Translations under genes and position numbers: made by a program | In this document: positions 1 to 64,000 of the stretch, piece by piece | Numbering within the stretch: position 1 is the stretch's first letter | Layout of the letters: the number at the start of each line of letters is the position of its first letter | The notes under the pieces: generated by a model | The model's input: the letters and a program-made list of their open reading frames with translations, nothing else | What the model was told of the DNA's origin: nothing | Database searches by the model: none | NCBI RefSeq assembly: GCF_016858305.2 | Contig: NZ_CP074436.1 | Coordinates: forward strand, 2,934,001-2,998,000 | Origin: Polaribacter sp. Q13 | GTDB lineage: Bacteria; Bacteroidota; Bacteroidia; Flavobacteriales; Flavobacteriaceae | Direction: 5' to 3' | Length of the DNA stretch: 64,000 bases

Positions 1-1
1 T

Positions 2-1588
2 TTAGATATAGACCATTTCTTTAATTCAATAATAAGTTCTAATTCTGGCTTAGGAAATACTAAAATAGTTATCACTTCAAGGACATTTTTCTGGGACAAA
101 ACTAATATTATTGACAAATCAATTAAATCAATTGAATTAGAACCTTTTGATATAGAAAGAAGAGATAAGTTCTTCAATAAAAGTTTTAGACCTGACGAAA
201 GAAAGGAGAAAAAAGCAATTTCCATTTCTGAAGATTTTAACATTCCTGATGAAAACAATATCGCGTACTACCATCCTTTCGTATTAGATATAATAAAAGA
301 AATTGTTGAAAGTGACCAAGAAGTTTTATTTTCAGACTCTTCAGTTGAATCAAATTGGCTAAATCAGACGAATAAAATTGATTATATAATTTATAGAATT
401 TGTGAAAGAGAAGAAAAAAGAGTAAAACAAATTCCAGTAGATTCTCAAATTCTTATTTTTAATCAACTTGCTATTTACAATAAAGGTTTTATAAAGGAAG
501 ATGAACTCAAAAGCTTCGTAATTAATACACTTAATTTAAAAGATATAGATAATAACACAATAAATTCGTTACAAACTCATCCTTTTCTATTATTCACAAG
601 AAAAACTAAGCTATTTTCTTTTAAGTATGATTTTTTTGAAAATTATTTCACTAGTTTATTTCTAAGGAAAATGCTGGAAATTGATGATGAAAAACCTATA
701 GATTTTGATTTAATCAAGCTTATTGGTCAAAAGTTAACACACGGTTCTGATACTATTAATTATATCGTAAAAAACACTAAAAATTGGACAGAAGACAATA
801 TCCTTAAAATACGTGATTTAATAGAACAAACAAATGAGTATGATTTAGATGATTATAAAACTAAACGAAAAGCCATATCTGGCTTATTTAATTTAGCTTT
901 ATCTATAAATATTAAGTTCTTTTCAATTAGTAGAGAGCATAACACGAAATTACTTTTAGATTTATTCTCTGTCGGTCACAATACATTAAATAATGTCAAA
1001 CTAATGTATATAAATAGTTTAGAATCTAAAGTGCGCTTTAATTTTTCTAATATAACCTTTGAGAAGTGTGATTTTATACATTACAACTTATTTTGGGAGT
1101 GTAATAACAATAATAATACATTCTTTTATAATTGTAATTTAGAAGGATTAGGTAAAAATAAAAAAGCGACAACAATTCCAAAAGTTAATTTTATTAATTG
1201 TAACAATGAAGATAACAGTTTAGATTTAGCCTATGAAGTCAATAACGAAATCCAAGAAAATACTCTAAAAAAATCAAAATTATTACTTGAGAGTTTTACT
1301 CGTATTTTTTATTCAAATGGAAAATTTAAAAGATTGACCGATTGGATAGTTTTAGAACCAAATAAATTCGGTAAAATAAATTCGTTTGGTATTGATGGCA
1401 AAAATTTAGTAAAACTTTTACAAGATGAATTAATTCTTTTAAACGAAAAAGATAAAACATATAAGGATATGAAAACTTTTATTAACCCTAATCATAAAGA
1501 AGAGTTATTAAAGTTTATAACCGAAGGAAAACAAACAAAAAAAATAATTTCTATAATTGAATTAATTTCTAAACTAATGAAAAAATAA
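2..1588 (+). CDS. NACHT/STAND-family NTPase, C-terminal part (5' end outside window)
   Basis: The reading frame is open from base 2 to the TAA at 1586-1588, at least 528 codons. The ATG at 671 is therefore internal and the true start lies left of the window. The first residues (GNTKIVITSRTFFW) resemble the segment after Walker B in NACHT and AAA-like STAND NTPases, where a conserved Arg ends the sensor strand. A winged-helix-like stretch ending in FxYDFFENYF follows, typical of STAND proteins. Around codons 330-400 a Cys/Asn/Phe-rich section (ITFEKCDF, FFYNCNLEG) looks like degenerate pentapeptide repeats. Many bacterial STAND NTPases are phage sensors, so a defence role is inferred from family and from the downstream retron. 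The Walker A motif and any N-terminal effector are not visible. The gene ends 5 bases before an attC-like site. Confidence 0.7.
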   Translation, partial: LDIDHFFNSIISSNSGLGNTKIVITSRTFFWDKTNIIDKSIKSIELEPFDIERRDKFFNKSFRPDERKEKKAISISEDFNIPDENNIAYYHPFVLDIIKEIVESDQEVLFSDSSVESNWLNQTNKIDYIIYRICEREEKRVKQIPVDSQILIFNQLAIYNKGFIKEDELKSFVINTLNLKDIDNNTINSLQTHPFLLFTRKTKLFSFKYDFFENYFTSLFLRKMLEIDDEKPIDFDLIKLIGQKLTHGSDTINYIVKNTKNWTEDNILKIRDLIEQTNEYDLDDYKTKRKAISGLFNLALSINIKFFSISREHNTKLLLDLFSVGHNTLNNVKLMYINSLESKVRFNFSNITFEKCDFIHYNLFWECNNNNNTFFYNCNLEGLGKNKKATTIPKVNFINCNNEDNSLDLAYEVNNEIQENTLKKSKLLLESFTRIFYSNGKFKRLTDWIVLEPNKFGKINSFGIDGKNLVKLLQDELILLNEKDKTYKDMKTFINPNHKEELLKFITEGKQTKKIISIIELISKLMKK

Positions 1589-1592
1589 CTAT

Positions 1593-1726
1593 GGCTAACA
1601 CCGTATATAATTTATTGCTGGCTTCTTGCCTACTTTCGAAAGTCCTCGCAGACTTTCTTGGTCGGTAATTATTTACTAAATTAGGTGCTTAAAACACGCA
1701 ACAAACCATATACAACAACGTTGTAA
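1593..1726 (+). repeat. attC-like recombination site 1
   Basis: This 134-bp element starts with GGCTAAC (R''-like, 1593-1599) and ends with GTTGTAA (R'-like, 1720-1726). Internal arms GTATAT (1603-1608) and ATATAC (1708-1713) can pair, as can GAAAGTC/GACTTTC in the centre. It is nearly identical to the site at 4797 over its whole length. Its final 7-mer is the exact reverse complement of the first 7-mer of site 2. The boxes depart by one or two bases from the canonical RYYYAAC and GTTRRRY. Confidence 0.7.
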
Positions 1727-2218
1727 TTCATTGTTCAGAAAAATTGAAACGCTGAAAAAAAACGAATTAAATTTGTAAAAAAACTGGAAAACACTCAAAT
1801 TCTGAATTGAAAATCTTTGTGGAATTCACTCAAGTTTGGAATTTAGCAATGTTGGAAAACTGAATTTTGTGGAACACTCTCTCGCGAATTACAAATCAAC
1901 CGGAATTGAAAATCTTTGCGGAATTAAAACGTTGGAATTTACTCAAACTCGAAACCAAAAATGCGGAATTTTCTCACGGTTTTTTTTTAGAAAAAGTGTT
2001 TTAAAGTTAAAATGTAGGAAATCACTCAAACGCTGAAATGTTGAAAACGGAACCAAAATGTGTTTACTCAAATGTTTCACAACGAAATTACAACACCGTA
2101 TAAAAAAAAATGCTAAATTAGTGCTTAACCAAAGGCTATTGCTTTTTTAAGTTTGCTTCTGAATTTCCTTCGGAAATTCCTCGCGCACTTAAAACGCAAC
2201 TGTTTTTATACCAAAACG
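1721..2218 (+). other. Integron-like cassette without a convincing gene
   Basis: This is the segment between the presumed crossover points of attC-like sites 1 and 2, about 498 bp. The only open stretch (1836-2036, 66 codons) is low-complexity and resembles no known protein. The DNA has internal repetition: the 16-mer GAATTGAAAATCTTTG followed by (T/C)GGAATT occurs twice, near 1804 and 1903. ACTCAA recurs five times (near 1793, 1827, 1937, 2024 and 2066) in similar contexts. The repetition suggests decay by slippage or a structured RNA rather than a protein-coding cassette. Confidence 0.45.
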
Positions 2219-2224
2219 TTGTGC
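2088..2224 (+). repeat. attC-like recombination site 2
   Basis: This 137-bp element starts TTACAAC (2088-2094) and ends GTTGTGC (2218-2224). It shares the AACACCGTATA opening with sites 1 and 3 but diverges in the centre, where GAATTTCC and GGAAATTC form a perfect 8-bp hairpin with a TTC loop. TTACAAC is the exact reverse complement of the right box of site 1, and GTTGTGC that of the left box of site 3. Variable length and sequence with conserved palindromic folding is characteristic of attC sites. Confidence 0.68.
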
Positions 2225-2243
2225 GTCATACAAGAAAAAACAT

Positions 2244-3521
2244 ATGTCAATTAAAGTTCATATAGATAGTATTACACTTGATATCCTTTCTAAAAGGCTA
2301 AAAAACGTGGTTAACCCAATGGGAATATTAAGATGGCTAAATAATTTCGAAAAAGAAGAGTTAACATTTGCAATTGATTTTATAAAACGTTTCACAATTT
2401 ATACTTCAAATGAAATAGAAGAGATTTTTCATACTGAGCTAAATCAAGTCTTGAGAAAACTACCAAAAGAACAGAATTTAGTTATACACCCAATTGGAGA
2501 ATTTGGAAAAAGCGGGAGTATGATGAGTTATCTAATAAAAAAGACAAATACGTTTAAATGTAATCCCGATAGAATTAAGTTATGCCAAAATAGTTCTATT
2601 TTAAACGATTATGATAGTTCTCATAATACATTAATATTAATAGATGATTTCATTGGTTCAGGTAAGTCAGTTAGTGATTATTACAATAGTGATTTAATAA
2701 ATATCCGTAAAAAATATAACAAAGTAATATTCATAGGAGTCGCTGGAATGGAGTATGGAATTAATAAAATAAAAAATATTTTTGATGAAATACGAATACC
2801 TCATTCAAACATTTATAAAAAAGTTTTCTCTAGTGATGCCAATTTTTTTGGATATAGAAATCAAAAAGAACATAGAAAAATCGCTTATAAATATGGGGAA
2901 AAATTAACAAGGCCAGAAAAATTAAAATCAGGTAAATTAAAATATACGAGCGCGTTAGGATTTTCTAATTCTCAATCAATGGTTGGTTTTTTCTATGGTA
3001 GTCCAAATAATACTCTTCCAATATTTTGGCAAGAAAGTTCAACTGAGTTTAAATGGGTATCATTACTGCCTAGATTTAATCATCACAAAATCTCAAAAGC
3101 AAGAGATTTTAGAAAAAATATTTCTTTTGAATTAAGTCTGTTGCAAGAATTTGGAACAAATAGAATTCGAAAAGAATTTGTAACTTATGAAATAACTAGA
3201 GGTGAAAAAATATTTGACTCTGTAAATCATATTGATTTTTCTCTTTATGCAATTTTAAAATTGAAAAGAGAAGGTTTTTCCGATTTCAATATATGTCAAA
3301 GGTTAGGTATTTTGCATTCGGATTATTTAGAATATCTTAGCATTGGAAAAAAGAAAGGGATTTTCAATAAGAAATTAGAAATTTCTCTAAAAGGATTAGA
3401 ACTATATAGTGATGCTAAGAAATGTATAAAGAACAGTTTTAATTTTAAGCATGAGAACAGAAATAGTTGTAATATTAAAGAAATTAATTACATACCAAAA
3501 ACATTCAATGGGAAGTCATAA
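2244..3521 (+). CDS. Retron-associated PRTase-like effector
   Basis: This 425-residue protein has a phosphoribosyltransferase signature at residues 131-145 (ILIDDFIGSGKSV), where the double Asp and the Gly/Ser-rich loop correspond to the PRPP-binding motif. An upstream Gly-rich segment (IGEFGKSGS, about 84-92) is also present. The last 100 residues (SLYAILKLKREGFSDF then ICQRLGI) look like a winged-helix domain. PRTase plus winged helix fits an effector class described for some retrons (type III in the Mestre scheme, from memory). The gene starts 20 bases after attC-like site 2, and its stop codon lies inside the a1 arm of the retron RNA just before the reverse transcriptase gene. In retrons such effectors are held inactive by the RT-msDNA complex and released on phage attack; that role here is inferred. 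Confidence 0.72.
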   Translation: MSIKVHIDSITLDILSKRLKNVVNPMGILRWLNNFEKEELTFAIDFIKRFTIYTSNEIEEIFHTELNQVLRKLPKEQNLVIHPIGEFGKSGSMMSYLIKKTNTFKCNPDRIKLCQNSSILNDYDSSHNTLILIDDFIGSGKSVSDYYNSDLINIRKKYNKVIFIGVAGMEYGINKIKNIFDEIRIPHSNIYKKVFSSDANFFGYRNQKEHRKIAYKYGEKLTRPEKLKSGKLKYTSALGFSNSQSMVGFFYGSPNNTLPIFWQESSTEFKWVSLLPRFNHHKISKARDFRKNISFELSLLQEFGTNRIRKEFVTYEITRGEKIFDSVNHIDFSLYAILKLKREGFSDFNICQRLGILHSDYLEYLSIGKKKGIFNKKLEISLKGLELYSDAKKCIKNSFNFKHENRNSCNIKEINYIPKTFNGKS

Positions 3522-3693
3522 ATGGCAAGCAATATCTTGTCTTAATACAAATTGTAATAAGAAAGGTGACTTGAACAGTTGTTCACGTTTAGCTGAAGTT
3601 ACTTATCAACTTTCATACCACAACATCTCTGCAAGTATTCAAGAGTTGTGGCATAATACGCTTCGCATAATTTAAAAAAGAGTTGCCATTATG
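3517..3693 (+). ncRNA. Retron msr-msd non-coding RNA
   Basis: The 177-base interval between effector and RT genes has retron RNA architecture. The a1 arm (CATAAATGGCAA, 3517-3528) pairs with the a2 arm (TTGCCATTATG, 3683-3693) with one bulged A. An AGC at 3528-3530 directly after a1 gives a candidate branching G at 3529. Small msr-like hairpins follow (TCTTA 3540-3544 with TAAGA 3558-3562; a stem-loop at 3566-3586). A long msd-like hairpin has stem CCACAAC (3618-3624) and GTTGTGG (3645-3651), with inner CTCT/AGAG. The a1 arm contains the effector stop codon and a2 contains the RT start codon. An overlapping reading frame at 3451-3675 is judged spurious. The exact msr/msd boundary cannot be set by eye. 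Confidence 0.72.
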
Positions 3694-4788
3694 ACTTACT
3701 CATTGGATATTTATAAAAAAAGAGCCGCTGAATTAAAAAGGAGTGAAGAATTCATAAAAGAAACTTCTGAATATATTGAATTAATTTCGAAAAAAGGATT
3801 TCCCCCTATTTTTTCTTTACCTCATTTATGTCTTACTTCATCCGTAAGTATAAAAAACACAATAACCATATGTGAATCAAATAGAAGAGTTTTTTATAAG
3901 CGATTCAAATTAAAAAAGAAAAAAGGCGGTTATCGTGTTATTCAAACCCCAGTAAGCGAATTGAAATTTCTTCAAAGGTGGATTCTGGATAATATTTTAG
4001 AGAAAATCCCTTCTCATCATTCTTGCAAAGGATTTGATAAGAACACATCAATTATAAAAAATGCAGAATGCCACCTTAATTCAGAATGTATTTTAAAAAT
4101 AGACCTACTTCGATTTTTTGATTCAATCAATGAAAAACGAATTTATGGTATATTCAAATCATTAGGTTATAAAGAAAACTTATGTGTTTCATTCGCTAAA
4201 ATTTGCACAATAGAACACGAAGAAAAATTCTATGACTCATTTGAAAAAAGTGAACAGAAACTAAAATCTTATTTAACTAATAAAAAAGAAGGTGTTTTAC
4301 CTCAAGGAGCACCCAGTAGTCCAAAGCTAGCTAATTTAATTTTAAGGAGATTAGACCATAGATTATCTAAACTTTGTGAAAAAAGAAAAATTAATTATTC
4401 ACGATACGCTGACGATTTGACCTTTTCTGGAAATAGCATAGAATTACAAATCATAAAGAAAATTGTTTATAAAATAATTCATAATGAAAATCTCTTTGTT
4501 AATTTTAGTAAAACCAAATTTCTTAAAAGAGGCAGTCCATTTTTTGTCACAGGTTTATCTGTACATAATAGCGAAGTAAAAGTTATAAGACGAAAAAAGA
4601 AAGAGGTTGAACATCATTTATTTCATTGTTTAAAAAATGGAGTTATGGGGCATTTAACAAAAGCTAAAATAACGAATAGAAACTTTAAAGATTGGTTATT
4701 TGGGAACATCTGCTTTATTTATTCTGTTGAGCCAATAATAGGTCAAGAATATTTTGATAAGTTTAATAAAGTTGATTGGCCAATATAA
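3691..4788 (+). CDS. Retron reverse transcriptase
   Basis: This 365-residue RT has the retron hallmarks in order: NAxxH (NAECH, residues 124-128), catalytic Asp in KIDLLRFFDSI (about 136-146), QGAPSSP (205-211), YADD (239-242) and VTG (286-288, in FFVTGLSV). NAxxH and VTG together separate retron RTs from group II intron and DGR enzymes. The protein would prime from a 2'-OH in the upstream RNA and make msDNA. The start ATG lies in the a2 arm of that RNA. The gene ends 8 bases before attC-like site 3, so effector, RNA and RT sit together in one cassette-like unit (about 2219-4924). Confidence 0.92.
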   Translation: MTYSLDIYKKRAAELKRSEEFIKETSEYIELISKKGFPPIFSLPHLCLTSSVSIKNTITICESNRRVFYKRFKLKKKKGGYRVIQTPVSELKFLQRWILDNILEKIPSHHSCKGFDKNTSIIKNAECHLNSECILKIDLLRFFDSINEKRIYGIFKSLGYKENLCVSFAKICTIEHEEKFYDSFEKSEQKLKSYLTNKKEGVLPQGAPSSPKLANLILRRLDHRLSKLCEKRKINYSRYADDLTFSGNSIELQIIKKIVYKIIHNENLFVNFSKTKFLKRGSPFFVTGLSVHNSEVKVIRRKKKEVEHHLFHCLKNGVMGHLTKAKITNRNFKDWLFGNICFIYSVEPIIGQEYFDKFNKVDWPI

Positions 4789-4796
4789 GTACGAAC

Positions 4797-4930
4797 GCAC
4801 AACACCGTATATAATTTATTGCTGGCCTCTCGCCTACTTACGAAAGTTCTCGCGGACTTTCTTGGTCGGTAATTATTTACTAAATTAGTAGCTTAAAACA
4901 CGAACCAAACCAAACACAAGAACGTTACTT
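4797..4930 (+). repeat. attC-like recombination site 3
   Basis: This 134-bp element starts GCACAAC (4797-4803) and ends GTTACTT (4924-4930). It matches site 1 at most positions, including the central GAAAGT/ACTTTC hairpin. Its left box is the exact reverse complement of GTTGTGC at the end of site 2. No reverse complement of GTTACTT (AAGTAAC) occurs before 5960, so either this is the last site of the array or the next site was lost. Confidence 0.7.
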
Positions 4931-4979
4931 TTTTAAACATCTTCGTCACTATCATTCTTACTTTATAAAACATTAAAAT

Positions 4980-5715
4980 TTGAAAATAAAGTATAAAATA
5001 TTAGCTCCTTTTTATCGAAAAAAATCAAAAATTGAATGTCATCAAGTTTTAGTAAAATCTAATTCATATTATAAAAATCTTTCAGAAGTTCATAAAGCTA
5101 ATTTTCAATTAAGAACATTGTTATTTATTTCTACAACAAACTTCAGTTCAGAGCCTGGTTTCATTGTAAATAAAAAAATGAAAATTATTATTTCGAGTGC
5201 TTTTGTTCAAATTACATTTGGATTAAAAACCGATACTTTAAATAAGTTTAATGATGTATTTATTTGTTGCCCCAAGTTCTTACTCTTATAAAAATAATAC
5301 AGCCGTTTTTAAGGGTGATGTAAATATTGCAACTAAAAAGGTAAATATGTCTTGGCCTGCAATAGAAAAAGGTTTTAAAATTACAGATGATGCACTTAAT
5401 TTATCTATTCACGAATTTGGTCATTGTTTAATTTTCGAGAATCATACAAGATCTTATTTCTCTAAAATATTTAATAATAGTGATTTTGAAAATTGGAAAA
5501 GTCAAGCAAAAACGAAATTTAAAAAAATAAAAGCGAAAGAAAACATCGTTTTAAGGGATTATGCAGGTACAAATCTTGTCGAGTTCTTTTCTGTTTCATT
5601 AGAAACCTTTTTTGAACAAGCAGCATATTTTAAAGAAAACGAGCCAGAATTGTATGAAAGTATGACGAAATTATTAAAGCAAGATCCAATTAATAAAAAG
5701 AATCCTATTTTATAA
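4980..5715 (+). pseudogene. MtfA-like zinc peptidase gene, frameshifted
   Basis: Two overlapping open stretches, 4980-5291 and 5251-5715, read as one protein if the frame changes near 5266-5280. The first ends DTLNKFNDVFI and the second continues APSSYSYKNNTAVFKG. The second half has an HExxH zinc site (HEFGH) and a later NLVEFFSVSLETFFE segment, as in MtfA-type (DgsA anti-repressor family) peptidases. The first stretch begins with TTG and has no obvious ribosome binding site, so the 5' end may also be lost. It lies 50 bases after attC-like site 3 and may be a decayed cassette or chromosomal sequence beyond the array. A sequencing error would be the alternative to true decay. Confidence 0.6.
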
Positions 5716-5730
5716 TATTTACGGATTTTT

Positions 5731-5960
5731 AATCATTAGTGTCCGATTAATATTTTTTTTCAGTTTGATAAATCTTACAAAACAAGGGTTTTATGTGTTT
5801 TTTTTGATGATACCCTTGCTTTTTTAAAGTAAAATTACTGAGAAAAGGCAGACTAATTTTAATTTAAGTTACATCTCTTTGTCAAGGTATTAGAGTCAAG
5901 TCTTGGTTCTTGGTTCTAAAAGCGAAGCGGTCTTATGTCTTTTATCGGACAATAATGATT
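5731..5960. mobile_element. MITE-like element with 21-bp imperfect terminal inverted repeats
   Basis: The left end AATCATTAGTGTCCGAT (from 5731) and the reverse complement of the right end, AATCATTATTGTCCGAT (ending 5960), match at 18 of 21 positions. The 230-bp interior has no ORF. TGTCCGAT-type ends occur on Bacteroidota insertion sequences, so this may be a non-autonomous derivative. A clear target duplication is not visible. It sits at the junction between the accessory island and the trmH-mutS pair. Confidence 0.45.
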
Positions 5961-5961
5961 T

Positions 5962-6426
5962 TTAATCAACTATAAAATTAAACTTTGCTTGTCGATCGTA
6001 CATAATAATGCTTCCTGCAACAGAAACATTTAAACTCAATTCCGATTTAAATTTTACTAAATGATGCGATTTTTCAATAGCTGCATTAGACAATCCATGA
6101 TCTTCTGCGCCTAATAAATACACGCAACGTCTCGGATGTTTAAAAGTTTCTAATTGTACCGCTTTTTCATCTAATTCTACCCCCACTAACATGGCGCCTT
6201 TTGGCAAGTTGTTAAAGAAATCATCAAAATTTTCGTAATGAAAATAAGGCATTGCTCCAGTGGCTTTGTGCGTATCGCAAGCTTGTTTAGCATAGCGATT
6301 GCCAATAGTAAAAATAAAACTAGCACCCATATTTTGGGCAGAACGCCAAAGGACACCTAAATTTTCGGGTGTTTTTCCATTCTGAATTCCGATACCGAAA
6401 AAACCTTGTTCTAAATTATTTACCAT
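5962..6426 (-). CDS. TrmH/SpoU-family RNA 2'-O-methyltransferase
   Basis: This 154-residue SPOUT methyltransferase carries the three family motifs: NLGVLWRSAQNMGA near residue 22, LLGAEDHGLS (about 109-118) and LNVSVAGSIIMYD near the C terminus, which forms the trefoil knot binding S-adenosylmethionine. The length fits a minimal SpoU domain without an RNA-binding extension. The exact tRNA or rRNA target cannot be read from sequence. Its start codon shares one base with the mutS stop, so it is the downstream gene of a mutS operon. Confidence 0.85.
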   Translation of the reverse strand: MVNNLEQGFFGIGIQNGKTPENLGVLWRSAQNMGASFIFTIGNRYAKQACDTHKATGAMPYFHYENFDDFFNNLPKGAMLVGVELDEKAVQLETFKHPRRCVYLLGAEDHGLSNAAIEKSHHLVKFKSELSLNVSVAGSIIMYDRQAKFNFIVD

Positions 6427-9035
6427 TATTTTTTAATCAACATTCTTTTAATTTCATTCAACTTCATTAAGGCTTCAATAGGCGTTAAAGTATCAATATT
6501 TGTGGCTAAAATTTCTTCTTTAATGTTTTCTAATAACGGATCATCTAACTGAAAAAAGCTGAGTTGCATTTCTTCATTCTGTTCTTGTTTTAAAACGTCT
6601 TTAACTTCGGCGTTTTTATTGTTCTTTTCTAGTTTTGCCAAAATTTTATTCGCTCTATGAATCACCATATTCGGCATTCCTGCAAGTTTGGCAACATGAA
6701 TACCAAAACTATGATCAGAGCCACCAGAAACCAATTTACGCAAGAAAATAATGGTGTTTTCTAATTCTTTTACAGACACATTAAAGTTTTTAATGCGCTC
6801 AAAAGAAGTAGTCATTTCATTTAATTCATGATAATGCGTTGCAAACAATGTTTTTGCTTTGGTTGGATGCTCGTGTAGGAACTCAGAAATGGCCCAAGCA
6901 ATCGATATTCCGTCATAAGTAGACGTTCCTCTACCAATTTCATCTAAAAGAATTAAACTACGCTCAGAAACGTTATTTAAGATGGAAGCCGTTTCATTCA
7001 TTTCTACCATAAAAGTAGATTCCCCCATCGAAATATTATCACTTGCACCAACTCTGGTAAAAATCTTATCTACAATACCAATTTTTGCATTCTGAGCCGG
7101 AACATAACTTCCCATTTGAGCCAATAAAACAATCAATGCTGTTTGTCTTAAAATGGCAGATTTACCAGACATATTCGGTCCGGTAATCATAATTATTTGT
7201 TGTTGAGTTCTATTCAACACAACATCATTTGCAATATAAGCTTGATCTATCGGTAACTGTTTTTCAATAACAGGATGACGACCATTTTTTATTTCTAAAT
7301 CGGTGCTTTCATCCATAATCGGACGCACATAATTGTTATCTATTGCTAAAACAGAAAAAGAAAGTAAACAATCAATTTTTGCTATAACCTGTGCATTTTC
7401 TTGTACAACTTGTACATATTGAATGATATATTGTAATAACTTAGAAAATATTTCTTGTTCTATTTTGGCTATTTTTTCTTCTGCACCAAGAATTTTAGTT
7501 TCGTATTCTTTTAATTCTTCGGTAATATATCGTTCTGCATTTACCAAAGTTTGTTTACGAATCCATTCCTCTGGCACTTTGTCTTTATGAGAATTCCGAA
7601 CTTCAATATAATAGCCAAAAACATTATTGAAAGAAATCTTTAAACTTGTAATTCCTGTGCGCTCTGTTTCACGCTTTAGCATGTTATCTAAATACTCTTT
7701 ACCAGAGTTAGAAATGGCACGTAAATCGTCTAATTCTTGATGAACACCCGTTGCAATGGCATTTCCTTTGTTGATGTTTACCGGAGCATCATCAAATAAG
7801 GTTTCATTAATTTTTTCAATTAAATCTTGGCAAGTGTGTAATTGATTACCGAGTTGTTTTACTGCTTTATTTTTACTGCTTTCTGCGGATGTTTTTATCG
7901 GAAGAATTGCTTTTAAAGAATCTTTTAAAAGTACAATTTCTCTTGGCGAAGCTTTACCAGTTGCCACTTTAGAAATTAATCTTTCTAAATCGGATATTTG
8001 TTTTAGTTGATAGGTTACGGTCTGAGAAAATTCATCTGAATCAATAAAAAACTTGACCAATTCATGACGATTTTTAATCTCATCAATATTTTTTAAAGGA
8101 AGCGCCAACCAACGTTTTAGCAATCTTCCGCCCATGGGCGATATTGTTTTATCAATTACATTTAAAAGGGTAACTGCGTTGATGGAATTCGGGTTGTACA
8201 ATTCTAAATTCCGAACCGTAAAACGATCCATCCAAACATAATTATCTTCAGCAATTCTGCTAATATGCTGAATGTGTTTTAACTGATTGTGTTGCGTTTC
8301 AGATAAATAGTACATCACTGCACCGGCAGCAATAATTCCGTTTTTAACATCTTCGATTCCAAAACCTTTTAAACTTTTTACTTCAAAATGATTTTGTAAT
8401 GTTTCGTTGGCATATTCTTTTTGAAAAACCCAATCGTCTAAATAAAACGTGTAATAACGGTTTTCAAAAAGTTCTAAAAATTGTTGTTTGTGTTGTTTTT
8501 GAACCAAGACTTCACTCGGACTAAAATTTTGCAACAATTTATCTATGTATTCTGCATTTCCTTGCGCCACCAAATATTCACCTGTAGAAACATCTAAGAA
8601 AGAAATTCCGAGTTGTTTTTTATCAAAATGAACAGCTGCTAAAAAGTTATTGGTTTTGGTTTGTAACACTTCGTCGTTTAAAGAAACTCCGGGTGTAACC
8701 AATTCTGTAACACCACGTTTTACAATGGTTTTGGTCATTTTTGGGTCTTCTAACTGATCACAAATAGCAACACGCATTCCAAACTTTACCAACTTTGGTA
8801 AATAGGTATTTAATGAGTGATGCGGAAAACCTGCCAAAGCAGTTTCGGTTTCACTTCCGGCACCACGTTTTGTTAAGGTAATTCCTAAAACATCGGCAGC
8901 TTTTTTTGCGTCTTCACCAAAGGTTTCATAGAAATCTCCTACTCTAAAAAGTAACATTGCATCAGGATATTTATTCTTGATTGCGTTGTATTGTTTCATT
9001 AAAGGAGTTACCTTTTTTGCTTTTGATTTTGCCAA
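6426..9035 (-). CDS. mutS: DNA mismatch repair protein MutS
   Basis: The 869 residues have standard MutS length and order. The N-terminal mismatch-binding domain begins TPLMKQYNAIKNKYPD and contains the FYE motif (GDFYETFGEDA). Connector, lever and clamp follow, then the ATPase with Walker A GPNMSGKS and Walker B LLDEIGRGTSTYDG, and the C-terminal helix-turn-helix. It recognises mismatches and small loops after replication and recruits MutL. It is transcribed away from the trmH-like gene at 9124 and overlaps the downstream methyltransferase by one base. Confidence 0.98.
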   Translation of the reverse strand: MAKSKAKKVTPLMKQYNAIKNKYPDAMLLFRVGDFYETFGEDAKKAADVLGITLTKRGAGSETETALAGFPHHSLNTYLPKLVKFGMRVAICDQLEDPKMTKTIVKRGVTELVTPGVSLNDEVLQTKTNNFLAAVHFDKKQLGISFLDVSTGEYLVAQGNAEYIDKLLQNFSPSEVLVQKQHKQQFLELFENRYYTFYLDDWVFQKEYANETLQNHFEVKSLKGFGIEDVKNGIIAAGAVMYYLSETQHNQLKHIQHISRIAEDNYVWMDRFTVRNLELYNPNSINAVTLLNVIDKTISPMGGRLLKRWLALPLKNIDEIKNRHELVKFFIDSDEFSQTVTYQLKQISDLERLISKVATGKASPREIVLLKDSLKAILPIKTSAESSKNKAVKQLGNQLHTCQDLIEKINETLFDDAPVNINKGNAIATGVHQELDDLRAISNSGKEYLDNMLKRETERTGITSLKISFNNVFGYYIEVRNSHKDKVPEEWIRKQTLVNAERYITEELKEYETKILGAEEKIAKIEQEIFSKLLQYIIQYVQVVQENAQVIAKIDCLLSFSVLAIDNNYVRPIMDESTDLEIKNGRHPVIEKQLPIDQAYIANDVVLNRTQQQIIMITGPNMSGKSAILRQTALIVLLAQMGSYVPAQNAKIGIVDKIFTRVGASDNISMGESTFMVEMNETASILNNVSERSLILLDEIGRGTSTYDGISIAWAISEFLHEHPTKAKTLFATHYHELNEMTTSFERIKNFNVSVKELENTIIFLRKLVSGGSDHSFGIHVAKLAGMPNMVIHRANKILAKLEKNNKNAEVKDVLKQEQNEEMQLSFFQLDDPLLENIKEEILATNIDTLTPIEALMKLNEIKRMLIKK

Positions 9036-9080
9036 GTTTTTGGAAATTTTCAGTTAGTTTTGCGAAGATAGAAAAAGTAG

Positions 9081-9110
9081 GCAGTATTCAGTTGGCAGTT
9101 TGCCGTGAAC
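9081..9110. repeat. CAGT-rich dispersed repeat (short copy)
   Basis: The stretch gcagtattcagttggcag and its continuation lie in the mutS/trmH divergent gap. Similar CAGT-rich words (cagtattcag, cagtttgcag) occur at 17275-17413 and 62990-63024, next to gene ends. Confidence 0.4.
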
Positions 9111-9123
9111 TTATCCACAAGAT

Positions 9124-9657
9124 ATGAGAAAATTAAAGAATAACGAGTTAGGAAGAATTACAGTTGATGAATTTAAAATTGTTGAAAAGACGCCAATAAT
9201 TGTAGTTTTAGATAATATTAGAAGTTTAAATAATATTGGTTCTGTTTTTAGAACTTCTGATGCTTTTTTGATTGAAAAAATCTATTTATGTGGTATTTGC
9301 GCTACTCCGCCAAACAAAGATATTCATAAAACGGCTTTAGGTGCAACAGAATCTGTAGCTTGGGAATATGTAGAAGATACCTTGACTTTAGTTGAAAAAT
9401 TAAAGTCAGAAAATGTAAAAGTCCTGTCTATTGAACAAGCAGAAAATGCTACAATGCTCGACACTTTTTATCCGACGATAGGAGAGAAGTATGCTATTGT
9501 AATGGGTAATGAAGTTAAAGGAGTGCAACAAGAAGTGGTTAATGCCTCTGATTTGTGTATTGAAATTCCGCAATTGGGTACCAAACATTCTTTAAATATT
9601 TCTGTAACTACAGGAGTTGTTATTTGGGATTTATTTCAAAAAATGGGGAAATTATAG
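9124..9657 (+). CDS. TrmH-family RNA methyltransferase
   Basis: This 177-residue protein has the SpoU core: VVLDNIRSLNNIGSVFRTSDAF (motif 1), GNEVKGVQQEV (motif 2) and LNISVTTGVVIWDLF (motif 3). It would methylate a ribose 2'-OH in tRNA or rRNA using S-adenosylmethionine within a knotted dimer. It is a second, distinct SPOUT enzyme 2.7 kb from the one at 5962. It is divergent from mutS, with about 90 bases between the starts. Confidence 0.87.
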   Translation: MRKLKNNELGRITVDEFKIVEKTPIIVVLDNIRSLNNIGSVFRTSDAFLIEKIYLCGICATPPNKDIHKTALGATESVAWEYVEDTLTLVEKLKSENVKVLSIEQAENATMLDTFYPTIGEKYAIVMGNEVKGVQQEVVNASDLCIEIPQLGTKHSLNISVTTGVVIWDLFQKMGKL

Positions 9658-9715
9658 TTGGTTTAATTTATAAAATTCTATTTTTATAGTCTTCTAATTA
9701 TTTGGCCCCTAATAA

Positions 9716-11716
9716 ATGAAGTTTGAAGAAAATATTTTTTGCAGTAAAAACAAGTATTTGCTGTTACTCTTTTTAGTCAGTTTTTCTATTTTTTCTCAAG
9801 AGAAAAGTATAGATTCTTTAGATTATTTATTAAAAGAATACCAAAAAACTAAACAACTCCATATACCAAAACAAGCCTATCTATTATCAGAAAATACCAA
9901 AAATGATTCTTTAATTAGAATTACCTACATAAATTTTGGTATGAAAAGCTTTTTTAATGGAGACACTACAAATTTGAGTGTAACTGAAAAGAAGTTGCAT
10001 CAATTTTATAATAGAACTAAAGATGCTTCTGCTTTAGCAAAAAGCTATTATTATAAGGGGCTTTATTTTAAGGTTAAATTTAAATTTGATAGCACTTTTT
10101 ATTATTATAGCAAATCTAAAGACATTTCTGTACAGTTAAAAGATTCTTTAGAAGCAACCAGAAGGTTGTTGTCTATGGCTGCGCTTCAATATGATGAAAG
10201 AGATTATTTAGGAAGTGAAATTTCTATTATAGAAGGATTACGTTTTGTAGAACCTCGTATTAAAGGTTCGGGTCTAGAAAATTATCCTAATGAAGTTTTT
10301 TTTACGGGGCTTTTATATGAAAGGTTAGGAAATGTTTTATTCATGACAGATAGACAGGAAGAAGCTAGAAAAACGTATCTAAAATTCTTTGAAATCCAAA
10401 AGAAAAGTCCAGAATTAGATATAAAATACCAAGAGGCAAGATTGTTTAATCATTTAGCAACTACCTATGAGTCTGAAGGGAATTATACAGAAGCTATAAA
10501 TTATTTTAAGAAAAGTTTAGCTATAGACAGTCTTCAATTTAAAAATGTTTATAGATATGAAACTGCATTGGGAGGTATTGCTTTTAATAATTTTTTATTA
10601 GGAAATAAAAAAGATGCATTAGAAGGGTATTTAGAGGTTTTAATACTTAGACAAGAAAGAAATTACAAAAGAGGTTTAGTATTGACTCATTCTAATTTAG
10701 GTAAAATTTATGAGGCAAATAAGGAAACTAAAAAAGCAATATTTCATTCTAATAAAGGATTAGAATTAGCGAAACAAATAAACTTCAATAGGTACACTTT
10801 AGACAATCTTTTACTTTTATCTCATTTGGTAAAAGGTGAAAAAGGGAGGCTGTTATTAGAAGAACATATTACTTTAAATGATAGTCTTTATAGAAGAGAA
10901 AGGTCTTTAAAAAATCAGTTTGCAAAAATTAGATATGAAACTGAAAAAAAGGACAAAGAAAACGTTGGTTTAAAGCAAGAAAACTCAAGAAAAAATTTAG
11001 AATTAGAGCGTCAGAAACAACAAAAAATTATTGGTTGGTTAATAGCTACTGCAAGTCTTTTATTTATCGGTTTTGCGGCAATTGTGGTTTCTAATAGAAG
11101 AAAAAAAATTATGTTTGAAGCAAAGATGCAAAAAATTGAAGCACGCGAAAAAGAGCGACAAAAAATTGCAAAATCTTTGCATGATGAGGTTGCTGGAGAT
11201 ATTAGAATGTTGCTTTTAAAGTTAGAAAACGCTAACCAACAAGAAGAAGCCAGAAGCTTAAATATTATTAAAGAAAATGTTAGAAATTTATCGCATCAAT
11301 TAAGTAGTGAAAGTTTTGATAAAGTTTCATTTAAAAATCAGATAATTAATCTAGTATCAGATTTTTTTGAAATAGATTTTAAGATTAAAGTAAAAGAAAT
11401 AGATAGCGTAAATTGGTTAGAAATAAACAATTCCATAAAAAGAACATTATTTTTATCGATAAGAGAAGGTATACAAAATGCAAAAAAACATGCAGCAGCA
11501 AAAATAGTTGTGTTAGAGTTTAGTGAAACAAATAACTCTATCTTTTTATCGATTTCTGATAACGGAAAAGGTTTTAATCTTACAGATAAGAAAAACGGAA
11601 TAGGTTTAAAAAATATGAAAGAAAGAGTTAATGAAATTAATGGAATCTTTAATATTAAAAGTGAGGTAGAAAAAGGAACAAATATTAGTGTAGAAATCCC
11701 TAAGAATGGAAAATAA
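9716..11716 (+). CDS. TPR-containing sensor histidine kinase (NarX/DesK-like)
   Basis: Of 666 residues, the first 30 include a hydrophobic stretch (YLLLLFLVSFSIFS) that fits a signal peptide. Residues about 60-350 form tetratricopeptide-like helices (ALAKSYYYKGLYFK; ATTYESEGNYTEAINYFKKSLAID). A coiled coil precedes one membrane segment (IGWLIATASLLFIGFAAIVV, about 438-458). The HisKA_3 dimerisation helix has its phosphoacceptor at His489 in KSLHDEVAGD. The ATPase has NAKKH (N box) and DNGKGF plus GIGLKNMKERV (G boxes). It is predicted to phosphorylate the regulator encoded next, whose start overlaps its end by 11 bases. The stimulus is unknown. Confidence 0.9.
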   Translation: MKFEENIFCSKNKYLLLLFLVSFSIFSQEKSIDSLDYLLKEYQKTKQLHIPKQAYLLSENTKNDSLIRITYINFGMKSFFNGDTTNLSVTEKKLHQFYNRTKDASALAKSYYYKGLYFKVKFKFDSTFYYYSKSKDISVQLKDSLEATRRLLSMAALQYDERDYLGSEISIIEGLRFVEPRIKGSGLENYPNEVFFTGLLYERLGNVLFMTDRQEEARKTYLKFFEIQKKSPELDIKYQEARLFNHLATTYESEGNYTEAINYFKKSLAIDSLQFKNVYRYETALGGIAFNNFLLGNKKDALEGYLEVLILRQERNYKRGLVLTHSNLGKIYEANKETKKAIFHSNKGLELAKQINFNRYTLDNLLLLSHLVKGEKGRLLLEEHITLNDSLYRRERSLKNQFAKIRYETEKKDKENVGLKQENSRKNLELERQKQQKIIGWLIATASLLFIGFAAIVVSNRRKKIMFEAKMQKIEAREKERQKIAKSLHDEVAGDIRMLLLKLENANQQEEARSLNIIKENVRNLSHQLSSESFDKVSFKNQIINLVSDFFEIDFKIKVKEIDSVNWLEINNSIKRTLFLSIREGIQNAKKHAAAKIVVLEFSETNNSIFLSISDNGKGFNLTDKKNGIGLKNMKERVNEINGIFNIKSEVEKGTNISVEIPKNGK

Positions 11717-12383
11717 AACTAGAATTTTAATTGTTGATGATCATCAATTAGTAATACAAGGAATACTTTGCTCTTTAAAGGAAGTTGGCGATTTTGATGT
11801 GGTAACAACTAATACTTGTGACGACGCTTTCCGGTTGATAAAAAGCCACCAGAAAACCAACCCTTTTCACTTATTATTTACCGATTTAAGTTTTGATAAT
11901 GCTACAGATGAAACCAATTTAGATGGGGGAGAAGAATTGATAAAAGCTATTAGAAATAATGAGTTTGATATTAAAATAGCAGTTATAACAGGGCATACAG
12001 AAACCAATAGAGTATATAATGTAATTAGTAATTTAAAACCAAATGCCTACCTATTAAAAAGCAAATGCGATGTTACAGAAATTGGTTTTGCTGTTCAAAA
12101 AATGTTAGCAAATAATTTTTATTATACCCATGAGATTCATCAAAAAATAATGCGTAGAAACATTGTTCAAATTCAAATGGATGATGTTGCTATTCAAATT
12201 TTAAAGGAGCTTCCAAAACACCCTAAAATAAGTAATTTAGAAGGTGTAATTACAAAACCAGATAGTTCTTTTTTAAAACTTCGTTCTATAGAAACTAAAT
12301 TGTGTAACTTAAGAACAGATTTAAATGCAAAAAATAATACAGACCTAGTTCTTAAAGCAAAAGAATTAGGAATTATAGATTAA
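11706..12383 (+). CDS. Response regulator, NarL/FixJ type with divergent C-terminal HTH
   Basis: This 225-residue protein has a receiver domain with acidic pair D11/D12 (VDDHQ), the likely phosphoacceptor D60 (LLFTDLSFDN), a Thr in VITGHTE and Lys in LLKSK. The C-terminal 65 residues align only loosely with LuxR-type helix-turn-helix domains: the usual LTxRExEVL opening is replaced by MDDVAIQILKELPKHP, while the end (LRTDLNAKNNTDLVLKAKELGI) keeps the family pattern. DNA binding is likely but the recognition helix is atypical. It is coupled to the preceding kinase by overlap. Confidence 0.85.
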   Translation: MENKTRILIVDDHQLVIQGILCSLKEVGDFDVVTTNTCDDAFRLIKSHQKTNPFHLLFTDLSFDNATDETNLDGGEELIKAIRNNEFDIKIAVITGHTETNRVYNVISNLKPNAYLLKSKCDVTEIGFAVQKMLANNFYYTHEIHQKIMRRNIVQIQMDDVAIQILKELPKHPKISNLEGVITKPDSSFLKLRSIETKLCNLRTDLNAKNNTDLVLKAKELGIID

Positions 12384-12501
12384 CCTAAAAGAATAGGTGT
12401 GTTTGATTTTAAAACAACAATTATTTTTTTTGCGGAAAACCGCATTTTTAATTTCGGTTTTTTACATTTTACATTTTTACTATAGTAGTATGTTTGTGTA
12501 A

Positions 12502-12522
12502 TAATTATATTACGTATAATTA
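12502..12522. promoter_or_regulatory. AT-rich palindrome of unknown role
   Basis: TAATTATA and TATAATTA form a perfect 8-bp inverted repeat around TTACG. It lies in the 277-base gap between two convergent genes, where an operator is not expected. It may be chance in AT-rich DNA. Confidence 0.25.
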
Positions 12523-12571
12523 AGGGGACAATTGCAGATATGCATTAAGGTATATCGAAAATGAAAAGAAT

Positions 12572-12606
12572 AAAAATCTTTCAGTTTATCTGAAAGATTT
12601 TTTTTG
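12572..12606. terminator. Bidirectional rho-independent terminator
   Basis: The 11-bp stem AAATCTTTCAG/CTGAAAGATTT with loop TTTAT is followed by T8 on the + strand and preceded by an A-run that serves the other strand. It lies between the convergent response regulator and mgtE genes. Confidence 0.75.
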
Positions 12607-12660
12607 TTTTTGGGAAGGACTTTAACTCTATTTTAATAGGTTTTAAGCAAGAAATTAAAC

Positions 12661-14013
12661 TTAGAAACCCAATACTAATTTAGCGATAGAAAAGTAGATT
12701 AAAATTCCTAAAATATCATTACTTGTTGTAATAAATGGCCCTGTTGCTAAAGCGGGATCTATCCCTTTTTTTGCTAAAATGATAGGAATAAAGGTTCCGA
12801 TAATTGAGGCAATAATAATTACGGAAATTAAAGATGCAGCTACGGTAATTCCTAATTCTAAATCAAAACCTAAAAATAACATTCCTGCAGACATTAATAA
12901 TGCAGCCAAGACAAAACCGTTTAATAACCCTTGTAAAATTTCTTTTAATAACCTTTTAAAAAGTGAGCCTTTTAAACTGTCGTTAGCCAAACCTTGCACA
13001 ATAATTGCAGAAGATTGCACACCTACATTACCTGCCATTGCCGCAATTAGTGGTGTAAAAAAGAAAAGTTCTTTATGATCTTGCATAGCTCCACTGAAAC
13101 CTCCTAAAATTGAAACAGAAATAAAGCCACCAAACAGCGCTAATATTAACCAAGGTAAACGTGCTTTTGTAAGTTCCCAGATAGTGTCATCTGCCTCTAC
13201 ATCTTGAGAAAAACCAGCCGCCATTTGGTAATCTTTATCGGCCTCTTCTCTAATAACATCTACAATATCATCAATGGTAATTCTACCCACCAAAACATTG
13301 TTATCATCTACAACAGGTATGGCTTCTAAATCGTATTTAGCCATTATTTTAGCAACCTCTTCTTCTGGATCATGTACGTTTACGGCATCTACTTTGGTTT
13401 TACAGATTTCTGCAATTTTATGATCTGATTTGGCAATTATTAAGTCTTTTAAAGACATTCTACCTACCAATTTATCTTCTCTATCTACTACATAAATAGA
13501 ATGCACTCTCGTTACATCTTTAGCTTGACCTCTAATTCTACGCATGCATCCCGCAACTGTCCAAGTTTCATAAACTTTTACCAACTCTTTTGCCATTAAT
13601 GCCCCTGCAGAATCATCGTTATAAGACAATAATTCTTTAATATCTGCTGCATGATCATCATCTTCTAAAGCAGAAATTACACGATGCTGACGTTCTTCTG
13701 AAAGTTCTCCAATAATATCTGCTGCATCATCGGTATCCATTTCTCTAACTTCATCTGCAATTTCTTTAGCAGATAAGTTGTCTAAAATTTTCTCACGTGT
13801 GTCTTCATCTAATTCTGTTAGAATTTCTGATGTTTTTTCGCTATCTAAAAGTTTGATAATGTAAATAGCTTCCTCAAAATTTACTTCGTCTAAAACTTCG
13901 GCTATATCTGCAAAATGGACTTCTGTAAATAGTTTTTTTATTTCAGAATCATTGTGTTCATCAATAAAGTCTATTAGTTTTTCTAGAAATTGATCAGTAA
14001 GTTCAAATGCCAT
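12661..14013 (-). CDS. mgtE: Magnesium transporter MgtE
   Basis: This 450-residue protein has the full MgtE architecture: an acidic helical MgtE N domain ([36 protein letters not shown]), two CBS domains about residues 140-260 ([24 protein letters not shown]), a connecting helix, and five C-terminal membrane helices including the pore helix ([17 protein letters not shown]). It is a Mg2+-gated Mg2+ channel whose cytosolic domains close it when magnesium is high. Its start overlaps the end of rsmA by 11 bases. Confidence 0.95.
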
Positions 14014-14806
14014 TTTCTATTAATTTTTGCGTTAGAGAGATAAAAGCTTCAACAGATAACTGTTCTGGGCGTTTCGCAAAGATAGGATCTTCCTTTAAGG
14101 AATCCGAAAGATTAAAGGACTTTAAACTAGAGCGCAACATCTTTCTTCGTTGATTAAATGCGGTCTTTACTACTCTAAAAAATATCTTTTCATCTACAGG
14201 TAACGAATAATCTTTTTTTCTGATGAATCTAATAACCCCAGAGTCTACTTTTGGAGGTGGATTAAATACCGTTGGCGGAACGGTAAATAAGTATTCTACA
14301 TCAAAAAAGGCTTGGGTTAATACAGATAGAATTCCGTATACTTTAGATCCTTCTTTTTCTGCAATTCTTTTTGCCACTTCTTTTTGAAACATACCCGCAA
14401 ATTCAGGAACATATTCTCTGTTTTCAATGGCTTTAAAAACAATTTGAGTAGAAATATTATAAGGGAAATTACCAATAATAGCTACTTGTTTTTTGTTAAA
14501 AATATCTTGAATATTATTCTTTAAAAAATCTCCTTCTATAATTTCGAAATGATCCCTAGAAGTATCCAATTTAATGTGCTCTAAAGGAAAAGTTTCGTGC
14601 AAATACGCAACAGATTCTCTGTCTAATTCCATGACAGTAACCTTTGCTTTTTTGGGCAATAAATATTTGGTTAAAACTCCCATTCCAGGACCAATTTCTA
14701 AGACATCATCATATCCATTACCAGTTAATGCATCTGCTATATCTTTTGCAATGCTTTCATCTGTTAAAAAATGCTGACCTAAATGTTTTTTTGCTTTAAC
14801 TGACAT
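14003..14806 (-). CDS. rsmA: 16S rRNA (A1518/A1519) dimethyltransferase RsmA/KsgA
   Basis: This 267-residue protein begins KKHLGQHFL, the family N terminus. It has the SAM-binding loop [12 protein letters not shown], the acidic VTVMELDRE and the catalytic motif NFPYNIST (family NLPYNI). RsmA dimethylates two adenines in helix 45 of 16S rRNA late in small-subunit assembly. It sits in a co-directional run with the DUF4286 gene (12-base gap upstream) and mgtE (11-base overlap downstream). Confidence 0.97.
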
Positions 14807-14818
14807 ATTTATACTTTT

Positions 14819-15148
14819 TTAATTCCCTACACTTGTAGGATAAAATTCTTTTACTAATCTTAATTCTGTTCTAAAAGCTAACATTTTATCTCCAAATTTC
14901 TGAAGACTTTTCTGTTGTAATGTTTCTGCTTCGTGTTTATAATAAGCATCTAAATCTTCTCTTGAGTTTGCAGTATATTGTATAGAATAAGTGCTACCAC
15001 CCATTTCTTCTTCTACCAAAACTTGGGTTAGTTTTGCAGACGTAAATCTGCCAGTATTTAAGACTTTTAAAATATGACTTTCCATAAATGTAAGCCATTC
15101 TTTATGAACGGTTTCATCTATATTTATAGTTACGTTGTATATGTACAT
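14819..15148 (-). CDS. DUF4286 family protein
   Basis: This 109-residue protein begins MYIYNVTINIDETVHKEW and contains GGSTYSIQY plus a mid-protein FxxEAETL-like helix. It is typical of the small DUF4286 proteins found beside rsmA in many Bacteroidota. The fold is predicted to be a ferredoxin-like alpha-beta sandwich resembling EthD/dabb domains; function is unknown. It is 12 bases from rsmA, so co-transcription is likely. Confidence 0.8.
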   Translation of the reverse strand: MYIYNVTINIDETVHKEWLTFMESHILKVLNTGRFTSAKLTQVLVEEEMGGSTYSIQYTANSREDLDAYYKHEAETLQQKSLQKFGDKMLAFRTELRLVKEFYPTSVGN

Positions 15149-15201
15149 TATGCTGTGTAATTGTAATTTTGTGTAAATATTTAATTGAAAAAATTAGAGT
15201 G

Positions 15202-16995
15202 TTAAATTTTATCTCCTCTTAATTTTCGATATTTTTTTCTAGCATCTACTAGATAAATACTAGAAGAATAGTCAAAAATAATCTTTTGATAGTATTCTGA
15301 GGCTTTTTCTGGGTTGTTTAATTGATTATTATACAATTCTGCCATTTCGTAATACACATCATCTGCATAAATACCTTGATTATCTGCTGCAATAATTTTT
15401 GAAAAACTTAAAAGAGCTTCGTTATATTTTTTTTGTTTGATGAATAATTTTGCTTCAAAAAAGAGTACATCATCATAAATAACTTCAGTTGAGGTTAATC
15501 CATTTTCAAAAACAATTTTAGGTGTAAACAGACTGTGTAATTCTGCTAATGCTTCCTCATTTTTATTTTGATAAGAGAGCAGTTCTGCTTTTGCCAATTG
15601 CTTTAAGCCAGACGGAATAGAATCTACAGGTTCATTATCTGTTATTTTTAAATACAATTCTAAGGCATCATTTGCAATTAATTGTGTTGTAGAGCCTTTT
15701 AATACTTTTAATTGTGCTTTTGCCCAAGTAAAATCGGCTTTATAATAACTTGTTTGTGCTACTTTAAAACGAGCTTGTTGTGCTAATTCGTGGTTTTTGA
15801 GTTGCGTTTGAATTTGAGAAAAATAGATCAATGCTTTGTTGTAATTTCCTGTAAAAACCAAAATATCTCCTAATTTTAGTTTTATTCTTGCTTTATCAAA
15901 TCTAGAACGAGTATAACTTAAGGCTTCTTCTAAAACAGTTTTAGCTTCGTTTGGTTGGTCTTTTTTAAAGGTTAAAAAATCTGCATATTCCACTTGTAAT
16001 TTTATGGTTGATGAATTTTTACCAAATTGATTAAAAAGCGATAGAAACAGTTTTTCTACTTTAGGGTTGTTTGTTACTACTGCTATTTTAGCCAGGTAAA
16101 GAGAGGCGTCTATTTTTTCTATTGGTAGCGTTTCTTGTTGCGTTATAAAGTTAAAACACTCTTTTGCAGCAATATAATCTTTGTTATCAAAAGCTATTTT
16201 TCCTAAATCAAAAACCGAATTTAAGTCTACAGGGTTTCTTTTGTACAAAGCTTTTTCTTGCATAAAAGCTTTATTATAGTCTTTTTGCTGCGTAAATAAC
16301 CAACTTAACAAAGCATTCCAAGCGTCTTTTGGGTTGCTAGCAGATTTTTTTAAAAGTGTTTTTCTAAATAAAATATTTGCTTCATTTTCTGCATCATTAG
16401 TAATATAACTACTGGTATATCTTTTTACTAAATCATAATTTTCAATGTTTTTATCAACCAGATTAAAGTAAGCTTCAAACATTTTTTTTAAGTCGCCTTT
16501 TTCTCCGTAAATCTGAGCAATTCTAAAGCTATAATCTGCTTTTTTATTTTTAGCCATTGTTTTTGTATAAGCTAAAATTGCATTGTCTAAAAGATTATAA
16601 TCTTTAAATAATCTGCCAATAAAACCACCATAATAACTGTTTGTATCAATAGAATTTAAGGCTATAGTGTAATTTTTTTGTGCTAATTCTAGCAATTGTT
16701 GTTTTTGGTAATTATACCCTAAATGAACATAATAAAAAGCGAGTTTTGGGTCTTTGTTAAGCGCAGTTTTTAATATTTTTTCTACTTCATTAAATTTATT
16801 TGTTTCTTGATAACAAGAAATTAATCGACTTAAATAAGTGGTATTAAAAAGGTTGTTAGCATATAAGTTTTTAAAGATTTGAGTCGCTTTTTCATACGCT
16901 CCCTCTCTATAGTAATCTTCTGCTAAGTAATAATCACCTTGAGAGAAGCTAACGCTAGTTACAGTAATAAAAATAAGTAAAAATAGTTTTTTCAT
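15202..16995 (-). CDS. Secreted TPR-repeat protein
   Basis: The start is set at MKKLFLLIFITVTSVSFSQG because this gives a clean signal peptide; the frame opens 9 bases earlier with MVL. The 597 residues form repeated 34-residue helical pairs through the whole chain (FAYYVHLGYNYQKQQLLELA; KASEYYQKIIFDYSSSIYL). It is an exported or periplasmic tetratricopeptide scaffold with no catalytic motif. Proteins of this length are common in Flavobacteriaceae upstream of rsmA/DUF4286, but no partner is known. It lies 53 bases upstream of the DUF4286 gene and may head that operon. Confidence 0.82.
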   Translation of the reverse strand: MKKLFLLIFITVTSVSFSQGDYYLAEDYYREGAYEKATQIFKNLYANNLFNTTYLSRLISCYQETNKFNEVEKILKTALNKDPKLAFYYVHLGYNYQKQQLLELAQKNYTIALNSIDTNSYYGGFIGRLFKDYNLLDNAILAYTKTMAKNKKADYSFRIAQIYGEKGDLKKMFEAYFNLVDKNIENYDLVKRYTSSYITNDAENEANILFRKTLLKKSASNPKDAWNALLSWLFTQQKDYNKAFMQEKALYKRNPVDLNSVFDLGKIAFDNKDYIAAKECFNFITQQETLPIEKIDASLYLAKIAVVTNNPKVEKLFLSLFNQFGKNSSTIKLQVEYADFLTFKKDQPNEAKTVLEEALSYTRSRFDKARIKLKLGDILVFTGNYNKALIYFSQIQTQLKNHELAQQARFKVAQTSYYKADFTWAKAQLKVLKGSTTQLIANDALELYLKITDNEPVDSIPSGLKQLAKAELLSYQNKNEEALAELHSLFTPKIVFENGLTSTEVIYDDVLFFEAKLFIKQKKYNEALLSFSKIIAADNQGIYADDVYYEMAELYNNQLNNPEKASEYYQKIIFDYSSSIYLVDARKKYRKLRGDKI

Positions 16996-17071
16996 CAGTA
17001 CCAAAGATAATCAACCTAAACGTTAAAACTTTATTAAAGGAGCCTATTCTGAGTAGTTCTTTGTAACATTT

Positions 17072-17086
17072 TGGCACGGAACTTGT
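17072..17086 (+). promoter_or_regulatory. Sigma-54-type promoter (-24/-12)
   Basis: TGGCAC (17072-17077), five bases, then TTGT (17083-17086) match the RpoN consensus TGGCAC-N5-TTGC at 9 of 10 fixed positions with exact spacing. The expected start is near 17098, twenty bases before the ATG at 17118. It points away from the upstream TPR gene. Confidence 0.6.
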
Positions 17087-17117
17087 CTAAAGAGTATATA
17101 ACCAATCAAATTTTAAG

Positions 17118-17264
17118 ATGATGAATACATTTAAAAAACAATACGAAATTGCAAAAAACAATTCTATAGAGTTTATGAAAAACGGACAAATTAGTGCGTA
17201 TTTAAACGCTCTTTTAGAAATGAATAAATATAAAAGATTAATGGTTGCTGTTGTAGCAAATTAA
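17118..17264 (+). CDS. Small protein of 48 residues behind a sigma-54-type promoter
   Basis: An ATG-ATG pair opens a frame encoding MMNTFKKQYEIAKNN and so on to ...RLMVAVVAN. The protein is basic and mostly helical (FMKNGQISAYLNALLEMNKY), without a signal peptide or a clear membrane helix. TTTTAAGATG gives a weak ribosome binding site. Support comes from the well-spaced promoter 32 bases upstream, a codon pattern like its neighbours and isolation between two genes transcribed leftwards. The family is not recognised; a stress or nitrogen-related role would be guesswork. Confidence 0.55.
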   Translation: MMNTFKKQYEIAKNNSIEFMKNGQISAYLNALLEMNKYKRLMVAVVAN

Positions 17265-17274
17265 AGTTAGTTTG

Positions 17275-17413
17275 CAGTCGTCAGTCGTCAGTCGTCAGTA
17301 AGCAGTAAAAAAACAGTAATCAGTCTCAGTTTGCAGTAATATTAGAACTGCAAACCGCTACTGAATCATATTTTCACAAACTTGAATACTGCAACTGTAA
17401 ACTGAATACTAAA
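17275..17413. repeat. CAGT-rich repeat with tandem TCAGTCG heptamers
   Basis: Three tandem copies of TCAGTCG are followed by scattered CAGTAA, CAGTTTGCAG and ACTGAATACT words. The block ends two bases before the serS stop. Its right part (ACTGTAAACTGAATACTAA) is nearly repeated at 63005-63024, beside another leftward gene end. Confidence 0.6.
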
Positions 17414-17414
17414 T

Positions 17415-18689
17415 TTAATCTATAATATCGAACCCACAATAAGGTACCAAAGCATCTGGTATTTTAATTCCGTCTGCTGTTTGATAGTTTTCTAAAATTC
17501 CGGCTAAAACACGAGGTAAAGCCAAAGAACTACCATTTAAGGTGTGTGCCAATTCGCTTTTACCTTCTTTGTTTTTAAAACGAAGTTTTAATCTATTTGC
17601 CTGAAATGCTTCGAAGTTAGATGCAGAACTAATTTCTAACCAACGGTCTTGCGCTGTAGAAAATACTTCAAAATCGAATGTTAAAGCAGACGTAAAACCA
17701 GTATCTCCACCACACAAACGTAATATTCTATAAGGTAATTTTAAATCTCTTAAAATATCTTTAATATGTTCTACCATGCCGTTTAAAGCTTGGTAAGAAT
17801 TGTCAGGATGCTCAATACGTACAATCTCCACTTTATCAAATTGATGCAATCTGTTTAAACCTCTAACATGTGCACCATAACTACCTGCTTCACGTCTAAA
17901 ACAAGGTGTATATCCAGTAACTTTTATTGGAAATTCTGATTCTTGCATTAAATTACCACGAAACATATTTGTAATAGGAATTTCTGCAGTAGGAATTAAA
18001 TACAAATCATCTACTGTAGAATGATACATTTGCCCATCTTTATCTGGCAATTGACCCGTTGCCGTTGCAGATTCTGTATTTACCAAATGAGGTACTTGCA
18101 CTTCTGTATAACCTGCTTTGGTATTTTTATCTAAAAAATAGTTGATTAAAGCACGTTGTAATCTTGCTCCTTTTCCTTTATAAACCGGAAAACCAGCACC
18201 TGTAATTTTATTTCCTAATTCAAAATCTATAATATCATATTTCTTAGCCAATTCCCAATGAGGTAAAGCATTTTCCCCTAAATCAGGAATTGTTCCTTCA
18301 CTAAAAATGTTCTCATTATCTTCTTCAGATTTCCCCGCTTTAACAGAAGTATGTGGTATGTTTGGTATCTGATATAATAATGTTTGCAACTCTTCAGCAA
18401 AAGCATTAAAATTTTCGCCAAGTTCCTTAGATTTTTCTTTTAACTGAACTGTTTTTTCCTTTAAAAGATTCGCTTTTTGTACTTCTCCAGACTTAAAAAA
18501 ACCACCAATTTCTTTGGATAATTTATTAGATTCTGCCAAAGTATTATCTAACTCCACTTGCGTAGATCTTCTATTCTCATCCGCAGTTAAAACTTCTTCA
18601 ATAATCTTTTCTGCATTGGCAAAATTACGTTTTGCTAACCCAGCTAAAACAGTTTCTTTGTTGTCTCTAATAAATTGTACTTGTAACAT
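17415..18689 (-). CDS. serS: Seryl-tRNA synthetase
   Basis: The start is set at MLQVQFIRDNKETV, the usual SerRS N terminus, giving 424 residues; the open frame extends eight codons further upstream. The N-terminal tRNA-binding coiled coil (about 30-110, RRSTQVELDNTLAESNKLS) is followed by the class II core: motif 2 FRREAGSYGAHVRGLNRLHQF and motif 3 with the conserved GSSLALPRVLAGILEN. It charges tRNA-Ser and, as substrate for SelA, tRNA-Sec. It is transcribed alone, with the CAGT-rich repeat directly downstream. Confidence 0.97.
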   Translation of the reverse strand: MLQVQFIRDNKETVLAGLAKRNFANAEKIIEEVLTADENRRSTQVELDNTLAESNKLSKEIGGFFKSGEVQKANLLKEKTVQLKEKSKELGENFNAFAEELQTLLYQIPNIPHTSVKAGKSEEDNENIFSEGTIPDLGENALPHWELAKKYDIIDFELGNKITGAGFPVYKGKGARLQRALINYFLDKNTKAGYTEVQVPHLVNTESATATGQLPDKDGQMYHSTVDDLYLIPTAEIPITNMFRGNLMQESEFPIKVTGYTPCFRREAGSYGAHVRGLNRLHQFDKVEIVRIEHPDNSYQALNGMVEHIKDILRDLKLPYRILRLCGGDTGFTSALTFDFEVFSTAQDRWLEISSASNFEAFQANRLKLRFKNKEGKSELAHTLNGSSLALPRVLAGILENYQTADGIKIPDALVPYCGFDIID

Positions 18690-18816
18690 TTTTGTAGAAT
18701 TTTGTAAATGCAAAGATATAATTTGTACAATGGATTTACCATGAAATTAATAATAAATAATTTCATTAAAAAGAGAGGTAGAAAACACAGAAAAAAGAAT
18801 AATTATAATGTTTTTT

Positions 18817-18904
18817 GGGCGTTACCACAAGGGTCAGGCTCTCGCACTCGCTTTTTTTGTAAAAAACAAAAAAGAGCTCAAACAATTGCTCTATCCTTAA
18901 CGCG
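18817..18904. repeat. Dispersed hairpin repeat (GCGTTACCACAAGGGTC family), copy A
   Basis: This 88-bp element runs from GGGCGTTACCACAAGGGTC to TAACGC and contains a TTTTTTGT/ACAAAAAA hairpin. A second copy lies at 40848-40930 with the same ends and a CTTTTTGTG centre. Both copies mark the edge of a repeat cluster that received an IS110 element. Confidence 0.7.
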
Positions 18905-18943
18905 TAGTGAATACTAAAAAAGGAAGTTAATTTAGAGTAACGC

Positions 18944-18976
18944 AGACCTCACAGGTTTTTAAAACTTGTGAGGTCT
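18944..18976. repeat. Near-perfect palindrome, terminator-like
   Basis: AGACCTCACAGGTTTT and AAAACTTGTGAGGTCT pair over 16 bp with one mismatch. No gene ends directly at it. Palindromes of this sequence are familiar dispersed repeats in flavobacteria. Confidence 0.6.
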
Positions 18977-18995
18977 TTAATGTTAAATCCTGATC

Positions 18996-19271
18996 TTGTC
19001 ATTTCTAAAAAAGGAGAAACCGCGTAACAGTGATAACACAAACCTGAGCAGCAACAATTGTCATTTCTACATTAGGACAAATCCCATAACAGTGATAACA
19101 CAATACCAACAAACTTTATGAGATTTCTCAATCGCTAAAAAGCTCATTTCGAAATGACAAACTGTATGGTTATTGAGTAAGTTTTAACTCTATAAAATCA
19201 AAAAACTCTAAAATTTTCACTTCGACTCACATAACAGTGATAACAGAAAACTGAGCCACAATACTTGTCAT
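18996..19271. repeat. Dispersed palindromic repeat cluster, left side of IS110-A
   Basis: Units contain GTCATTTC, GAGAAATC(T/C)CATAACAGTGATAACAC and TTTATGAGATTTCTC, so each unit can fold back on itself. The stretch from about 19095 to 19271 reappears inverted at about 41126-41300, including the non-palindromic interior (TATGGTTATTGAGTAA). The cluster is interrupted at 19271 by the IS110 element and resumes at 20534. Confidence 0.75.
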
Positions 19272-19344
19272 CCTATGTTTGTAAACTCTTAAAGTTTATG
19301 TTAAAATTAATTACATTTAAGATTAATAATAACAGAAAAGTATA

Positions 19345-19486
19345 GGGTAAAGGTTAAGATTATAGTCTGTCATTTGTCATAGAAGACCGTTCGAAATGCT
19401 AATCACTTTACCCTTTTACTACTTAAAACTTGAACAGATCATTAGGCATTAAAGTCTGCATTTAGGATTGATAAGTATTGTAGTAA
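19345..19486 (+). ncRNA. Predicted IS110 bridge RNA, element A copy 1
   Basis: Two stem-loops can be drawn. The first has stem GGGTAAAG (19345-19352)/CTTTACCC (19406-19413) plus GATTA/TAATC. Its loop holds TTGTCAT (19374-19380), identical to the left target flank, and TTCGAAAT (19390-19397), the reverse complement of core plus right target. The second has stem TTACTAC (19416-19422)/GTAGTAA (19480-19486). Its loop holds ACAGATCAT (19434-19442), identical to the element's right end plus core, and TAGGAT (19463-19468), the reverse complement of core plus the element's left end. All four guides end in AT, as the bridge RNA model for IS110 (IS621) requires. Transcript ends are not determined. Confidence 0.78.
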
Positions 19487-19508
19487 CTTTTCTATAAAAC
19501 ATTTTAAT

Positions 19509-20480
19509 ATGAGTAAAATTATAGGAATTGATATTAGTAAACAAACATTTGATGTTTCTTTTTTAAAAAAAGATAAATGGGAACATAAAGTATTTAAGAA
19601 TGTACCAAAAGGCTTTCAAAGTTTTAAAAAGTTAATAGAAAAAAATGATTGGATTGTAATGGAGGCTAGTGGTCCTTATTATGTTCAATTAGCAACTTAT
19701 CTCAACACTTTTAACTTTAATATTTGTGTTTTAAACCCTTTAATTATTAGACGCTATAGTCAAACAAGATTATACAGAGCTAAAACAGATAAAAAAGATG
19801 CAAGAACAATTGCTGAATATGGAGCTCAATATGATTTAAAGAAATGGAGCCCTGATAGTAAGGCAAGTACAGAGATAAAACAACTTTACACAGCGTTAGA
19901 ACTACTTAAAAAACAGATACATCAAACAAAAAGACAATTAGCTTCTTTTGAAGTAACGGGTTTATTAAATAATAGTCTTAAAAAAGAATTAAAACAAGTA
20001 GAATTACTCTTACAAAGACGTATTGATAAGTTTGAAAAACAAATAGAGAAAATTGGTAACCTAGCATATAAAGAAACAATTGCCCGACTAAAAACAATAC
20101 CTGGCGTAGGTATAAAGACAGCCATAATGATGTGTGTAATTACAGATAATTTCACAAAATTTGAATCACATAAACAGTTAATTGCTTTTGTAGGGTTTAG
20201 TCCTAGATTATATCAATCAGGTACAAGTGTTAGAGGGAAAGGGCATATTTGTAAGATGGGAAAATCACAAATTAGAAAATTATTATACCTATGTTCATGG
20301 TCAGCAAAAAGAGTTAATAAAGCTTGTATAGAAATGTATCAAAGATTAGAATCAAAAGGAAAACCCGAAAGAGTAATTAAAATTGCACTCGCTAATAAAC
20401 TAATAAAACAAATTTTCTCTATTGCTAAAAACAAACAGAATTATCATGAAAATTTCAAGAATTTATATGTTATAAATTAG
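19509..20480 (+). CDS. IS110-family transposase (recombinase), element A copy 1
   Basis: This 323-residue protein has the N-terminal RuvC-like DEDD domain (IGIDISKQTFDV; VMEASGPY; KTDKKDARTIAEY), a coiled coil (about 120-185), and the C-terminal Tnp domain with helix-hairpin-helix LKTIPGVGIKTAIMM and the serine segment SGTSVRGKGHI. These enzymes recombine donor and target held together by a bridge RNA. It differs from the copy at 42516 by one residue (His against Asp near residue 313). The ATG is 9 bases past ATAAAACATT, and no strong Shine-Dalgarno is seen, as is common in this phylum. Confidence 0.96.
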   Translation: MSKIIGIDISKQTFDVSFLKKDKWEHKVFKNVPKGFQSFKKLIEKNDWIVMEASGPYYVQLATYLNTFNFNICVLNPLIIRRYSQTRLYRAKTDKKDARTIAEYGAQYDLKKWSPDSKASTEIKQLYTALELLKKQIHQTKRQLASFEVTGLLNNSLKKELKQVELLLQRRIDKFEKQIEKIGNLAYKETIARLKTIPGVGIKTAIMMCVITDNFTKFESHKQLIAFVGFSPRLYQSGTSVRGKGHICKMGKSQIRKLLYLCSWSAKRVNKACIEMYQRLESKGKPERVIKIALANKLIKQIFSIAKNKQNYHENFKNLYVIN

Positions 20481-20533
20481 AAAGAAAAATATTTTAAATT
20501 TTAACAAAATATAGTAGGTTTTTAACACAGATC

Positions 20534-20575
20534 ATTTCGAAGTACTGAGAAATCTCATAACAGTAATAACACAAG
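20534..20575. repeat. Dispersed palindromic repeat, right side of IS110-A copy 1
   Basis: ATTTCGAAGTACTGAGAAATCTCATAACAGTAATAACAC continues the unit broken at 19271; joined to the left flank it restores a standard repeat. Confidence 0.75.
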
Positions 20576-20677
20576 AATTATCTAACTTTATAAAATTTTT
20601 AATTTATAATACTGTAAAGAAATGAATTCTAGTCTTTTAGGGAATTTTAAGGCAGAGCCCCGAGAATTTTTTTTCAA

Positions 20678-23203
20678 CTAAAAATTGACTCTAAAACTTA
20701 AATTTGGCGTAAAAGGCAAAGAATAATTATCTACTCTTCTTACATTATTTTTACGAGTTTTATCTACAAGATAATAAGCATCTATGATGTTTTTTTTATC
20801 TGTAATATTTGTAAAACCAAGACGAATAGTAGATTTTATAGCCTTAGATAAATTAAAATCATAACTACCAGAAAGATCTACTCTAAAGAAATTAGCTAGT
20901 TTTTCTTGATTCGGATTGTCGTAATTAACAATCGTTCTATTTTTACTTTCTATAGTTTCATTTCCTACAACAGGTTTTGTATAAGGTTTACCAGAACGTA
21001 AAACTCCCCCAAATGAAACTTTAAAAACTTTAGAAAAATTATAGTTAAAAGCAGCACTTAAAGAGTGTGTAATATCTAAACTATTAGAAAATGTTGTTGG
21101 GTTAAAAATATCAAATGTATAATCGTTTTTAGAGTATGTGTAACTTAACCAAGTACTAATTTTTTTAGTTTGCTTATTTACTAAAAATTCGACACCTTTT
21201 GCTTCATAATTTCCTATAGAATTTGCAGTCTGATTGTTATAAAAACCTTGATTTTCAGCAGTAATTCCATCTACTTTTTTGTAAAAACCAGTAATATCTA
21301 TATAAAGATTTTCTTTAGCATATTCCACTCCAAAAGAGGCTTGTTTACTTTTTATAATAGGTGTAATATTATCATCAGAAAGTACCCATCTTTGTTTTTC
21401 TATTCCTAAAAAATTATTTTCAAAATCTATTTTCTGAGCTGTACTTTGGTTTTTATATTCGCCTTCTAATTTTAAAGATAAGGCTGTATTTAATTGCTGA
21501 CGAATATTAATTCTAGGTTCTATTATAAGTTTATCAAACTTTTCAAAATAGTTTGCTCTTACCCCAAATCTAGCATACGTATTCTTTTTATGATATTCAA
21601 TTTCAGAATAAAAAGCACTTTTTAACAATACATTTTGTTCTGTGTTAATAAAAGTTGGTGCATTTACAGTTATACTATTTTTAACTTCTATTTGATTAAA
21701 TACCAATCCATTAGTTAAATTTAAAATATCAGAAAACTCATATTTTGTATTCAATTTTATTGCTGTTTCTAATACATTATTAAATTGTATTTGATATTGA
21801 TCTGCATCTCTATTATAATCTGAAGAATTTATTTTATAATCTGAAAAGAAAATAGATAAATTAGTAGAAAACTTTGCATCCCAATTTGCATCCCAACTAA
21901 TTTTTGTTCCTAAATTTTCTTGTTTTAAAACACTATTTTCTTCTATTGTAGTGTTATTTGAAGTGTATTGTTCTTTATAATCTAAATTGTTTTTTATGTG
22001 AATAAAATTAGTTCTAATGGCATGATTGTAACTAATATCATATAAAATTTTAAAAGAATAATCGTAAAAATAAAAGTCTGAATCTGTGTTATTTACAGTA
22101 TTATTTGTGGTAGAATTACCTTGAAAACTTCTAGTAAAATAATTCTTGTAAGTTGGTGTGTTAATAACATCCGTAATAGATCTTCTGGCAGAAACATGAA
22201 GTTCTAAATTTTCTTTTATGGGCACTTGTAAAAAAGCATCTGCGCTAAGTAAATTAAAACCACCACCTCCAGAAAATTTATTGGTAATTTCATTAGAAGC
22301 TTCCATATTTATGGTAGATGAAACTCCGTCTGAAAATGCACTACTGGTTCCGTTTTTAATAACAGCTACCTTTTTTGTTAAATACGGATTATAAGCAGAA
22401 ATAAGTCCAAAAAAATGACCTGAATGATACATTTTAATTCCGTCCCAAAGCATTAAATTTTGGTCATTTGTACCTCCTCTAACATTAATGTTAGAAATAC
22501 TTTCGTTGATACTTTCTACACCTGGTAAAATTTTAATTGTTTTTAAAATATCGGGTTCTATTAAGCCAGGTAAAATTCCGAATTTTTCTGTGTCTAAAAC
22601 AGTACTTCCATCTGCATTTTTATGCAAACCAGCAGTTAAAAACTTAGGCATTGTAATTTCTGATAATTCTTCTGTTTCTTCTTCTAAATATATTTTTTTA
22701 CAACTGGTGGCAAACAATTCTTTTGCAGTAATAGTTTTTGTTTTAAAACTGATAAAAGAAATAGTTAAAGTGGCATTTACGGGTACATTTTTTAAATAAA
22801 AAACACCTTTATTATTTGTGGTTGTACCTAATTTATAACCTTTTACTTTTACAGAAGTTAAAAATAAAGGTTCTAAGGTATTAGATTTTAAAATGGTTCC
22901 GCAAACAGAAATATACTTGTTTAAAAAAGAAACAGTTACATACCTATTATCTAAAGTTTTAAATTGTAAAAAAGTTTCTTTATTTAAAAAAACGAGTAAA
23001 TTTTCTATAGAAATTCCTTTTTTTGGATGCTGAATAAAAATATCTTTTATATCATTATCAGAATAAGAAAATTTTATATCATAACTTTTTTCAAGTTTTA
23101 ATAATAACGAAGAAAGTGCTATTTTATCAGAAGAATTCTGTGTAAAAACAACACTTGTTATCAATAAAAAACAACATAAAACAAGCCGTACTTTATTTAT
23201 CAT
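20678..23203 (-). CDS. TonB-dependent receptor with N-terminal STN domain (FecA-like)
   Basis: The start is set at MINKVRLVLCCFLLITSVVF, a signal peptide; the open frame begins 10 codons earlier. The 841 residues contain an STN/secretin-like domain (about 30-100, LLLKLEKSYDIKFSY), a carboxypeptidase-like beta domain (VCGTILKSNTLEPLFLTSVKVKG), the plug (GGTNDQNLMLWDGIKMYHSGHFFGLISAYNP) and a long barrel ending in Phe (LSFRVNF). The STN domain signals to the FecR-type protein encoded just upstream, whose stop overlaps this start by 11 bases. The substrate is not readable; siderophores or glycans are typical. Confidence 0.92.
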   Translation of the reverse strand: MINKVRLVLCCFLLITSVVFTQNSSDKIALSSLLLKLEKSYDIKFSYSDNDIKDIFIQHPKKGISIENLLVFLNKETFLQFKTLDNRYVTVSFLNKYISVCGTILKSNTLEPLFLTSVKVKGYKLGTTTNNKGVFYLKNVPVNATLTISFISFKTKTITAKELFATSCKKIYLEEETEELSEITMPKFLTAGLHKNADGSTVLDTEKFGILPGLIEPDILKTIKILPGVESINESISNINVRGGTNDQNLMLWDGIKMYHSGHFFGLISAYNPYLTKKVAVIKNGTSSAFSDGVSSTINMEASNEITNKFSGGGGFNLLSADAFLQVPIKENLELHVSARRSITDVINTPTYKNYFTRSFQGNSTTNNTVNNTDSDFYFYDYSFKILYDISYNHAIRTNFIHIKNNLDYKEQYTSNNTTIEENSVLKQENLGTKISWDANWDAKFSTNLSIFFSDYKINSSDYNRDADQYQIQFNNVLETAIKLNTKYEFSDILNLTNGLVFNQIEVKNSITVNAPTFINTEQNVLLKSAFYSEIEYHKKNTYARFGVRANYFEKFDKLIIEPRINIRQQLNTALSLKLEGEYKNQSTAQKIDFENNFLGIEKQRWVLSDDNITPIIKSKQASFGVEYAKENLYIDITGFYKKVDGITAENQGFYNNQTANSIGNYEAKGVEFLVNKQTKKISTWLSYTYSKNDYTFDIFNPTTFSNSLDITHSLSAAFNYNFSKVFKVSFGGVLRSGKPYTKPVVGNETIESKNRTIVNYDNPNQEKLANFFRVDLSGSYDFNLSKAIKSTIRLGFTNITDKKNIIDAYYLVDKTRKNNVRRVDNYSLPFTPNLSFRVNF

Positions 23204-24110
23204 GGTTAAAGATAGTAATTTTTTTACCATCAATTTTATAAGATAATTGTAACGGAATTGTAACAGATTTTAATGCAATATTTATATCTGAATGTGTAAA
23301 ACCGCCAGAATATAAAATATCTAAATCAACATTTTTAGTTTCAATAGTATACCCAAACTGATTTTCTATTTCATCTAAAATAAAATGCAAAGCTGTACTT
23401 TTAAAATTAGACTCTTTTTGCAACCAAGATTTCTCGTTAATATCAAAGGTATTTGTAGTATCTATAACTCCATTTACTACTTTAAAAATGCTTCCTTTAG
23501 GTAGTTTAATCAGCGTGTTTTTATAAGTAACACTTACCAAACCTTCATAGGTTTTTACTTCAAAATAATTAACTCTTTCTTTAACGTTAAATTGCGTACC
23601 CAATACTGTAACATCTCCAATTTCGGTATTTACTGTAAATTTTTTTCCTTTTTGTACTTTAAAAAATGCTTCTCCGTTTAAAGTTAAATTTCTGTTTTCT
23701 TGCCAATCTTTATTCGCATAAGAAATTTCTGAATTTGAGTTTAATACTACTTCTGAATTATCTGGTAAATTAAAGTTTTTCGTTTCTGAAAAAGCGGTTT
23801 TAAAGTTTGTATTATTAGTGTTAAAAAGAAGAAAATAAGAAGTTGTTAATAACAAAATAATTGCCGCTGCATATTTGTATAAATTCTTAAAATTAAAAGG
23901 AATAACTTTTCCTTTTTTAGAAGTATTTTTAGTTTTTAATTTTAAATCTGCAAGAGATTTGTTAAGATCTACTTTAGGCGTTTCTATTTGTGATGAATAA
24001 TGCGCAATTTTGTCTAAAGTATTAAAATCTTTCGATTCTTTTAAACGCATTAATTCTTCATCAGAAATTTCTCTGTTTAGCCACTTTAAGATGTCGTTTT
24101 CTTTTTCCAT
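23193..24110 (-). CDS. FecR-family anti-sigma factor
   Basis: This 305-residue protein has a short cytoplasmic N terminus (DILKWLNREISDEELMRLKE), one membrane helix at about 85-100 (YKYAAAIILLLTTSYFLLF), the periplasmic FecR domain (FKVQKGKKFTVNTEIGDVTVLGTQFNV) and a C-terminal DUF4974 domain (FKSTALHFILDEIENQFGY). It holds the ECF sigma factor encoded upstream until the cognate receptor signals. It lies 59 bases from the sigma gene and overlaps the receptor gene. Confidence 0.94.
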   Translation of the reverse strand: MEKENDILKWLNREISDEELMRLKESKDFNTLDKIAHYSSQIETPKVDLNKSLADLKLKTKNTSKKGKVIPFNFKNLYKYAAAIILLLTTSYFLLFNTNNTNFKTAFSETKNFNLPDNSEVVLNSNSEISYANKDWQENRNLTLNGEAFFKVQKGKKFTVNTEIGDVTVLGTQFNVKERVNYFEVKTYEGLVSVTYKNTLIKLPKGSIFKVVNGVIDTTNTFDINEKSWLQKESNFKSTALHFILDEIENQFGYTIETKNVDLDILYSGGFTHSDINIALKSVTIPLQLSYKIDGKKITIFNHDK

Positions 24111-24169
24111 TTCTTCTACTTCTATATATAAAACAACTAATCAGTAGTTTACCCTACCTTAAATCGGTC

Positions 24170-24679
24170 TTAAATTCCGTCTATTTTATTTCTTAATTTT
24201 TTTAATGCTGATGACATTCGTTTTTCTACTGCTTTTTGAGATATTTCTAACAATTCTGCTATTTCTCGGTATTTTTTTCCATCAATTCTATTCATCAAAA
24301 AAACTTCTCGTTCTGCTTCTGTTAAATCTGCAATAGCATTTTGTAGTTTGTCTTTAAATTCTTCTTCTTCTAATAAATAATCTGGACTTTGGTTATTAAC
24401 ATCTAAATAAGGACTGCTTTTTGCATATTCAAAAACCACTTTTTGATGTTTTACTTTATTTAAAAAAAGATTGTTAATAACGGTAAATAAGTAAGATTTT
24501 GCTTTTGTAAAATCTATGTTAGAACAATGTTCCCAAATTTTTATAAAGGCTTCTTGTGCTAAATCTAAAGAGGCGTTTTTATCTCCAGATTTATAGTAGG
24601 CAAAATTACTTGCAGACTGAATATGGGAAGTGTAAAACTCATTAAAATAGATTTCATCACAAAGAGATTTATTACTCAT
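24170..24679 (-). CDS. ECF RNA polymerase sigma factor (FecI-like)
   Basis: This 169-residue sigma-70 family protein has region 2 (LAQEAFIKIWEH; KSYLFTVINNLFLNKVKH) and region 4 (LTEAEREVFLMNRIDGKKYREIAELLEISQKAVEKRMSSALKKL). It belongs to the Bacteroidota sigma-70 subfamily paired with FecR and a TonB receptor. It probably directs transcription of its own receptor operon. It is the first gene of the sigma/anti-sigma/receptor set. Confidence 0.94.
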   Translation of the reverse strand: MSNKSLCDEIYFNEFYTSHIQSASNFAYYKSGDKNASLDLAQEAFIKIWEHCSNIDFTKAKSYLFTVINNLFLNKVKHQKVVFEYAKSSPYLDVNNQSPDYLLEEEEFKDKLQNAIADLTEAEREVFLMNRIDGKKYREIAELLEISQKAVEKRMSSALKKLRNKIDGI

Positions 24680-24800
24680 ATAGAGGTTTTAAAAAAGAAT
24701 ATAAAGTGTAAAAATAAAACAAAGTTATTCTATTAAAAAATACAGTTCGTAAAATCTATTTAAGTTTAAAATTTTAGGTGTAAAAATGAGTAGTAAAAGA

Positions 24801-24911
24801 TTATTTATCTTCCTTTTTTGTCATTTTATAAATCAGGTAACCAAAACCTACCAAAAAATGAAAAATGATTACTGCAGCTACTATGTATAAAGTGGTGTTG
24901 GAGTTATTCAT
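24801..24911 (-). CDS. Small single-pass membrane protein (36 residues)
   Basis: The frame encodes MNNSNTTLYIVAAVIIFHF followed by LVGFGYLIYKMTKKEDK. A short polar N terminus, one hydrophobic helix of about 20 residues and a lysine-rich C terminus suggest an N-out membrane peptide by the positive-inside rule. A similar class of tiny membrane proteins is widespread but rarely annotated. It lies alone between the sigma factor and the pseudouridine synthase. The family is not recognised. Confidence 0.5.
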   Translation of the reverse strand: MNNSNTTLYIVAAVIIFHFLVGFGYLIYKMTKKEDK

Positions 24912-24955
24912 GTTGTAAAATTAGAAATATATATATTATTTTTTTGTGATAAATG

Positions 24956-25525
24956 TTACATTAATTCGTCAACTTCTTTTACGCCAGAAATTTCTAAATT
25001 ACCTAATTCTATTTTGCCAATTCTTACACGAACTAAACGTAAAGTAGGTAAACCTACAGCAGCAGTCATTTTTCTAACTTGTCTAAACTTTCCTTCGGTA
25101 ATAATAATAGAAACCCAACTTGTAGGTCCGTGTCTTTCATCTCTAATTTTCATACTTCTTAACGGAAATTTAGGATCATCAATAATAGAAGCTTTCCCTG
25201 GTTTTGTCATGTATTTTTTACCATTAAAACCAATTTCTACGCCATTTTTTAACTGCTCTATTTCTTTTTCGGTGATCACTCCATCTACTTGTACGTAATA
25301 TTCTTTTTCGTATTTATGACTTCTAATTTCTGCAGATACTTTTCCATCTGTTGTTAATAAAAGTAATCCTTCAGACGGAACATCTAAACGACCAATGGCC
25401 ATAGTTCCTTCTGGAAAATTGTGTAAATCTCCTAATAGTTTTTTCTTCCGCTTTGCGGGATTTACAAACTGAGAAATCATTCCCCAAGGTTTGTGAATTA
25501 TAAAATGACGGTGTTTTTTTATCAA
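24956..25525 (-). CDS. rRNA large-subunit pseudouridine synthase (RluE/RsuA group)
   Basis: This 189-residue protein has the RsuA-type catalytic motif GRLDVPSEGLLLLTTDG (Asp nucleophile), the YEKEYYVQVDG strand and the KFRQVRKMTAAVGLPTLRLVRVRIG C-terminal motif. It lacks an N-terminal S4 domain, as in RluE, which makes one pseudouridine in 23S rRNA. It follows the epimerase gene after a one-base gap and ends the dinD-epimerase run. Confidence 0.88.
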   Translation of the reverse strand: MIKKHRHFIIHKPWGMISQFVNPAKRKKKLLGDLHNFPEGTMAIGRLDVPSEGLLLLTTDGKVSAEIRSHKYEKEYYVQVDGVITEKEIEQLKNGVEIGFNGKKYMTKPGKASIIDDPKFPLRSMKIRDERHGPTSWVSIIITEGKFRQVRKMTAAVGLPTLRLVRVRIGKIELGNLEISGVKEVDELM

Positions 25526-25526
25526 A

Positions 25527-26324
25527 CTATAAAATTTTTATGGAGATAGAAAAACTATTTTTTCCTGTTGATAAACGCATGTTTTCTTCAGAAAATTTTT
25601 GATCTGTATAAGAAGTATATTGGGTAATTGGTTCTATACAAAGCATGTTATCAACCTCTGTCCACAACATAAAATTATGAAAACCTTTTGTAGTAATTTC
25701 TAAATCGTTTCTATCAATATTTTTTAAAATGATTTTATCAGCATTTAAAATAGGAAACGCATTTGCACCCGCTTTATAAACATCGGCTAAAGTAATTTTG
25801 GTATCGTTATAAATTAAGGTTTCGTTACCAGTATTAGACAACATAAATGCCGGATGATACCCTAACATAAAAGGCATTCCTTCAATAGAATTGATGATAA
25901 ATTCTATATTTAAAATATCATTTTCTAAAGTAAAATTCTTTTCAAACGAAAAATCGAAAGGCCAAGAAAGATTTTCTTCCGTAGATTTTACAGGAAATTT
26001 ACTATTGTTTACAATTGTATTTTTTATATATTTTTTAATGAATTTAGCCGAGTTATCATCCGAAGAAACTAAGTCATATTCTAACTCACGCAACAAACCA
26101 TGTTGATCTAAAATTGCATCGCCATTTTTGGTATGCACTCTAAAATTATTTTTAGAAGTAGGACCAATTACCGGAAACATTTCATCATCAGAATTGCGCC
26201 AACCTTTGTTTCCTTTTTGATGAATATATTCTTTATCATCTTTTTGAAAACTGATGATTTCTCCTTTTTCAATGTTTACTTTCGATTTTTTATCTTCAGA
26301 AATTAAAGACAGGATATTTTGCAT
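25527..26324 (-). CDS. Aldose 1-epimerase family protein (YeaD/GalM-like)
   Basis: This 265-residue beta-sandwich protein has WPFDFSFEKNFTLEND and the catalytic-region motif MLGYHPAFML (His), plus the late acidic CIEPITQYTSY. It resembles galactose mutarotase relatives acting on sugar or sugar-phosphate anomers. The substrate is not set. It is separated by one base from dinD upstream and the pseudouridine synthase downstream. Confidence 0.82.
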   Translation of the reverse strand: MQNILSLISEDKKSKVNIEKGEIISFQKDDKEYIHQKGNKGWRNSDDEMFPVIGPTSKNNFRVHTKNGDAILDQHGLLRELEYDLVSSDDNSAKFIKKYIKNTIVNNSKFPVKSTEENLSWPFDFSFEKNFTLENDILNIEFIINSIEGMPFMLGYHPAFMLSNTGNETLIYNDTKITLADVYKAGANAFPILNADKIILKNIDRNDLEITTKGFHNFMLWTEVDNMLCIEPITQYTSYTDQKFSEENMRLSTGKNSFSISIKIL

Positions 26325-26325
26325 A

Positions 26326-27165
26326 TTAATTTAATTTTTTAGGATTCTTTCCTATTTTTTTTGATTCAGAGTTTACTCTTCTTTCTAGTTTTTTAATATC
26401 TTCTTCTGCTGGTAAGTTTTCTGGTTTAATACCTCTTTCTATTAGAATTTTTCTTACAGATTTATTGTTGGTAATATGTTCTGTTGAAATACTTTTTTCA
26501 TTTTTTAAATCTTTTTCCTTGGTATTAAAAACAGTTATTTCTGTTGCAAAATCTTTTGCTTTAATTGTAATAGTTGGCAAGTAATCTGCTAAAGCTCTAC
26601 TATTAGGAATCCCTAATTTAGCTTTCATTTGTTTAGTAGATTTACCAAATAATGCTTGGTCTCCTTTACTTCTTATCAATCCAAAATTTCTGTCATTACC
26701 AGTTTTTTCATAGATTAATTCTGATAAATCTTTTTCTGACAACGTTAGTTTTTGCCTTGCTTGTAACCTTTCCCAATCTTTAATTCTTTGTTCAATTAAC
26801 TCAAATTTTCTAGTCTGCATTGCAAAATAGTTTTGAGCGAAAGCAATACTTTCCTTTCTTGGATCTCCATTTTGAGCAACTAAATAACAAGCATATCTTG
26901 TTAGCATAATATCTTCTATTTCTCTTTTACTTCCAGAACCTAATGTTACCATTTTGTTGACGCCAACAAAATGGTCCGAAATAAGATTATTGGTAATTTC
27001 GCATGCCGTTTTAGATTTTAAAATTACCTTTTGAAAATTTCGCCATTCAGAATATCCTAAAAGCTGTTGTAAGTCTCTTGCAAACCAAAACTCAATTCCA
27101 CTCTCAGTAGTTTGAGAAAAGTCTTCAAAACTATTTGCTAAGCCTTGTATAATTTCTTTTTTCAT
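26326..27165 (-). CDS. dinD: DNA damage-inducible protein D (DinD)
   Basis: This 279-residue protein has an N-terminal Bro-N-like domain ([24 protein letters not shown]), the [26 protein letters not shown] motif shared with DinD and phage antirepressors, and an acidic/basic C terminus ([20 protein letters not shown]). E. coli DinD inhibits RecA-mediated strand exchange and disassembles RecA filaments. Here it is divergent from recA with 99 bases between start codons, so a shared damage-responsive control region is plausible. No recognisable LexA box was found. Confidence 0.88.
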
Positions 27166-27264
27166 ATTTTACAAATTTTTATAAAAATACAAAAAAAGAT
27201 GCGTAAAAAAAGAAACTCTTTTGTAACTTGTCGGACTTATTTAAAAATAAAACAAGCAAGATTA

Positions 27265-28272
27265 ATGGCGACAGATAAAGAAAAAACAGCAAAGCTAAAA
27301 GCACTTCAACTTACTCTAGATAAGCTAGATAAAACGTATGGTAAAGGAGCTGTAATGAAATTAGGTGATGTAGTTACTGAAGATATAGATGCAATTTCAT
27401 CTGGTTCTTTAGGATTAGATTTAGCATTAGGCGTAGGTGGTTATCCAAGAGGAAGAGTTATTGAAATCTACGGGCCAGAATCTTCTGGTAAAACTACTTT
27501 AACATTACACGCAATTGCAGAAGCTCAAAAAGCAGGTGGAATTGCAGCGTTTATTGATGCAGAACATGCATTCGATAAATTTTACGCAGAAAATTTAGGA
27601 GTAGACATCGATAATTTAATTATTTCTCAACCAGATCATGGTGAGCAAGCATTAGAAATTGCAGAAAACTTAATTCGTTCTGGTGCAATTGATATTGTGG
27701 TTATAGATTCTGTTGCGGCTTTAACGCCAAAAGCAGAAATTGAAGGTGAAATGGGAGATTCTAAAATGGGTCTTCATGCACGTTTAATGTCTCAAGCATT
27801 ACGTAAATTAACAGGTACTATTTCTAAAACAAAATGTACCGTTATATTTATTAACCAATTACGTGAAAAAATTGGGGTAATGTTCGGAAATCCAGAAACT
27901 ACAACGGGTGGTAACGCCTTAAAATTCTATGCTTCTGTACGTTTAGACATTAGAAGAAGAACACAGATTAAAGACGGAGACAAAGTTATTGGAAACAGTA
28001 CCAAAGTTAAAGTTGTAAAAAATAAAGTAGCACCACCGTTTCAAATTGCAGAATTTGATATTATGTACGGACAAGGAATCTCTAAAGTTGGTGAGATTTT
28101 AGATATTGGTGTAGAATTAGGTATTGTTAAGAAAAGTGGTTCTTGGTTTAGTTACGGGGAAACAAAATTAGGCCAAGGTAGAGATGCTGTTAAAGGTTTA
28201 ATTAAAGACAATCCTGAGTTAGCAGAAGAACTAGAAGGTAAAATTAAGATTGCTATTGAAAATCAAGAATAA
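27265..28272 (+). CDS. recA: RecA recombinase
   Basis: The start is set at [20 protein letters not shown], standard for flavobacterial RecA, giving 335 residues; the open frame reaches 40 codons further into the dinD control region. Walker [10 protein letters not shown], Walker [10 protein letters not shown], loop L1 [16 protein letters not shown] and loop L2 [22 protein letters not shown] are all intact. It performs strand exchange in repair. A terminator at 28301 closes it as a single-gene unit. Confidence 0.98.
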
Positions 28273-28300
28273 ATATTAAAAGTTCTAACTATTATTATTA

Positions 28301-28338
28301 AACTGCTATAGAAGTAATCAAGTTATAGCAGTTTTTTT
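28301..28338 (+). terminator. recA terminator
   Basis: Stem AACTGCTATA/TATAGCAGTT followed by T7, 28 bases after the recA stop codon. Confidence 0.85.
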
Positions 28339-28359
28339 ATGATATAATTTTTTCTAATT

Positions 28360-28508
28360 TTACTTAGAAAGTAACTTTACAATCCATAAGATAAGGTATA
28401 AACCTAACCCAAAACCTGCAAATAAAACAGCATTACAAAACCTATTCTAATAAATTTTGCTTCTACATTAATCTTTGGACTTAACCAATCTGAAACTCCT
28501 AAAATCAT
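28360..28508 (-). pseudogene. PspC-domain protein, frameshifted
   Basis: Translation gives MILGVSDWLSPKINVEAK followed by FIRIGFV, then loses frame. One base later in frame it resumes with AVLFAGFGLGLYLILWIVKLLSK. Together this is a 49-residue PspC domain (GVxxWL, IRIxFV, FGxGxYLILWI) with one membrane helix. The 149-base length indicates loss of one base near GTAATGCTG. It may be decay or a sequencing error. Confidence 0.6.
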
Positions 28509-28524
28509 TTTTTTAAATTTTTTG

Positions 28525-28644
28525 TTATAGGTGGTAAATGCAATCAAAGCCTTTTAATTCTAATACTAGGTCTCTATTTTCTTGTGAAAGAGAATTATAT
28601 AAAGTTTCTAAAAGAAACCATTGTAAATATAAATTTATCTTCAT
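28525..28644 (-). CDS. Small ORF upstream of the PspC remnant (39 residues)
   Basis: The frame encodes MKINLYLQWFLLETLYNSL followed by SQENRDLVLELKGFDCIYHL. It lies 16 bases upstream of the PspC-like gene on the same strand and is probably co-transcribed. No family is recognised. An AGGA-like site (AAAGGACAAAAT) precedes the ATG by about 15 bases. Confidence 0.4.
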   Translation of the reverse strand: MKINLYLQWFLLETLYNSLSQENRDLVLELKGFDCIYHL

Positions 28645-28710
28645 TTTTTTATTTTGTCCTTTATAATTAAATGTCAATCCTAATTAAGTGGTATTTAGTA
28701 CTTTTTTATA

Positions 28711-28718
28711 TAAATTTG
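28711..28718 (+). promoter_or_regulatory. Candidate -7 box (TAnnTTTG) of the LytTR gene
   Basis: TAAATTTG matches the Bacteroidota -7 consensus exactly. It lies 45 bases before the chosen ATG at 28763 and supports that start over the upstream one at 28688, which would precede the promoter. The -33 element is weak. Confidence 0.4.
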
Positions 28719-28762
28719 CAAAACATTCATTTTTTAAGATTATATCTATTGAAAAGCGTATT

Positions 28763-29479
28763 ATGAAATATACATATGTCATTATTCAGGACAAGAAAGA
28801 AGCTTATGACGACTTAAGATTAGCTTTAAACAAATATTCTAATTATAAATTTGTAGACACTGCAGAGAATTTAGAAGAAGGTTTTTCTTTAATAATTAAA
28901 ACAAAACCCAACCTTATTTTTTTAGATGTTGAAATTGGAGAAGAAAATACTTTTAAACTCATTCCTAAATTAAAGGAATTTTTTATGGAGTTGCCAACCA
29001 TTATTATGACGACCTCTCATAATTATTATGCAAAAGAAGCAGTAAACAATCAAATTTCTTATTTTTTAAGTAAACCAATTATAGGAGTAGAATTAGAAAA
29101 TTCATTACTAAGGTTCGAGAAAGTCTTTACAGAAAAACAAACACATCTTGCAGTAAAAACGGGTTCGGATATACATATTATAGCTTATAAAAACATTTGT
29201 TTATTAGAAGCGGAAAGAAATTATACGAGTGTTTTTAATATCACAGGAAAAAAATTATCAACATCAAAATCTTTAAAACATTTTGAAGAAACTTTGCCTA
29301 AAAACTTTATTCGTGTACATAGAAGTTTCATCGTAAACAGAAACTGCATTGAACGATTAAATACTAGGAAAGGTCAACTGTTTTTACAACAGACAGAGGT
29401 GACAAAAGAGTTAGAAGAAAATTTTATTCCTATTGGAAAAGAATACCTGCAGAAACTTAAAAACTCTTTTTCTTTTTAA
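28763..29479 (+). CDS. LytTR-family response regulator
   Basis: The start is set at MKYTYVIIQDKKEAYDDL because the preceding 25 codons lie across a promoter-like region. The 238 residues comprise a receiver domain with the phosphoacceptor in LIFLDVEIGEE, Thr in IMTTSH and Lys in FLSKPI, then a LytTR DNA-binding domain (ICLLEAERNYTSVFN; SLKHFEETLPKNFIRVHRSFIVN). No histidine kinase is adjacent, so the partner is elsewhere. The first acidic pair is reduced to QDKKE, so metal binding may be weakened. Confidence 0.88.
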   Translation: MKYTYVIIQDKKEAYDDLRLALNKYSNYKFVDTAENLEEGFSLIIKTKPNLIFLDVEIGEENTFKLIPKLKEFFMELPTIIMTTSHNYYAKEAVNNQISYFLSKPIIGVELENSLLRFEKVFTEKQTHLAVKTGSDIHIIAYKNICLLEAERNYTSVFNITGKKLSTSKSLKHFEETLPKNFIRVHRSFIVNRNCIERLNTRKGQLFLQQTEVTKELEENFIPIGKEYLQKLKNSFSF

Positions 29480-29646
29480 CTATAAAATTAATTGTTTGTC
29501 CTTAAAAAAATATACTTAATAGTTTAAACGTAGGTTTTTGTCCTAAATTTATTTGATATTAGAATCAGGTAATTTTTAAATTAAATAGCTATTCATCTAA
29601 CAGTTAACATTTAAAAAAATCTTATATATTTTGTATTAATAAGAAA

Positions 29647-29666
29647 ATTCCCGCGAAAGCGGGAAT
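29647..29666. terminator. GC-rich hairpin, terminator-like
   Basis: ATTCCCGC-GAAA-GCGGGAAT is a perfect 8-bp stem with a stable GAAA tetraloop, but is followed by AAAA on the + strand. It may end either convergent transcript. Confidence 0.55.
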
Positions 29667-29686
29667 AAAATTATAAAGAAATAGGG

Positions 29687-29797
29687 TGTCTAAACAACTG
29701 GTTATTTATCAATCGGAATTCATTTGAGATTCTTAAATTTCAGTAAGTTTAGATACTGAAACAAGTTTGGTATGATAAGGTTAAACTAGTTTAGACA
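29687..29797. repeat. Small structured element with 9-bp inverted ends
   Basis: TGTCTAAAC (from 29687) and GTTTAGACA (to 29797) are perfect inverted repeats bounding about 111 bases with no ORF. An internal hairpin TTTCAGT/ACTGAAA lies around 29738-29762. It sits in the 334-base gap between the LytTR gene and dut; nothing else is seen there apart from the hairpin at 29647. Confidence 0.35.
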
Positions 29798-29813
29798 ATT
29801 CTATGTTTAAAGA

Positions 29814-30245
29814 CTAAACACCTGTACTTCCAAAACCACCGGCTCCACGTTCTGTTTCACTTAAAACGGTTACCTCTTGCCAGTTTACACGTTCGTGTTT
29901 TGCTATAATTAATTGTGCTATTCTTTCTCCATCATTTATAACAAAATCATCGTTAGATAAGTTGACTAAAATAACCCCAATTTCACCTCTATAATCTGCA
30001 TCTACGGTTCCTGGAGAGTTTAAAACGGTAATCCCCTTTTTAGCTGCCAAGCCACTTCTTGGTCTTACTTGTGCTTCAAAACCAATTGGTAAAGCTATAA
30101 ATAAGCCCGTTTTAACAATCGCTCTTTCTAACGGCTTTAATGTTATTGCAGTTTCAATATTTGCTCTTAAATCCATTCCTGCAGCTCCTTCTGTTTCGTA
30201 ATTAGGTGTTGCGTGTTTCGATTTGTTAATTATTTGTACGTTCAT
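29814..30245 (-). CDS. dut: dUTP diphosphatase
   Basis: This 143-residue trimeric dUTPase has all five motifs: AGMDLRA (1), RPRSGLA (2), [13 protein letters not shown] (3), GERIAQLI (4) and [10 protein letters not shown] (5). It hydrolyses dUTP to dUMP and pyrophosphate, keeping uracil out of DNA. It overlaps the upstream esterase gene by 20 bases and continues a leftward run from the flippase. Confidence 0.97.
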
Positions 30246-31125
30246 TGTTTTCTAAATTAAATAAAAATGTAATTACTTCTAAAAATTCTGCTTTCCAAAA
30301 AGACTCTGTGTGCTTGCCATCTGGGTGTACTTTTGTTTTTAAATTTTGAGATGGAAAACCAAGATCTATTAATAATTCTGCCATATTTTCGGTATCCGGA
30401 ACCATAGAGTTCCCTTCTTTATCACCCACTAATAAATAAAGTTTTGTTTTTTTCTGATTTCCATTCTCTTCGGCAAATGTAATTACTTTATTAGAAAACC
30501 AAAAAGAGGTAGAAAGTGCGCCAATTTTACCAAAAACTTCAGGATATTTTAAGCCTCCATAAAAGGAAATTAATCCTCCTAAAGAGCTCCCAATAATTGC
30601 AGTGTTTTCTGCGTCAGGTTTAGTTCTGTAATTTTTATCGATGTAAGGTTTTAGTTTGTTTACCAGAAAATCGACATAAATTTTACCTTTTCCTCCTCCA
30701 TATCTTACGTTTTCCCAAGGTGTATATTCCTCAATTCTTTTCTCTCCTCCATTTTCTATGCCAACTACAATAAAACTTTTCCCTGTTTTTTTGTAAAGAT
30801 CATTTAATGTTTCATCAATTTCCCATTCGCCCACAAAAGAAGTGGCATCATCAAATAGATTCTGAGCATCGTGCATATAAATTACATCATATTTTTCAGT
30901 TGATGTATGATAATTTGGAGGTAAATACAACCAAACCTTATGCGCAATAGTGTTTAAACCATCAATAACAAATGTTTTTTTTAAAATAGAAACATTGTCT
31001 GCCTTGGTAGAAATTTTTTTTGAAGGTTCTTTAGATTTAATTTCTTTTATTTCTTCGGTTTTTTTTATTTTACAAGAAATTAAAACAAGTAAAAAAGCTA
31101 AAAATAGTATGGATATTCTATTCAT
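30226..31125 (-). CDS. Lipoprotein esterase of the alpha/beta-hydrolase (Fes/YieL) family
   Basis: This 299-residue protein has a lipoprotein signal ([11 protein letters not shown], Cys about residue 18), so it is likely lipid-anchored. The putative esterase domain includes [13 protein letters not shown], the nucleophile elbow [11 protein letters not shown] and a late His in [11 protein letters not shown]. Related enzymes deacylate carbohydrates or siderophores. It lies between a flippase and dut, two bases from the flippase stop. Confidence 0.85.
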
Positions 31126-31127
31126 AT

Positions 31128-32621
31128 TTATCGTTTTAAAATTTGTTTAATTTCCTCTTTTTCATTGTAATAAATTAATCCAAAGAAAAGAAAAATGGTT
31201 AAAATAGAAAACCAATACTGCCCTCTAAATACTACAAAAGAAAATAACTCAAATACTATGGAGAACACTAAATAATAAGCTATTTTTTTTAATTTATAAT
31301 TTACAGGATAATGCTTTTTACCTACAAAATAAGATAGTATCATCATAGTACCAAATGCTATTAATGTTGCCCATGCAGAAGCCATAAAACCAATTTTAGG
31401 AATCATCACAATATTAAAAACAATGGTAATTAAGGCGCCAATAATAGAGAAATACATGCCGTATTTTGTTTTATCAGTTAGTTTGTACCAAATAGACAAA
31501 TTATTATAAATTCCTAAAAATAAATTTGCTAAAAGTATGATGGGCACAATAGAAAGTGCTGTAAAATATTCTGGTTTACCTAATAAAATTTGGGCAAACA
31601 AATCTATAAAAACAACTACAATTAGCATAAAAAAGGATCCAAAAATGGTAAACCAAGTCAAAATTTTCGCATAGTTTTCTTTGGCATTTTTTTTATCAGC
31701 ATTATTAAAGAAAAAAGGTTCTGCACCCAAACGAAATGCCATAATATATAAGGTCATGAAAACTCCTAATTTGTAACAAGCGGCGTAAATTCCCATTTGT
31801 TTTTCACCTAAAATAGTACCTAAAAGAAGTTTGTCTAAATTTTCATTGGTTACAAAGGCCAAACTTCCAATCATTATTGGAAAACTATACCGGAACATTC
31901 TTTTAAAAAGCTCAAAGTCAAACTCGAACTTGAATTTAAAAACGGACGGAAAAAGCAATACAAAAGTGGACAAACTAGCCACGGTTCCTGCAACAAAAAT
32001 GAAAATTACTTTAGGATTGTTATTATAATAATTTACAATAGGTTCTGGTAAAGAAATTCCGTTTTTAATAGCATAAGGAACAAACCACAAAAAGAAAACA
32101 TTTAAAAAAGAAAAAACACCAATGTTTATTAATTTTATAGTGGTAAACTTTAAAGGTTTGTTAGTAACGCGTAAATATGCAAAAGGCACAACAACTAAGG
32201 TGTCTAGCGTAATTGTATATACTAATAATTTAAAAAATAAGGGATTTTTAAATCCGAAGAAAACAGTAATTTCATGATTAAAAAACAACGCTAAACACAA
32301 GAAAATTAGTGTTGAAATTAGCAAACTAATAAAGGAAGTAGACACCACTTTACCTTTCTCTTTTTCTTTTGAAAAAAACCGAAAAAAGGCAGTTTCCATT
32401 CCAAAAGTTAAAAGTGCATTTAAATATGCCGCATACACATAGTAGTCTGTGTTTATAGCATATTTTTCTGCATCTAAAGTAGAGGTGTGTAGTTTTACTA
32501 GAAATATGTTAATTGCGCGCGGTAAAACAGCGGCAATTCCGTATATTATGGTGTCTTTAAAAAATCGTTTTAAGGAACTCAAAAATTTTAAATTAGCGTT
32601 TACAAATATAATAATTCGCAA
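31128..32621 (-). CDS. Polysaccharide/lipid flippase (MATE-like Wzx family)
   Basis: This 497-residue protein has about 14 hydrophobic helices and the family's N-terminal amphipathic start (KRFFKDTIIYGIAAVLPRAINIFLV). It would flip lipid-linked oligosaccharides or other lipid-linked cargo across the inner membrane. The ATG start gives 16 extra residues; a TTG start at LSSLKRFFKD is equally possible and fits related proteins. It is divergent from gpsA. Confidence 0.87.
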   Translation of the reverse strand: MRIIIFVNANLKFLSSLKRFFKDTIIYGIAAVLPRAINIFLVKLHTSTLDAEKYAINTDYYVYAAYLNALLTFGMETAFFRFFSKEKEKGKVVSTSFISLLISTLIFLCLALFFNHEITVFFGFKNPLFFKLLVYTITLDTLVVVPFAYLRVTNKPLKFTTIKLINIGVFSFLNVFFLWFVPYAIKNGISLPEPIVNYYNNNPKVIFIFVAGTVASLSTFVLLFPSVFKFKFEFDFELFKRMFRYSFPIMIGSLAFVTNENLDKLLLGTILGEKQMGIYAACYKLGVFMTLYIMAFRLGAEPFFFNNADKKNAKENYAKILTWFTIFGSFFMLIVVVFIDLFAQILLGKPEYFTALSIVPIILLANLFLGIYNNLSIWYKLTDKTKYGMYFSIIGALITIVFNIVMIPKIGFMASAWATLIAFGTMMILSYFVGKKHYPVNYKLKKIAYYLVFSIVFELFSFVVFRGQYWFSILTIFLFFGLIYYNEKEEIKQILKR

Positions 32622-32676
32622 ATGTAATCCTCAAAAGATAATAGTTTTATTACTTTTGATATAAAAAACACTATTC

Positions 32677-33672
32677 ATGAGTGAACATAAAAAAATAGCG
32701 GTCTTTGGTGGTGGAAGTTGGGCAACTGCCATTGTAAAAATGTTGTCTGAAAACTTAGAAACAGTTGGTTGGTACATGCGTAATGAACAAGCCATTGAGC
32801 ACATTAAAGAAAACGATCATAATCCTAATTATTTACAATCTGCAGATGTGTATGCACGTCAATTAGATTTGTCTAGTGATATTAATTATACCGTACAAAA
32901 TTACGATGTTCTTATTTTTGCAATTCCGTCTGCTTTTTTAACAAGTGAATTAAAAAAAATGACAACCTCTTTAGAAGGTAAAATCATTTTTTCTGCCATT
33001 AAAGGAATCGTACCAGAAACAGGTTTAATTATTGGAGAACATTTTAATAGAGAATACAATGTTCCTATAGAAAATATTGGTGTTATTACAGGTCCTTGTC
33101 ATGCAGAAGAAGTGGCTATGGAACGTTTATCTTATTTAACAATTGCTTGTAAAGATGAAGAAAAAGCTAAATTTATTCAGAGATCTTTACAAAGTTGGTA
33201 TATAAAAACAAAGATATCAGATGATATAGTTGGTACAGAATATGCCGCTATGTTAAAAAATATTTATGCTGTTGCAGCAGGTATTGCACATGGTTTAGGT
33301 TATGGAGATAATTTTCAGGCTGTACTAATGAGCAATGCCATTAGAGAAATGAAAGGCTTTATTAAAAAGGTGCATAAAATGAAGCGGAACATTAATAATT
33401 CTGCTTATTTGGGTGATTTATTGGTTACTGGTTATTCTCTTTTTAGTAGAAATAGACAATTTGGAAACATGGTTGGTAAAGGCTACACGGTAAAATCTGC
33501 ACAAATGGAAATGAGTATGATTGCAGAAGGGTATTATGCCACCAAAAGTGCCTTTAAAATGAAGGGAGACATCGGAGCAAATACACCAATTATAGACACT
33601 GTTTATAATATACTGTATGAGAATAAAAACCCTAAAAAAGAATTTCAAAAATTGACAGATAAATTAGATTAA
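32677..33672 (+). CDS. gpsA: NAD(P)H-dependent glycerol-3-phosphate dehydrogenase
   Basis: This 331-residue protein has the N-terminal Rossmann motif AVFGGGSWATAIVKML, the catalytic-region lysine in KNIYAVAAGIAHGLGYGDN and the substrate motif GDLLVTGYSLFSRNR. It reduces dihydroxyacetone phosphate to sn-glycerol 3-phosphate for phospholipid synthesis. It opens a rightward run with the ACT-like and MFS genes, and works opposite to GlpD at 37061. Confidence 0.95.
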   Translation: MSEHKKIAVFGGGSWATAIVKMLSENLETVGWYMRNEQAIEHIKENDHNPNYLQSADVYARQLDLSSDINYTVQNYDVLIFAIPSAFLTSELKKMTTSLEGKIIFSAIKGIVPETGLIIGEHFNREYNVPIENIGVITGPCHAEEVAMERLSYLTIACKDEEKAKFIQRSLQSWYIKTKISDDIVGTEYAAMLKNIYAVAAGIAHGLGYGDNFQAVLMSNAIREMKGFIKKVHKMKRNINNSAYLGDLLVTGYSLFSRNRQFGNMVGKGYTVKSAQMEMSMIAEGYYATKSAFKMKGDIGANTPIIDTVYNILYENKNPKKEFQKLTDKLD

Positions 33673-33715
33673 ATGTTTAATTTTGAACATTGAAGTAAAT
33701 TATTAAACAATTACA

Positions 33716-34375
33716 ATGAAAACAATACAAGAAGTTGTAGAAAGCACCATTAGAAAAACACCTTTTATAGAAGAGGCTTTAAATGAAAAATTGATAAATG
33801 TTTCTTCTTTGGCTAGAATTATTTTACCTGAAGTTTCTGCTGCTTTAAAAAAAGAGGTGAAGGTTGGTGCTGTAATGATGGCAATTAATAGGCTTTCTCC
33901 TGCAAGTGAATTACGCATTAGAAAAAACATTAAAAAATTGGCTTTAGATTTAGGAGATGTAATTGTACGTTCCGATCTGTGCGATTTTACTTTTAAAAAT
34001 ACGACTTCATTATTAAAAGAAATTGCAAAAATTTTAATGAAATCATCAGAAAGCTCTGATTATTTTTTAACGGTTTCTCAAGGTATTTTTGAAACCAATA
34101 TTGTAACTAGTAAAAATTTAGAGCCTTTTGTAAATGAGATTTTCGAAAAAGAAGCGCTAATTTCTAATGTATTAGATTTGGCTTCTATTACTATTAAACT
34201 TCCAAAAGAAAACTTAGAACAATCGGGTATTTATTACTTTATTTTAAAACAATTGGCTTGGGCAGATATTCCATTACAAGAAATTATTTCTACGACAAAT
34301 GAAATGACAATTGTGGTAAAAGAAGAAGATATTAACCAAACTTTTGCCATTCTAATGGATATGAAATTAAGTTAA
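33716..34375 (+). CDS. ACT-domain-like protein
   Basis: This 219-residue protein has an N-terminal helical region (LINVSSLARIILPEVSAALKKEVKVGAVMMAINRL) and two beta-rich segments reminiscent of ACT modules from aspartate kinase (DYFLTVSQGIFETNIVTS; QEIISTTNEMTIVVKEEDINQTFAILMD). No catalytic kinase domain is present, so it may be a ligand sensor. It lies 43 bases after gpsA and one base before the MFS gene. Confidence 0.65.
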   Translation: MKTIQEVVESTIRKTPFIEEALNEKLINVSSLARIILPEVSAALKKEVKVGAVMMAINRLSPASELRIRKNIKKLALDLGDVIVRSDLCDFTFKNTTSLLKEIAKILMKSSESSDYFLTVSQGIFETNIVTSKNLEPFVNEIFEKEALISNVLDLASITIKLPKENLEQSGIYYFILKQLAWADIPLQEIISTTNEMTIVVKEEDINQTFAILMDMKLS

Positions 34376-34376
34376 A

Positions 34377-35645
34377 ATGTCTAAGCAAGATCCTTATGCA
34401 GCATTAAGAATAAAAGAATTTAATATATTTCTATTTGTTAGGTTTTTACTCGTTTTTGGTTGGTCTATGCAATTTATTGTAATAGAATGGGAAGTATATT
34501 CCATTACAAAAGATCCTTTATCTTTAGGTATTATTGGTTTAATGGAAATTATTCCGGCATTTACTATGGCTTTGTTTGCAGGCCATATTGTAGATCAAAA
34601 TGAAAAAAGAAACCTATTAGCTCTTTGTACAGCGGCATTTTCGTTGATTAGTTTGGGATTGTTTTTATTAACTTCAGATACTTTTGTTGGTCATTGGTCT
34701 ACTAAAACCATTTTATATTGCATTTATGGATTGGTTTTCTTTGGCGGGTTTTTACGTTCATTTTTTGGACCTACAATTTTCTCTTTAGTGGCATTATTGG
34801 TTCCTAAAAAGATATATCATAATGCGGCAACGTGGAGCACCAGTACCTGGAAAACGGCTTCGGTTTCTGGAGCCTTATTTGGTGGATTTTTTATAAGTTG
34901 GATTGGTGTTGATATGACACTTTGTTTGGTATTTATTTTGGTTATTTTATCTTTAATTTTTACTTTTTCAATTGAAAAGAAACCAATTTTAAACAAAAAA
35001 ATTGGTGAGCCCATGAAAGAAAGTTTAAAGGCAGGCATAAAATTTGTATTTCAAAATAAAGCGATTTTAGGAGTATTAACTTTAGATATGATTGCCGTTT
35101 TATTTGGTGGTACTGTAGCCATTTTATCCGTTTTTGCACAAGATGTTTTAAAAGTGGGGCCAGAAGGTTTTGGTGTTTTAAATGCCTCCATTTCTATGGG
35201 GAGTATTGTAACCATGTTTTTAACAACCTACATTCCTATCAACAGAAAAACAGGTAAAAAAATGCTGGTTTCTGTCTTTGTTTTTGGGTTAAGCATTATT
35301 GCTTTTGGGTTATCTTCTATTTTTTGGATAAGTATTTTGGCTTTATTTTTAAGTGGAGCTGCAGATGGAATATCGATGGTGATTCGTCAAACAATTTTAC
35401 AACTAAAAACACCCGATGATATGAGGGGTAGAGTATCTTCTGTAAACTCTATGTTTGTTGGTTCTTCTAACGAGTTAGGAGCGTTTGAAAGTGGTTTAGC
35501 AGCCAAAATATTAGGTCCTGCTATGGCAGTTATTTTTGGCGGAACCATGACTTTAATTACTGTTGTTACTATAGGTGCTGTAAACCCAACCTTAAGAGAC
35601 TTAGATTTAACAGAAGAGATTGAAGCAAATCAAGTAGAAGCGTAA
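34377..35645 (+). CDS. MFS transporter (EntS/MFS_3-like)
   Basis: This 422-residue protein has 10-12 hydrophobic helices, the loop motif GHIVDQNEKRN between helices 2 and 3, and RGRVSSVNSMFVGSSNELGAFESG in the C half, typical of the enterobactin-exporter branch. Efflux of a small molecule is likely; the substrate is unknown. It is translationally close to the ACT-like gene (one-base gap) and ends at a strong terminator. Confidence 0.88.
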   Translation: MSKQDPYAALRIKEFNIFLFVRFLLVFGWSMQFIVIEWEVYSITKDPLSLGIIGLMEIIPAFTMALFAGHIVDQNEKRNLLALCTAAFSLISLGLFLLTSDTFVGHWSTKTILYCIYGLVFFGGFLRSFFGPTIFSLVALLVPKKIYHNAATWSTSTWKTASVSGALFGGFFISWIGVDMTLCLVFILVILSLIFTFSIEKKPILNKKIGEPMKESLKAGIKFVFQNKAILGVLTLDMIAVLFGGTVAILSVFAQDVLKVGPEGFGVLNASISMGSIVTMFLTTYIPINRKTGKKMLVSVFVFGLSIIAFGLSSIFWISILALFLSGAADGISMVIRQTILQLKTPDDMRGRVSSVNSMFVGSSNELGAFESGLAAKILGPAMAVIFGGTMTLITVVTIGAVNPTLRDLDLTEEIEANQVEA

Positions 35646-35668
35646 TTTTATATTTATTTAATAGGCAT

Positions 35669-35705
35669 AAAAAAACCGCTTATCGGCTTTATTGATAAGC
35701 GGTGT
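35669..35705. terminator. Bidirectional terminator
   Basis: ACCGCTTATC/GATAAGCGGT stem with loop GGCTTTATT, flanked by A7 on the left. It serves the convergent MFS gene and the small secreted protein gene at 35714. Confidence 0.8.
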
Positions 35706-35713
35706 TAAAATTA

Positions 35714-36052
35714 TTATTTTTGTTCCTTTATAGCTGTAATGGATTTAACCATTTGTTTTTCTCCTGTAAAATTACCTTCCTCATCAATCAATTCTATTTC
35801 TTTTTTGATCCAAGTAATCTCGAATTTTTTTCCTATAAATTCATCGTCATATAAAGAAAGTTCTATGTTTTCATCTAAGTCGTAGAATAAAATAGTAGCG
35901 TTTTTATCATCTACAAATTTAAAATATTCCATTTCTGTTACTCCTTTAAAAGTAGCAACAATTTTGTTTTCTGTTTCTTGTGCAGAAATTGTATTTACAG
36001 CAAAAGATAGGGTAATAAACAGCACGAATGCTGAAGCATATAATGTTTTCAT
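35714..36052 (-). CDS. Small secreted protein, paralogue 1
   Basis: This 112-residue protein has a signal peptide (MKTLYASAFVLFITLSFAVN, cleavage near ISA-QE). The mature domain is beta-rich with KVVATF-like and FYDLDENIELSLYDDEFIGKKFEITW segments. It is about half identical to the protein at 36465 (ATxxGxTExxxxKFxDDxN...LFYD). No family is recognised; an exported beta-barrel or lipocalin-like fold is possible. Confidence 0.72.
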   Translation of the reverse strand: MKTLYASAFVLFITLSFAVNTISAQETENKIVATFKGVTEMEYFKFVDDKNATILFYDLDENIELSLYDDEFIGKKFEITWIKKEIELIDEEGNFTGEKQMVKSITAIKEQK

Positions 36053-36426
36053 GATTTTTAATTTTAAAGTTATTTTTTAATAAATATAGTAGCTGCTCTT
36101 TTTTTAAAAGAACCTGCTTTTGTTTGGAGTACTCGAAACTATATTTTCATAAGCCTTAAAATTACTGATAGTGTATATCAAATATACATTTTTTTTGAAT
36201 TGAAAAGATAAAAAGTTATTTTTTATGAAAAGTTTTTTCTGAAGTTAGTTTTACTTTAATTATCTTGATATTCAAACAGTTGTAATCTATATAAAACAAA
36301 CTTTAAAAGTAGGGGTTTCTTTTACGAACGTTATAAGTATTTATTTTATCAATAGAAAAGACGCACTAGATTTTAGTTAAAAAATCTACCAAAAAAAGGA
36401 TAAAAGACTATTGATAGAGTGCATAA

Positions 36427-36459
36427 AAAAACCATTTGTAAAATTTTACAAATGGTTTT
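36427..36459. terminator. Perfect palindrome, terminator of paralogue 2
   Basis: AAACCATTTGTAAA and TTTACAAATGGTTT flank the centre with A/T tails, just after the stop of the gene at 36465 on the minus strand. The rest of the 412-base gap 36053-36464 holds the paralogue 1 promoter region and no ORF. Confidence 0.75.
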
Positions 36460-36464
36460 AATGA

Positions 36465-36800
36465 TTATTTTGTCTTAATAGATAATATAGTTTTTACTAT
36501 AATTTGCCCACCAGTTTTTTGACCCACCGAATCATATTCGTCTACAAGTTTATTTTTCCAAGTAAGTATAAATTTTTTATTTATTTTACTATCATCTTCT
36601 TTTTCAAAACTTATATTTTTTGAGATATCATAAAATAAATATTCTACATTATTATCATCAATAAATTTATAATCTTGATTTTCTGTAGCACCAATATAAG
36701 TAGCAACTAATGTATGTACTGTTTCTTGAAATGCTATTTTTTTTGCGGAAAAAGAGAAAGCAATAAACAAGATGACTGTAGCGGTATATAACGTTTTCAT
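36465..36800 (-). CDS. Small secreted protein, paralogue 2
   Basis: This 111-residue protein has a signal peptide (MKTLYTATVILFIAFSFSAK) and a mature domain parallel to the 35714 product (LVATYIGATENQDYKFIDDNN; EYLFYDISKNISF; KFILTWKNKLV). The upstream DNA of both copies also aligns (TAATTA-CTTGAT-TTCA words), so gene and control region were duplicated together. Function is unknown. Confidence 0.72.
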   Translation of the reverse strand: MKTLYTATVILFIAFSFSAKKIAFQETVHTLVATYIGATENQDYKFIDDNNVEYLFYDISKNISFEKEDDSKINKKFILTWKNKLVDEYDSVGQKTGGQIIVKTILSIKTK

Positions 36801-37060
36801 AATTCTTAAATTAAGGTTATTGTAAATTATAAATATTTTAAATACTTTGGGAGAAGGAAGTTATTTAAATAGAAAAGGGTAAATTCATAAGCAAGATAAT
36901 TTTGATAATCAAATATAATCTATTTTTTTATTGAAAACCCGTATTCATATTAATTTTTTATGAATATATAATGTTTTAATTAGCTTGATTTTCAGCAGGT
37001 TGATTGTTTAGTAGGATGTTTAAACGTTGGATTTTTTATTTGTGTTTACAAAACTACACT

Positions 37061-38707
37061 TTACTCAAAAGTAGTAGCCAATTGTATTTTTTCTTCCAAT
37101 TCTTTCAGGTATTTTTCAGCTGTTTTTTCATCCCAAGAAAAATGAGTTTTAAACAAGTCTAAAACATACTCTTTATATAAAAGTACACTGCGTGAATCAA
37201 AAAACAAACGACCAGTTCTGCGCATAAAAAAATCAGTTGGAGTACAAGTCATTTCGTAATTTATGGTAAACCAAACTTCTGCTTGTATCAATTTTTCTTG
37301 CATATTATCGTGCATTAGATCATCAAATTTCTGCAAAATAATATCTGTTTGTTTTCCGTAATTATGTACTAAATACTCAGCATCTTTTCTATCGAAATCT
37401 ACTTCTGCAATTCTATTTTGAATAGCATCTGTATAACTTTGTACTTCTTGATAATTATTAAAAGTACCACCAGAAAGTGCTATTTCTTTGGTTTTTATTT
37501 CTTCAAATTCTTTATCGAATCTGCGTTCATACTTTTTGGCAACTAAATCTACAATGCGTTCTGCCATTTTACGATACCCTGTTAATTTACCTCCGGCAAT
37601 AGAAATTAGTTCTGTATCAGATACAAATATTTCATCTTTTCTAGACAATTCTGAAGTAGACTTTCCTTCTTCGTGAATTAAAGGTCTTAAACCGGCCCAA
37701 GAAGACTGAATATCATCCAAAGTTAAATTGATATCAGGAAACATATTATTTACCGCAGAAATCAAATAAGTAGCATCTACCAAATTGGTTTCTACTTTAT
37801 TTTTATCTAGCTGATAATTGGTGTCTGTAGTGCCAAAATAAGTTACTTTTCCACGTGGAATGGCAAACATCATGCGGCCATCTGGAATATCAAAATAAAC
37901 AGATTGTTTTACAGGTAATTTTTCATGTGCAACCACTAAATGAACACCTTTAGTTAAATGCAATCTTTTACCAGTTTTAGAGTGGTTTTTTTGTCGTAAT
38001 TCATCTACCCAAGGGCCAGTTGCGTTCACTACATATTTTGCTTTTATATCAAAAGAAGCTCCAGAAAAAGTGTCTTTTACTTTTGCCCCAACAACTCTAT
38101 TATCTTCATAAATAAATTGAGAAGCTTCTGTGTAATTTATAATTTTAGCATTATAATCTAAGGCTGTTTTTAAGACTTCAATCGTTAAACGGGCATCATC
38201 TGTTCTATATTCTGCATAATATCCTGCACCATTTAAAATACTTTCTGGTAACAACGGTTCTTTTTCTAAAGCTTCCTCTTTGTCTAACATTTTACGTTTG
38301 TCTTCTCCTTCTACAGAAGCTAAAATATCGTAGACTTTTAGTCCGATGGATGTTAGCCAAGAACCATACGTTCCGCCTTCAATTAAAGGCAAAATCATTT
38401 TTTCTGGAACCACTAAATGAGGTGCTAAATCATGCACAATGGCACGTTCTGTACCCACTTCTTTAACCAACCAAAAATCGAATTGTTTTAAATACCGTAA
38501 ACCACCATGAATTAGCTTTGTAGATTTACTACTTGTACCAGAAGCAAAGTCGTTTTTTTCTATTAAAGCAACTTTCATGCCTCTAGAAGCGGCGTCTAAG
38601 GCAATGCCTGCACCTGTAATTCCTCCACCAATAATTAACATGTCAAATTCTGTAGACTGTAATTCTTTGGCAATGTTTTCTCTATTTAAATATGAAAAAT
38701 TGTTCAT
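37061..38707 (-). CDS. glpD: FAD-dependent glycerol-3-phosphate dehydrogenase
   Basis: The start is set at MNNFSYLNRENIAKEL, giving 548 residues; a longer open frame adds 20 unlikely residues overlapping the next gene. The Rossmann FAD motif MLIIGGGITGAGIALDAASRG is near residue 20, followed by GTSSKSTKLIHGGLRYL and the late GGKLTGYRKMAERI, diagnostic of GlpD. It oxidises glycerol 3-phosphate to DHAP at the membrane and passes electrons to quinone. It lies two bases from the flavin-like oxidase gene upstream. Confidence 0.95.
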   Translation of the reverse strand: MNNFSYLNRENIAKELQSTEFDMLIIGGGITGAGIALDAASRGMKVALIEKNDFASGTSSKSTKLIHGGLRYLKQFDFWLVKEVGTERAIVHDLAPHLVVPEKMILPLIEGGTYGSWLTSIGLKVYDILASVEGEDKRKMLDKEEALEKEPLLPESILNGAGYYAEYRTDDARLTIEVLKTALDYNAKIINYTEASQFIYEDNRVVGAKVKDTFSGASFDIKAKYVVNATGPWVDELRQKNHSKTGKRLHLTKGVHLVVAHEKLPVKQSVYFDIPDGRMMFAIPRGKVTYFGTTDTNYQLDKNKVETNLVDATYLISAVNNMFPDINLTLDDIQSSWAGLRPLIHEEGKSTSELSRKDEIFVSDTELISIAGGKLTGYRKMAERIVDLVAKKYERRFDKEFEEIKTKEIALSGGTFNNYQEVQSYTDAIQNRIAEVDFDRKDAEYLVHNYGKQTDIILQKFDDLMHDNMQEKLIQAEVWFTINYEMTCTPTDFFMRRTGRLFFDSRSVLLYKEYVLDLFKTHFSWDEKTAEKYLKELEEKIQLATTFE

Positions 38708-38709
38708 TT

Positions 38710-39252
38710 TTATTTTAATATTTTTGTTGGTAAACCGTCTATACTTGTTTGGTTTTTGTCTTCCCAATATTGTTTAATACCTTTTTTTCCTTTTTCTGAA
38801 GCCCAATCATTCAATTCATTCCTTTCCCCTTGATACTCAAAAAACGGAATGGACATTCCGCAAGAAGTTTGTGCAGATTCAATAGAGATGTCAAATATTT
38901 GACGTGTTCCCGGCGTTTCTGGAAACAGCGTAATTAAATCATTCCAAGAAGTATCACCCTCTTTAATTTCTTTTCCTTTACCATATAATCTAAGAATGTT
39001 CGGAGCGCCTTCAAAAGCACAAAACATCAAGGTAATTCTGTCATTTTCTAATAAATGTGCCGCAGTTTCGTTGCCGCTTCCAGTAACATTTAACCATAAA
39101 ACGCGGTTTTCATCAACAACTCTAAAAGAGTCCATTCCTTTAGGCGATAAATTAATTCGCCCATTATTTGGAGCAGTAGTTACAAAAAATATTTTTTGAG
39201 CTTCTATAAACTTTTGAAGCCTTGAAGTGATTTTTGTATAAAATTTTGACAT
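38710..39252 (-). CDS. Pyridoxamine 5'-phosphate oxidase-family flavoprotein
   Basis: This 180-residue protein has the split-barrel pattern FFVTTAPNNGRINLSPKGMDSFRV, RVLWLNVTGSGNETAAHLLENDRITLMFCAFEGAPNILRLYGKG and a C-terminal SCGMSIPFFEY. Members bind FMN or F420; general stress and detoxification roles are known. True vitamin B6 oxidase motifs are absent. It is the gene upstream of glpD in a two-gene unit. Confidence 0.85.
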   Translation of the reverse strand: MSKFYTKITSRLQKFIEAQKIFFVTTAPNNGRINLSPKGMDSFRVVDENRVLWLNVTGSGNETAAHLLENDRITLMFCAFEGAPNILRLYGKGKEIKEGDTSWNDLITLFPETPGTRQIFDISIESAQTSCGMSIPFFEYQGERNELNDWASEKGKKGIKQYWEDKNQTSIDGLPTKILK

Positions 39253-39343
39253 AATCGTAATTATTAGCTGACCAATTTACAAAATATCGATTGATAAAAT
39301 GTTTTATAAATTATTACCTTTAACCAAAATAAAAACTTTTTTT

Positions 39344-40819
39344 ATGGAATATGGATTTTTATCAGTAATACCACCAATTGTAGCTATTATTTTGGCTTTA
39401 AAAACAAAACACGTATATATTGCTTTGTTAATAGGAATTTGGTTTTCTTGGTTGATTATAAAAGGTTGGAATCCATTAGACGGAACCTTGGCAATGATAG
39501 AAGGAATGGTAAACGTTTTTCAATCTAAAGGAAATACAAGAACCATTATGTTTAGTGCATTGGTGGGAGCGCTATTAATTTTTATTCAGTTTTCTAGAGG
39601 AGTAGAGGGGTTTATCAATCTTTTAAATAAAAGATTAGTAAAATTAGAGGAGAAAAAAACGGGTTATAGTAGAGTTATGGTGCAAGTTTTGGCAACCTTA
39701 ACAGGACTTTTATTATTTGTAGAAACAAGTATTAGCTCATTAACAGTTGGTACTTTATATAGACCAATTTTTGATAAATTAGGAATTCCGAGAGAAAAAC
39801 TAGCCTACATCGCAGACTCTAGTTCTGCACCATCATCCATTTTAATTCCGTTTAATGCTTGGGGTGCTTTTATAATGGGCCTGTTATTAACACAAGGAAT
39901 AGACAAACCGTTTGCTATGTTAATAAGTTCTATTAAATACAACTTCTATCCATTAATTGCCATAACAACTGTTTTTATTATCATTTTAACGAAGAAAGAT
40001 TTTGGTCCGATGAAAAAAGCCGAAAAGAGAACCAAAGAAACGGGCTTGTTAATGGATAAAGGTTCTAAGCCATTGGTTTCTGATGCTGTAACTTCTTTTC
40101 CTCCAAAAGACGGAATACCGGCAAGAGCTTATAATATGATTGTGCCTCTATTAGTGATGGTTTTAATGATGCCTATAAATTTAATTTATACAGGTTGGAA
40201 CGCTGTAGAAAACGAAAGTTCTTTCTTTATACACGCAACAGAAGCAATAGGTTTAGGTTCTGGTTCTTCTTCTGTTTTATATGCTGTAATTACTGCATTA
40301 TTAGTGGCCATGATACTATATTTTATCCAAGGAATTATGAAGCCAAATGAAGCGGTAGATTTAATATTAAAAGGTATTAGTGAGCTAATGCCATTAGCAT
40401 TATTAATGTTGTTAGCTTTTGCTATTGGAGATGCTTGTAAAGAACTAGAAACAGGTATATATGTAGCTAATGTTACCAAAGAATGGTTATCGCCAGAATT
40501 ATTACCCGCAGTCGTTTTTATCATTAGCTCTTTTATAGCTTTTTCTACCGGAACCTCTTGGGGAACATTTGCAATTATGTTGGCAATTTCTGTACCAATG
40601 GCAAATATTCATGGAGCAGATGTAACTATTGTGGTTGCTGCTACTTTAGGAGGAGGAATTTTTGGAGACCATTGCTCACCAATTTCAGATACGTCTATAA
40701 TTTCATCTATGGCATCTGCAAGCGATCATATAGACCATGTAAAAACCCAATTACCTTACGCTTTGGTTGGTGGCGCAATTACCGTTTTAATGTATTTAAT
40801 TATTGGTTTTTTAGGCTAA
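39344..40819 (+). CDS. NhaC-family Na+/H+ antiporter
   Basis: The start is set at MEYGFLSVIPPIVAIILAL, giving 491 residues; 15 codons upstream lack a matching family N terminus. Eleven or so membrane helices include ETSISSLTVGTLYRPIFDK, SSSAPSSILIPFNAWGAF and the late GGGIFGDHCSPISDTSIISS, typical of the NhaC/ArsB superfamily. It exchanges Na+ for H+ at the inner membrane, as marine bacteria need. The gene ends 28 bases before a repeat cluster. Confidence 0.9.
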   Translation: MEYGFLSVIPPIVAIILALKTKHVYIALLIGIWFSWLIIKGWNPLDGTLAMIEGMVNVFQSKGNTRTIMFSALVGALLIFIQFSRGVEGFINLLNKRLVKLEEKKTGYSRVMVQVLATLTGLLLFVETSISSLTVGTLYRPIFDKLGIPREKLAYIADSSSAPSSILIPFNAWGAFIMGLLLTQGIDKPFAMLISSIKYNFYPLIAITTVFIIILTKKDFGPMKKAEKRTKETGLLMDKGSKPLVSDAVTSFPPKDGIPARAYNMIVPLLVMVLMMPINLIYTGWNAVENESSFFIHATEAIGLGSGSSSVLYAVITALLVAMILYFIQGIMKPNEAVDLILKGISELMPLALLMLLAFAIGDACKELETGIYVANVTKEWLSPELLPAVVFIISSFIAFSTGTSWGTFAIMLAISVPMANIHGADVTIVVAATLGGGIFGDHCSPISDTSIISSMASASDHIDHVKTQLPYALVGGAITVLMYLIIGFLG

Positions 40820-40847
40820 ATTGGTTATTTAATCTTATTAAGAATTT

Positions 40848-40930
40848 GGGCGTTACCACAAGGGTCGCGCTTTCCACTATATCTTTTTGTGAAAAACAAA
40901 AAGGATACCGTTGCAATCGCTAACGCGGGC
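40848..40930. repeat. Dispersed hairpin repeat (GCGTTACCACAAGGGTC family), copy B
   Basis: Same ends as copy A at 18817 (GGGCGTTACCACAAGGGTC to TAACGC). The centre CTTTTTGTGAAAAACAAAAAG is a hairpin. Reading frames over it are spurious. Confidence 0.7.
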
Positions 40931-40949
40931 GTCGTATCTATAAATCAGT

Positions 40950-41560
40950 TGCAATTTCGTGTAGTTTTTCATTTCGAAATGCTCTTAAATGACAATTGTT
41001 GGTTTTTTTTGCGTTCAGTTTTTGGTGCACACAGTTTTGTCATTTCGACCTTTTTTTGGGAGAAATCACATAAGGTTTGGTTGGTGTTGTGTAATCACTG
41101 TTATGGGATTTCTCAGTACTTCGAAATGACAAGTATTGCGACTCAGTTTTGTGTTATCACTGTTATGTGAGTCGAAATGAAAATTTTAGAGTTTTTTGAT
41201 TTTATAGAGTTAAAATTTACTCAATAACCATACAGTTTGTCATTTCGAAATGAGCTTTTTAGCGATTGAGAAATCACATAAAGTTTGGTTGGTGTTGTTT
41301 TATCTCTGTTATGAGATTTCTCAGTACTTCGAAATGACAATTGTTGCGGCTCAGTTTTGTGGTATCACTGTTATGGGATTTTTCCTTGCGTCGAAATGAC
41401 AATTGTTGGTTTTTTTTGCGTCCATTTTTTGGTACATACAGTTTTGTCATTTCGACCTTTTTAGGGAGAAATCACATAAAGTTTGGTTGATATTGTGTTA
41501 TCACTGTTATGAGATTTCTCAATACTTCGAAATGACAATTGCTACAAATATTTTTTCTTA
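40950..41560. repeat. Dispersed palindromic repeat cluster (long array)
   Basis: Several units alternate GAGAAATCACATAA...GTTTGGTTGGTG, TTATCACTGTTATG(A/G)GATTTCTCAGTACTTCGAAATGAC and TTTTGTCATTTCGACC. It includes unoccupied versions of the IS110-A target (TTCGAA-AT-GAC) near 41120, 41331 and 41528. This fills the 754-base gap between the antiporter and GIY-YIG genes; ORFs called within it are artefacts. Confidence 0.8.
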
Positions 41561-41573
41561 CCTTTAAAACAAA

Positions 41574-41888
41574 ATGCTCAACCCACAAAAAGGATTTCAT
41601 AGTTATTATGTTTACATAATTACAAATAGCTACCGTTCCACATTTTATATTGGAGTAACCAATAACTTAAAAGAACGTTTACAACTGCATAAAACAAACA
41701 TTATTGAAAAGAAGAAAACATTTGCATCAAAATATAATATTGAGTTTTTAGTGTATTATGAAAAACATACTTGGATTCAATTAGCTATTGCTAGAGAAAA
41801 AGAATTAAAAAAATGGAGACGTGAAAAAAAATTAGCACTCATAAAGGAAATGAACCCTTCTTTTTCTTTTTTGAATAGTGAATTTTAG
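41574..41888 (+). CDS. GIY-YIG nuclease family protein
   Basis: This 104-residue protein has the GIY-YIG core YYVYIITN then TFYIGVTNNLKERLQLH, the catalytic-region Arg, then YNIEFLVYYEKHTW and the Glu-bearing AIAREKELKKWRREKKLALIKEMNP. It belongs to the small standalone UPF0213/YhbQ-like group. In flavobacteria these genes often sit beside dispersed repeats; here it follows the array by about 14 bases. Whether it acts on the repeats is unknown. Its nuclease activity is inferred from motifs. Confidence 0.88.
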   Translation: MLNPQKGFHSYYVYIITNSYRSTFYIGVTNNLKERLQLHKTNIIEKKKTFASKYNIEFLVYYEKHTWIQLAIAREKELKKWRREKKLALIKEMNPSFSFLNSEF

Positions 41889-41970
41889 GTGTAATAGACA
41901 AAATGGTTGGTAAAATCTTCCTTATCCCTTTTGTTTATTAGCTTTGAGGCAAATCAAAGGTTTTGAATAA

Positions 41971-42393
41971 AAAAAATGTAAATTTTGTGATAGTTTAAAC
42001 ACACATAAATACGGTACTCGCTTAAATAAACAACGTTACAAATGTTTAAATTGTAACAAGATTTTTAATGGAGGAAAACAAATTTCAGCAGATTTTCTTT
42101 GGGATGAATATGCCAGAGGAAAACAAACGTATATACAACTAGCAGTCAAATATGGATGCTCAAAAAGAACAATCCAACGTAAACTAGATCTTTATCAAGT
42201 AAAGCAAGTAGAAATAGCACCAAAGAAGGTTATTGTTTTAATGGATACAACCTACTGGGGCAGAAGTTTTGGGTTAATGTTGTTTAAAGACGCATACAGT
42301 AAAGAAAATCTTCTTTGGTATTACGTCAAATCAGAAACTAATACATTGTACATAAAGGGTATTAAAGAACTGAAATCTAAAGGACCTTTTTAG
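41971..42393 (+). pseudogene. Truncated Zn-ribbon transposase remnant
   Basis: An open frame without a start codon encodes KKCKFCDSLNTHKYGTR, then YKCLNCNKIF (zinc ribbon, CxxC...CxxC), a helix-turn-helix region (LAVKYGCSKRTIQRKL), and the beginning of a DDE core (VLMDTTYWGRSFGLMLF). It breaks off at KSKGPF where the dispersed repeat begins. It resembles the N-terminal third of IS256-type variant Zn-binding transposases (from memory). A stop at 41968 and an out-of-frame ATG suggest a damaged 5' end too. Confidence 0.65.
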
Positions 42394-42462
42394 GGAGAAA
42401 TCACATAAAGTTTGGTTGGTATTGTGTTATCACTGTTATGAGATTTCTCAGTACTTCGAAAT
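42388..42462. repeat. Dispersed palindromic repeat, left side of IS110-A copy 2
   Basis: Starts CTTTTTAGGGAGAAATCACATAAAG and ends CAGTACTTCGAA-AT, where the IS110 element begins. It abuts the truncated transposase. Confidence 0.75.
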
Positions 42463-42515
42463 GATCTGTGTTAAAAACCTACTATATTTTGTTAAAATTT
42501 AAAATATTTTTCTTT

Positions 42516-43487
42516 CTAATTTATAACATATAAATTCTTGAAATTTTCATCATAATTCTGTTTGTTTTTAGCAATAGAGAAAATTTGTTTTATTAGTTTA
42601 TTAGCGAGTGCAATTTTAATTACTCTTTCGGGTTTTCCTTTTGATTCTAATCTTTGATACATTTCTATACAAGCTTTATTAACTCTTTTTGCTGACCATG
42701 AACATAGGTATAATAATTTTCTAATTTGTGATTTTCCCATCTTACAAATATGCCCTTTCCCTCTAACACTTGTACCTGATTGATATAATCTAGGACTAAA
42801 CCCTACAAAAGCAATTAACTGTTTATGTGATTCAAATTTTGTGAAATTATCTGTAATTACACACATCATTATGGCTGTCTTTATACCTACGCCAGGTATT
42901 GTTTTTAGTCGGGCAATTGTTTCTTTATATGCTAGGTTACCAATTTTCTCTATTTGTTTTTCAAACTTATCAATACGTCTTTGTAAGAGTAATTCTACTT
43001 GTTTTAATTCTTTTTTAAGACTATTATTTAATAAACCCGTTACTTCAAAAGAAGCTAATTGTCTTTTTGTTTGATGTATCTGTTTTTTAAGTAGTTCTAA
43101 CGCTGTGTAAAGTTGTTTTATCTCTGTACTTGCCTTACTATCAGGGCTCCATTTCTTTAAATCATATTGAGCTCCATATTCAGCAATTGTTCTTGCATCT
43201 TTTTTATCTGTTTTAGCTCTGTATAATCTTGTTTGACTATAGCGTCTAATAATTAAAGGGTTTAAAACACAAATATTAAAGTTAAAAGTGTTGAGATAAG
43301 TTGCTAATTGAACATAATAAGGACCACTAGCCTCCATTACAATCCAATCATTTTTTTCTATTAACTTTTTAAAACTTTGAAAGCCTTTTGGTACATTCTT
43401 AAATACTTTATGTTCCCATTTATCTTTTTTTAAAAAAGAAACATCAAATGTTTGTTTACTAATATCAATTCCTATAATTTTACTCAT
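42516..43487 (-). CDS. IS110-family transposase (recombinase), element A copy 2
   Basis: This 323-residue protein is identical to the 19509 product except Asp for His near residue 313 (NYDENF). The DEDD residues, coiled coil, helix-hairpin-helix and SGTSVRGK serine region are intact, so it should be active. Near identity indicates recent transposition or recombination between the copies. Confidence 0.96.
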   Translation of the reverse strand: MSKIIGIDISKQTFDVSFLKKDKWEHKVFKNVPKGFQSFKKLIEKNDWIVMEASGPYYVQLATYLNTFNFNICVLNPLIIRRYSQTRLYRAKTDKKDARTIAEYGAQYDLKKWSPDSKASTEIKQLYTALELLKKQIHQTKRQLASFEVTGLLNNSLKKELKQVELLLQRRIDKFEKQIEKIGNLAYKETIARLKTIPGVGIKTAIMMCVITDNFTKFESHKQLIAFVGFSPRLYQSGTSVRGKGHICKMGKSQIRKLLYLCSWSAKRVNKACIEMYQRLESKGKPERVIKIALANKLIKQIFSIAKNKQNYDENFKNLYVIN

Positions 43488-43509
43488 ATTAAAATGTTTT
43501 ATAGAAAAG

Positions 43510-43651
43510 TTACTACAATACTTATCAATCCTAAATGCAGACTTTAATGCCTAATGATCTGTTCAAGTTTTAAGTAGTAAAAGGGTAAAGTGATTAGCAT
43601 TTCGAACGGTCTTCTATGACAAATGACAGACTATAATCTTAACCTTTACCC
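43510..43651 (-). ncRNA. Predicted IS110 bridge RNA, element A copy 2
   Basis: Mirror of 19345-19486 with the same two stems and the same four guides, consistent with both copies using the same target. Confidence 0.75.
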
Positions 43652-43724
43652 TATACTTTTCTGTTATTATTAATCTTAAATGTAATTAATTTTAACATAA
43701 ACTTTAAGAGTTTACAAACATAGG

Positions 43725-43779
43725 ATGACAAGTATTGTGGCTCAGTTTTGTGGTATCACTGTTATGAGATTTCTCCTAT
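43725..43779. repeat. Dispersed palindromic repeat between two IS110 elements
   Basis: Runs ATGACAAGTATTGTGG to TTATGAGATTTCTCCTAT. Both ends are broken by insertions of different IS110 elements. Confidence 0.7.
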
Positions 43780-43860
43780 TGTCCTTTAGATTAGCAAAGT
43801 ATAATTATTGAGTTTAATTCTTATATTTAAGTCCAATATAGAACTCATGTTTTATAATAA

Positions 43861-44000
43861 AAAAGAATGGAGTGAACTTTCCTTAAGTCTAGATTTATCA
43901 GATCTATATTTCGTATTAGTCTCCATTCTTTTATTTCCGATTACAAAGGACCAAATAGAATTTCAGTTTCGACCTTTTAAAGGTTTTAGTCAACGTAATC
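43861..44000 (+). ncRNA. Predicted IS110 bridge RNA, element B
   Basis: A perfect 12-bp stem AAAAGAATGGAG (43861-43872)/CTCCATTCTTTT (43921-43932) closes a 48-base loop. That loop contains ATTTCGTAT (43908-43916), the reverse complement of ATACGAAAT, which matches the right flank ATACAAAAT at 8 of 9 positions. A second stem GATTAC (43939-43944)/GTAATC (43995-44000) closes a loop containing ATAGAAT, identical to the element's right end plus core. The left target guide could not be identified with confidence. Confidence 0.5.
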
Positions 44001-44026
44001 ATTTTTTACTAACACAAAACAAAATT

Positions 44027-45022
44027 ATGAAAATTAAACAAACTATTGGTATCGACATTAGTAAATTAACCTTTGATGTTCGTATTCACAGTAATCAGTG
44101 TTATCAAGCATTTGAGAATAACTTAAAAGGTTTTAAAGCACTTATAAAATGGGTAGAAAAAAACAACTCTATTTCTAAGGAACACACTTTATTTGTTTTG
44201 GAACACACAGGTATTTATTCTGAAGAAATCGCATCATTTTTTGATGTAAATAACTTTTATTTCGCATTAATTCCAGGTTTAGAAATAAAGAAATCTCTAG
44301 GAATATCAAGAGGAAAAGATGACAAAGTAGATGCTACAAAAATAGCATTATATGGGTATCGATTAAGAGATGAAATTAAACCATATAAACTTCCATCAAA
44401 AAACATTCATCAATTAAAACGCCTTTTAACATTAAGAGAAAGGCTAGTGAAACAAAACGCTGGTTATAAAGCAACACTTAAAGAACAGAAAAGAGTTTAT
44501 ACTAGAAAAGAGAATCAACTTCTTTTAGAAACTCAAGAGAAAATGATAAAATATTTTACAAAGCAAATTAAAAGTGTTGAAGCCGAAATGAACAAAATAA
44601 TTAAGGCTAGTGAGCAACTTAAAAAACAATACAAACTAATTGTGAGTATTAAAGGAATTGGTAATCAAACAGCTTTATTTATGATTGTTACAACCAACGG
44701 ATTTACAAAGTTTGCTTCTTGGAGAAAGTTTGCTTCATATTGTGGGATTGCTCCTTTTCCTAACACCTCTGGAACGAGTATAAGAGGTAGAACCAAAGTG
44801 AGTAATCTTGCTAATAAAAAACTCAAAAGTCTTTTTGATATGTGTGCTAAATCAGCAATACAACACAATCCAGAAATGAAGCTATTTTATAATCGAAGAG
44901 TCGAACAAGGAAAGAATAAAATGAGTACAATTAACATCATTAGAAATAAATTATTATCACGAATTTTTGCAGCTATAAAAAGACAAACTCCTTATGTAAA
45001 TGTTTTAAAATATGCTGCTTAA
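44027..45022 (+). CDS. IS110-family transposase (recombinase), element B
   Basis: The start is set at MKIKQTIGIDISKLTFDV, giving 331 residues. The open frame extends 73 codons upstream, but that part overlaps the predicted bridge RNA and has no protein similarity. DEDD residues appear in GIDISK, LEHTGIYSEE and KDDKVDATKIALYG. The C-terminal domain has IVSIKGIGNQTALFMI and the serine region PNTSGTSIRGRTKVS. It is clearly different from element A's enzyme. Confidence 0.93.
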   Translation: MKIKQTIGIDISKLTFDVRIHSNQCYQAFENNLKGFKALIKWVEKNNSISKEHTLFVLEHTGIYSEEIASFFDVNNFYFALIPGLEIKKSLGISRGKDDKVDATKIALYGYRLRDEIKPYKLPSKNIHQLKRLLTLRERLVKQNAGYKATLKEQKRVYTRKENQLLLETQEKMIKYFTKQIKSVEAEMNKIIKASEQLKKQYKLIVSIKGIGNQTALFMIVTTNGFTKFASWRKFASYCGIAPFPNTSGTSIRGRTKVSNLANKKLKSLFDMCAKSAIQHNPEMKLFYNRRVEQGKNKMSTINIIRNKLLSRIFAAIKRQTPYVNVLKYAA

Positions 45023-45055
45023 AAATTAGTGAAATATATTTGGTAGAGTCATAGA

Positions 45056-45190
45056 ATACAAAATGACAATTGTTGGGGTTTCTTTTGTGTTCAGTTTTTG
45101 GTACACACAGTTTTGTCATTTCGACCTTTTTTTGGGAGAAATCACATAAGGTTTGGTTGGTGTTGTGTAATCACTGTTATGGGACTTCTT
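45056..45190. repeat. Dispersed palindromic repeat, right side of IS110-B
   Basis: Contains AAATGACAATTGTTGG, CAGTTTTGTCATTTCGACC, GAGAAATCACATAAGG and CACTGTTATGGGACTTC, matching the array at 40950-41560. Confidence 0.75.
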
Positions 45191-45241
45191 CTAATATAGA
45201 AGTGTTCAGTTTAAAAGCTTCTTCGAATTCTTTATTAAAAT

Positions 45242-45280
45242 AAAAAACCTCTTTAAGTTTTTAAACTTAAAGAGGTTGAT
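45242..45280. terminator. Terminator of the efflux operon
   Basis: A 15-bp perfect stem AACCTCTTTAAGTTT/AAACTTAAAGAGGTT with a two-base centre and A/T tails. It lies 22 bases past the stop of the leftward gene at 45302. Confidence 0.8.
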
Positions 45281-45301
45281 AAATATATATGAAATATCTT
45301 T

Positions 45302-45697
45302 TTACTCAGCTAAAATACCACGTTTCTTAATTTCATCAATCATACGTAAAGCACCTTCTTTTACTGTGTTTTCCTTAAAGAAAAATGTTTTTTCGTGTAA
45401 AGTGTTGCCTTCGAAAAAAGAAACCTGAAAACGATTGTTTAATTTAAATAATTCAGGTTGAATAAATTCAATTTTGGCAAAAGAATTTGCAGGGAGTTTG
45501 TCTAATTTTTTACGCAATAAAGAGGTCGTTTTTGTATCAGAAAAACCTTGAGAAACAATTACCATCATTTCTAAATCTACCTTTTTGTTATTAATAATAT
45601 AAACATTCCAATCATCTGTTTTATAAATATCGTTGTATTCATAAACAACAGCCATTTCTACATCTGTAACTTCGGGTATATGTATGTCTTTTTTCAT
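45302..45697 (-). CDS. Conserved hypothetical protein (131 residues)
   Basis: A soluble alpha/beta protein without signal peptide: EVTDVEMAVVYEYNDIYKTDDWNVYIIN, then KVDLEMMVIVSQGF, LDKLPANSFAKIEFIQPELFKLNNRFQVSFFEGNTLHEKTFFF. No domain is recognised. It is 8 bases after the TetR gene and is the last gene before the operon terminator, so its expression should follow the efflux genes. Confidence 0.7.
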   Translation of the reverse strand: MKKDIHIPEVTDVEMAVVYEYNDIYKTDDWNVYIINNKKVDLEMMVIVSQGFSDTKTTSLLRKKLDKLPANSFAKIEFIQPELFKLNNRFQVSFFEGNTLHEKTFFFKENTVKEGALRMIDEIKKRGILAE

Positions 45698-45705
45698 AAA
45701 AATAA

Positions 45706-46302
45706 TTAAGAAAACAATTTGTTAGTGTCTTTGTATTTTGATGTTATTACTCCTTTTAAATTATTAATAATAAGATGTTCAAAAACATTATCTACACCAT
45801 ATTTATCAAAAAGATTTATAGGTTCAAAAACAAAACCTTTTAGTTTTGTAAAATACAAATGGCAAAACAAATTGATATTTAAATTTTTGCTAATATACTC
45901 TTTTTCTATAGCCTCTTCTAGCAAAGGTTTTAAGTTGGTTTCTATAAAATGATCTTTAAATTTTACAAAAACAGTATCTGCTTTGTGATAATATTTTTTA
46001 ATTCCATATAAAAAAGTCGGTTGAAAATAGTCTAAATATTGAAAATTAACTTTTTGAATTAAAACTATTTTTTCAACTGGATCTTCTGTAGTTTTTAGAA
46101 TCTTGTCTACTTCATGCAGGTATTTTTCAATAATAAAACGAACCCCTTTAGAAATGAGTTCGTCTTTAGTCTTAAAGTGTTTGTATATGGTTTTTTTAGA
46201 AATACCAAGTTCGGAAGCGAGTTCGTTCATAGAAAAACGCTTGCTTCCAAACTTGATAAATTTTGTAATAGAACATTCTATAAGTTCTTGTTTACTAACC
46301 AT
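45706..46302 (-). CDS. TetR/AcrR-family transcriptional regulator
   Basis: This 198-residue protein has an N-terminal helix-turn-helix (KFGSKRFSMNELASELGISKKTIYKHFKTKDELI) and a helical ligand-binding domain (YLDYFQPTFLYGIKKYYHK; HLYFTKLKGFVFEPINLFDKYG). Such regulators commonly repress the RND pump beside them and are released by pump substrates. It lies 9 bases downstream of the outer-membrane factor gene. Confidence 0.9.
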   Translation of the reverse strand: MVSKQELIECSITKFIKFGSKRFSMNELASELGISKKTIYKHFKTKDELISKGVRFIIEKYLHEVDKILKTTEDPVEKIVLIQKVNFQYLDYFQPTFLYGIKKYYHKADTVFVKFKDHFIETNLKPLLEEAIEKEYISKNLNINLFCHLYFTKLKGFVFEPINLFDKYGVDNVFEHLIINNLKGVITSKYKDTNKLFS

Positions 46303-46311
46303 TTTAAGTTA

Positions 46312-47730
46312 TTATTTTAAACCTCCACCCAAAGCTTCGTATAAAGTAACAACAGATTGTAGTTGTTGTAATCTACTATCTATTACTTTAATTTCTGAAC
46401 TTAAAGCACTTTGTCTAGCAGTTAATAAGTCTAAATATGTTGCATATCCGTTTTTTAATAATTCTTCAGAATTTGTTTCTGCTTTACGCAAAGCTTCTAC
46501 TTCATTTTTTAAGAACTCATACTTTTTGTTTTCAGAATTGTAAGAGTATAGTGCATTAGAAACTTCGTTACCCGCAACTAATAAGGTTTTTTTAAATTTT
46601 AAAAGAGCTTGTTCTTGTTGTGCAATGGCAACTTCTTTTTGTGTTTTTAGCTTTCGCTGATTAAAAATAGGCTGCGTTAAACCACCAATAATATTTGCAA
46701 ATAAAGAATTTGCGTTAAATAACTCATCTACATCTAAACTTTGCAATCCGCCAGAGGCAGTTAACGTTAAAGAAGGGTATAAACTACTTCTAGCAACATT
46801 TGTTAATTCGAAAGCGCTTATTAAACCGTATTCTGCAGCTACAACATCAGGTCTGTTACTTAATAATTGAGAAGCAACACCTAGTTTTATATCAGCAGTT
46901 ATAGTTTGTGTATCTAAACTACTTCTATCAATTTGTTGAGGTGTTTTACCTAATAAAATACTTAGTGTATTTTCTGCTCTAAATAGGGCTACTTCTAAAT
47001 CTACTTCTAAGGCTTTTGCATTATTATATTGTGCAATATTTTGATCTACTGCAACCTGGTTTGTTAAACCAGCCTCTTTTAATGCTTTAATGGTTTCTAC
47101 ACCTTTTTTTCTTGTATTAATAGATGTTTTGGTGATTTTTAACTGCGCATCTAAAGCTAAAATATTGTAATAAGTAGCTGCAATACTAGAAATTAATTGC
47201 GTTTTTACAGCTTGATGCCCTGCAACACTTTGTAAATAACTTGCTTGTGTTGCACGTTTATTACTACGTATTTTTCCCCAAATATCAGCTTCCCAAGAAA
47301 GAGATGCAGTAAGATCGTATTGATCTGTAGAGGTGTTTGTTAAAAACGCACCAAACTGACTGTTTTTAGACAATTCTTGATGCGTAAGATTAGCACCAAT
47401 ACTTGCTGTTGGCAAATAACCTGCTTTTCCTTGTTTAGCATACGCTTCTGCAGCAACTATTTGTTGAATTGCAATTCGAATGTCCATATTGTTTTGCAAA
47501 CCTTCTTCTATATATTGCTGAAGATATGTATCTGTAAACAACGTTTTCCAAGATAAATCTGCCATAGATATACTATCTGATGGCAAATTATCTGTTCTGT
47601 ACAAGTTTTCTGTTTCTGTAACTTCTGGTCTTGTGTACTCTTTTGCAACAAAACAACTTTGTAACGTAAAAGCCATTACAGCTAAAACGACTCCTTTTTG
47701 AAGGTTTTTGTTTTTTATAATTGATATCAT
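46312..47730 (-). CDS. RND efflux outer-membrane lipoprotein (NodT/OprM-like)
   Basis: This 472-residue protein has a lipoprotein signal (VMAFTLQSC) and two OEP repeats: TASLSWEADIWGKIRSNKRATQASYLQS, GLTNQVAVDQNIAQYNNAKALEVDLEVAL, and a second half with LLSNRPDVVAAEYGLISAFE and GYATYLDLLTARQSAL. It forms the TolC-like trimeric exit duct. It follows the permease gene after 4 bases. Confidence 0.93.
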   Translation of the reverse strand: MISIIKNKNLQKGVVLAVMAFTLQSCFVAKEYTRPEVTETENLYRTDNLPSDSISMADLSWKTLFTDTYLQQYIEEGLQNNMDIRIAIQQIVAAEAYAKQGKAGYLPTASIGANLTHQELSKNSQFGAFLTNTSTDQYDLTASLSWEADIWGKIRSNKRATQASYLQSVAGHQAVKTQLISSIAATYYNILALDAQLKITKTSINTRKKGVETIKALKEAGLTNQVAVDQNIAQYNNAKALEVDLEVALFRAENTLSILLGKTPQQIDRSSLDTQTITADIKLGVASQLLSNRPDVVAAEYGLISAFELTNVARSSLYPSLTLTASGGLQSLDVDELFNANSLFANIIGGLTQPIFNQRKLKTQKEVAIAQQEQALLKFKKTLLVAGNEVSNALYSYNSENKKYEFLKNEVEALRKAETNSEELLKNGYATYLDLLTARQSALSSEIKVIDSRLQQLQSVVTLYEALGGGLK

Positions 47731-47734
47731 CTTA

Positions 47735-50700
47735 TTAATCTTCTTTTTGTTGAGAAATAACTGCTGGTTTACTAGAAATTTTTTCTTGTAACCATTGAAA
47801 TAATATAAATAGTATCGGAATTACAAAGACTCCTAAAATGGTTCCTATTAACATTCCTCCAACGGCACCTGTACCAATAGAATTGTTTCCAGCTGCCCCA
47901 ACTCCTTGAGCTAATACTAGTGGCATTAAACCAAGAATAAAGGCAAATGAAGTCATTAAAATAGGTCTTAAACGAGATTTTGCTCCATGAATAGCTGCGT
48001 CTACAATGCTTTCTCCATTTTTACGTCGCTGCAGTGCAAACTCTACAATTAATATGGCGTTCTTGGCCAGTAGCCCAATTAACATAATTAAAGCAATTTG
48101 GAAATATATATTGTTTTCCAATCCGAAGAAATAGGTGCTTATATAGGCTCCGAATACACCAAACGGAAGTGATAATACAACCGCAAATGGTAATAAATAA
48201 CTTTCGTATTGTGCACTTAGTAAGAAATATACAAACAGAATACTTAAAGCAAATATAAATCCGGTTTGGTTACCAGCATTCACTTCTTCTCTTGTTAATC
48301 CAGAATATGCAATGGTATAATTACTTGGTAATTTTGCAACCTCTTCTTCAATAATTTTAATAGCATCTCCAGTACTAAAACCTTCGTTAGTAGCACCTGA
48401 TATAGAGGTAGAGTTAAATAAGTTAAAACGTGTTACCGATTGTGGTCCATAAACTCGTTCTAATTTTACAAACTGTGTAATTGGCGTCATTTCACCAGAA
48501 TTAGTTCTTACATACATGCTATTTAAATCATCTACCGTTGCTCTATCATCTGGTAAAGCTTGAATGTATACTCTAAATTGTTTTCCGAATTTAGAAAAAT
48601 CCGAAGCATAGATACCTCCAATATAACCTTGCAGTGTAGAGAAAATACTATTAATAGGCACTCCTTTTTCTTTAGCTAAAGGCACATTTATCTCCATTTC
48701 ATATTGCGGATAATTGGTGTTGAAAGAAGATTGTGCATATTTAATTTCTGGATGACTCATTAAAGCCATTGCAAATTCTTTATTAGCTTTATCTAAATCT
48801 TTAAATTCTCCTCCAAATTTATCTAATAGATTTACTTCAAAACCAGCAGAGTTACCAAAACCTCTAATACTTGGTGGCGAGAAGAAAATAATATTTGCTT
48901 CTGGAATTCCTGCTGCAATTCCAAATAATTTACCTGTAATTGCTTGCACAGAGGTTGATGGATCTTTTCGCTCGCTCCAATCTGCTAATTTTATAATACC
49001 AAAACCATAATTACTACCCGCTCCACTAATTAAACTTCTACCTTTAATCATGTTTACAGCAACGATACCTTCTACACCATTTATTCTATTGTATAAATCT
49101 CTAGCAACAGCATTTGTTCTATCTAAAGAAGCACCTGCAGGTAACTCAATATTTGCAAAAAGAATTCCTCTATCTTCATTAGGTACAAAACCTGTTGGTG
49201 TATTTTTAGATGCCCAAAAAATACCTACAATAGCGATTGCTAATAATAAAACAGGTATCCATTTTCTTTTGAATAAGAAGTGAAGAGATTTTCCATATCT
49301 TTCTACAGTAGCATTAAAACCACGATTAAATAAGGTATAAAAACGTTTTAAAGGATTTTTACCTTTTAGTTCTTCATCTTCTTTATGTGGTTTTAATAAT
49401 AAAGCACACAATGCCGGACTTAAAGTTAATGCGTTTACGGCAGAAATAAGAATGGCTATAATTAAAGTAACCCCAAATTGCTCATAAAAAACACCTGTTG
49501 GCCCAGTGACAAAAGTTACCGGAATAAATACAGCTGCCATTACTAAAGTAATAGATATAATTGCCCCAGAAATTTCATTCATGGCGGTTAATGTAGCTTT
49601 TTTAGGACTCTTTTCTCCTTCATCTAATTTGGCATGCACAGCTTCTACAACCACAATGGCATCATCTACCACAATACCAATTGCAAGTACTAATGCAAAT
49701 AGCGTTAATAAGTTAATTGAATAGCCAAAAACATTTAAGAAAAAGAACGTACCAATAATAGAAACCGGTACTGCAATTGCAGGAATTAAAGTAGACCTAA
49801 AATCTTGTAGAAAGATAAATACCACTAAAAACACTAATAAAAAAGCTTCCATTAAAGTACTAATTACTTTTTCTATAGATGCATTTAAAAACAAACTAGT
49901 ATCATAAGGTACAAAAATATCTAATCCTTCTGGTAAGTCTTTTTTAACCGATTCTAAAGTTACTTTAATGTTTTCTATAATTTCTCTTGCATTAGATCCT
50001 TTAGTTTGAAAAATCCCCATAAATACGGCAGGGTTTCCTTTACTCATAGCGTTAGCCGCATAAGATTGTGCGTCTAGTTCTATAGTAGCTACATCATTTA
50101 AGCGAAGAAACTGTCCGTTACCTAATGCTTTTATAATAATATCTCCATATTGTTTTTCTTCTTTAAAACGACCACTATAAGTTAATGTATAAGAAAATGC
50201 TTCCCCATTATTTTGTCCTAGAGATCCTGCTGCTGCTTCTAAATTTTGCTCTTTTAAAGCTGCAGTAATATCAGAAGGTATTAATTTATATGCTGCTAGT
50301 TTTTCTGGTTTTAACCAAATACGCATTGCATAATCTTGTTGAGAGAATACACTAACATCTCCAACACCACTAATACGCTGCATAGCAGGAATTACATTTA
50401 TTTTTAAATAATTCTGAATAAAAGTAGCGTCGTAATCATCACTTTCAGAATACATAGAAATAAACATTAAAGCACTTGTTTCTTGCTTTTGAGTGGTTAC
50501 CCCAGTTTGTACAACCTCTGCAGGTAATAATGGAGTTGCTCTTGCTACACGGTTTTGAACGTTTACCGCAGCAATATCTGCATCTATTTCTTGATTAAAA
50601 TAAACAGTAATTTCTGCTGTACCTGTATTAGATGCGGTAGAGGTAATGTACGTCATTCCTTCTACACCATTAATTTGTTCTTCTATGGGTATAATTACAC

Positions 50701-50878
50701 TCTCTAAAACGGTTTCTGCATTGGCTCCAGCATACGAGGCAATTACCTTTATGGTTGGTGGTGCTATATCTGGATATTCTTCTATTGGTAAGCTTGTAAT
50801 ACTAATAACTCCAAGCAAAACTATAATAATAGAAATTACGGTTGAAAGAACGGGTCTTTCAATAAATGTTTTTAACAT
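47735..50878 (-). CDS. RND multidrug efflux permease (HAE1/AcrB family)
   Basis: This 1047-residue permease starts MLKTFIERPVLSTVISIIIVLLGVISI. It has 12 membrane helices, two large periplasmic loops, the proton-relay motif GIVVDDAIVVVEAV in helix 4 and GLLAKNAILIVEFA in helix 10. It contains hydrophobe-export features such as SSFNTNYPQYEMEINVP. It pumps drugs, bile-like compounds or dyes using proton motive force, with the adaptor and outer-membrane genes on either side. Confidence 0.96.
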   Translation of the reverse strand: MLKTFIERPVLSTVISIIIVLLGVISITSLPIEEYPDIAPPTIKVIASYAGANAETVLESVIIPIEEQINGVEGMTYITSTASNTGTAEITVYFNQEIDADIAAVNVQNRVARATPLLPAEVVQTGVTTQKQETSALMFISMYSESDDYDATFIQNYLKINVIPAMQRISGVGDVSVFSQQDYAMRIWLKPEKLAAYKLIPSDITAALKEQNLEAAAGSLGQNNGEAFSYTLTYSGRFKEEKQYGDIIIKALGNGQFLRLNDVATIELDAQSYAANAMSKGNPAVFMGIFQTKGSNAREIIENIKVTLESVKKDLPEGLDIFVPYDTSLFLNASIEKVISTLMEAFLLVFLVVFIFLQDFRSTLIPAIAVPVSIIGTFFFLNVFGYSINLLTLFALVLAIGIVVDDAIVVVEAVHAKLDEGEKSPKKATLTAMNEISGAIISITLVMAAVFIPVTFVTGPTGVFYEQFGVTLIIAILISAVNALTLSPALCALLLKPHKEDEELKGKNPLKRFYTLFNRGFNATVERYGKSLHFLFKRKWIPVLLLAIAIVGIFWASKNTPTGFVPNEDRGILFANIELPAGASLDRTNAVARDLYNRINGVEGIVAVNMIKGRSLISGAGSNYGFGIIKLADWSERKDPSTSVQAITGKLFGIAAGIPEANIIFFSPPSIRGFGNSAGFEVNLLDKFGGEFKDLDKANKEFAMALMSHPEIKYAQSSFNTNYPQYEMEINVPLAKEKGVPINSIFSTLQGYIGGIYASDFSKFGKQFRVYIQALPDDRATVDDLNSMYVRTNSGEMTPITQFVKLERVYGPQSVTRFNLFNSTSISGATNEGFSTGDAIKIIEEEVAKLPSNYTIAYSGLTREEVNAGNQTGFIFALSILFVYFLLSAQYESYLLPFAVVLSLPFGVFGAYISTYFFGLENNIYFQIALIMLIGLLAKNAILIVEFALQRRKNGESIVDAAIHGAKSRLRPILMTSFAFILGLMPLVLAQGVGAAGNNSIGTGAVGGMLIGTILGVFVIPILFILFQWLQEKISSKPAVISQQKED

Positions 50879-50899
50879 AACTAAATAAGTTTTGGTTTG

Positions 50900-52033
50900 C
50901 TAGTTTTTAAATAAAATTGCTACGGGTTTAATTGCCTCCTCAAAAGAGGTTTTTTGTGGTGTAATAGCCATACCGTTTCTTAATTTACCAACGCCAGATG
51001 CTATAATTTTATCTTTTAAATCTACACCAGATGCTACAACATATAAATTATCTATTATAGCTTTGACCTTAATAATACTGCTTGTAACCTTGTTGTCTTC
51101 ACTTAATTTAAACAATATAATGTTTCCTTGTTGTTCATAAGTTGCTTGTTGTGGAATCACAATTGCATTTTCATAAACTGTTGGAATTTGAATTTTACCA
51201 CTATTACCATTTGTTAATAGTTGGTTTGGATTGTTAAAAACAGCTCTTAAACTAACAGTTCCTGTGTTTTTATTTACTTGACCGCTACTTGTTTCTACTT
51301 TACCTTTTTCAGAATACGTACTTCCGTTTGCTAAAATTAAGTTGATAGCAGAATAATTGGCTAGTTTTTCTTTTAAATTGCTGCCTTTAGCATTTTGTAA
51401 AAAGTCTAAATACTCACTTTCATTTAAACTAAAAAAAGCATATACTTTACTAATATCACTAACGGTAGTTAATGGAGTTGGGTCTGAAGGACTTACCAAG
51501 GCCCCTTCTCTATAATTAATTGCACCAACAAAACCATCTACTTGGCTTCTTATAGTTCCGTAACCTATACTTGCAGAAACACTACTATAATTTGCTTTGG
51601 CTTGTGCTAAATTTGCTTTAGCAGTTTCTAATTCTACTGGACTAATAATATTTTTTTCTACCAATGGTATTAATTTGTTAACTTCTACTTGAGCAACATT
51701 AATACGTGCTTTGGCAGCACCAGCATCTTGACTTAAAGATTGTGTTTCTAATTTAAATAATACTTGTCCTTTACGTACTTTCTGGCCTTCATCTACCATT
51801 ACTTTTTGAATGTATCCAGAAACCTTTGCTCTTACAGCACTATTTACAATACCCTCTATACTTGTTGGGTATTCTTTATAACCTGTTACTGTTTTAGTTT
51901 GCATGGCAACTACAGGAAATGAAGGTGCTGGTCGGCTTACAGCAGCTTTTGCTTGTTTTTCATCTTTTGAGCAACTTGCAAAGACCAAAAAGGCGCTTAA
52001 TGATAGTAATGTTATTAATTTGTAATGTTTCAT
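50900..52033 (-). CDS. RND efflux periplasmic adaptor (membrane fusion protein)
   Basis: This 377-residue protein has a lipoprotein signal (LSLSAFLVFASCSKD), the biotinyl-lipoyl halves VRAKVSGYIQKVMVDEGQKVRKGQVLFKLE and IRSQVDGFVGAINYREGALV, a helical hairpin between them (NVAQVEVNKLIPLVEKNIISPVELETAKANLAQAKANY) and beta-barrel domains. It links permease and outer-membrane factor. It lies 12 bases after the GbsR/MarR gene. Confidence 0.94.
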   Translation of the reverse strand: MKHYKLITLLSLSAFLVFASCSKDEKQAKAAVSRPAPSFPVVAMQTKTVTGYKEYPTSIEGIVNSAVRAKVSGYIQKVMVDEGQKVRKGQVLFKLETQSLSQDAGAAKARINVAQVEVNKLIPLVEKNIISPVELETAKANLAQAKANYSSVSASIGYGTIRSQVDGFVGAINYREGALVSPSDPTPLTTVSDISKVYAFFSLNESEYLDFLQNAKGSNLKEKLANYSAINLILANGSTYSEKGKVETSSGQVNKNTGTVSLRAVFNNPNQLLTNGNSGKIQIPTVYENAIVIPQQATYEQQGNIILFKLSEDNKVTSSIIKVKAIIDNLYVVASGVDLKDKIIASGVGKLRNGMAITPQKTSFEEAIKPVAILFKN

Positions 52034-52045
52034 TTTTGTTTTGGT

Positions 52046-52549
52046 TTAAATATCGAATTTATTATTGGCTAGTTTTGTTTTTAATTCTTCTACAGAGGCT
52101 GTTGCACCGTCTATAAATTTTATATAATCATCATGAAAAGTTAAATCGAACTTTTCGCTAACATTTTCAATTTTAGTTGCATTTATAGTTTCTTTATATT
52201 CTTTTAATTCTAAATGCATATCACGTTCTTCGTTCCATTTATGTATCATTTCTTCTATATGCTGAAAAACCATATCTCTTTTTATGGTAAAGTATTTTTT
52301 TCGATCACCAGTTTTGGTGAAATACATAATTTTCTGTAAATCTTGTAAATGATTAAGGTGTGTAGAAATGGTACTTTTACTTGCACAAAGTATGGTTACC
52401 ATATCATCAAAAGTGGCTCCTTTTTTACCTGTAAGAATTACGTAAGCTAGAATACGTGCAGCAACAGGAGCTAATTGCTCTCTGTCTTCTAAATGAACGC
52501 CTAGTTTTTCTACTAAACTCATTTTCACTTTGCAGATTTCTTCTTTCAT
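52046..52549 (-). CDS. GbsR/MarR-family transcriptional regulator
   Basis: This 167-residue winged-helix protein (APVAARILAYVILTGKKGATFDDMVTILCASKSTISTHLNHLQDLQKIMYF then KRDMVFQHIEEMI) resembles GbsR-type regulators. It is the first gene of the efflux operon and probably autoregulates through the palindrome at 52624-52647. With the TetR protein at the far end, the operon carries two regulators. Confidence 0.88.
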   Translation of the reverse strand: MKEEICKVKMSLVEKLGVHLEDREQLAPVAARILAYVILTGKKGATFDDMVTILCASKSTISTHLNHLQDLQKIMYFTKTGDRKKYFTIKRDMVFQHIEEMIHKWNEERDMHLELKEYKETINATKIENVSEKFDLTFHDDYIKFIDGATASVEELKTKLANNKFDI

Positions 52550-52610
52550 TTTTAATTATTTTAATTCTGTTTTTATAACCGCCATAGTTAAAGCACAGTC
52601 AAATTCTTGG

Positions 52611-52638
52611 CAAAGATACATTGTTAGTTCGGAACAAA
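52611..52638 (-). promoter_or_regulatory. Promoter of the RND efflux operon
   Basis: On the minus strand, TATCTTTG (52618-52611) is an exact TAnnTTTG -7 box, with TTTG (52638-52635) upstream at 16 bases as a -33 element. The -33 part lies inside the palindrome at 52624-52647. Confidence 0.5.
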
Positions 52639-52647
52639 CCGAACTAA
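52624..52647. promoter_or_regulatory. Palindromic operator overlapping the efflux promoter
   Basis: TTAGTTCGG and CCGAACTAA are a perfect 9-bp inverted repeat separated by AACAAA. Position over the -33 element, 75 bases upstream of the GbsR/MarR gene, fits a repressor site. Confidence 0.6.
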
Positions 52648-52673
52648 ACGAAGTTAAAATATTGTTAAAGGAA

Positions 52674-52700
52674 AAAGCCGATAGAAATATCGGCTTTAAG
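52674..52700. terminator. Hairpin, terminator-like
   Basis: AAAGCCGATA/TATCGGCTTT stem with GAAA loop between the efflux operon promoter and the gene at 52796; on the minus strand it could end transcription from pheS and the 85-residue protein. Confidence 0.55.
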
Positions 52701-52795
52701 TTGTTTAAAAGTATCACAAGACGCTGTAAAATAGTGTTTTGTGGTGTTTTTAAGAAAAGAAATGATTTCTTAAAAAGAATTCGTTTTTTGTTAAA

Positions 52796-53053
52796 TTACC
52801 AAAGTTTATAGAATTCTTCTTTAGAAATAACGTCTCCATCACATTCATCAATAGTTAATGTGTCTTCACATAATCCACCAAATTCATCTTCTTGGTTCTC
52901 ATCATTATATTTAGTAACCTTTCCGTTTTTATATACCGTGATTTGTTTTAAAACTTCGTCTGCATCATTAGTTTCAAAATACCAAGTTGAGGTTCCCCAG
53001 TCTGCATATTCATCATCTCTTTCTTCGTCCCAAAATTGTGTAAAGTAGTTCAT
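52796..53053 (-). CDS. Acidic hypothetical protein (85 residues)
   Basis: A strongly acidic small protein (DEERDDEYADWGTSTWYFET; NDENQEDEFGGLCEDTLTIDECDGDVISKEEFYKLW) with no signal peptide or membrane helix. The central part ADEVLKQITVYKNGKVTKYND reads as beta strands, resembling DUF6881-like single-domain proteins found with antitoxin or immunity genes, which is only a tentative comparison. It is downstream of pheS on the same strand by 83 bases. Confidence 0.65.
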   Translation of the reverse strand: MNYFTQFWDEERDDEYADWGTSTWYFETNDADEVLKQITVYKNGKVTKYNDENQEDEFGGLCEDTLTIDECDGDVISKEEFYKLW

Positions 53054-53136
53054 TATCTAAATTATTTTTTTATTAATATTTACAATACACGATTATACAA
53101 GCGTGTTACTTCTTTTCTTTTGTAAAGTTAGAAATT

Positions 53137-54156
53137 TTATAAAACCGATTTAAATTGTTCTAAGAAACGTTTATCATTTTCATAAAACATTCTAATGTCT
53201 GGTATTTGATATAATAACATGGCAATACGTTCTATTCCCATACCAAAAGCATAACCAGAATATTTTGTTGGATCTATATTTGCATTTTTCAATACATTAG
53301 GGTCTACCATTCCGCATCCCATAATTTCTAACCAACCAGTACCTTTTGTAATTCTATAATCTGTTTCTGTTTCTAATCCCCAATAAATATCTACTTCTGC
53401 ACTTGGCTCTGTAAACGGGAAATAAGAAGGACGTAAACGTATTTTAGATTTACCAAACATCTCTTTTGTAAAGTATAAAAGTGTTTGTTTTAAATCGGCA
53501 AAAGAAACATCAGTATCAATATACAAACCTTCTACTTGATGAAAAATACAATGTGCTCTTGCAGAAATATCTTCGTTTCTAAAAACTCTACCTGGAGAAA
53601 TTGTTCTAATAGGCGGTTTATTTTCTTCCATATAACGTACTTGTACAGATGAAGTATGTGTACGTAGTAAAATATCTGGATCTTGTTCTATAAAAAACGT
53701 GTCTTGCATATCTCTTGCCGGGTGATATTCTGGCAAGTTTAAGGCTGTAAAGTTATGCCAATCATCTTCTATCTCTGGACCTTCAGAAACCGTAAAACCA
53801 ATTCTATTAAAAACGTCAATAATTTGATTTTTTACCAATGAAATTGGATGACGAGATCCTAAATTAATAGGTTCTGATGGACGCGTTAAATCTCCATAAA
53901 AAGATTTCTGACTAGAGGCATTGTCTAAAGAATCGCTTAACTCGGCAACTTTACCTTCTGCAGACTTCTTTAAATTGTTTAATGCTTGTCCAAAATCTTT
54001 ACGCAATTCGGCATCTACATTTTTAAATTCGGCAAATAGATCTTTTAATAAACCTTTAGAACCTAGGTATTTAATTCTAAAAGTTTCAACTTCTTCTTTT
54101 GTAGTTGCATTAAAAGATTTTACATCGCCAATAAGTTCTTTTACTTTATCTAACAT
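53137..54156 (-). CDS. pheS: Phenylalanyl-tRNA synthetase alpha subunit
   Basis: This 339-residue protein has an N-terminal coiled coil ([23 protein letters not shown]) and class II catalytic core with motif 2 ([25 protein letters not shown]) and motif 3 ([16 protein letters not shown] [18 protein letters not shown]). It forms a heterotetramer with PheT, which is not in the window. Related proteins share the start [13 protein letters not shown]. Confidence 0.97.
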
Positions 54157-54288
54157 TACATAATAAATTGGGAAGCAAATTTACACATTTTTATTTTTGT
54201 TGAATCTAATTTTGTGCTGAATACTTACGTTTATTAAAGTTTTACACTAGAAAATTAATATATTGTACTTTATTAAAAAGGAATTAAA

Positions 54289-57200
54289 ATGAAACCAAAT
54301 ATCTTATCAAATTTAAAAACGCATGCATTTAAAGAGGTAACTTTTGATAAATTAATGCAAAACAGGATTAATAAGGTATTAATAGTTTGTTCTAATTACG
54401 ATTTTTACATGCTTGAAGAAGATGGTAGAATAGAAGAACGAATTTTTAATGAATATACTTCTTTAAACTTAAGGCACCCACCAAGTTTTATACATGCAAA
54501 TTCTGCAAAGAGAGCAATTAAAATGATGGAATTTCATCAAATAGACATTGTTATTACTTGGTTAGATATTGATAATTACAATGCGTTTGAGACCTCAAAA
54601 AAAATTAAAGAGACTTTTCCAGATGTGCCAATTGCAGCGCTTAGTCATCATTCTTCTGTATTAAGAAGTAAACTAGAAAAAGAGAATACAGATAGTATCG
54701 ATTTTATTTTTCATTGGAACGGAAACGCAGATATCTTTTTAGCGATTATAAAACTTACAGAAGATAGAATGAATGCAGAGGTTGACATTAATACTGTGGG
54801 TGTTAAAGCCATATTATTAGTAGAAGATTCGCTGAAGTTTTATTCTAGATATATTCCGCTTATTTATAAAGTTCTTCTTAAACAAACACAAGGATTAATG
54901 TCTGAAGGCTTGAATGAGCATAGAAAAATGCTGATAATGCGTGGAAGACCAAAAATTTTATTAGCCACTACTTACGAAGAAGGGATTAGTTTATTTGATA
55001 CCTATAAAAATAATTTATTGGGTGTAATATCTGATGTTAATTATTTTAAAGATGGCGTTAGAAATAAAGAAGCTGGATTCTTATTTTTAGATTATGTAAG
55101 AAAATATAAACGTTATTTTCCTTTTTTAATGCAATCATCTAATGAAAATAATGAAAAACGAACGTTAGAATTAAAAGGTAAATTTTTATACAAACATTCA
55201 GAAACTTTAGGTGTTGATATTAAAAATTATATTATAAAATACTTTGCTTTTGGCGACTTTGAGTTTTGGGATCCTACTCAAATGGAAGTTATCGCAAAAG
55301 CCAAAGATCTAAGTGAATTTCAAAAAGCCATAAAAATTGTTTCAGAAGATTGCTTGATGTATCATGCCACAAGAAGTGAGTTTTCTAAATGGTTAAAATC
55401 TAGAGCACTTTTTCCTTTAGCAGATTTATTAAGTGTTATAGAATATGATGAATTTGAAAACAATGATCAAATTCGAGAATTTTTAATTAATTCTATAAAA
55501 GCCTATCTGGTCTACAGATCTAGAGGTGTTATTGTAAAATTTAATAAAAACAATTATGATGAGTTTGTTGTCTATGCAAGAATTGGCGAAGGCAATTTAG
55601 GAGGAAAAGGTAGAGGTTTGGCATTTATAGATTCCTTTTTAAAACGCAATAATTTATATAATAAATATGAAAACGTAAGTATTACCATACCAAGAACCGT
55701 TGTAATAAGTACCGAAGTTTTTGATCAGTTTATAGAAACCCACAAACTAATTAAGTTTGTTGCAGATTGCATAGATGATGATAAAATATTAAATGAATTT
55801 ATCTCAAAAGATTTACCTGAGTGGGCTTTAGAAGATATTACGGCATTTTTAAAAACCACCAAATGTCCAATTGCTGTTCGGTCTTCTAGTATGTTAGAAG
55901 ATTCTAATCATCAGCCATTTGCAGGTGTTTTTGCAACCTATATGATTCCAGATTCTGACATAGATAAAAAAGTAGAAATGGTTTCTAATGCAATTAAATC
56001 TGTAATAGCATCTGCTTTTTTTCAAAGTAGTAAATCTTATTTAAAAGCAATAGCACATACCATAGAAGAAGATAAAATGGCTGTAATTTTACAAGAAGTT
56101 ACAGGTAAACAATACCAAGATGTCTATTATCCAAATATTTCTGGAGTAGCACGCTCTATTAATTTTTATCCAATTGGAGATGAAAAGGCTAGTGAAGGTA
56201 TTGCAAATATTGCGCTTGGTTTAGGTGAAATTATTGTTGGTGGCGGACAAACATTACGTTTTTCACCACGTTATCCTAAAAAAATCTTGCAATTATCTTC
56301 TCCAGGATCTACGCAAAGAGATACACAACAGTATTTTTATGGTTTAAATTTAGATCCAGAGAGTTATAAGGTTTCTACTTGTGAAGCCATCAATAAAAAG
56401 AAAATAACAATTAGACAGGCAGAAAAACATGGATCTCTAAAGTTTGTAGCATCTACCTACGATTTACAAAATAATACCATTAGGCCAGGTGTAATGCATG
56501 ATGGTATTCGTGTAATTACGTTCGATAATATTTTAAAATACAATACGTTTCCGTTGCCAGCAATTTTACAAGAACTCTTACGAGTAGGACAGCGAGAAAT
56601 GAGAAGTCCTATAGAAATAGAATTTGCTGTAAAGTTAGATGTTCCATCAGGAAAACCTAAAGAATTTAGTTTTTTACAGATAAGACCTATTATAGAAAGC
56701 ATGGAAACAGCTAGCAAATTACCAAAAAATTTAGATATTTCTGATACCATAATTTATTCTGAATCTGCTTTAGGGAATGGTAAATATCAAAACATTTGTG
56801 ACGTAGTTTATGTAAAACCAGAAACGTTTAATTCGGCAAATACAAGAGCAATTGCAAACGCAGTTGAAGAAATTAATAAAAAATTTGTGGCATTAGACAA
56901 ACCTTATATTTTGGTAGGTCCAGGTCGTTGGGGGTCTAGCGATTCTTGGTTAGGTATTCCAGTACTTTGGTCTCAAATTTCTGCTGCAAAAATAATTGTA
57001 GAATCTGGTTTAAATGATTTTAGAATAGATCCAAGTCAGGGAACTCATTTTTTTCAAAATTTAACCTCATTTAAAGTAGGGTATTTAACCGTAAATCCGT
57101 TTATAAAAGATGGTTTTTTTGACGTAGCTTATTTAAATAAACAAGAAGCTGTTTTTGAAGATACTTATTTAAGACATATTTCTTTTAAAAAGGACCTTAC

Positions 57201-57321
57201 AGTTATTATAGATGGAGAAAATAATAAAGCGGCTATCTTTAAAGAGGGTATTTCGTTAGAAAATAATAATTCAAATATAAAAGAATCATTTGATGAATTA
57301 CCTCCGGATGGTTTTATTTAG
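54289..57321 (+). CDS. Response-regulator-like/PEP-synthase-like fusion protein
   Basis: This 1010-residue protein starts with two receiver-like domains (about 25-150: IDIVITWLDIDNYNAFETSKKIKE; about 170-300: KAILLVEDSLKFYSRYIPLIYK). A central helical part follows, then a PEP/pyruvate-binding domain from about 430 (GEGNLGGKGRGLAFIDSFL; CPIAVRSSSMLEDSNHQPFAGVFATY). The C-terminal part includes VGPGRWGSSDSWLGIPVLW. The phosphohistidine swivel domain and TIM barrel of true PEP synthase are absent, so it cannot be a standard PpsA. The role is probably regulatory or a phosphotransfer to another partner; unknown. It stands alone upstream of the glutamate dehydrogenases. Confidence 0.8.
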   Translation: MKPNILSNLKTHAFKEVTFDKLMQNRINKVLIVCSNYDFYMLEEDGRIEERIFNEYTSLNLRHPPSFIHANSAKRAIKMMEFHQIDIVITWLDIDNYNAFETSKKIKETFPDVPIAALSHHSSVLRSKLEKENTDSIDFIFHWNGNADIFLAIIKLTEDRMNAEVDINTVGVKAILLVEDSLKFYSRYIPLIYKVLLKQTQGLMSEGLNEHRKMLIMRGRPKILLATTYEEGISLFDTYKNNLLGVISDVNYFKDGVRNKEAGFLFLDYVRKYKRYFPFLMQSSNENNEKRTLELKGKFLYKHSETLGVDIKNYIIKYFAFGDFEFWDPTQMEVIAKAKDLSEFQKAIKIVSEDCLMYHATRSEFSKWLKSRALFPLADLLSVIEYDEFENNDQIREFLINSIKAYLVYRSRGVIVKFNKNNYDEFVVYARIGEGNLGGKGRGLAFIDSFLKRNNLYNKYENVSITIPRTVVISTEVFDQFIETHKLIKFVADCIDDDKILNEFISKDLPEWALEDITAFLKTTKCPIAVRSSSMLEDSNHQPFAGVFATYMIPDSDIDKKVEMVSNAIKSVIASAFFQSSKSYLKAIAHTIEEDKMAVILQEVTGKQYQDVYYPNISGVARSINFYPIGDEKASEGIANIALGLGEIIVGGGQTLRFSPRYPKKILQLSSPGSTQRDTQQYFYGLNLDPESYKVSTCEAINKKKITIRQAEKHGSLKFVASTYDLQNNTIRPGVMHDGIRVITFDNILKYNTFPLPAILQELLRVGQREMRSPIEIEFAVKLDVPSGKPKEFSFLQIRPIIESMETASKLPKNLDISDTIIYSESALGNGKYQNICDVVYVKPETFNSANTRAIANAVEEINKKFVALDKPYILVGPGRWGSSDSWLGIPVLWSQISAAKIIVESGLNDFRIDPSQGTHFFQNLTSFKVGYLTVNPFIKDGFFDVAYLNKQEAVFEDTYLRHISFKKDLTVIIDGENNKAAIFKEGISLENNNSNIKESFDELPPDGFI

Positions 57322-57498
57322 AATGTATATATAATAAAAAAATACTTTCAATAATATGAAAAATATTCATATTCATAAAAAAAGCATAAAATATCAATAA
57401 TGTATCAAAAAATACGATAAACGTTTTATTTGTTATCAATTTTAAAATGTATTTTTGATCTTAAATTTATTTAATAAAAAGTTATTAATTATATTATT

Positions 57499-58836
57499 AT
57501 GAATGTAAAAGAAATTTTAACAAATTTAGAAACTAAACACCCTGGTGAAAAAGAATATTTACAGGCTGTTAAGGAAGTTTTAGAGTCTATTGAGGATATA
57601 TATAATGAAAACCCACAATACGAAGCGTCTAAAATAATTGAACGTTTAGTAGAGCCAGATCGAATTTTAACATTTAGAGTTTCTTGGATTGATGATGCTG
57701 GCCAGGTACAAGTAAATTTAGGACATAGAGTACAATATAATAATGCATTAGGGCCTTACAAAGGAGGGATTCGTTTACACCCAAGTGTAAATTTAAGTAT
57801 CTTAAAGTTTTTAGGATTTGAACAAATATTTAAAAATGCCTTAACAACACTACCTATGGGAGGTGGAAAAGGAGGTTCTGATTTTAGTCCAAAAGGAAAA
57901 TCGGACACAGAAATTATGCGTTTTTGTCAAGCATTTATGCTAGAGTTATGGAGAATGATTGGCCCGAGTACAGATGTGCCAGCAGGAGATATTGGTACTG
58001 GTGGTAGAGAAATTGGGTTTATGTATGGTATGTATAAAAAACTACAGCAAGAACATACAGGCGTTTTTACCGGAAAAGGTTTAAATTGGGGAGGAAGCTT
58101 AATTAGACCAGAAGCAACTGGTTTTGGAGGTGTTTACTTTACAAAACAAATGTTAGAAACTAAAAATGATGATTTTAAAGGAAAAATAATTGCACTTTCT
58201 GGTTTTGGAAATGTAACTTGGGGTGTTGCTTTAAAAATTACCGAATTAGGCGGTAAAGTAGTTACAATTTCTGGTCCTGATGGATATATTTATGATGAAG
58301 CAGGATTAGATGAAGATAAAATTAGTTACTTATTACAATTAAGAGCTACTAATAATGACATTGTTTCTCCCTATGCAGATGAATTTCCAGAAGCTAAATT
58401 TTATCCTAATGAAAAACCTTGGGGTGTAAAATGTGATATTGCAATGCCTTGTGCTACTCAAAATGAATTAAATGGAGATGATGCAACAAAATTAGTTGCA
58501 AATGGTGTACAATATATAGCAGAAGTTTCTAATATGGGTTGTACTCCAGAGGCTGTTCATATCTTTCATAACGCCAAAATTTTATACGGACCAGGTAAAG
58601 CTGTAAATGCCGGTGGAGTGGGAGTTTCTGGTTTAGAAATGTCTCAAAATGCCATGAAACTAAACTGGACTAAAGAAGAAGTAGATGATAAATTACATCA
58701 AATAATGCATTCTATTCATACAGCTTGTTTAAAATATGGAACAGAAGAAGATGGTTATATAAATTATGTAAAAGGAGCAAATATTGCTGGTTTTATTAAA
58801 GTAGCAGATTCTATGATAGATTTAGGAGTTATATAA
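57499..58836 (+). CDS. gdhA: Glutamate dehydrogenase, paralogue 1
   Basis: This 445-residue protein has the GDH motifs: LGPYKGGIRLHPSVNLSILKFL with the catalytic-loop lysines, LPMGGGKGGSDF, DVPAGDIGTGGREIGFMYG, the Rossmann motif ALSGFGNVTWG and NAGGVGVSGLEMSQN. It interconverts glutamate and 2-oxoglutarate plus ammonium, probably with NADP as in the bacterial hexameric class. A terminator separates it from the second copy. Confidence 0.96.
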   Translation: MNVKEILTNLETKHPGEKEYLQAVKEVLESIEDIYNENPQYEASKIIERLVEPDRILTFRVSWIDDAGQVQVNLGHRVQYNNALGPYKGGIRLHPSVNLSILKFLGFEQIFKNALTTLPMGGGKGGSDFSPKGKSDTEIMRFCQAFMLELWRMIGPSTDVPAGDIGTGGREIGFMYGMYKKLQQEHTGVFTGKGLNWGGSLIRPEATGFGGVYFTKQMLETKNDDFKGKIIALSGFGNVTWGVALKITELGGKVVTISGPDGYIYDEAGLDEDKISYLLQLRATNNDIVSPYADEFPEAKFYPNEKPWGVKCDIAMPCATQNELNGDDATKLVANGVQYIAEVSNMGCTPEAVHIFHNAKILYGPGKAVNAGGVGVSGLEMSQNAMKLNWTKEEVDDKLHQIMHSIHTACLKYGTEEDGYINYVKGANIAGFIKVADSMIDLGVI

Positions 58837-58853
58837 AGTAAATATATTTTAAG

Positions 58854-58888
58854 AAAAAAACGCATCATTTTTTGATGCGTTTTTTTTT
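58854..58888 (+). terminator. Terminator after gdhA paralogue 1
   Basis: AACGCATCA/TGATGCGTT stem with a T-rich loop and T8 tail. The same stem is used after paralogue 2. Confidence 0.85.
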
Positions 58889-59080
58889 GCTTTTTATAGA
58901 AATATAAATGGGGGTCTTGGCTTTAAAAGCAAAATGGCCTTTTATAGAATAACAATGATATTTATTTAAGAAACACAACTAACAATAGGATTTTATTAAA
59001 TACAGGAAGTGGAAGTTTTATAGATAATAACAGTATGAAATGTAAAGCATTATACGGGGCTTTTTTAGTGTTATTTTAAT

Positions 59081-59109
59081 TTTGTGATATTAAAAAACTC
59101 TTATCTTTA
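59081..59109 (+). promoter_or_regulatory. Candidate promoter of gdhA paralogue 2
   Basis: TTTG (59081-59084) and TATCTTTA (59102-59109), 17 bases apart, approximate the TTTG/TAnnTTTG promoter, 47 bases before the ATG. The remainder of the 319-base gap holds no ORF. Confidence 0.4.
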
Positions 59110-59155
59110 CGGTGTTAAATTTTTATAATATTCGTAAAAAATCATATCAAAAATT

Positions 59156-60499
59156 ATGGAGTTAAAAATTAAAGAATTTATGGAAATGGTTAAAACAAGA
59201 AATAACCATGAACCAGAATTTTTACAGGCTGTACAAGAAGTTGCAGAAACTGTAATTCCTTATATTAATAATCATAAAATTTATAAAGGAAAAAGTATTC
59301 TATTAAGAATGGTAGAACCAGAAAGGTTAATATCATTTAGAGTTTCTTGGGTAAATGATAATGAAGAAATACAAGTTAATAGAGGATATAGAATTCAAAT
59401 GAATTCTGCAATCGGGCCTTATAAAGGTGGTTTGCGTTTTCATCCAACGGTAAATGCAAGTATTTTAAAGTTTTTAGCTTTTGAACAAGTGTTTAAAAAC
59501 TCTTTAACAACTTTGCCTATGGGTGGCGGAAAAGGTGGTTCAGACTTTGATCCTAAAGGGAAATCAGATAACGAAATTATGCGTTTCTGTCATTCTTTTA
59601 TGACAGAATTGTATAGACATATTGGTCACAATACAGATGTGCCTGCAGGAGATATTGGTGTTGGAGCTAGAGAAATAGGTTATATGTTTGGTATGTATAA
59701 AAAACTAAACAATACTTTTACAGGTGTTTTAACAGGTAAAGGGGCTTCTTGGGGTGGTTCTTTAATTAGACCAGAAGCAACAGGATATGGAAACGTATAT
59801 TTTGCTCAAAATATGTTAAAAAGAAAAGGAGATTCTATTAAAAGAAAAATAGTAGTTATTTCTGGATCTGGAAATGTTGCGCAATATGCCGCAGAAAAAG
59901 CAATAGAATTAGGTGCAAAAGTGGTTGCTTTATCGGATTCTGCTGGTTATATTTATGATGCAGAAGGTATCGATACAGAAAAATTAAAACACGTTATGTT
60001 TATTAAAAACGAAAAACGTGGAAGAATTAGTGAATATGTAGTCAAATATCCAAATGCTAAATTTGTGGCAGGAGCAAGACCTTGGTCTATAAAATGTGAT
60101 ATTGCTTTGCCTTGTGCAACGCAAAACGAGTTAAATGGTGAAGAAGCAAAAGAACTAATTAAGAATGGTTGTATGTGTGTTTCTGAAGGTGCAAATATGC
60201 CTTCTACTCCAGAAGCAATTCACGAATTTCAAAAAGCAAAAATTTTATTTGCTCCAGGAAAAGCATCTAATGCAGGCGGTGTTGCAACTTCTGGTTTAGA
60301 AATGAGTCAGAATTCATTACGTTTAAGTTGGACTCGTAAAGAGGTTAATGATAAGTTGAAAGTAATTATGGAAGATATTCATAATTCTTGTGTGCAATAT
60401 GGGGAAAATAAAGATGGGTCTATAGACTATATTAAAGGAGCAAATATTGCAGGTTTTGTAAAGGTTGCAGACGCAATGTTAGCGCAAGGTGTGGTATAA
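59156..60499 (+). CDS. Glutamate dehydrogenase, paralogue 2
   Basis: This 447-residue protein has the same GDH motifs (IGPYKGGLRFHPTVNASILKFLAFEQVFKNSLTTLPMGGGKGGSDF; DVPAGDIGVGAREIG; ISGSGNVAQYAAEKAIELGAKVVALSD; NAGGVATSGLEMSQN). It is about 60 percent like paralogue 1 by eye. Differences in the Rossmann region (GSGNVAQ against GFGNVTW) could mean different coenzyme use or regulation. Separate promoters and terminators suggest independent expression. Confidence 0.95.
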   Translation: MELKIKEFMEMVKTRNNHEPEFLQAVQEVAETVIPYINNHKIYKGKSILLRMVEPERLISFRVSWVNDNEEIQVNRGYRIQMNSAIGPYKGGLRFHPTVNASILKFLAFEQVFKNSLTTLPMGGGKGGSDFDPKGKSDNEIMRFCHSFMTELYRHIGHNTDVPAGDIGVGAREIGYMFGMYKKLNNTFTGVLTGKGASWGGSLIRPEATGYGNVYFAQNMLKRKGDSIKRKIVVISGSGNVAQYAAEKAIELGAKVVALSDSAGYIYDAEGIDTEKLKHVMFIKNEKRGRISEYVVKYPNAKFVAGARPWSIKCDIALPCATQNELNGEEAKELIKNGCMCVSEGANMPSTPEAIHEFQKAKILFAPGKASNAGGVATSGLEMSQNSLRLSWTRKEVNDKLKVIMEDIHNSCVQYGENKDGSIDYIKGANIAGFVKVADAMLAQGVV

Positions 60500-60523
60500 A
60501 TTATAAAGCTTTATTTAAAATTT

Positions 60524-60558
60524 TAAAACGCATCAATTTTTTTTGATGCGTTTTTTTG
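60524..60558 (+). terminator. Terminator after gdhA paralogue 2
   Basis: AAAACGCATCA/TGATGCGTTTT with a T8 loop and T7 tail, the same stem as at 58854. Confidence 0.85.
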
Positions 60559-60577
60559 TGTAACTTATTTAAAAAAG

Positions 60578-61234
60578 TTGTTTGTTTTTACGTTTAAATA
60601 TTTATATTTTTTGATGATACTTATCTCTCTTTTTTTCTTCGGATTTCTCTTTTCTTTTGTAGGGTCTATAACACCAAGTATGTTAAACATGTCTGCGCTT
60701 AAAATTAGTTTAGAAAAAGGAAAAGCAGCAACAAATAAATATGCTTTAGGGGTTTCTTTAATTATAGTACCGCAAGTAATAATTGCAGTTATTTTAACAA
60801 AATACGTTTCAGAAAACCCTACTATTTTAGAAACCTTAGAAAAAGCCGGAATTGTTATTTTTATGGCATTATCATACTATTTTTATAGAGAATCTAAGAA
60901 AGGTAAAATTGTGGTGGAAGGAGTAAAAGCAAAGGATGTAAACCCATTATTAACCGGAATTACATTGTCTGTTTTAAATATGTTTTCTATTCCTTTTTTT
61001 AGCGGAACCATAATTACGTTAGATGTTTTTAATCTTTTTAGTTTCGAATACATTCCTGTTCTATTTTTTACTTTAGGAGCTGTAATTGGTACTTATTATA
61101 TTCTTTTTTTATATGGAAAGTTTGCTAGAATAATTCAACAAAAAACCGGAAAATTAACAAAGGACATCAATATAATTTTGGCTATTTTAACAGGTTTAGT
61201 GGCTGTTTTTTCTCTTATAAAACAGTTGTTTTAA
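60578..61234 (+). CDS. LysE-family transporter, paralogue 1
   Basis: This 218-residue protein has six hydrophobic helices and the LysE/RhtB start FFFGFLFSFVGSITPSMLNMSALKISLEKGK. The C-terminal part includes YYILFLYGKFARIIQQKTGKL. Family members export amino acids or similar metabolites. The chosen ATG leaves a short tail before the family start; a start at MILISLFFFGF (60614) matches paralogue 2 better. It forms a tandem pair with the next gene. Confidence 0.82.
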   Translation: MFVFTFKYLYFLMILISLFFFGFLFSFVGSITPSMLNMSALKISLEKGKAATNKYALGVSLIIVPQVIIAVILTKYVSENPTILETLEKAGIVIFMALSYYFYRESKKGKIVVEGVKAKDVNPLLTGITLSVLNMFSIPFFSGTIITLDVFNLFSFEYIPVLFFTLGAVIGTYYILFLYGKFARIIQQKTGKLTKDINIILAILTGLVAVFSLIKQLF

Positions 61235-61290
61235 TAAGAATCGTAATTTTATACATAAATTTCGACTTAATTGTTACTAAATAAAGTAAC

Positions 61291-61896
61291 ATGATTTCTC
61301 TTTTTTTCTTTGGGTTTGTTTTTTCCTTTTTAGGATACACGTTACCAAGTGTTTTAAACATGACTGCTTTAAAAATTAGTTTAGAGACTAATAAAAGAGA
61401 GTTTACTAAGTTTACTTTAGGTGTTTCTTTGGTTGTTTTTGTACAAGTTTTTGTGTCCATTTATATTTTAGAGTACATTTTAGAAAACCCAACATTTATA
61501 GAAATATTAGAAAAAACTGGCATTGTTGTCCTTATTTTTTTATCAATTTATTTTTATAAACAGAATCAGAAAGAAAAGAAACAAGTAGAAGTTAAACAGA
61601 AAAACTCTTTTTTTACAGGTATTATTTTATCTTTATTAAACATGTTTGCAATTCCTTTTTTCTGCGGATCGGCAGCGCTTTTAATTACATTTAATGGTTT
61701 TAGTTTTAATCTTGCTTCAACATTTTTTTTTATGTTTGGTTCTGTAGTTGGTACCTATTTTATACTGTATTTATATGGTCGGTTTGCAAAATTAATTCAA
61801 CAAAAAACAGGGAGTTTAACCAATAACATAAATTTGTTATTAAGTTTTATTACAGGTGGTTTTGCTTTGGTTACATTTCTTAAATTTGTAGTATAA
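61291..61896 (+). CDS. LysE-family transporter, paralogue 2
   Basis: This 201-residue protein has six helices and starts MISLFFFGFVFSFLGYTLPS, closely matching its neighbour in sequence and topology (NMTALKISLETNKREFTK; YFILYLYGRFAKLIQQKTGSL). The pair may work as paralogous exporters or a heteromer. It is followed by the hydrolase gene after 10 bases. Confidence 0.83.
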   Translation: MISLFFFGFVFSFLGYTLPSVLNMTALKISLETNKREFTKFTLGVSLVVFVQVFVSIYILEYILENPTFIEILEKTGIVVLIFLSIYFYKQNQKEKKQVEVKQKNSFFTGIILSLLNMFAIPFFCGSAALLITFNGFSFNLASTFFFMFGSVVGTYFILYLYGRFAKLIQQKTGSLTNNINLLLSFITGGFALVTFLKFVV

Positions 61897-61906
61897 TTTA
61901 CAAAAG

Positions 61907-62749
61907 ATGAAAATAATTAAAAATATAGTTGTTAAAGGAAAACACAGTAAACCTATTGTAACAGATGTTTTTTACAAAGAAGATCATCAACCCAAAAAAA
62001 TAGTAATTTTTTGTCATGGATATAAAGGTTTTAAAGATTGGGGCGCTTGGAATTTAATGGCAAAATCGTTTTCAAAGGCAGGCTTTTTCTTTATAAAATT
62101 TAATTTTTCCTATAATGGAGGAACTGTTGAACAGCCTATAGATTTTCCGGATTTAGAAGCTTTTGGTAATAATAATTATACCAAAGAATTAGACGATTTA
62201 GAGTGTGTTTTGGATTGGATTTCATCCGAAGAAAAATATAAAAAGGAAGTTGATGTAAACGATATTTCTATAATTGGTCATAGTAGAGGTGGTGGAATTG
62301 TACTCTTAAAAGCAAGTGAAGATGCAAGAGTAAAAAAGGTAATTACGTTATCTGCAGTTTCAGATTTTGGCTCAAGAACTTCAACTATTGGCGATTTAGA
62401 AAATTGGAAAAAAACAGGCGTAAAATATGTTTTAAACGGACGGACAAAGCAGAATATGCCTCATTTTTATCAGTTTTATTTAGATTTTAAGGAAAACGAA
62501 GAACGCTTAAATATTCAGAAAGCTGTTGAGAATTTAAAAATAGCGCAGTTAATAATTCACGGAAATAAAGATACTTCTGTTTCTATTGATGAAGGGAAAA
62601 ATATACATTCTTGGAATAGGGAAAGTAAATTTGAAATTATCAAAAATGCAGATCATGTTTTTAATACTTCTCATCCTTGGAAAAAAGAAAACATGTCTAA
62701 AGAATTAGAAGAGGTAACTGAGCTTTGTATAGATTTTTTAAAGAGTTAG
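61907..62749 (+). CDS. Alpha/beta-hydrolase (dienelactone hydrolase-like)
   Basis: This 280-residue protein has the nucleophile elbow IIGHSRGGGIVLLKA, an oxyanion-region KIVIFCHGYKGFKDWGAWN, an Asp in LIIHGNKDTSVSIDEG and a late His in IKNADHVFNTSHPW, completing a catalytic triad. No signal peptide is present. The substrate is unknown. It is closely linked to the second LysE gene. Confidence 0.87.
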   Translation: MKIIKNIVVKGKHSKPIVTDVFYKEDHQPKKIVIFCHGYKGFKDWGAWNLMAKSFSKAGFFFIKFNFSYNGGTVEQPIDFPDLEAFGNNNYTKELDDLECVLDWISSEEKYKKEVDVNDISIIGHSRGGGIVLLKASEDARVKKVITLSAVSDFGSRTSTIGDLENWKKTGVKYVLNGRTKQNMPHFYQFYLDFKENEERLNIQKAVENLKIAQLIIHGNKDTSVSIDEGKNIHSWNRESKFEIIKNADHVFNTSHPWKKENMSKELEEVTELCIDFLKS

Positions 62750-62763
62750 ACTTAGTAAAGCAA

Positions 62764-62972
62764 ATCTGTCATTTCTACGCTAGGAGAAATCCCGTAACAG
62801 TGATACCATAAGGCCGAGTAACTTTATGTAATTTCTCCCAAAAGGTCGAAAAGACAAAACTGAACGGATAAAGACACCTAATTTGTCATTTCTACGTTAG
62901 GAGAAATCTCATAACAGTAATCTCAAAACAACGAGCAACATTATGAGGTTTCTCTTTCTACATTAGAAAAGA
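62764..62972. repeat. Dispersed palindromic repeat, two divergent units
   Basis: Two units GTCATTTCTACG(C/T)TAGGAGAAATC(C/T)C(G/A)TAACAGT followed by TTATG(T/A)(A/G)(A/G)TTTCTC. They belong to the same family as 18996-19271 and 40950-41560, with TACGTTAGG in place of GAAGTACTG. The repeat lies between convergent genes. Confidence 0.7.
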
Positions 62973-62989
62973 CAAGCAGCGTTAAAAAA

Positions 62990-63024
62990 CACTGAATACT
63001 GCTACTGTAAACCGAATACTAATT
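62990..63024. repeat. CAGT-rich dispersed repeat (copy near S41 protease)
   Basis: ACTGAATACTGCTACTGTAAA and its continuation ACCGAATACTAATTA nearly match 17388-17413 beside serS; it overlaps the protease stop codon. Confidence 0.5.
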
Positions 63025-64000
63025 ACCGCTTTCTAACTCCAAAACTTTCTGAATCATCTTATCATCTTGATGCATAATTCTGTAAAAACCAACATCACCA
63101 AAAAGTGTGTTTGCAATAGCTGCGTTTAAGTATTTTTTTAAACTCTGTTTGGTTTTAAGAGACGGCTTAGAGGTTTCTTTAATGCTAGATAAAAAAGTAT
63201 CAAAAACAGATTCATCTTTGTCAAAATCAGTAATAAAGCTATCTATAGTCCATTTTTGAAGTTTCTTTCTATTATTATCTACATAATCAAACGCAAAATT
63301 ATTTACAGAATTAAAGTAGAAACTAGTCATGTAAGAAGTGGTGTCTATGGGTACAAAAACATCTGGAATAATACCACCACCGCCATAAACAACTTTTCCT
63401 TTTGGAGTTGTAAATTTTAATGAATCTACCACTTTTATGCTGTCTCTACTTAGCAACTCTCCGTTAGCAATTCTATTCTGAAAATCATTATAATAATTTT
63501 TATTTCCTTTATGGTTATAAGGTTTCTGAATAGATCTACCTGTTGGAGTATAATAACGAGCTGTTGTTAATCGCACTGCAGAACCATCACCTAAATCCAT
63601 TTCTATTTGTACCAAACCTTTCCCAAAAGAGCGGCGCCCAATAATAGTACCTTTATCATTATCTTGTAAAGCCCCCGCAACAATTTCTGATGCAGAAGCA
63701 GAGTTTTCATCAATTAAAACATACAAACCACCTTTTTCAAAATCGCCTTTATCGGTTGCAAAAGACTCTTCAATTTTATTCTTATTGTTTTTGGTAAAAA
63801 CAATGAGTTTGTCGTCTTCTAAAAATTCATCAATTATACTGGTAGCAATATCTACAAATCCACCACCATTTCCACGTAAATCTAACACCAAATCTTTCAT
63901 TCCATCATCAATTAAGGAATGTAAAGAAGATTGGAATTCACGATACGTGTTTCTAGCAAAACGATCTAACTTAATATAACCAAGAGAGTCGTTAATCATA
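63019..64000 (-). CDS. S41 C-terminal processing peptidase (CtpA-like), partial
   Basis: The gene runs off the right edge, so its N terminus (signal peptide and PDZ domain) is missing; at least 326 residues are visible. The S41 core has LVLDLRGNGGGFVDIATSIIDEFL, the catalytic Ser in NSASASEIVAGALQDN and the catalytic Lys region FGKGLVQIEMDLGDGSAVRLTTARYYTPTGRSIQ. It cleaves periplasmic proteins or tails. The stop overlaps a CAGT-rich repeat. Confidence 0.93.
   Translation of the reverse strand, partial: MINDSLGYIKLDRFARNTYREFQSSLHSLIDDGMKDLVLDLRGNGGGFVDIATSIIDEFLEDDKLIVFTKNNKNKIEESFATDKGDFEKGGLYVLIDENSASASEIVAGALQDNDKGTIIGRRSFGKGLVQIEMDLGDGSAVRLTTARYYTPTGRSIQKPYNHKGNKNYYNDFQNRIANGELLSRDSIKVVDSLKFTTPKGKVVYGGGGIIPDVFVPIDTTSYMTSFYFNSVNNFAFDYVDNNRKKLQKWTIDSFITDFDKDESVFDTFLSSIKETSKPSLKTKQSLKKYLNAAIANTLFGDVGFYRIMHQDDKMIQKVLELESGN

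Follow-up and report, generated by a model that had tools for sequence, protein, structure and literature searches.

Bridge RNAs have been described across the IS110 family of insertion sequences, together with REP targets, by Durrant et al. 2024 (PMC11208160), who predicted such an RNA in 85.7% of the IS110s that they examined. For IS621 of E. coli, Hiraizumi et al. 2024 (PMC11208158) reported that AT, GT and TT cores also supported recombination and that two U are flipped out of the right donor guide (RDG). In the IS1111 group a DEDD recombinase is accompanied by a guide RNA, the seekRNA, and natural reprogramming was mentioned by Siddiquee et al. 2024 (PMC11187229). Other IS elements insert into REP sequences (PMC1525189) and by their description have extragenic palindromes as targets, as does the element described here. 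The word stem 'Bacteroid' does not occur in the main texts of Durrant et al. and Siddiquee et al. A search of the literature by title, largely outside subscription papers, found none on bridge RNAs in flavobacteria.

The window, which is the whole stretch of 64,000 nt that was analysed, contains an IS110-family insertion sequence at 19272..20535 on the plus strand, which measures 1264 bp with one copy of the core included. Its junctions were compared with a paralogous repeat that carries no insertion, on the minus strand at about 41090-41185, and the right end was moved to 20535 from position 20533 of the initial annotation. The same comparison with the unoccupied version gave the left target flank CTTGTCAT (19264..19271, plus strand), with the core AT at 19270-19271, and the right target flank TTCGAAGTAC (20536..20545, plus strand). 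A second copy at 42461..43724 on the minus strand differs at 1 of 1264 bases, position 20445 being C in copy 1 and G in copy 2. Both copies are inserted at the same point of one repeat, and their surroundings are unlike each other outside the repeat. That two near-identical copies occupy separate copies of the repeat would fit recent movement. The nearest named relatives of the element (87% and 80%) were found in Polaribacter, a genus of Flavobacteriaceae.

The gene of the element encodes a recombinase of 323 aa (19509..20480, plus strand) with the domains PF01548 and PF02371. Both domain scores were above their cut-offs, DEDD_Tnp_IS110 with 85.2 bits (cut-off 29) and Transposase_20 with 76.4 bits (cut-off 21.3). 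Residues 4-308 matched the solved structures of ISCro4 (E 1.7e-29) and IS621 (E 2.9e-27). ISCro4 (PDB 9t56), compared for its recombinase alone, belongs to the same recombinase family and was the best sequence match among solved structures. D8, E52, D94, D97 and S237 align with the catalytic residues D11, E60, D102, D105 and S241 of IS621, where our residue numbers were counted by hand on the alignment and those of IS621 were taken from PMC11208158. The element shares a DEDD recombinase and a guide RNA with the IS1111 group, but in that group, as described in PMC11187229, the longer non-coding region is downstream, whereas here 237 nt lie upstream of the gene and only 55 nt downstream, which is the layout of the IS110 group. 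The IS1111 group also has subterminal inverted repeats, but here 25 of 47 listed repeats included no exact inverted repeat near both ends. Judged by its sequence, the element is a member of the IS110 group of the IS110 family.

We interpret the locus, with a probability of about 95%, as an IS110-group element that would leave as a circle and insert by bridge-RNA-guided recombination; transcription, the circle and the position of cleavage are carried over from IS621. This reading builds on the anatomy of the element, the covariation of its RNA structure, the co-change of the right target guide (RTG) and the donor guides with the DNA, and the aligned active site. If the element behaves like IS621, it would be excised as a circle and the RNA of its left end would be transcribed. 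The first loop of this RNA would pair with the target, the extragenic repeat GTCAT/TTCGAA, and the second loop with ACAGATCAT/CCTATG, where the two ends of the element are joined. The recombinase would cut the top strands 3' of the AT core, at the position known from IS621, and exchange them.

According to the descriptions of IS621 (PMC11208160, PMC11208158), the two elements are alike in that the RNA lies in the left end with the target loop before the donor loop, the left guides read the bottom strand and the right guides the top strand, the RDG has two unpaired U, the catalytic residues align and REP-type repeats are the targets. They differ in the core, which is CT in IS621 (typical, not family-defining) and AT in the window element, and in the left guide, which is effective over 5-6 nt here and over 8-9 nt in IS621. 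A basal stem closing both loops (set against IS621 alone) and a Bacteroidota-type -7 box at the left end are also unlike IS621. The initial annotation regarded the locus as an extension of IS621 logic to a flavobacterial IS. Its bridge-RNA reading is strongly supported by our results, but the system is not new in kind (PMC11208160, PMC11208158), and as bridge RNAs were already described across the IS110 family, the window element is a further member. The gain is therefore comparative: a well-supported bridge-RNA clade, mostly of Bacteroidota by record title, that offers numerous natural pairs of guide and target and has an AT core and a near-fixed, short left target guide (LTG).

The structure of the RNA was assessed in an alignment of 18 sequences, consisting of the 5' regions of the window element and of 17 of the 44 named loci. 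The two stem-loops that had been proposed for the 5' non-coding region, a target loop and a donor loop, were both backed by covariation. The target loop (19344..19414, plus strand) comprises the stems 19344-19352/19406-19414 and 19358-19362/19400-19404, which are 97.2% and 96.7% paired. The donor loop (19417..19485, plus strand) comprises the stems 19417-19422/19480-19485, 19428-19431/19473-19476 and 19444-19447/19454-19457, of which the outer one (helix 4 of the alignment) is only 62.6% paired. Over all 31 pairs, 90.6% of the cells are paired and 20 pairs changed on both sides, and neither value was reached in 500 shuffles; with the partner slid by 1-3 columns, at most 53.1% are paired. The number of further pair types, as another measure of covariation, was unexceptional (138 of 500 shuffles). 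The window RNA folded singly was no better than its shuffles, 41 of 200 of which scored at least as well (z -0.80), and the element had no Rfam match at gathering thresholds.

A covariance model (R1) built from these sequences matched the window at 19343-19488 with 150.2 bits, the window sequence being among those used to build it. With the basal stem added, the predicted structured part of the bridge RNA spans 19334..19493 on the plus strand. Within the window R1 gave two matches, which are the two element copies. Of the 44 named loci, 17 of which had gone into building it, 42 gave an R1 match on the 5' side of the gene; the two others are L086, which is cut by a contig end, and L087, which is partial. 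In genomes of the window's family, R1 matched 27 of 29 loci, whose identity is 37-42%, and missed L026, where flanks are present, and L028, where there is no upstream sequence. R1 had no match in L011, L012 and L014, which belong to another IS110 type. The arms of the basal stem, 19334..19341 and 19486..19493 on the plus strand, were examined by arm permutation: in 24 clade A elements an element's own arms had a mean of -9.5 kcal/mol and permuted arms -5.4 kcal/mol, and 0 of 5000 permutations were as low. The stem is weak in L060 (-1.7) and L055 (-4.7). For clade B the values were -8.5 and -7.7 kcal/mol (p 0.002). L044 carries tandem bridge-RNA matches at 1158-1299 and 1336-1480, with a left end directly inside the donor loop of the preceding copy, as if an insertion into the donor loop, or a loss of the part between, had taken place.

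For the guide scan we used one element per distinct RNA, which gave 25 elements in clade A (window included) and 27 in clade B. The element ends were set with left-end and right-end motifs, independently of the target guides. Each RNA segment was matched against the flanks in both senses, against the left end in the complementary sense only and against the right end in the same sense only. The clades were initially sorted by locus source, and a tree was made later. In this tree clade A is one group (98/93; 23 rows, L062 and L085 being omitted as too short), and clade B is weakly supported (64/29), with 93/99 for 26 of its 27 rows, that is, without L032.

In clade A the top segment for the right flank was columns 58-63 against R1-R6 in the complementary sense (window 19390-19395), first of 1518 with z 9.5; the z-values of these scans are inflated because the relatives are not independent. 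A five-position version without L067 and L085 gave z 8.1. This segment belongs to the RTG TTCGAAATG (19390..19398, plus strand), which consists of five nt plus the core AT and a final G; by analogy with IS621, this G is probably the handshake position. The RTG matched the right flank at R1-R5 in 22/25, 23/25, 24/25, 23/24 and 23/24 distinct RNAs (expected 0.63, 0.39, 0.58, 0.74 and 0.74) and not beyond. The initial annotation had asked whether the loops change with the flanking target, and in these 22-24 of 24-25 RNAs the RTG does follow its flank.

The co-change bears on two other explanations. The conserved 5' region could be merely a regulatory leader of the transposase mRNA, with its likeness to the flanks due to chance or shared ancestry. 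Such leaders have a precedent in ISPpu9, where sRNAs and the structure of the 5'-UTR regulate the transposase (PMC8450116), and the RNA of the window element ends just ahead of the start codon. The RTG, however, varies with the right flank, which is outside the element, and since a leader has no reason to copy an external flank, we regard this explanation as highly improbable. Alternatively, the recombinase itself might read the repeat while the RNA has just captured a fragment of that repeat. GTCAT is common to most clade A targets, which look repeat-like, and the LTG, which barely varies there, says little on this point. Against it, changes in the RTG, the left donor guide (LDG) and the RDG go along with changes in the DNA in the clade A scan, with the same strand sense as in IS621, and the targets CCAGA, TCCTT and TGTTG, though unlike, are each paired with a matching RTG. 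We give this second explanation hardly any weight and keep to bridge-RNA-guided insertion.

The scan of clade B (27 RNAs) did not recover the RDG and did not place the RTG. In the sister group L015-L043 it is the left guide segment that changes along with its flank on the left, and the right flank is near-constant (TTGTT in 24/25). This pattern is the opposite of that in the window's clade.

The LTG was the one guide whose position had to be corrected. The initial annotation had assigned it to TTGTCAT at 19374-19380. Conservation, structure and the sister group indicate that the LTG is most likely GTCAT just upstream, in the region GTCTGTCAT (19365..19373, plus strand), of which TGTCAT at 19368-19373 (6 nt) matches the flank. 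TTGTCAT overlaps the 5' arm of the apical hairpin of the target loop (19376..19387, plus strand; helix 3 of the covariation alignment), where GTC 19376-19378 and GAC 19385-19387 are 98.1% paired and 2 of 3 pairs changed on both sides in the 18 sequences. GTCAT is present in the upstream segment of 22/25 distinct RNAs and in the TTGTCAT segment of 9/25, and the mean match to the left flank is 0.90 for the former and 0.68 for the latter. The misplacement is invisible without relatives, because in the window TTGTCAT matches over 7 nt and the upstream segment over 6. This extra nucleotide favours the downstream position within the same bridge RNA, and TTGTCAT also matches its own flanks better than permuted pairs do (0.68 vs 0.64, z 3.4, p 0.002, 23 rows). 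Its GTC nevertheless covaries with GAC as a helix and the matching columns of clade B are those of the upstream segment, so that TTGTCAT is an improbable LTG.

In the same-sense scan of the left flank, columns 27-32 were best and columns 26-31 third in clade A (window 19368-19374), although the effects are small (0.82 vs 0.78 and 0.90 vs 0.83, respectively). Columns 26-31 gave z 4.3, which drops to 1.5 (p 0.11) when L067 and L085 are omitted. In these two relatives a changed upstream segment goes with a changed left flank, and the co-change of the LTG in clade A rests on them. The five GTCAT positions match in 22-24 of 24 (expected 0.84-1.00) and the sixth in 14 of 24 (0.37 expected). A complementary left-flank segment, columns 158-163, outscores the LTG (6.5 vs 5.9 in clade A, 8.7 vs 8.5 in clades A and B together); in that segment the first bases of the element are read by the donor guide. 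The LTG of clade B had z 5.5 at columns 22-26, which are the upstream segment in a register one column off that of clade A. These columns match in 22/26, 18/21, 20/26, 20/26 and 20/25, with 0.56, 0.56, 0.78, 0.75 and 0.31 expected.

The LDG ACAGATCAT (19434..19442, plus strand) is equal to the right end at 20527-20535. This left donor with its core (20527..20535, plus strand) was identified by the LDG scan and as direct repeat D9. The RDG CATTTAGGAT (19459..19468, plus strand), which can be written CA-UU-UAGGAU with two unpaired U, is complementary to 19270-19277 when the two U are left out. The latter positions, recovered by the complementary scan of the left end, hold the core AT and the right donor, ATCCTATG (19270..19277, plus strand). 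In clade A the LDG ranked first in the same-sense scan of the right end (z 5.9) and the RDG first in the complementary scan of the left end (z 6.5). The RDG co-changes with the left end in L055 and L061 (TAGAAT with ATTCTA) and in the Sphingobacterium loci (TTACGAT with ATCGTAA). Mismatches were seen in the RDG of L057 and in the LDG of L055, L060, L062 and L067. Thus RTG, LDG and RDG had been placed correctly in the initial annotation, which had considered all four guides readable, and only the LTG was misplaced.

The proposed shared AT core was also borne out, and the RDG pairs with AT only. We infer that AT is the core and that the preceding C is the handshake pair. A three-base core CAT had been mentioned as a possibility; we favour AT on account of the RDG pairing and of the G that follows the RTG core at the handshake place of IS621. 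The right ends of clade A are all CAT because the search motif requires CAT. The left junction is CAT in 42 of the 43 clade A rows that have a left end and CGT in L067, where the core reads GT at the left junction and AT at the right one. In IS621 the top strand is cut 3' of the core (PMC11208158), so that the core of the target would come to lie on the left and that of the donor on the right, as in L067 (one case).

A Bacteroidota promoter across the joined ends was also considered. The -33 box has the form TTTG. The sequence TATGTTTG (19274..19281, plus strand), which overlaps the right donor, matches the flavobacterial -7 consensus TAnnTTTG (PMC9723704). When the ends are joined, 21 of 24 clade A elements have a TTG 20 nt ahead of this box, the exceptions being the window element, L044 and L045. 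A promoter of this kind would fit most clade A relatives but not the window element, which has no upstream TTG. The ends of clade B are less certain; there, TTG was found at 19-21 nt in 6 of 24 elements.

The target is a palindromic extragenic repeat, GTCAT/TTCGAA, common in the host genome, which has 51 GTCATTTCGA and 4 of the reversed pattern. To compare guides with repeats, 22 genomes were searched with four patterns, one of which (GTCATYCWGA) spans four sequences; the L057 genome was left out. Seven of the 22 were dropped because their RTG class is outside the four patterns. In the remaining 15, RTG class and host repeat variant were associated (permutation p 0.0026, without phylogenetic correction). 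The RTG class was the top repeat variant after normalisation in 9 of 15. A strict rule that the RTG corresponds to the commonest variant of the host was rejected, as some genomes plainly fail it, among them Polaribacter Hel1_85 (78 TTCGA sites but an RTG for TGCGA). The fit between the RTG and the repeat version of its host is loose, a trend with clear exceptions. Sphingobacterium sp. CZ-2, the genome of L074, had the most sites of the 22 genomes, with 647 GTCATTGCGA sites (305 + 342 by strand; control 2), and all 11 copies fetched from it sit at GTCAT/TGCGA.

These patterns could reflect a lopsided mode of targeting, in which the short LTG stays fixed on GTCAT, the constant head of the palindrome, and the 5-nt RTG is repeatedly rewritten to the version of the host, so that the RNA would track repeats by natural reprogramming. 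We propose this tentatively, its chances falling a little short of even. The clade helps to separate the contributions of the two target guides and corrects the position of the LTG. Its less ordinary features are the fixed short LTG with a variable RTG, and the presence in the window of a second IS110 type, with a 32% identical recombinase, that uses the repeat on the other strand.

The window has nine TGTCATTTCGA sites, seven of which lie in a repeat array at 41038-41537, in both orientations. A Flavo-1 RNA (RF01705, 56.4 bits) at 40859-40943 on the minus strand adjoins this array. The second IS110 type, to which L011, L012 and L014 also belong, lies at 43783-45059 of the window on the plus strand and has four copies in the genome. 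It is inserted into the repeat used by the first element, but in reverse orientation and, by inspection, about 3 bp away from that element's insertion point. An unoccupied site adjoins L014. Its 5' region has two predicted loops (z -2.44; equalled or bettered by 5 of 200 shuffles), and segments that by eye resemble all four guides were found at 43881-43889, 43907-43913, 43955-43962 and 43975-43983.
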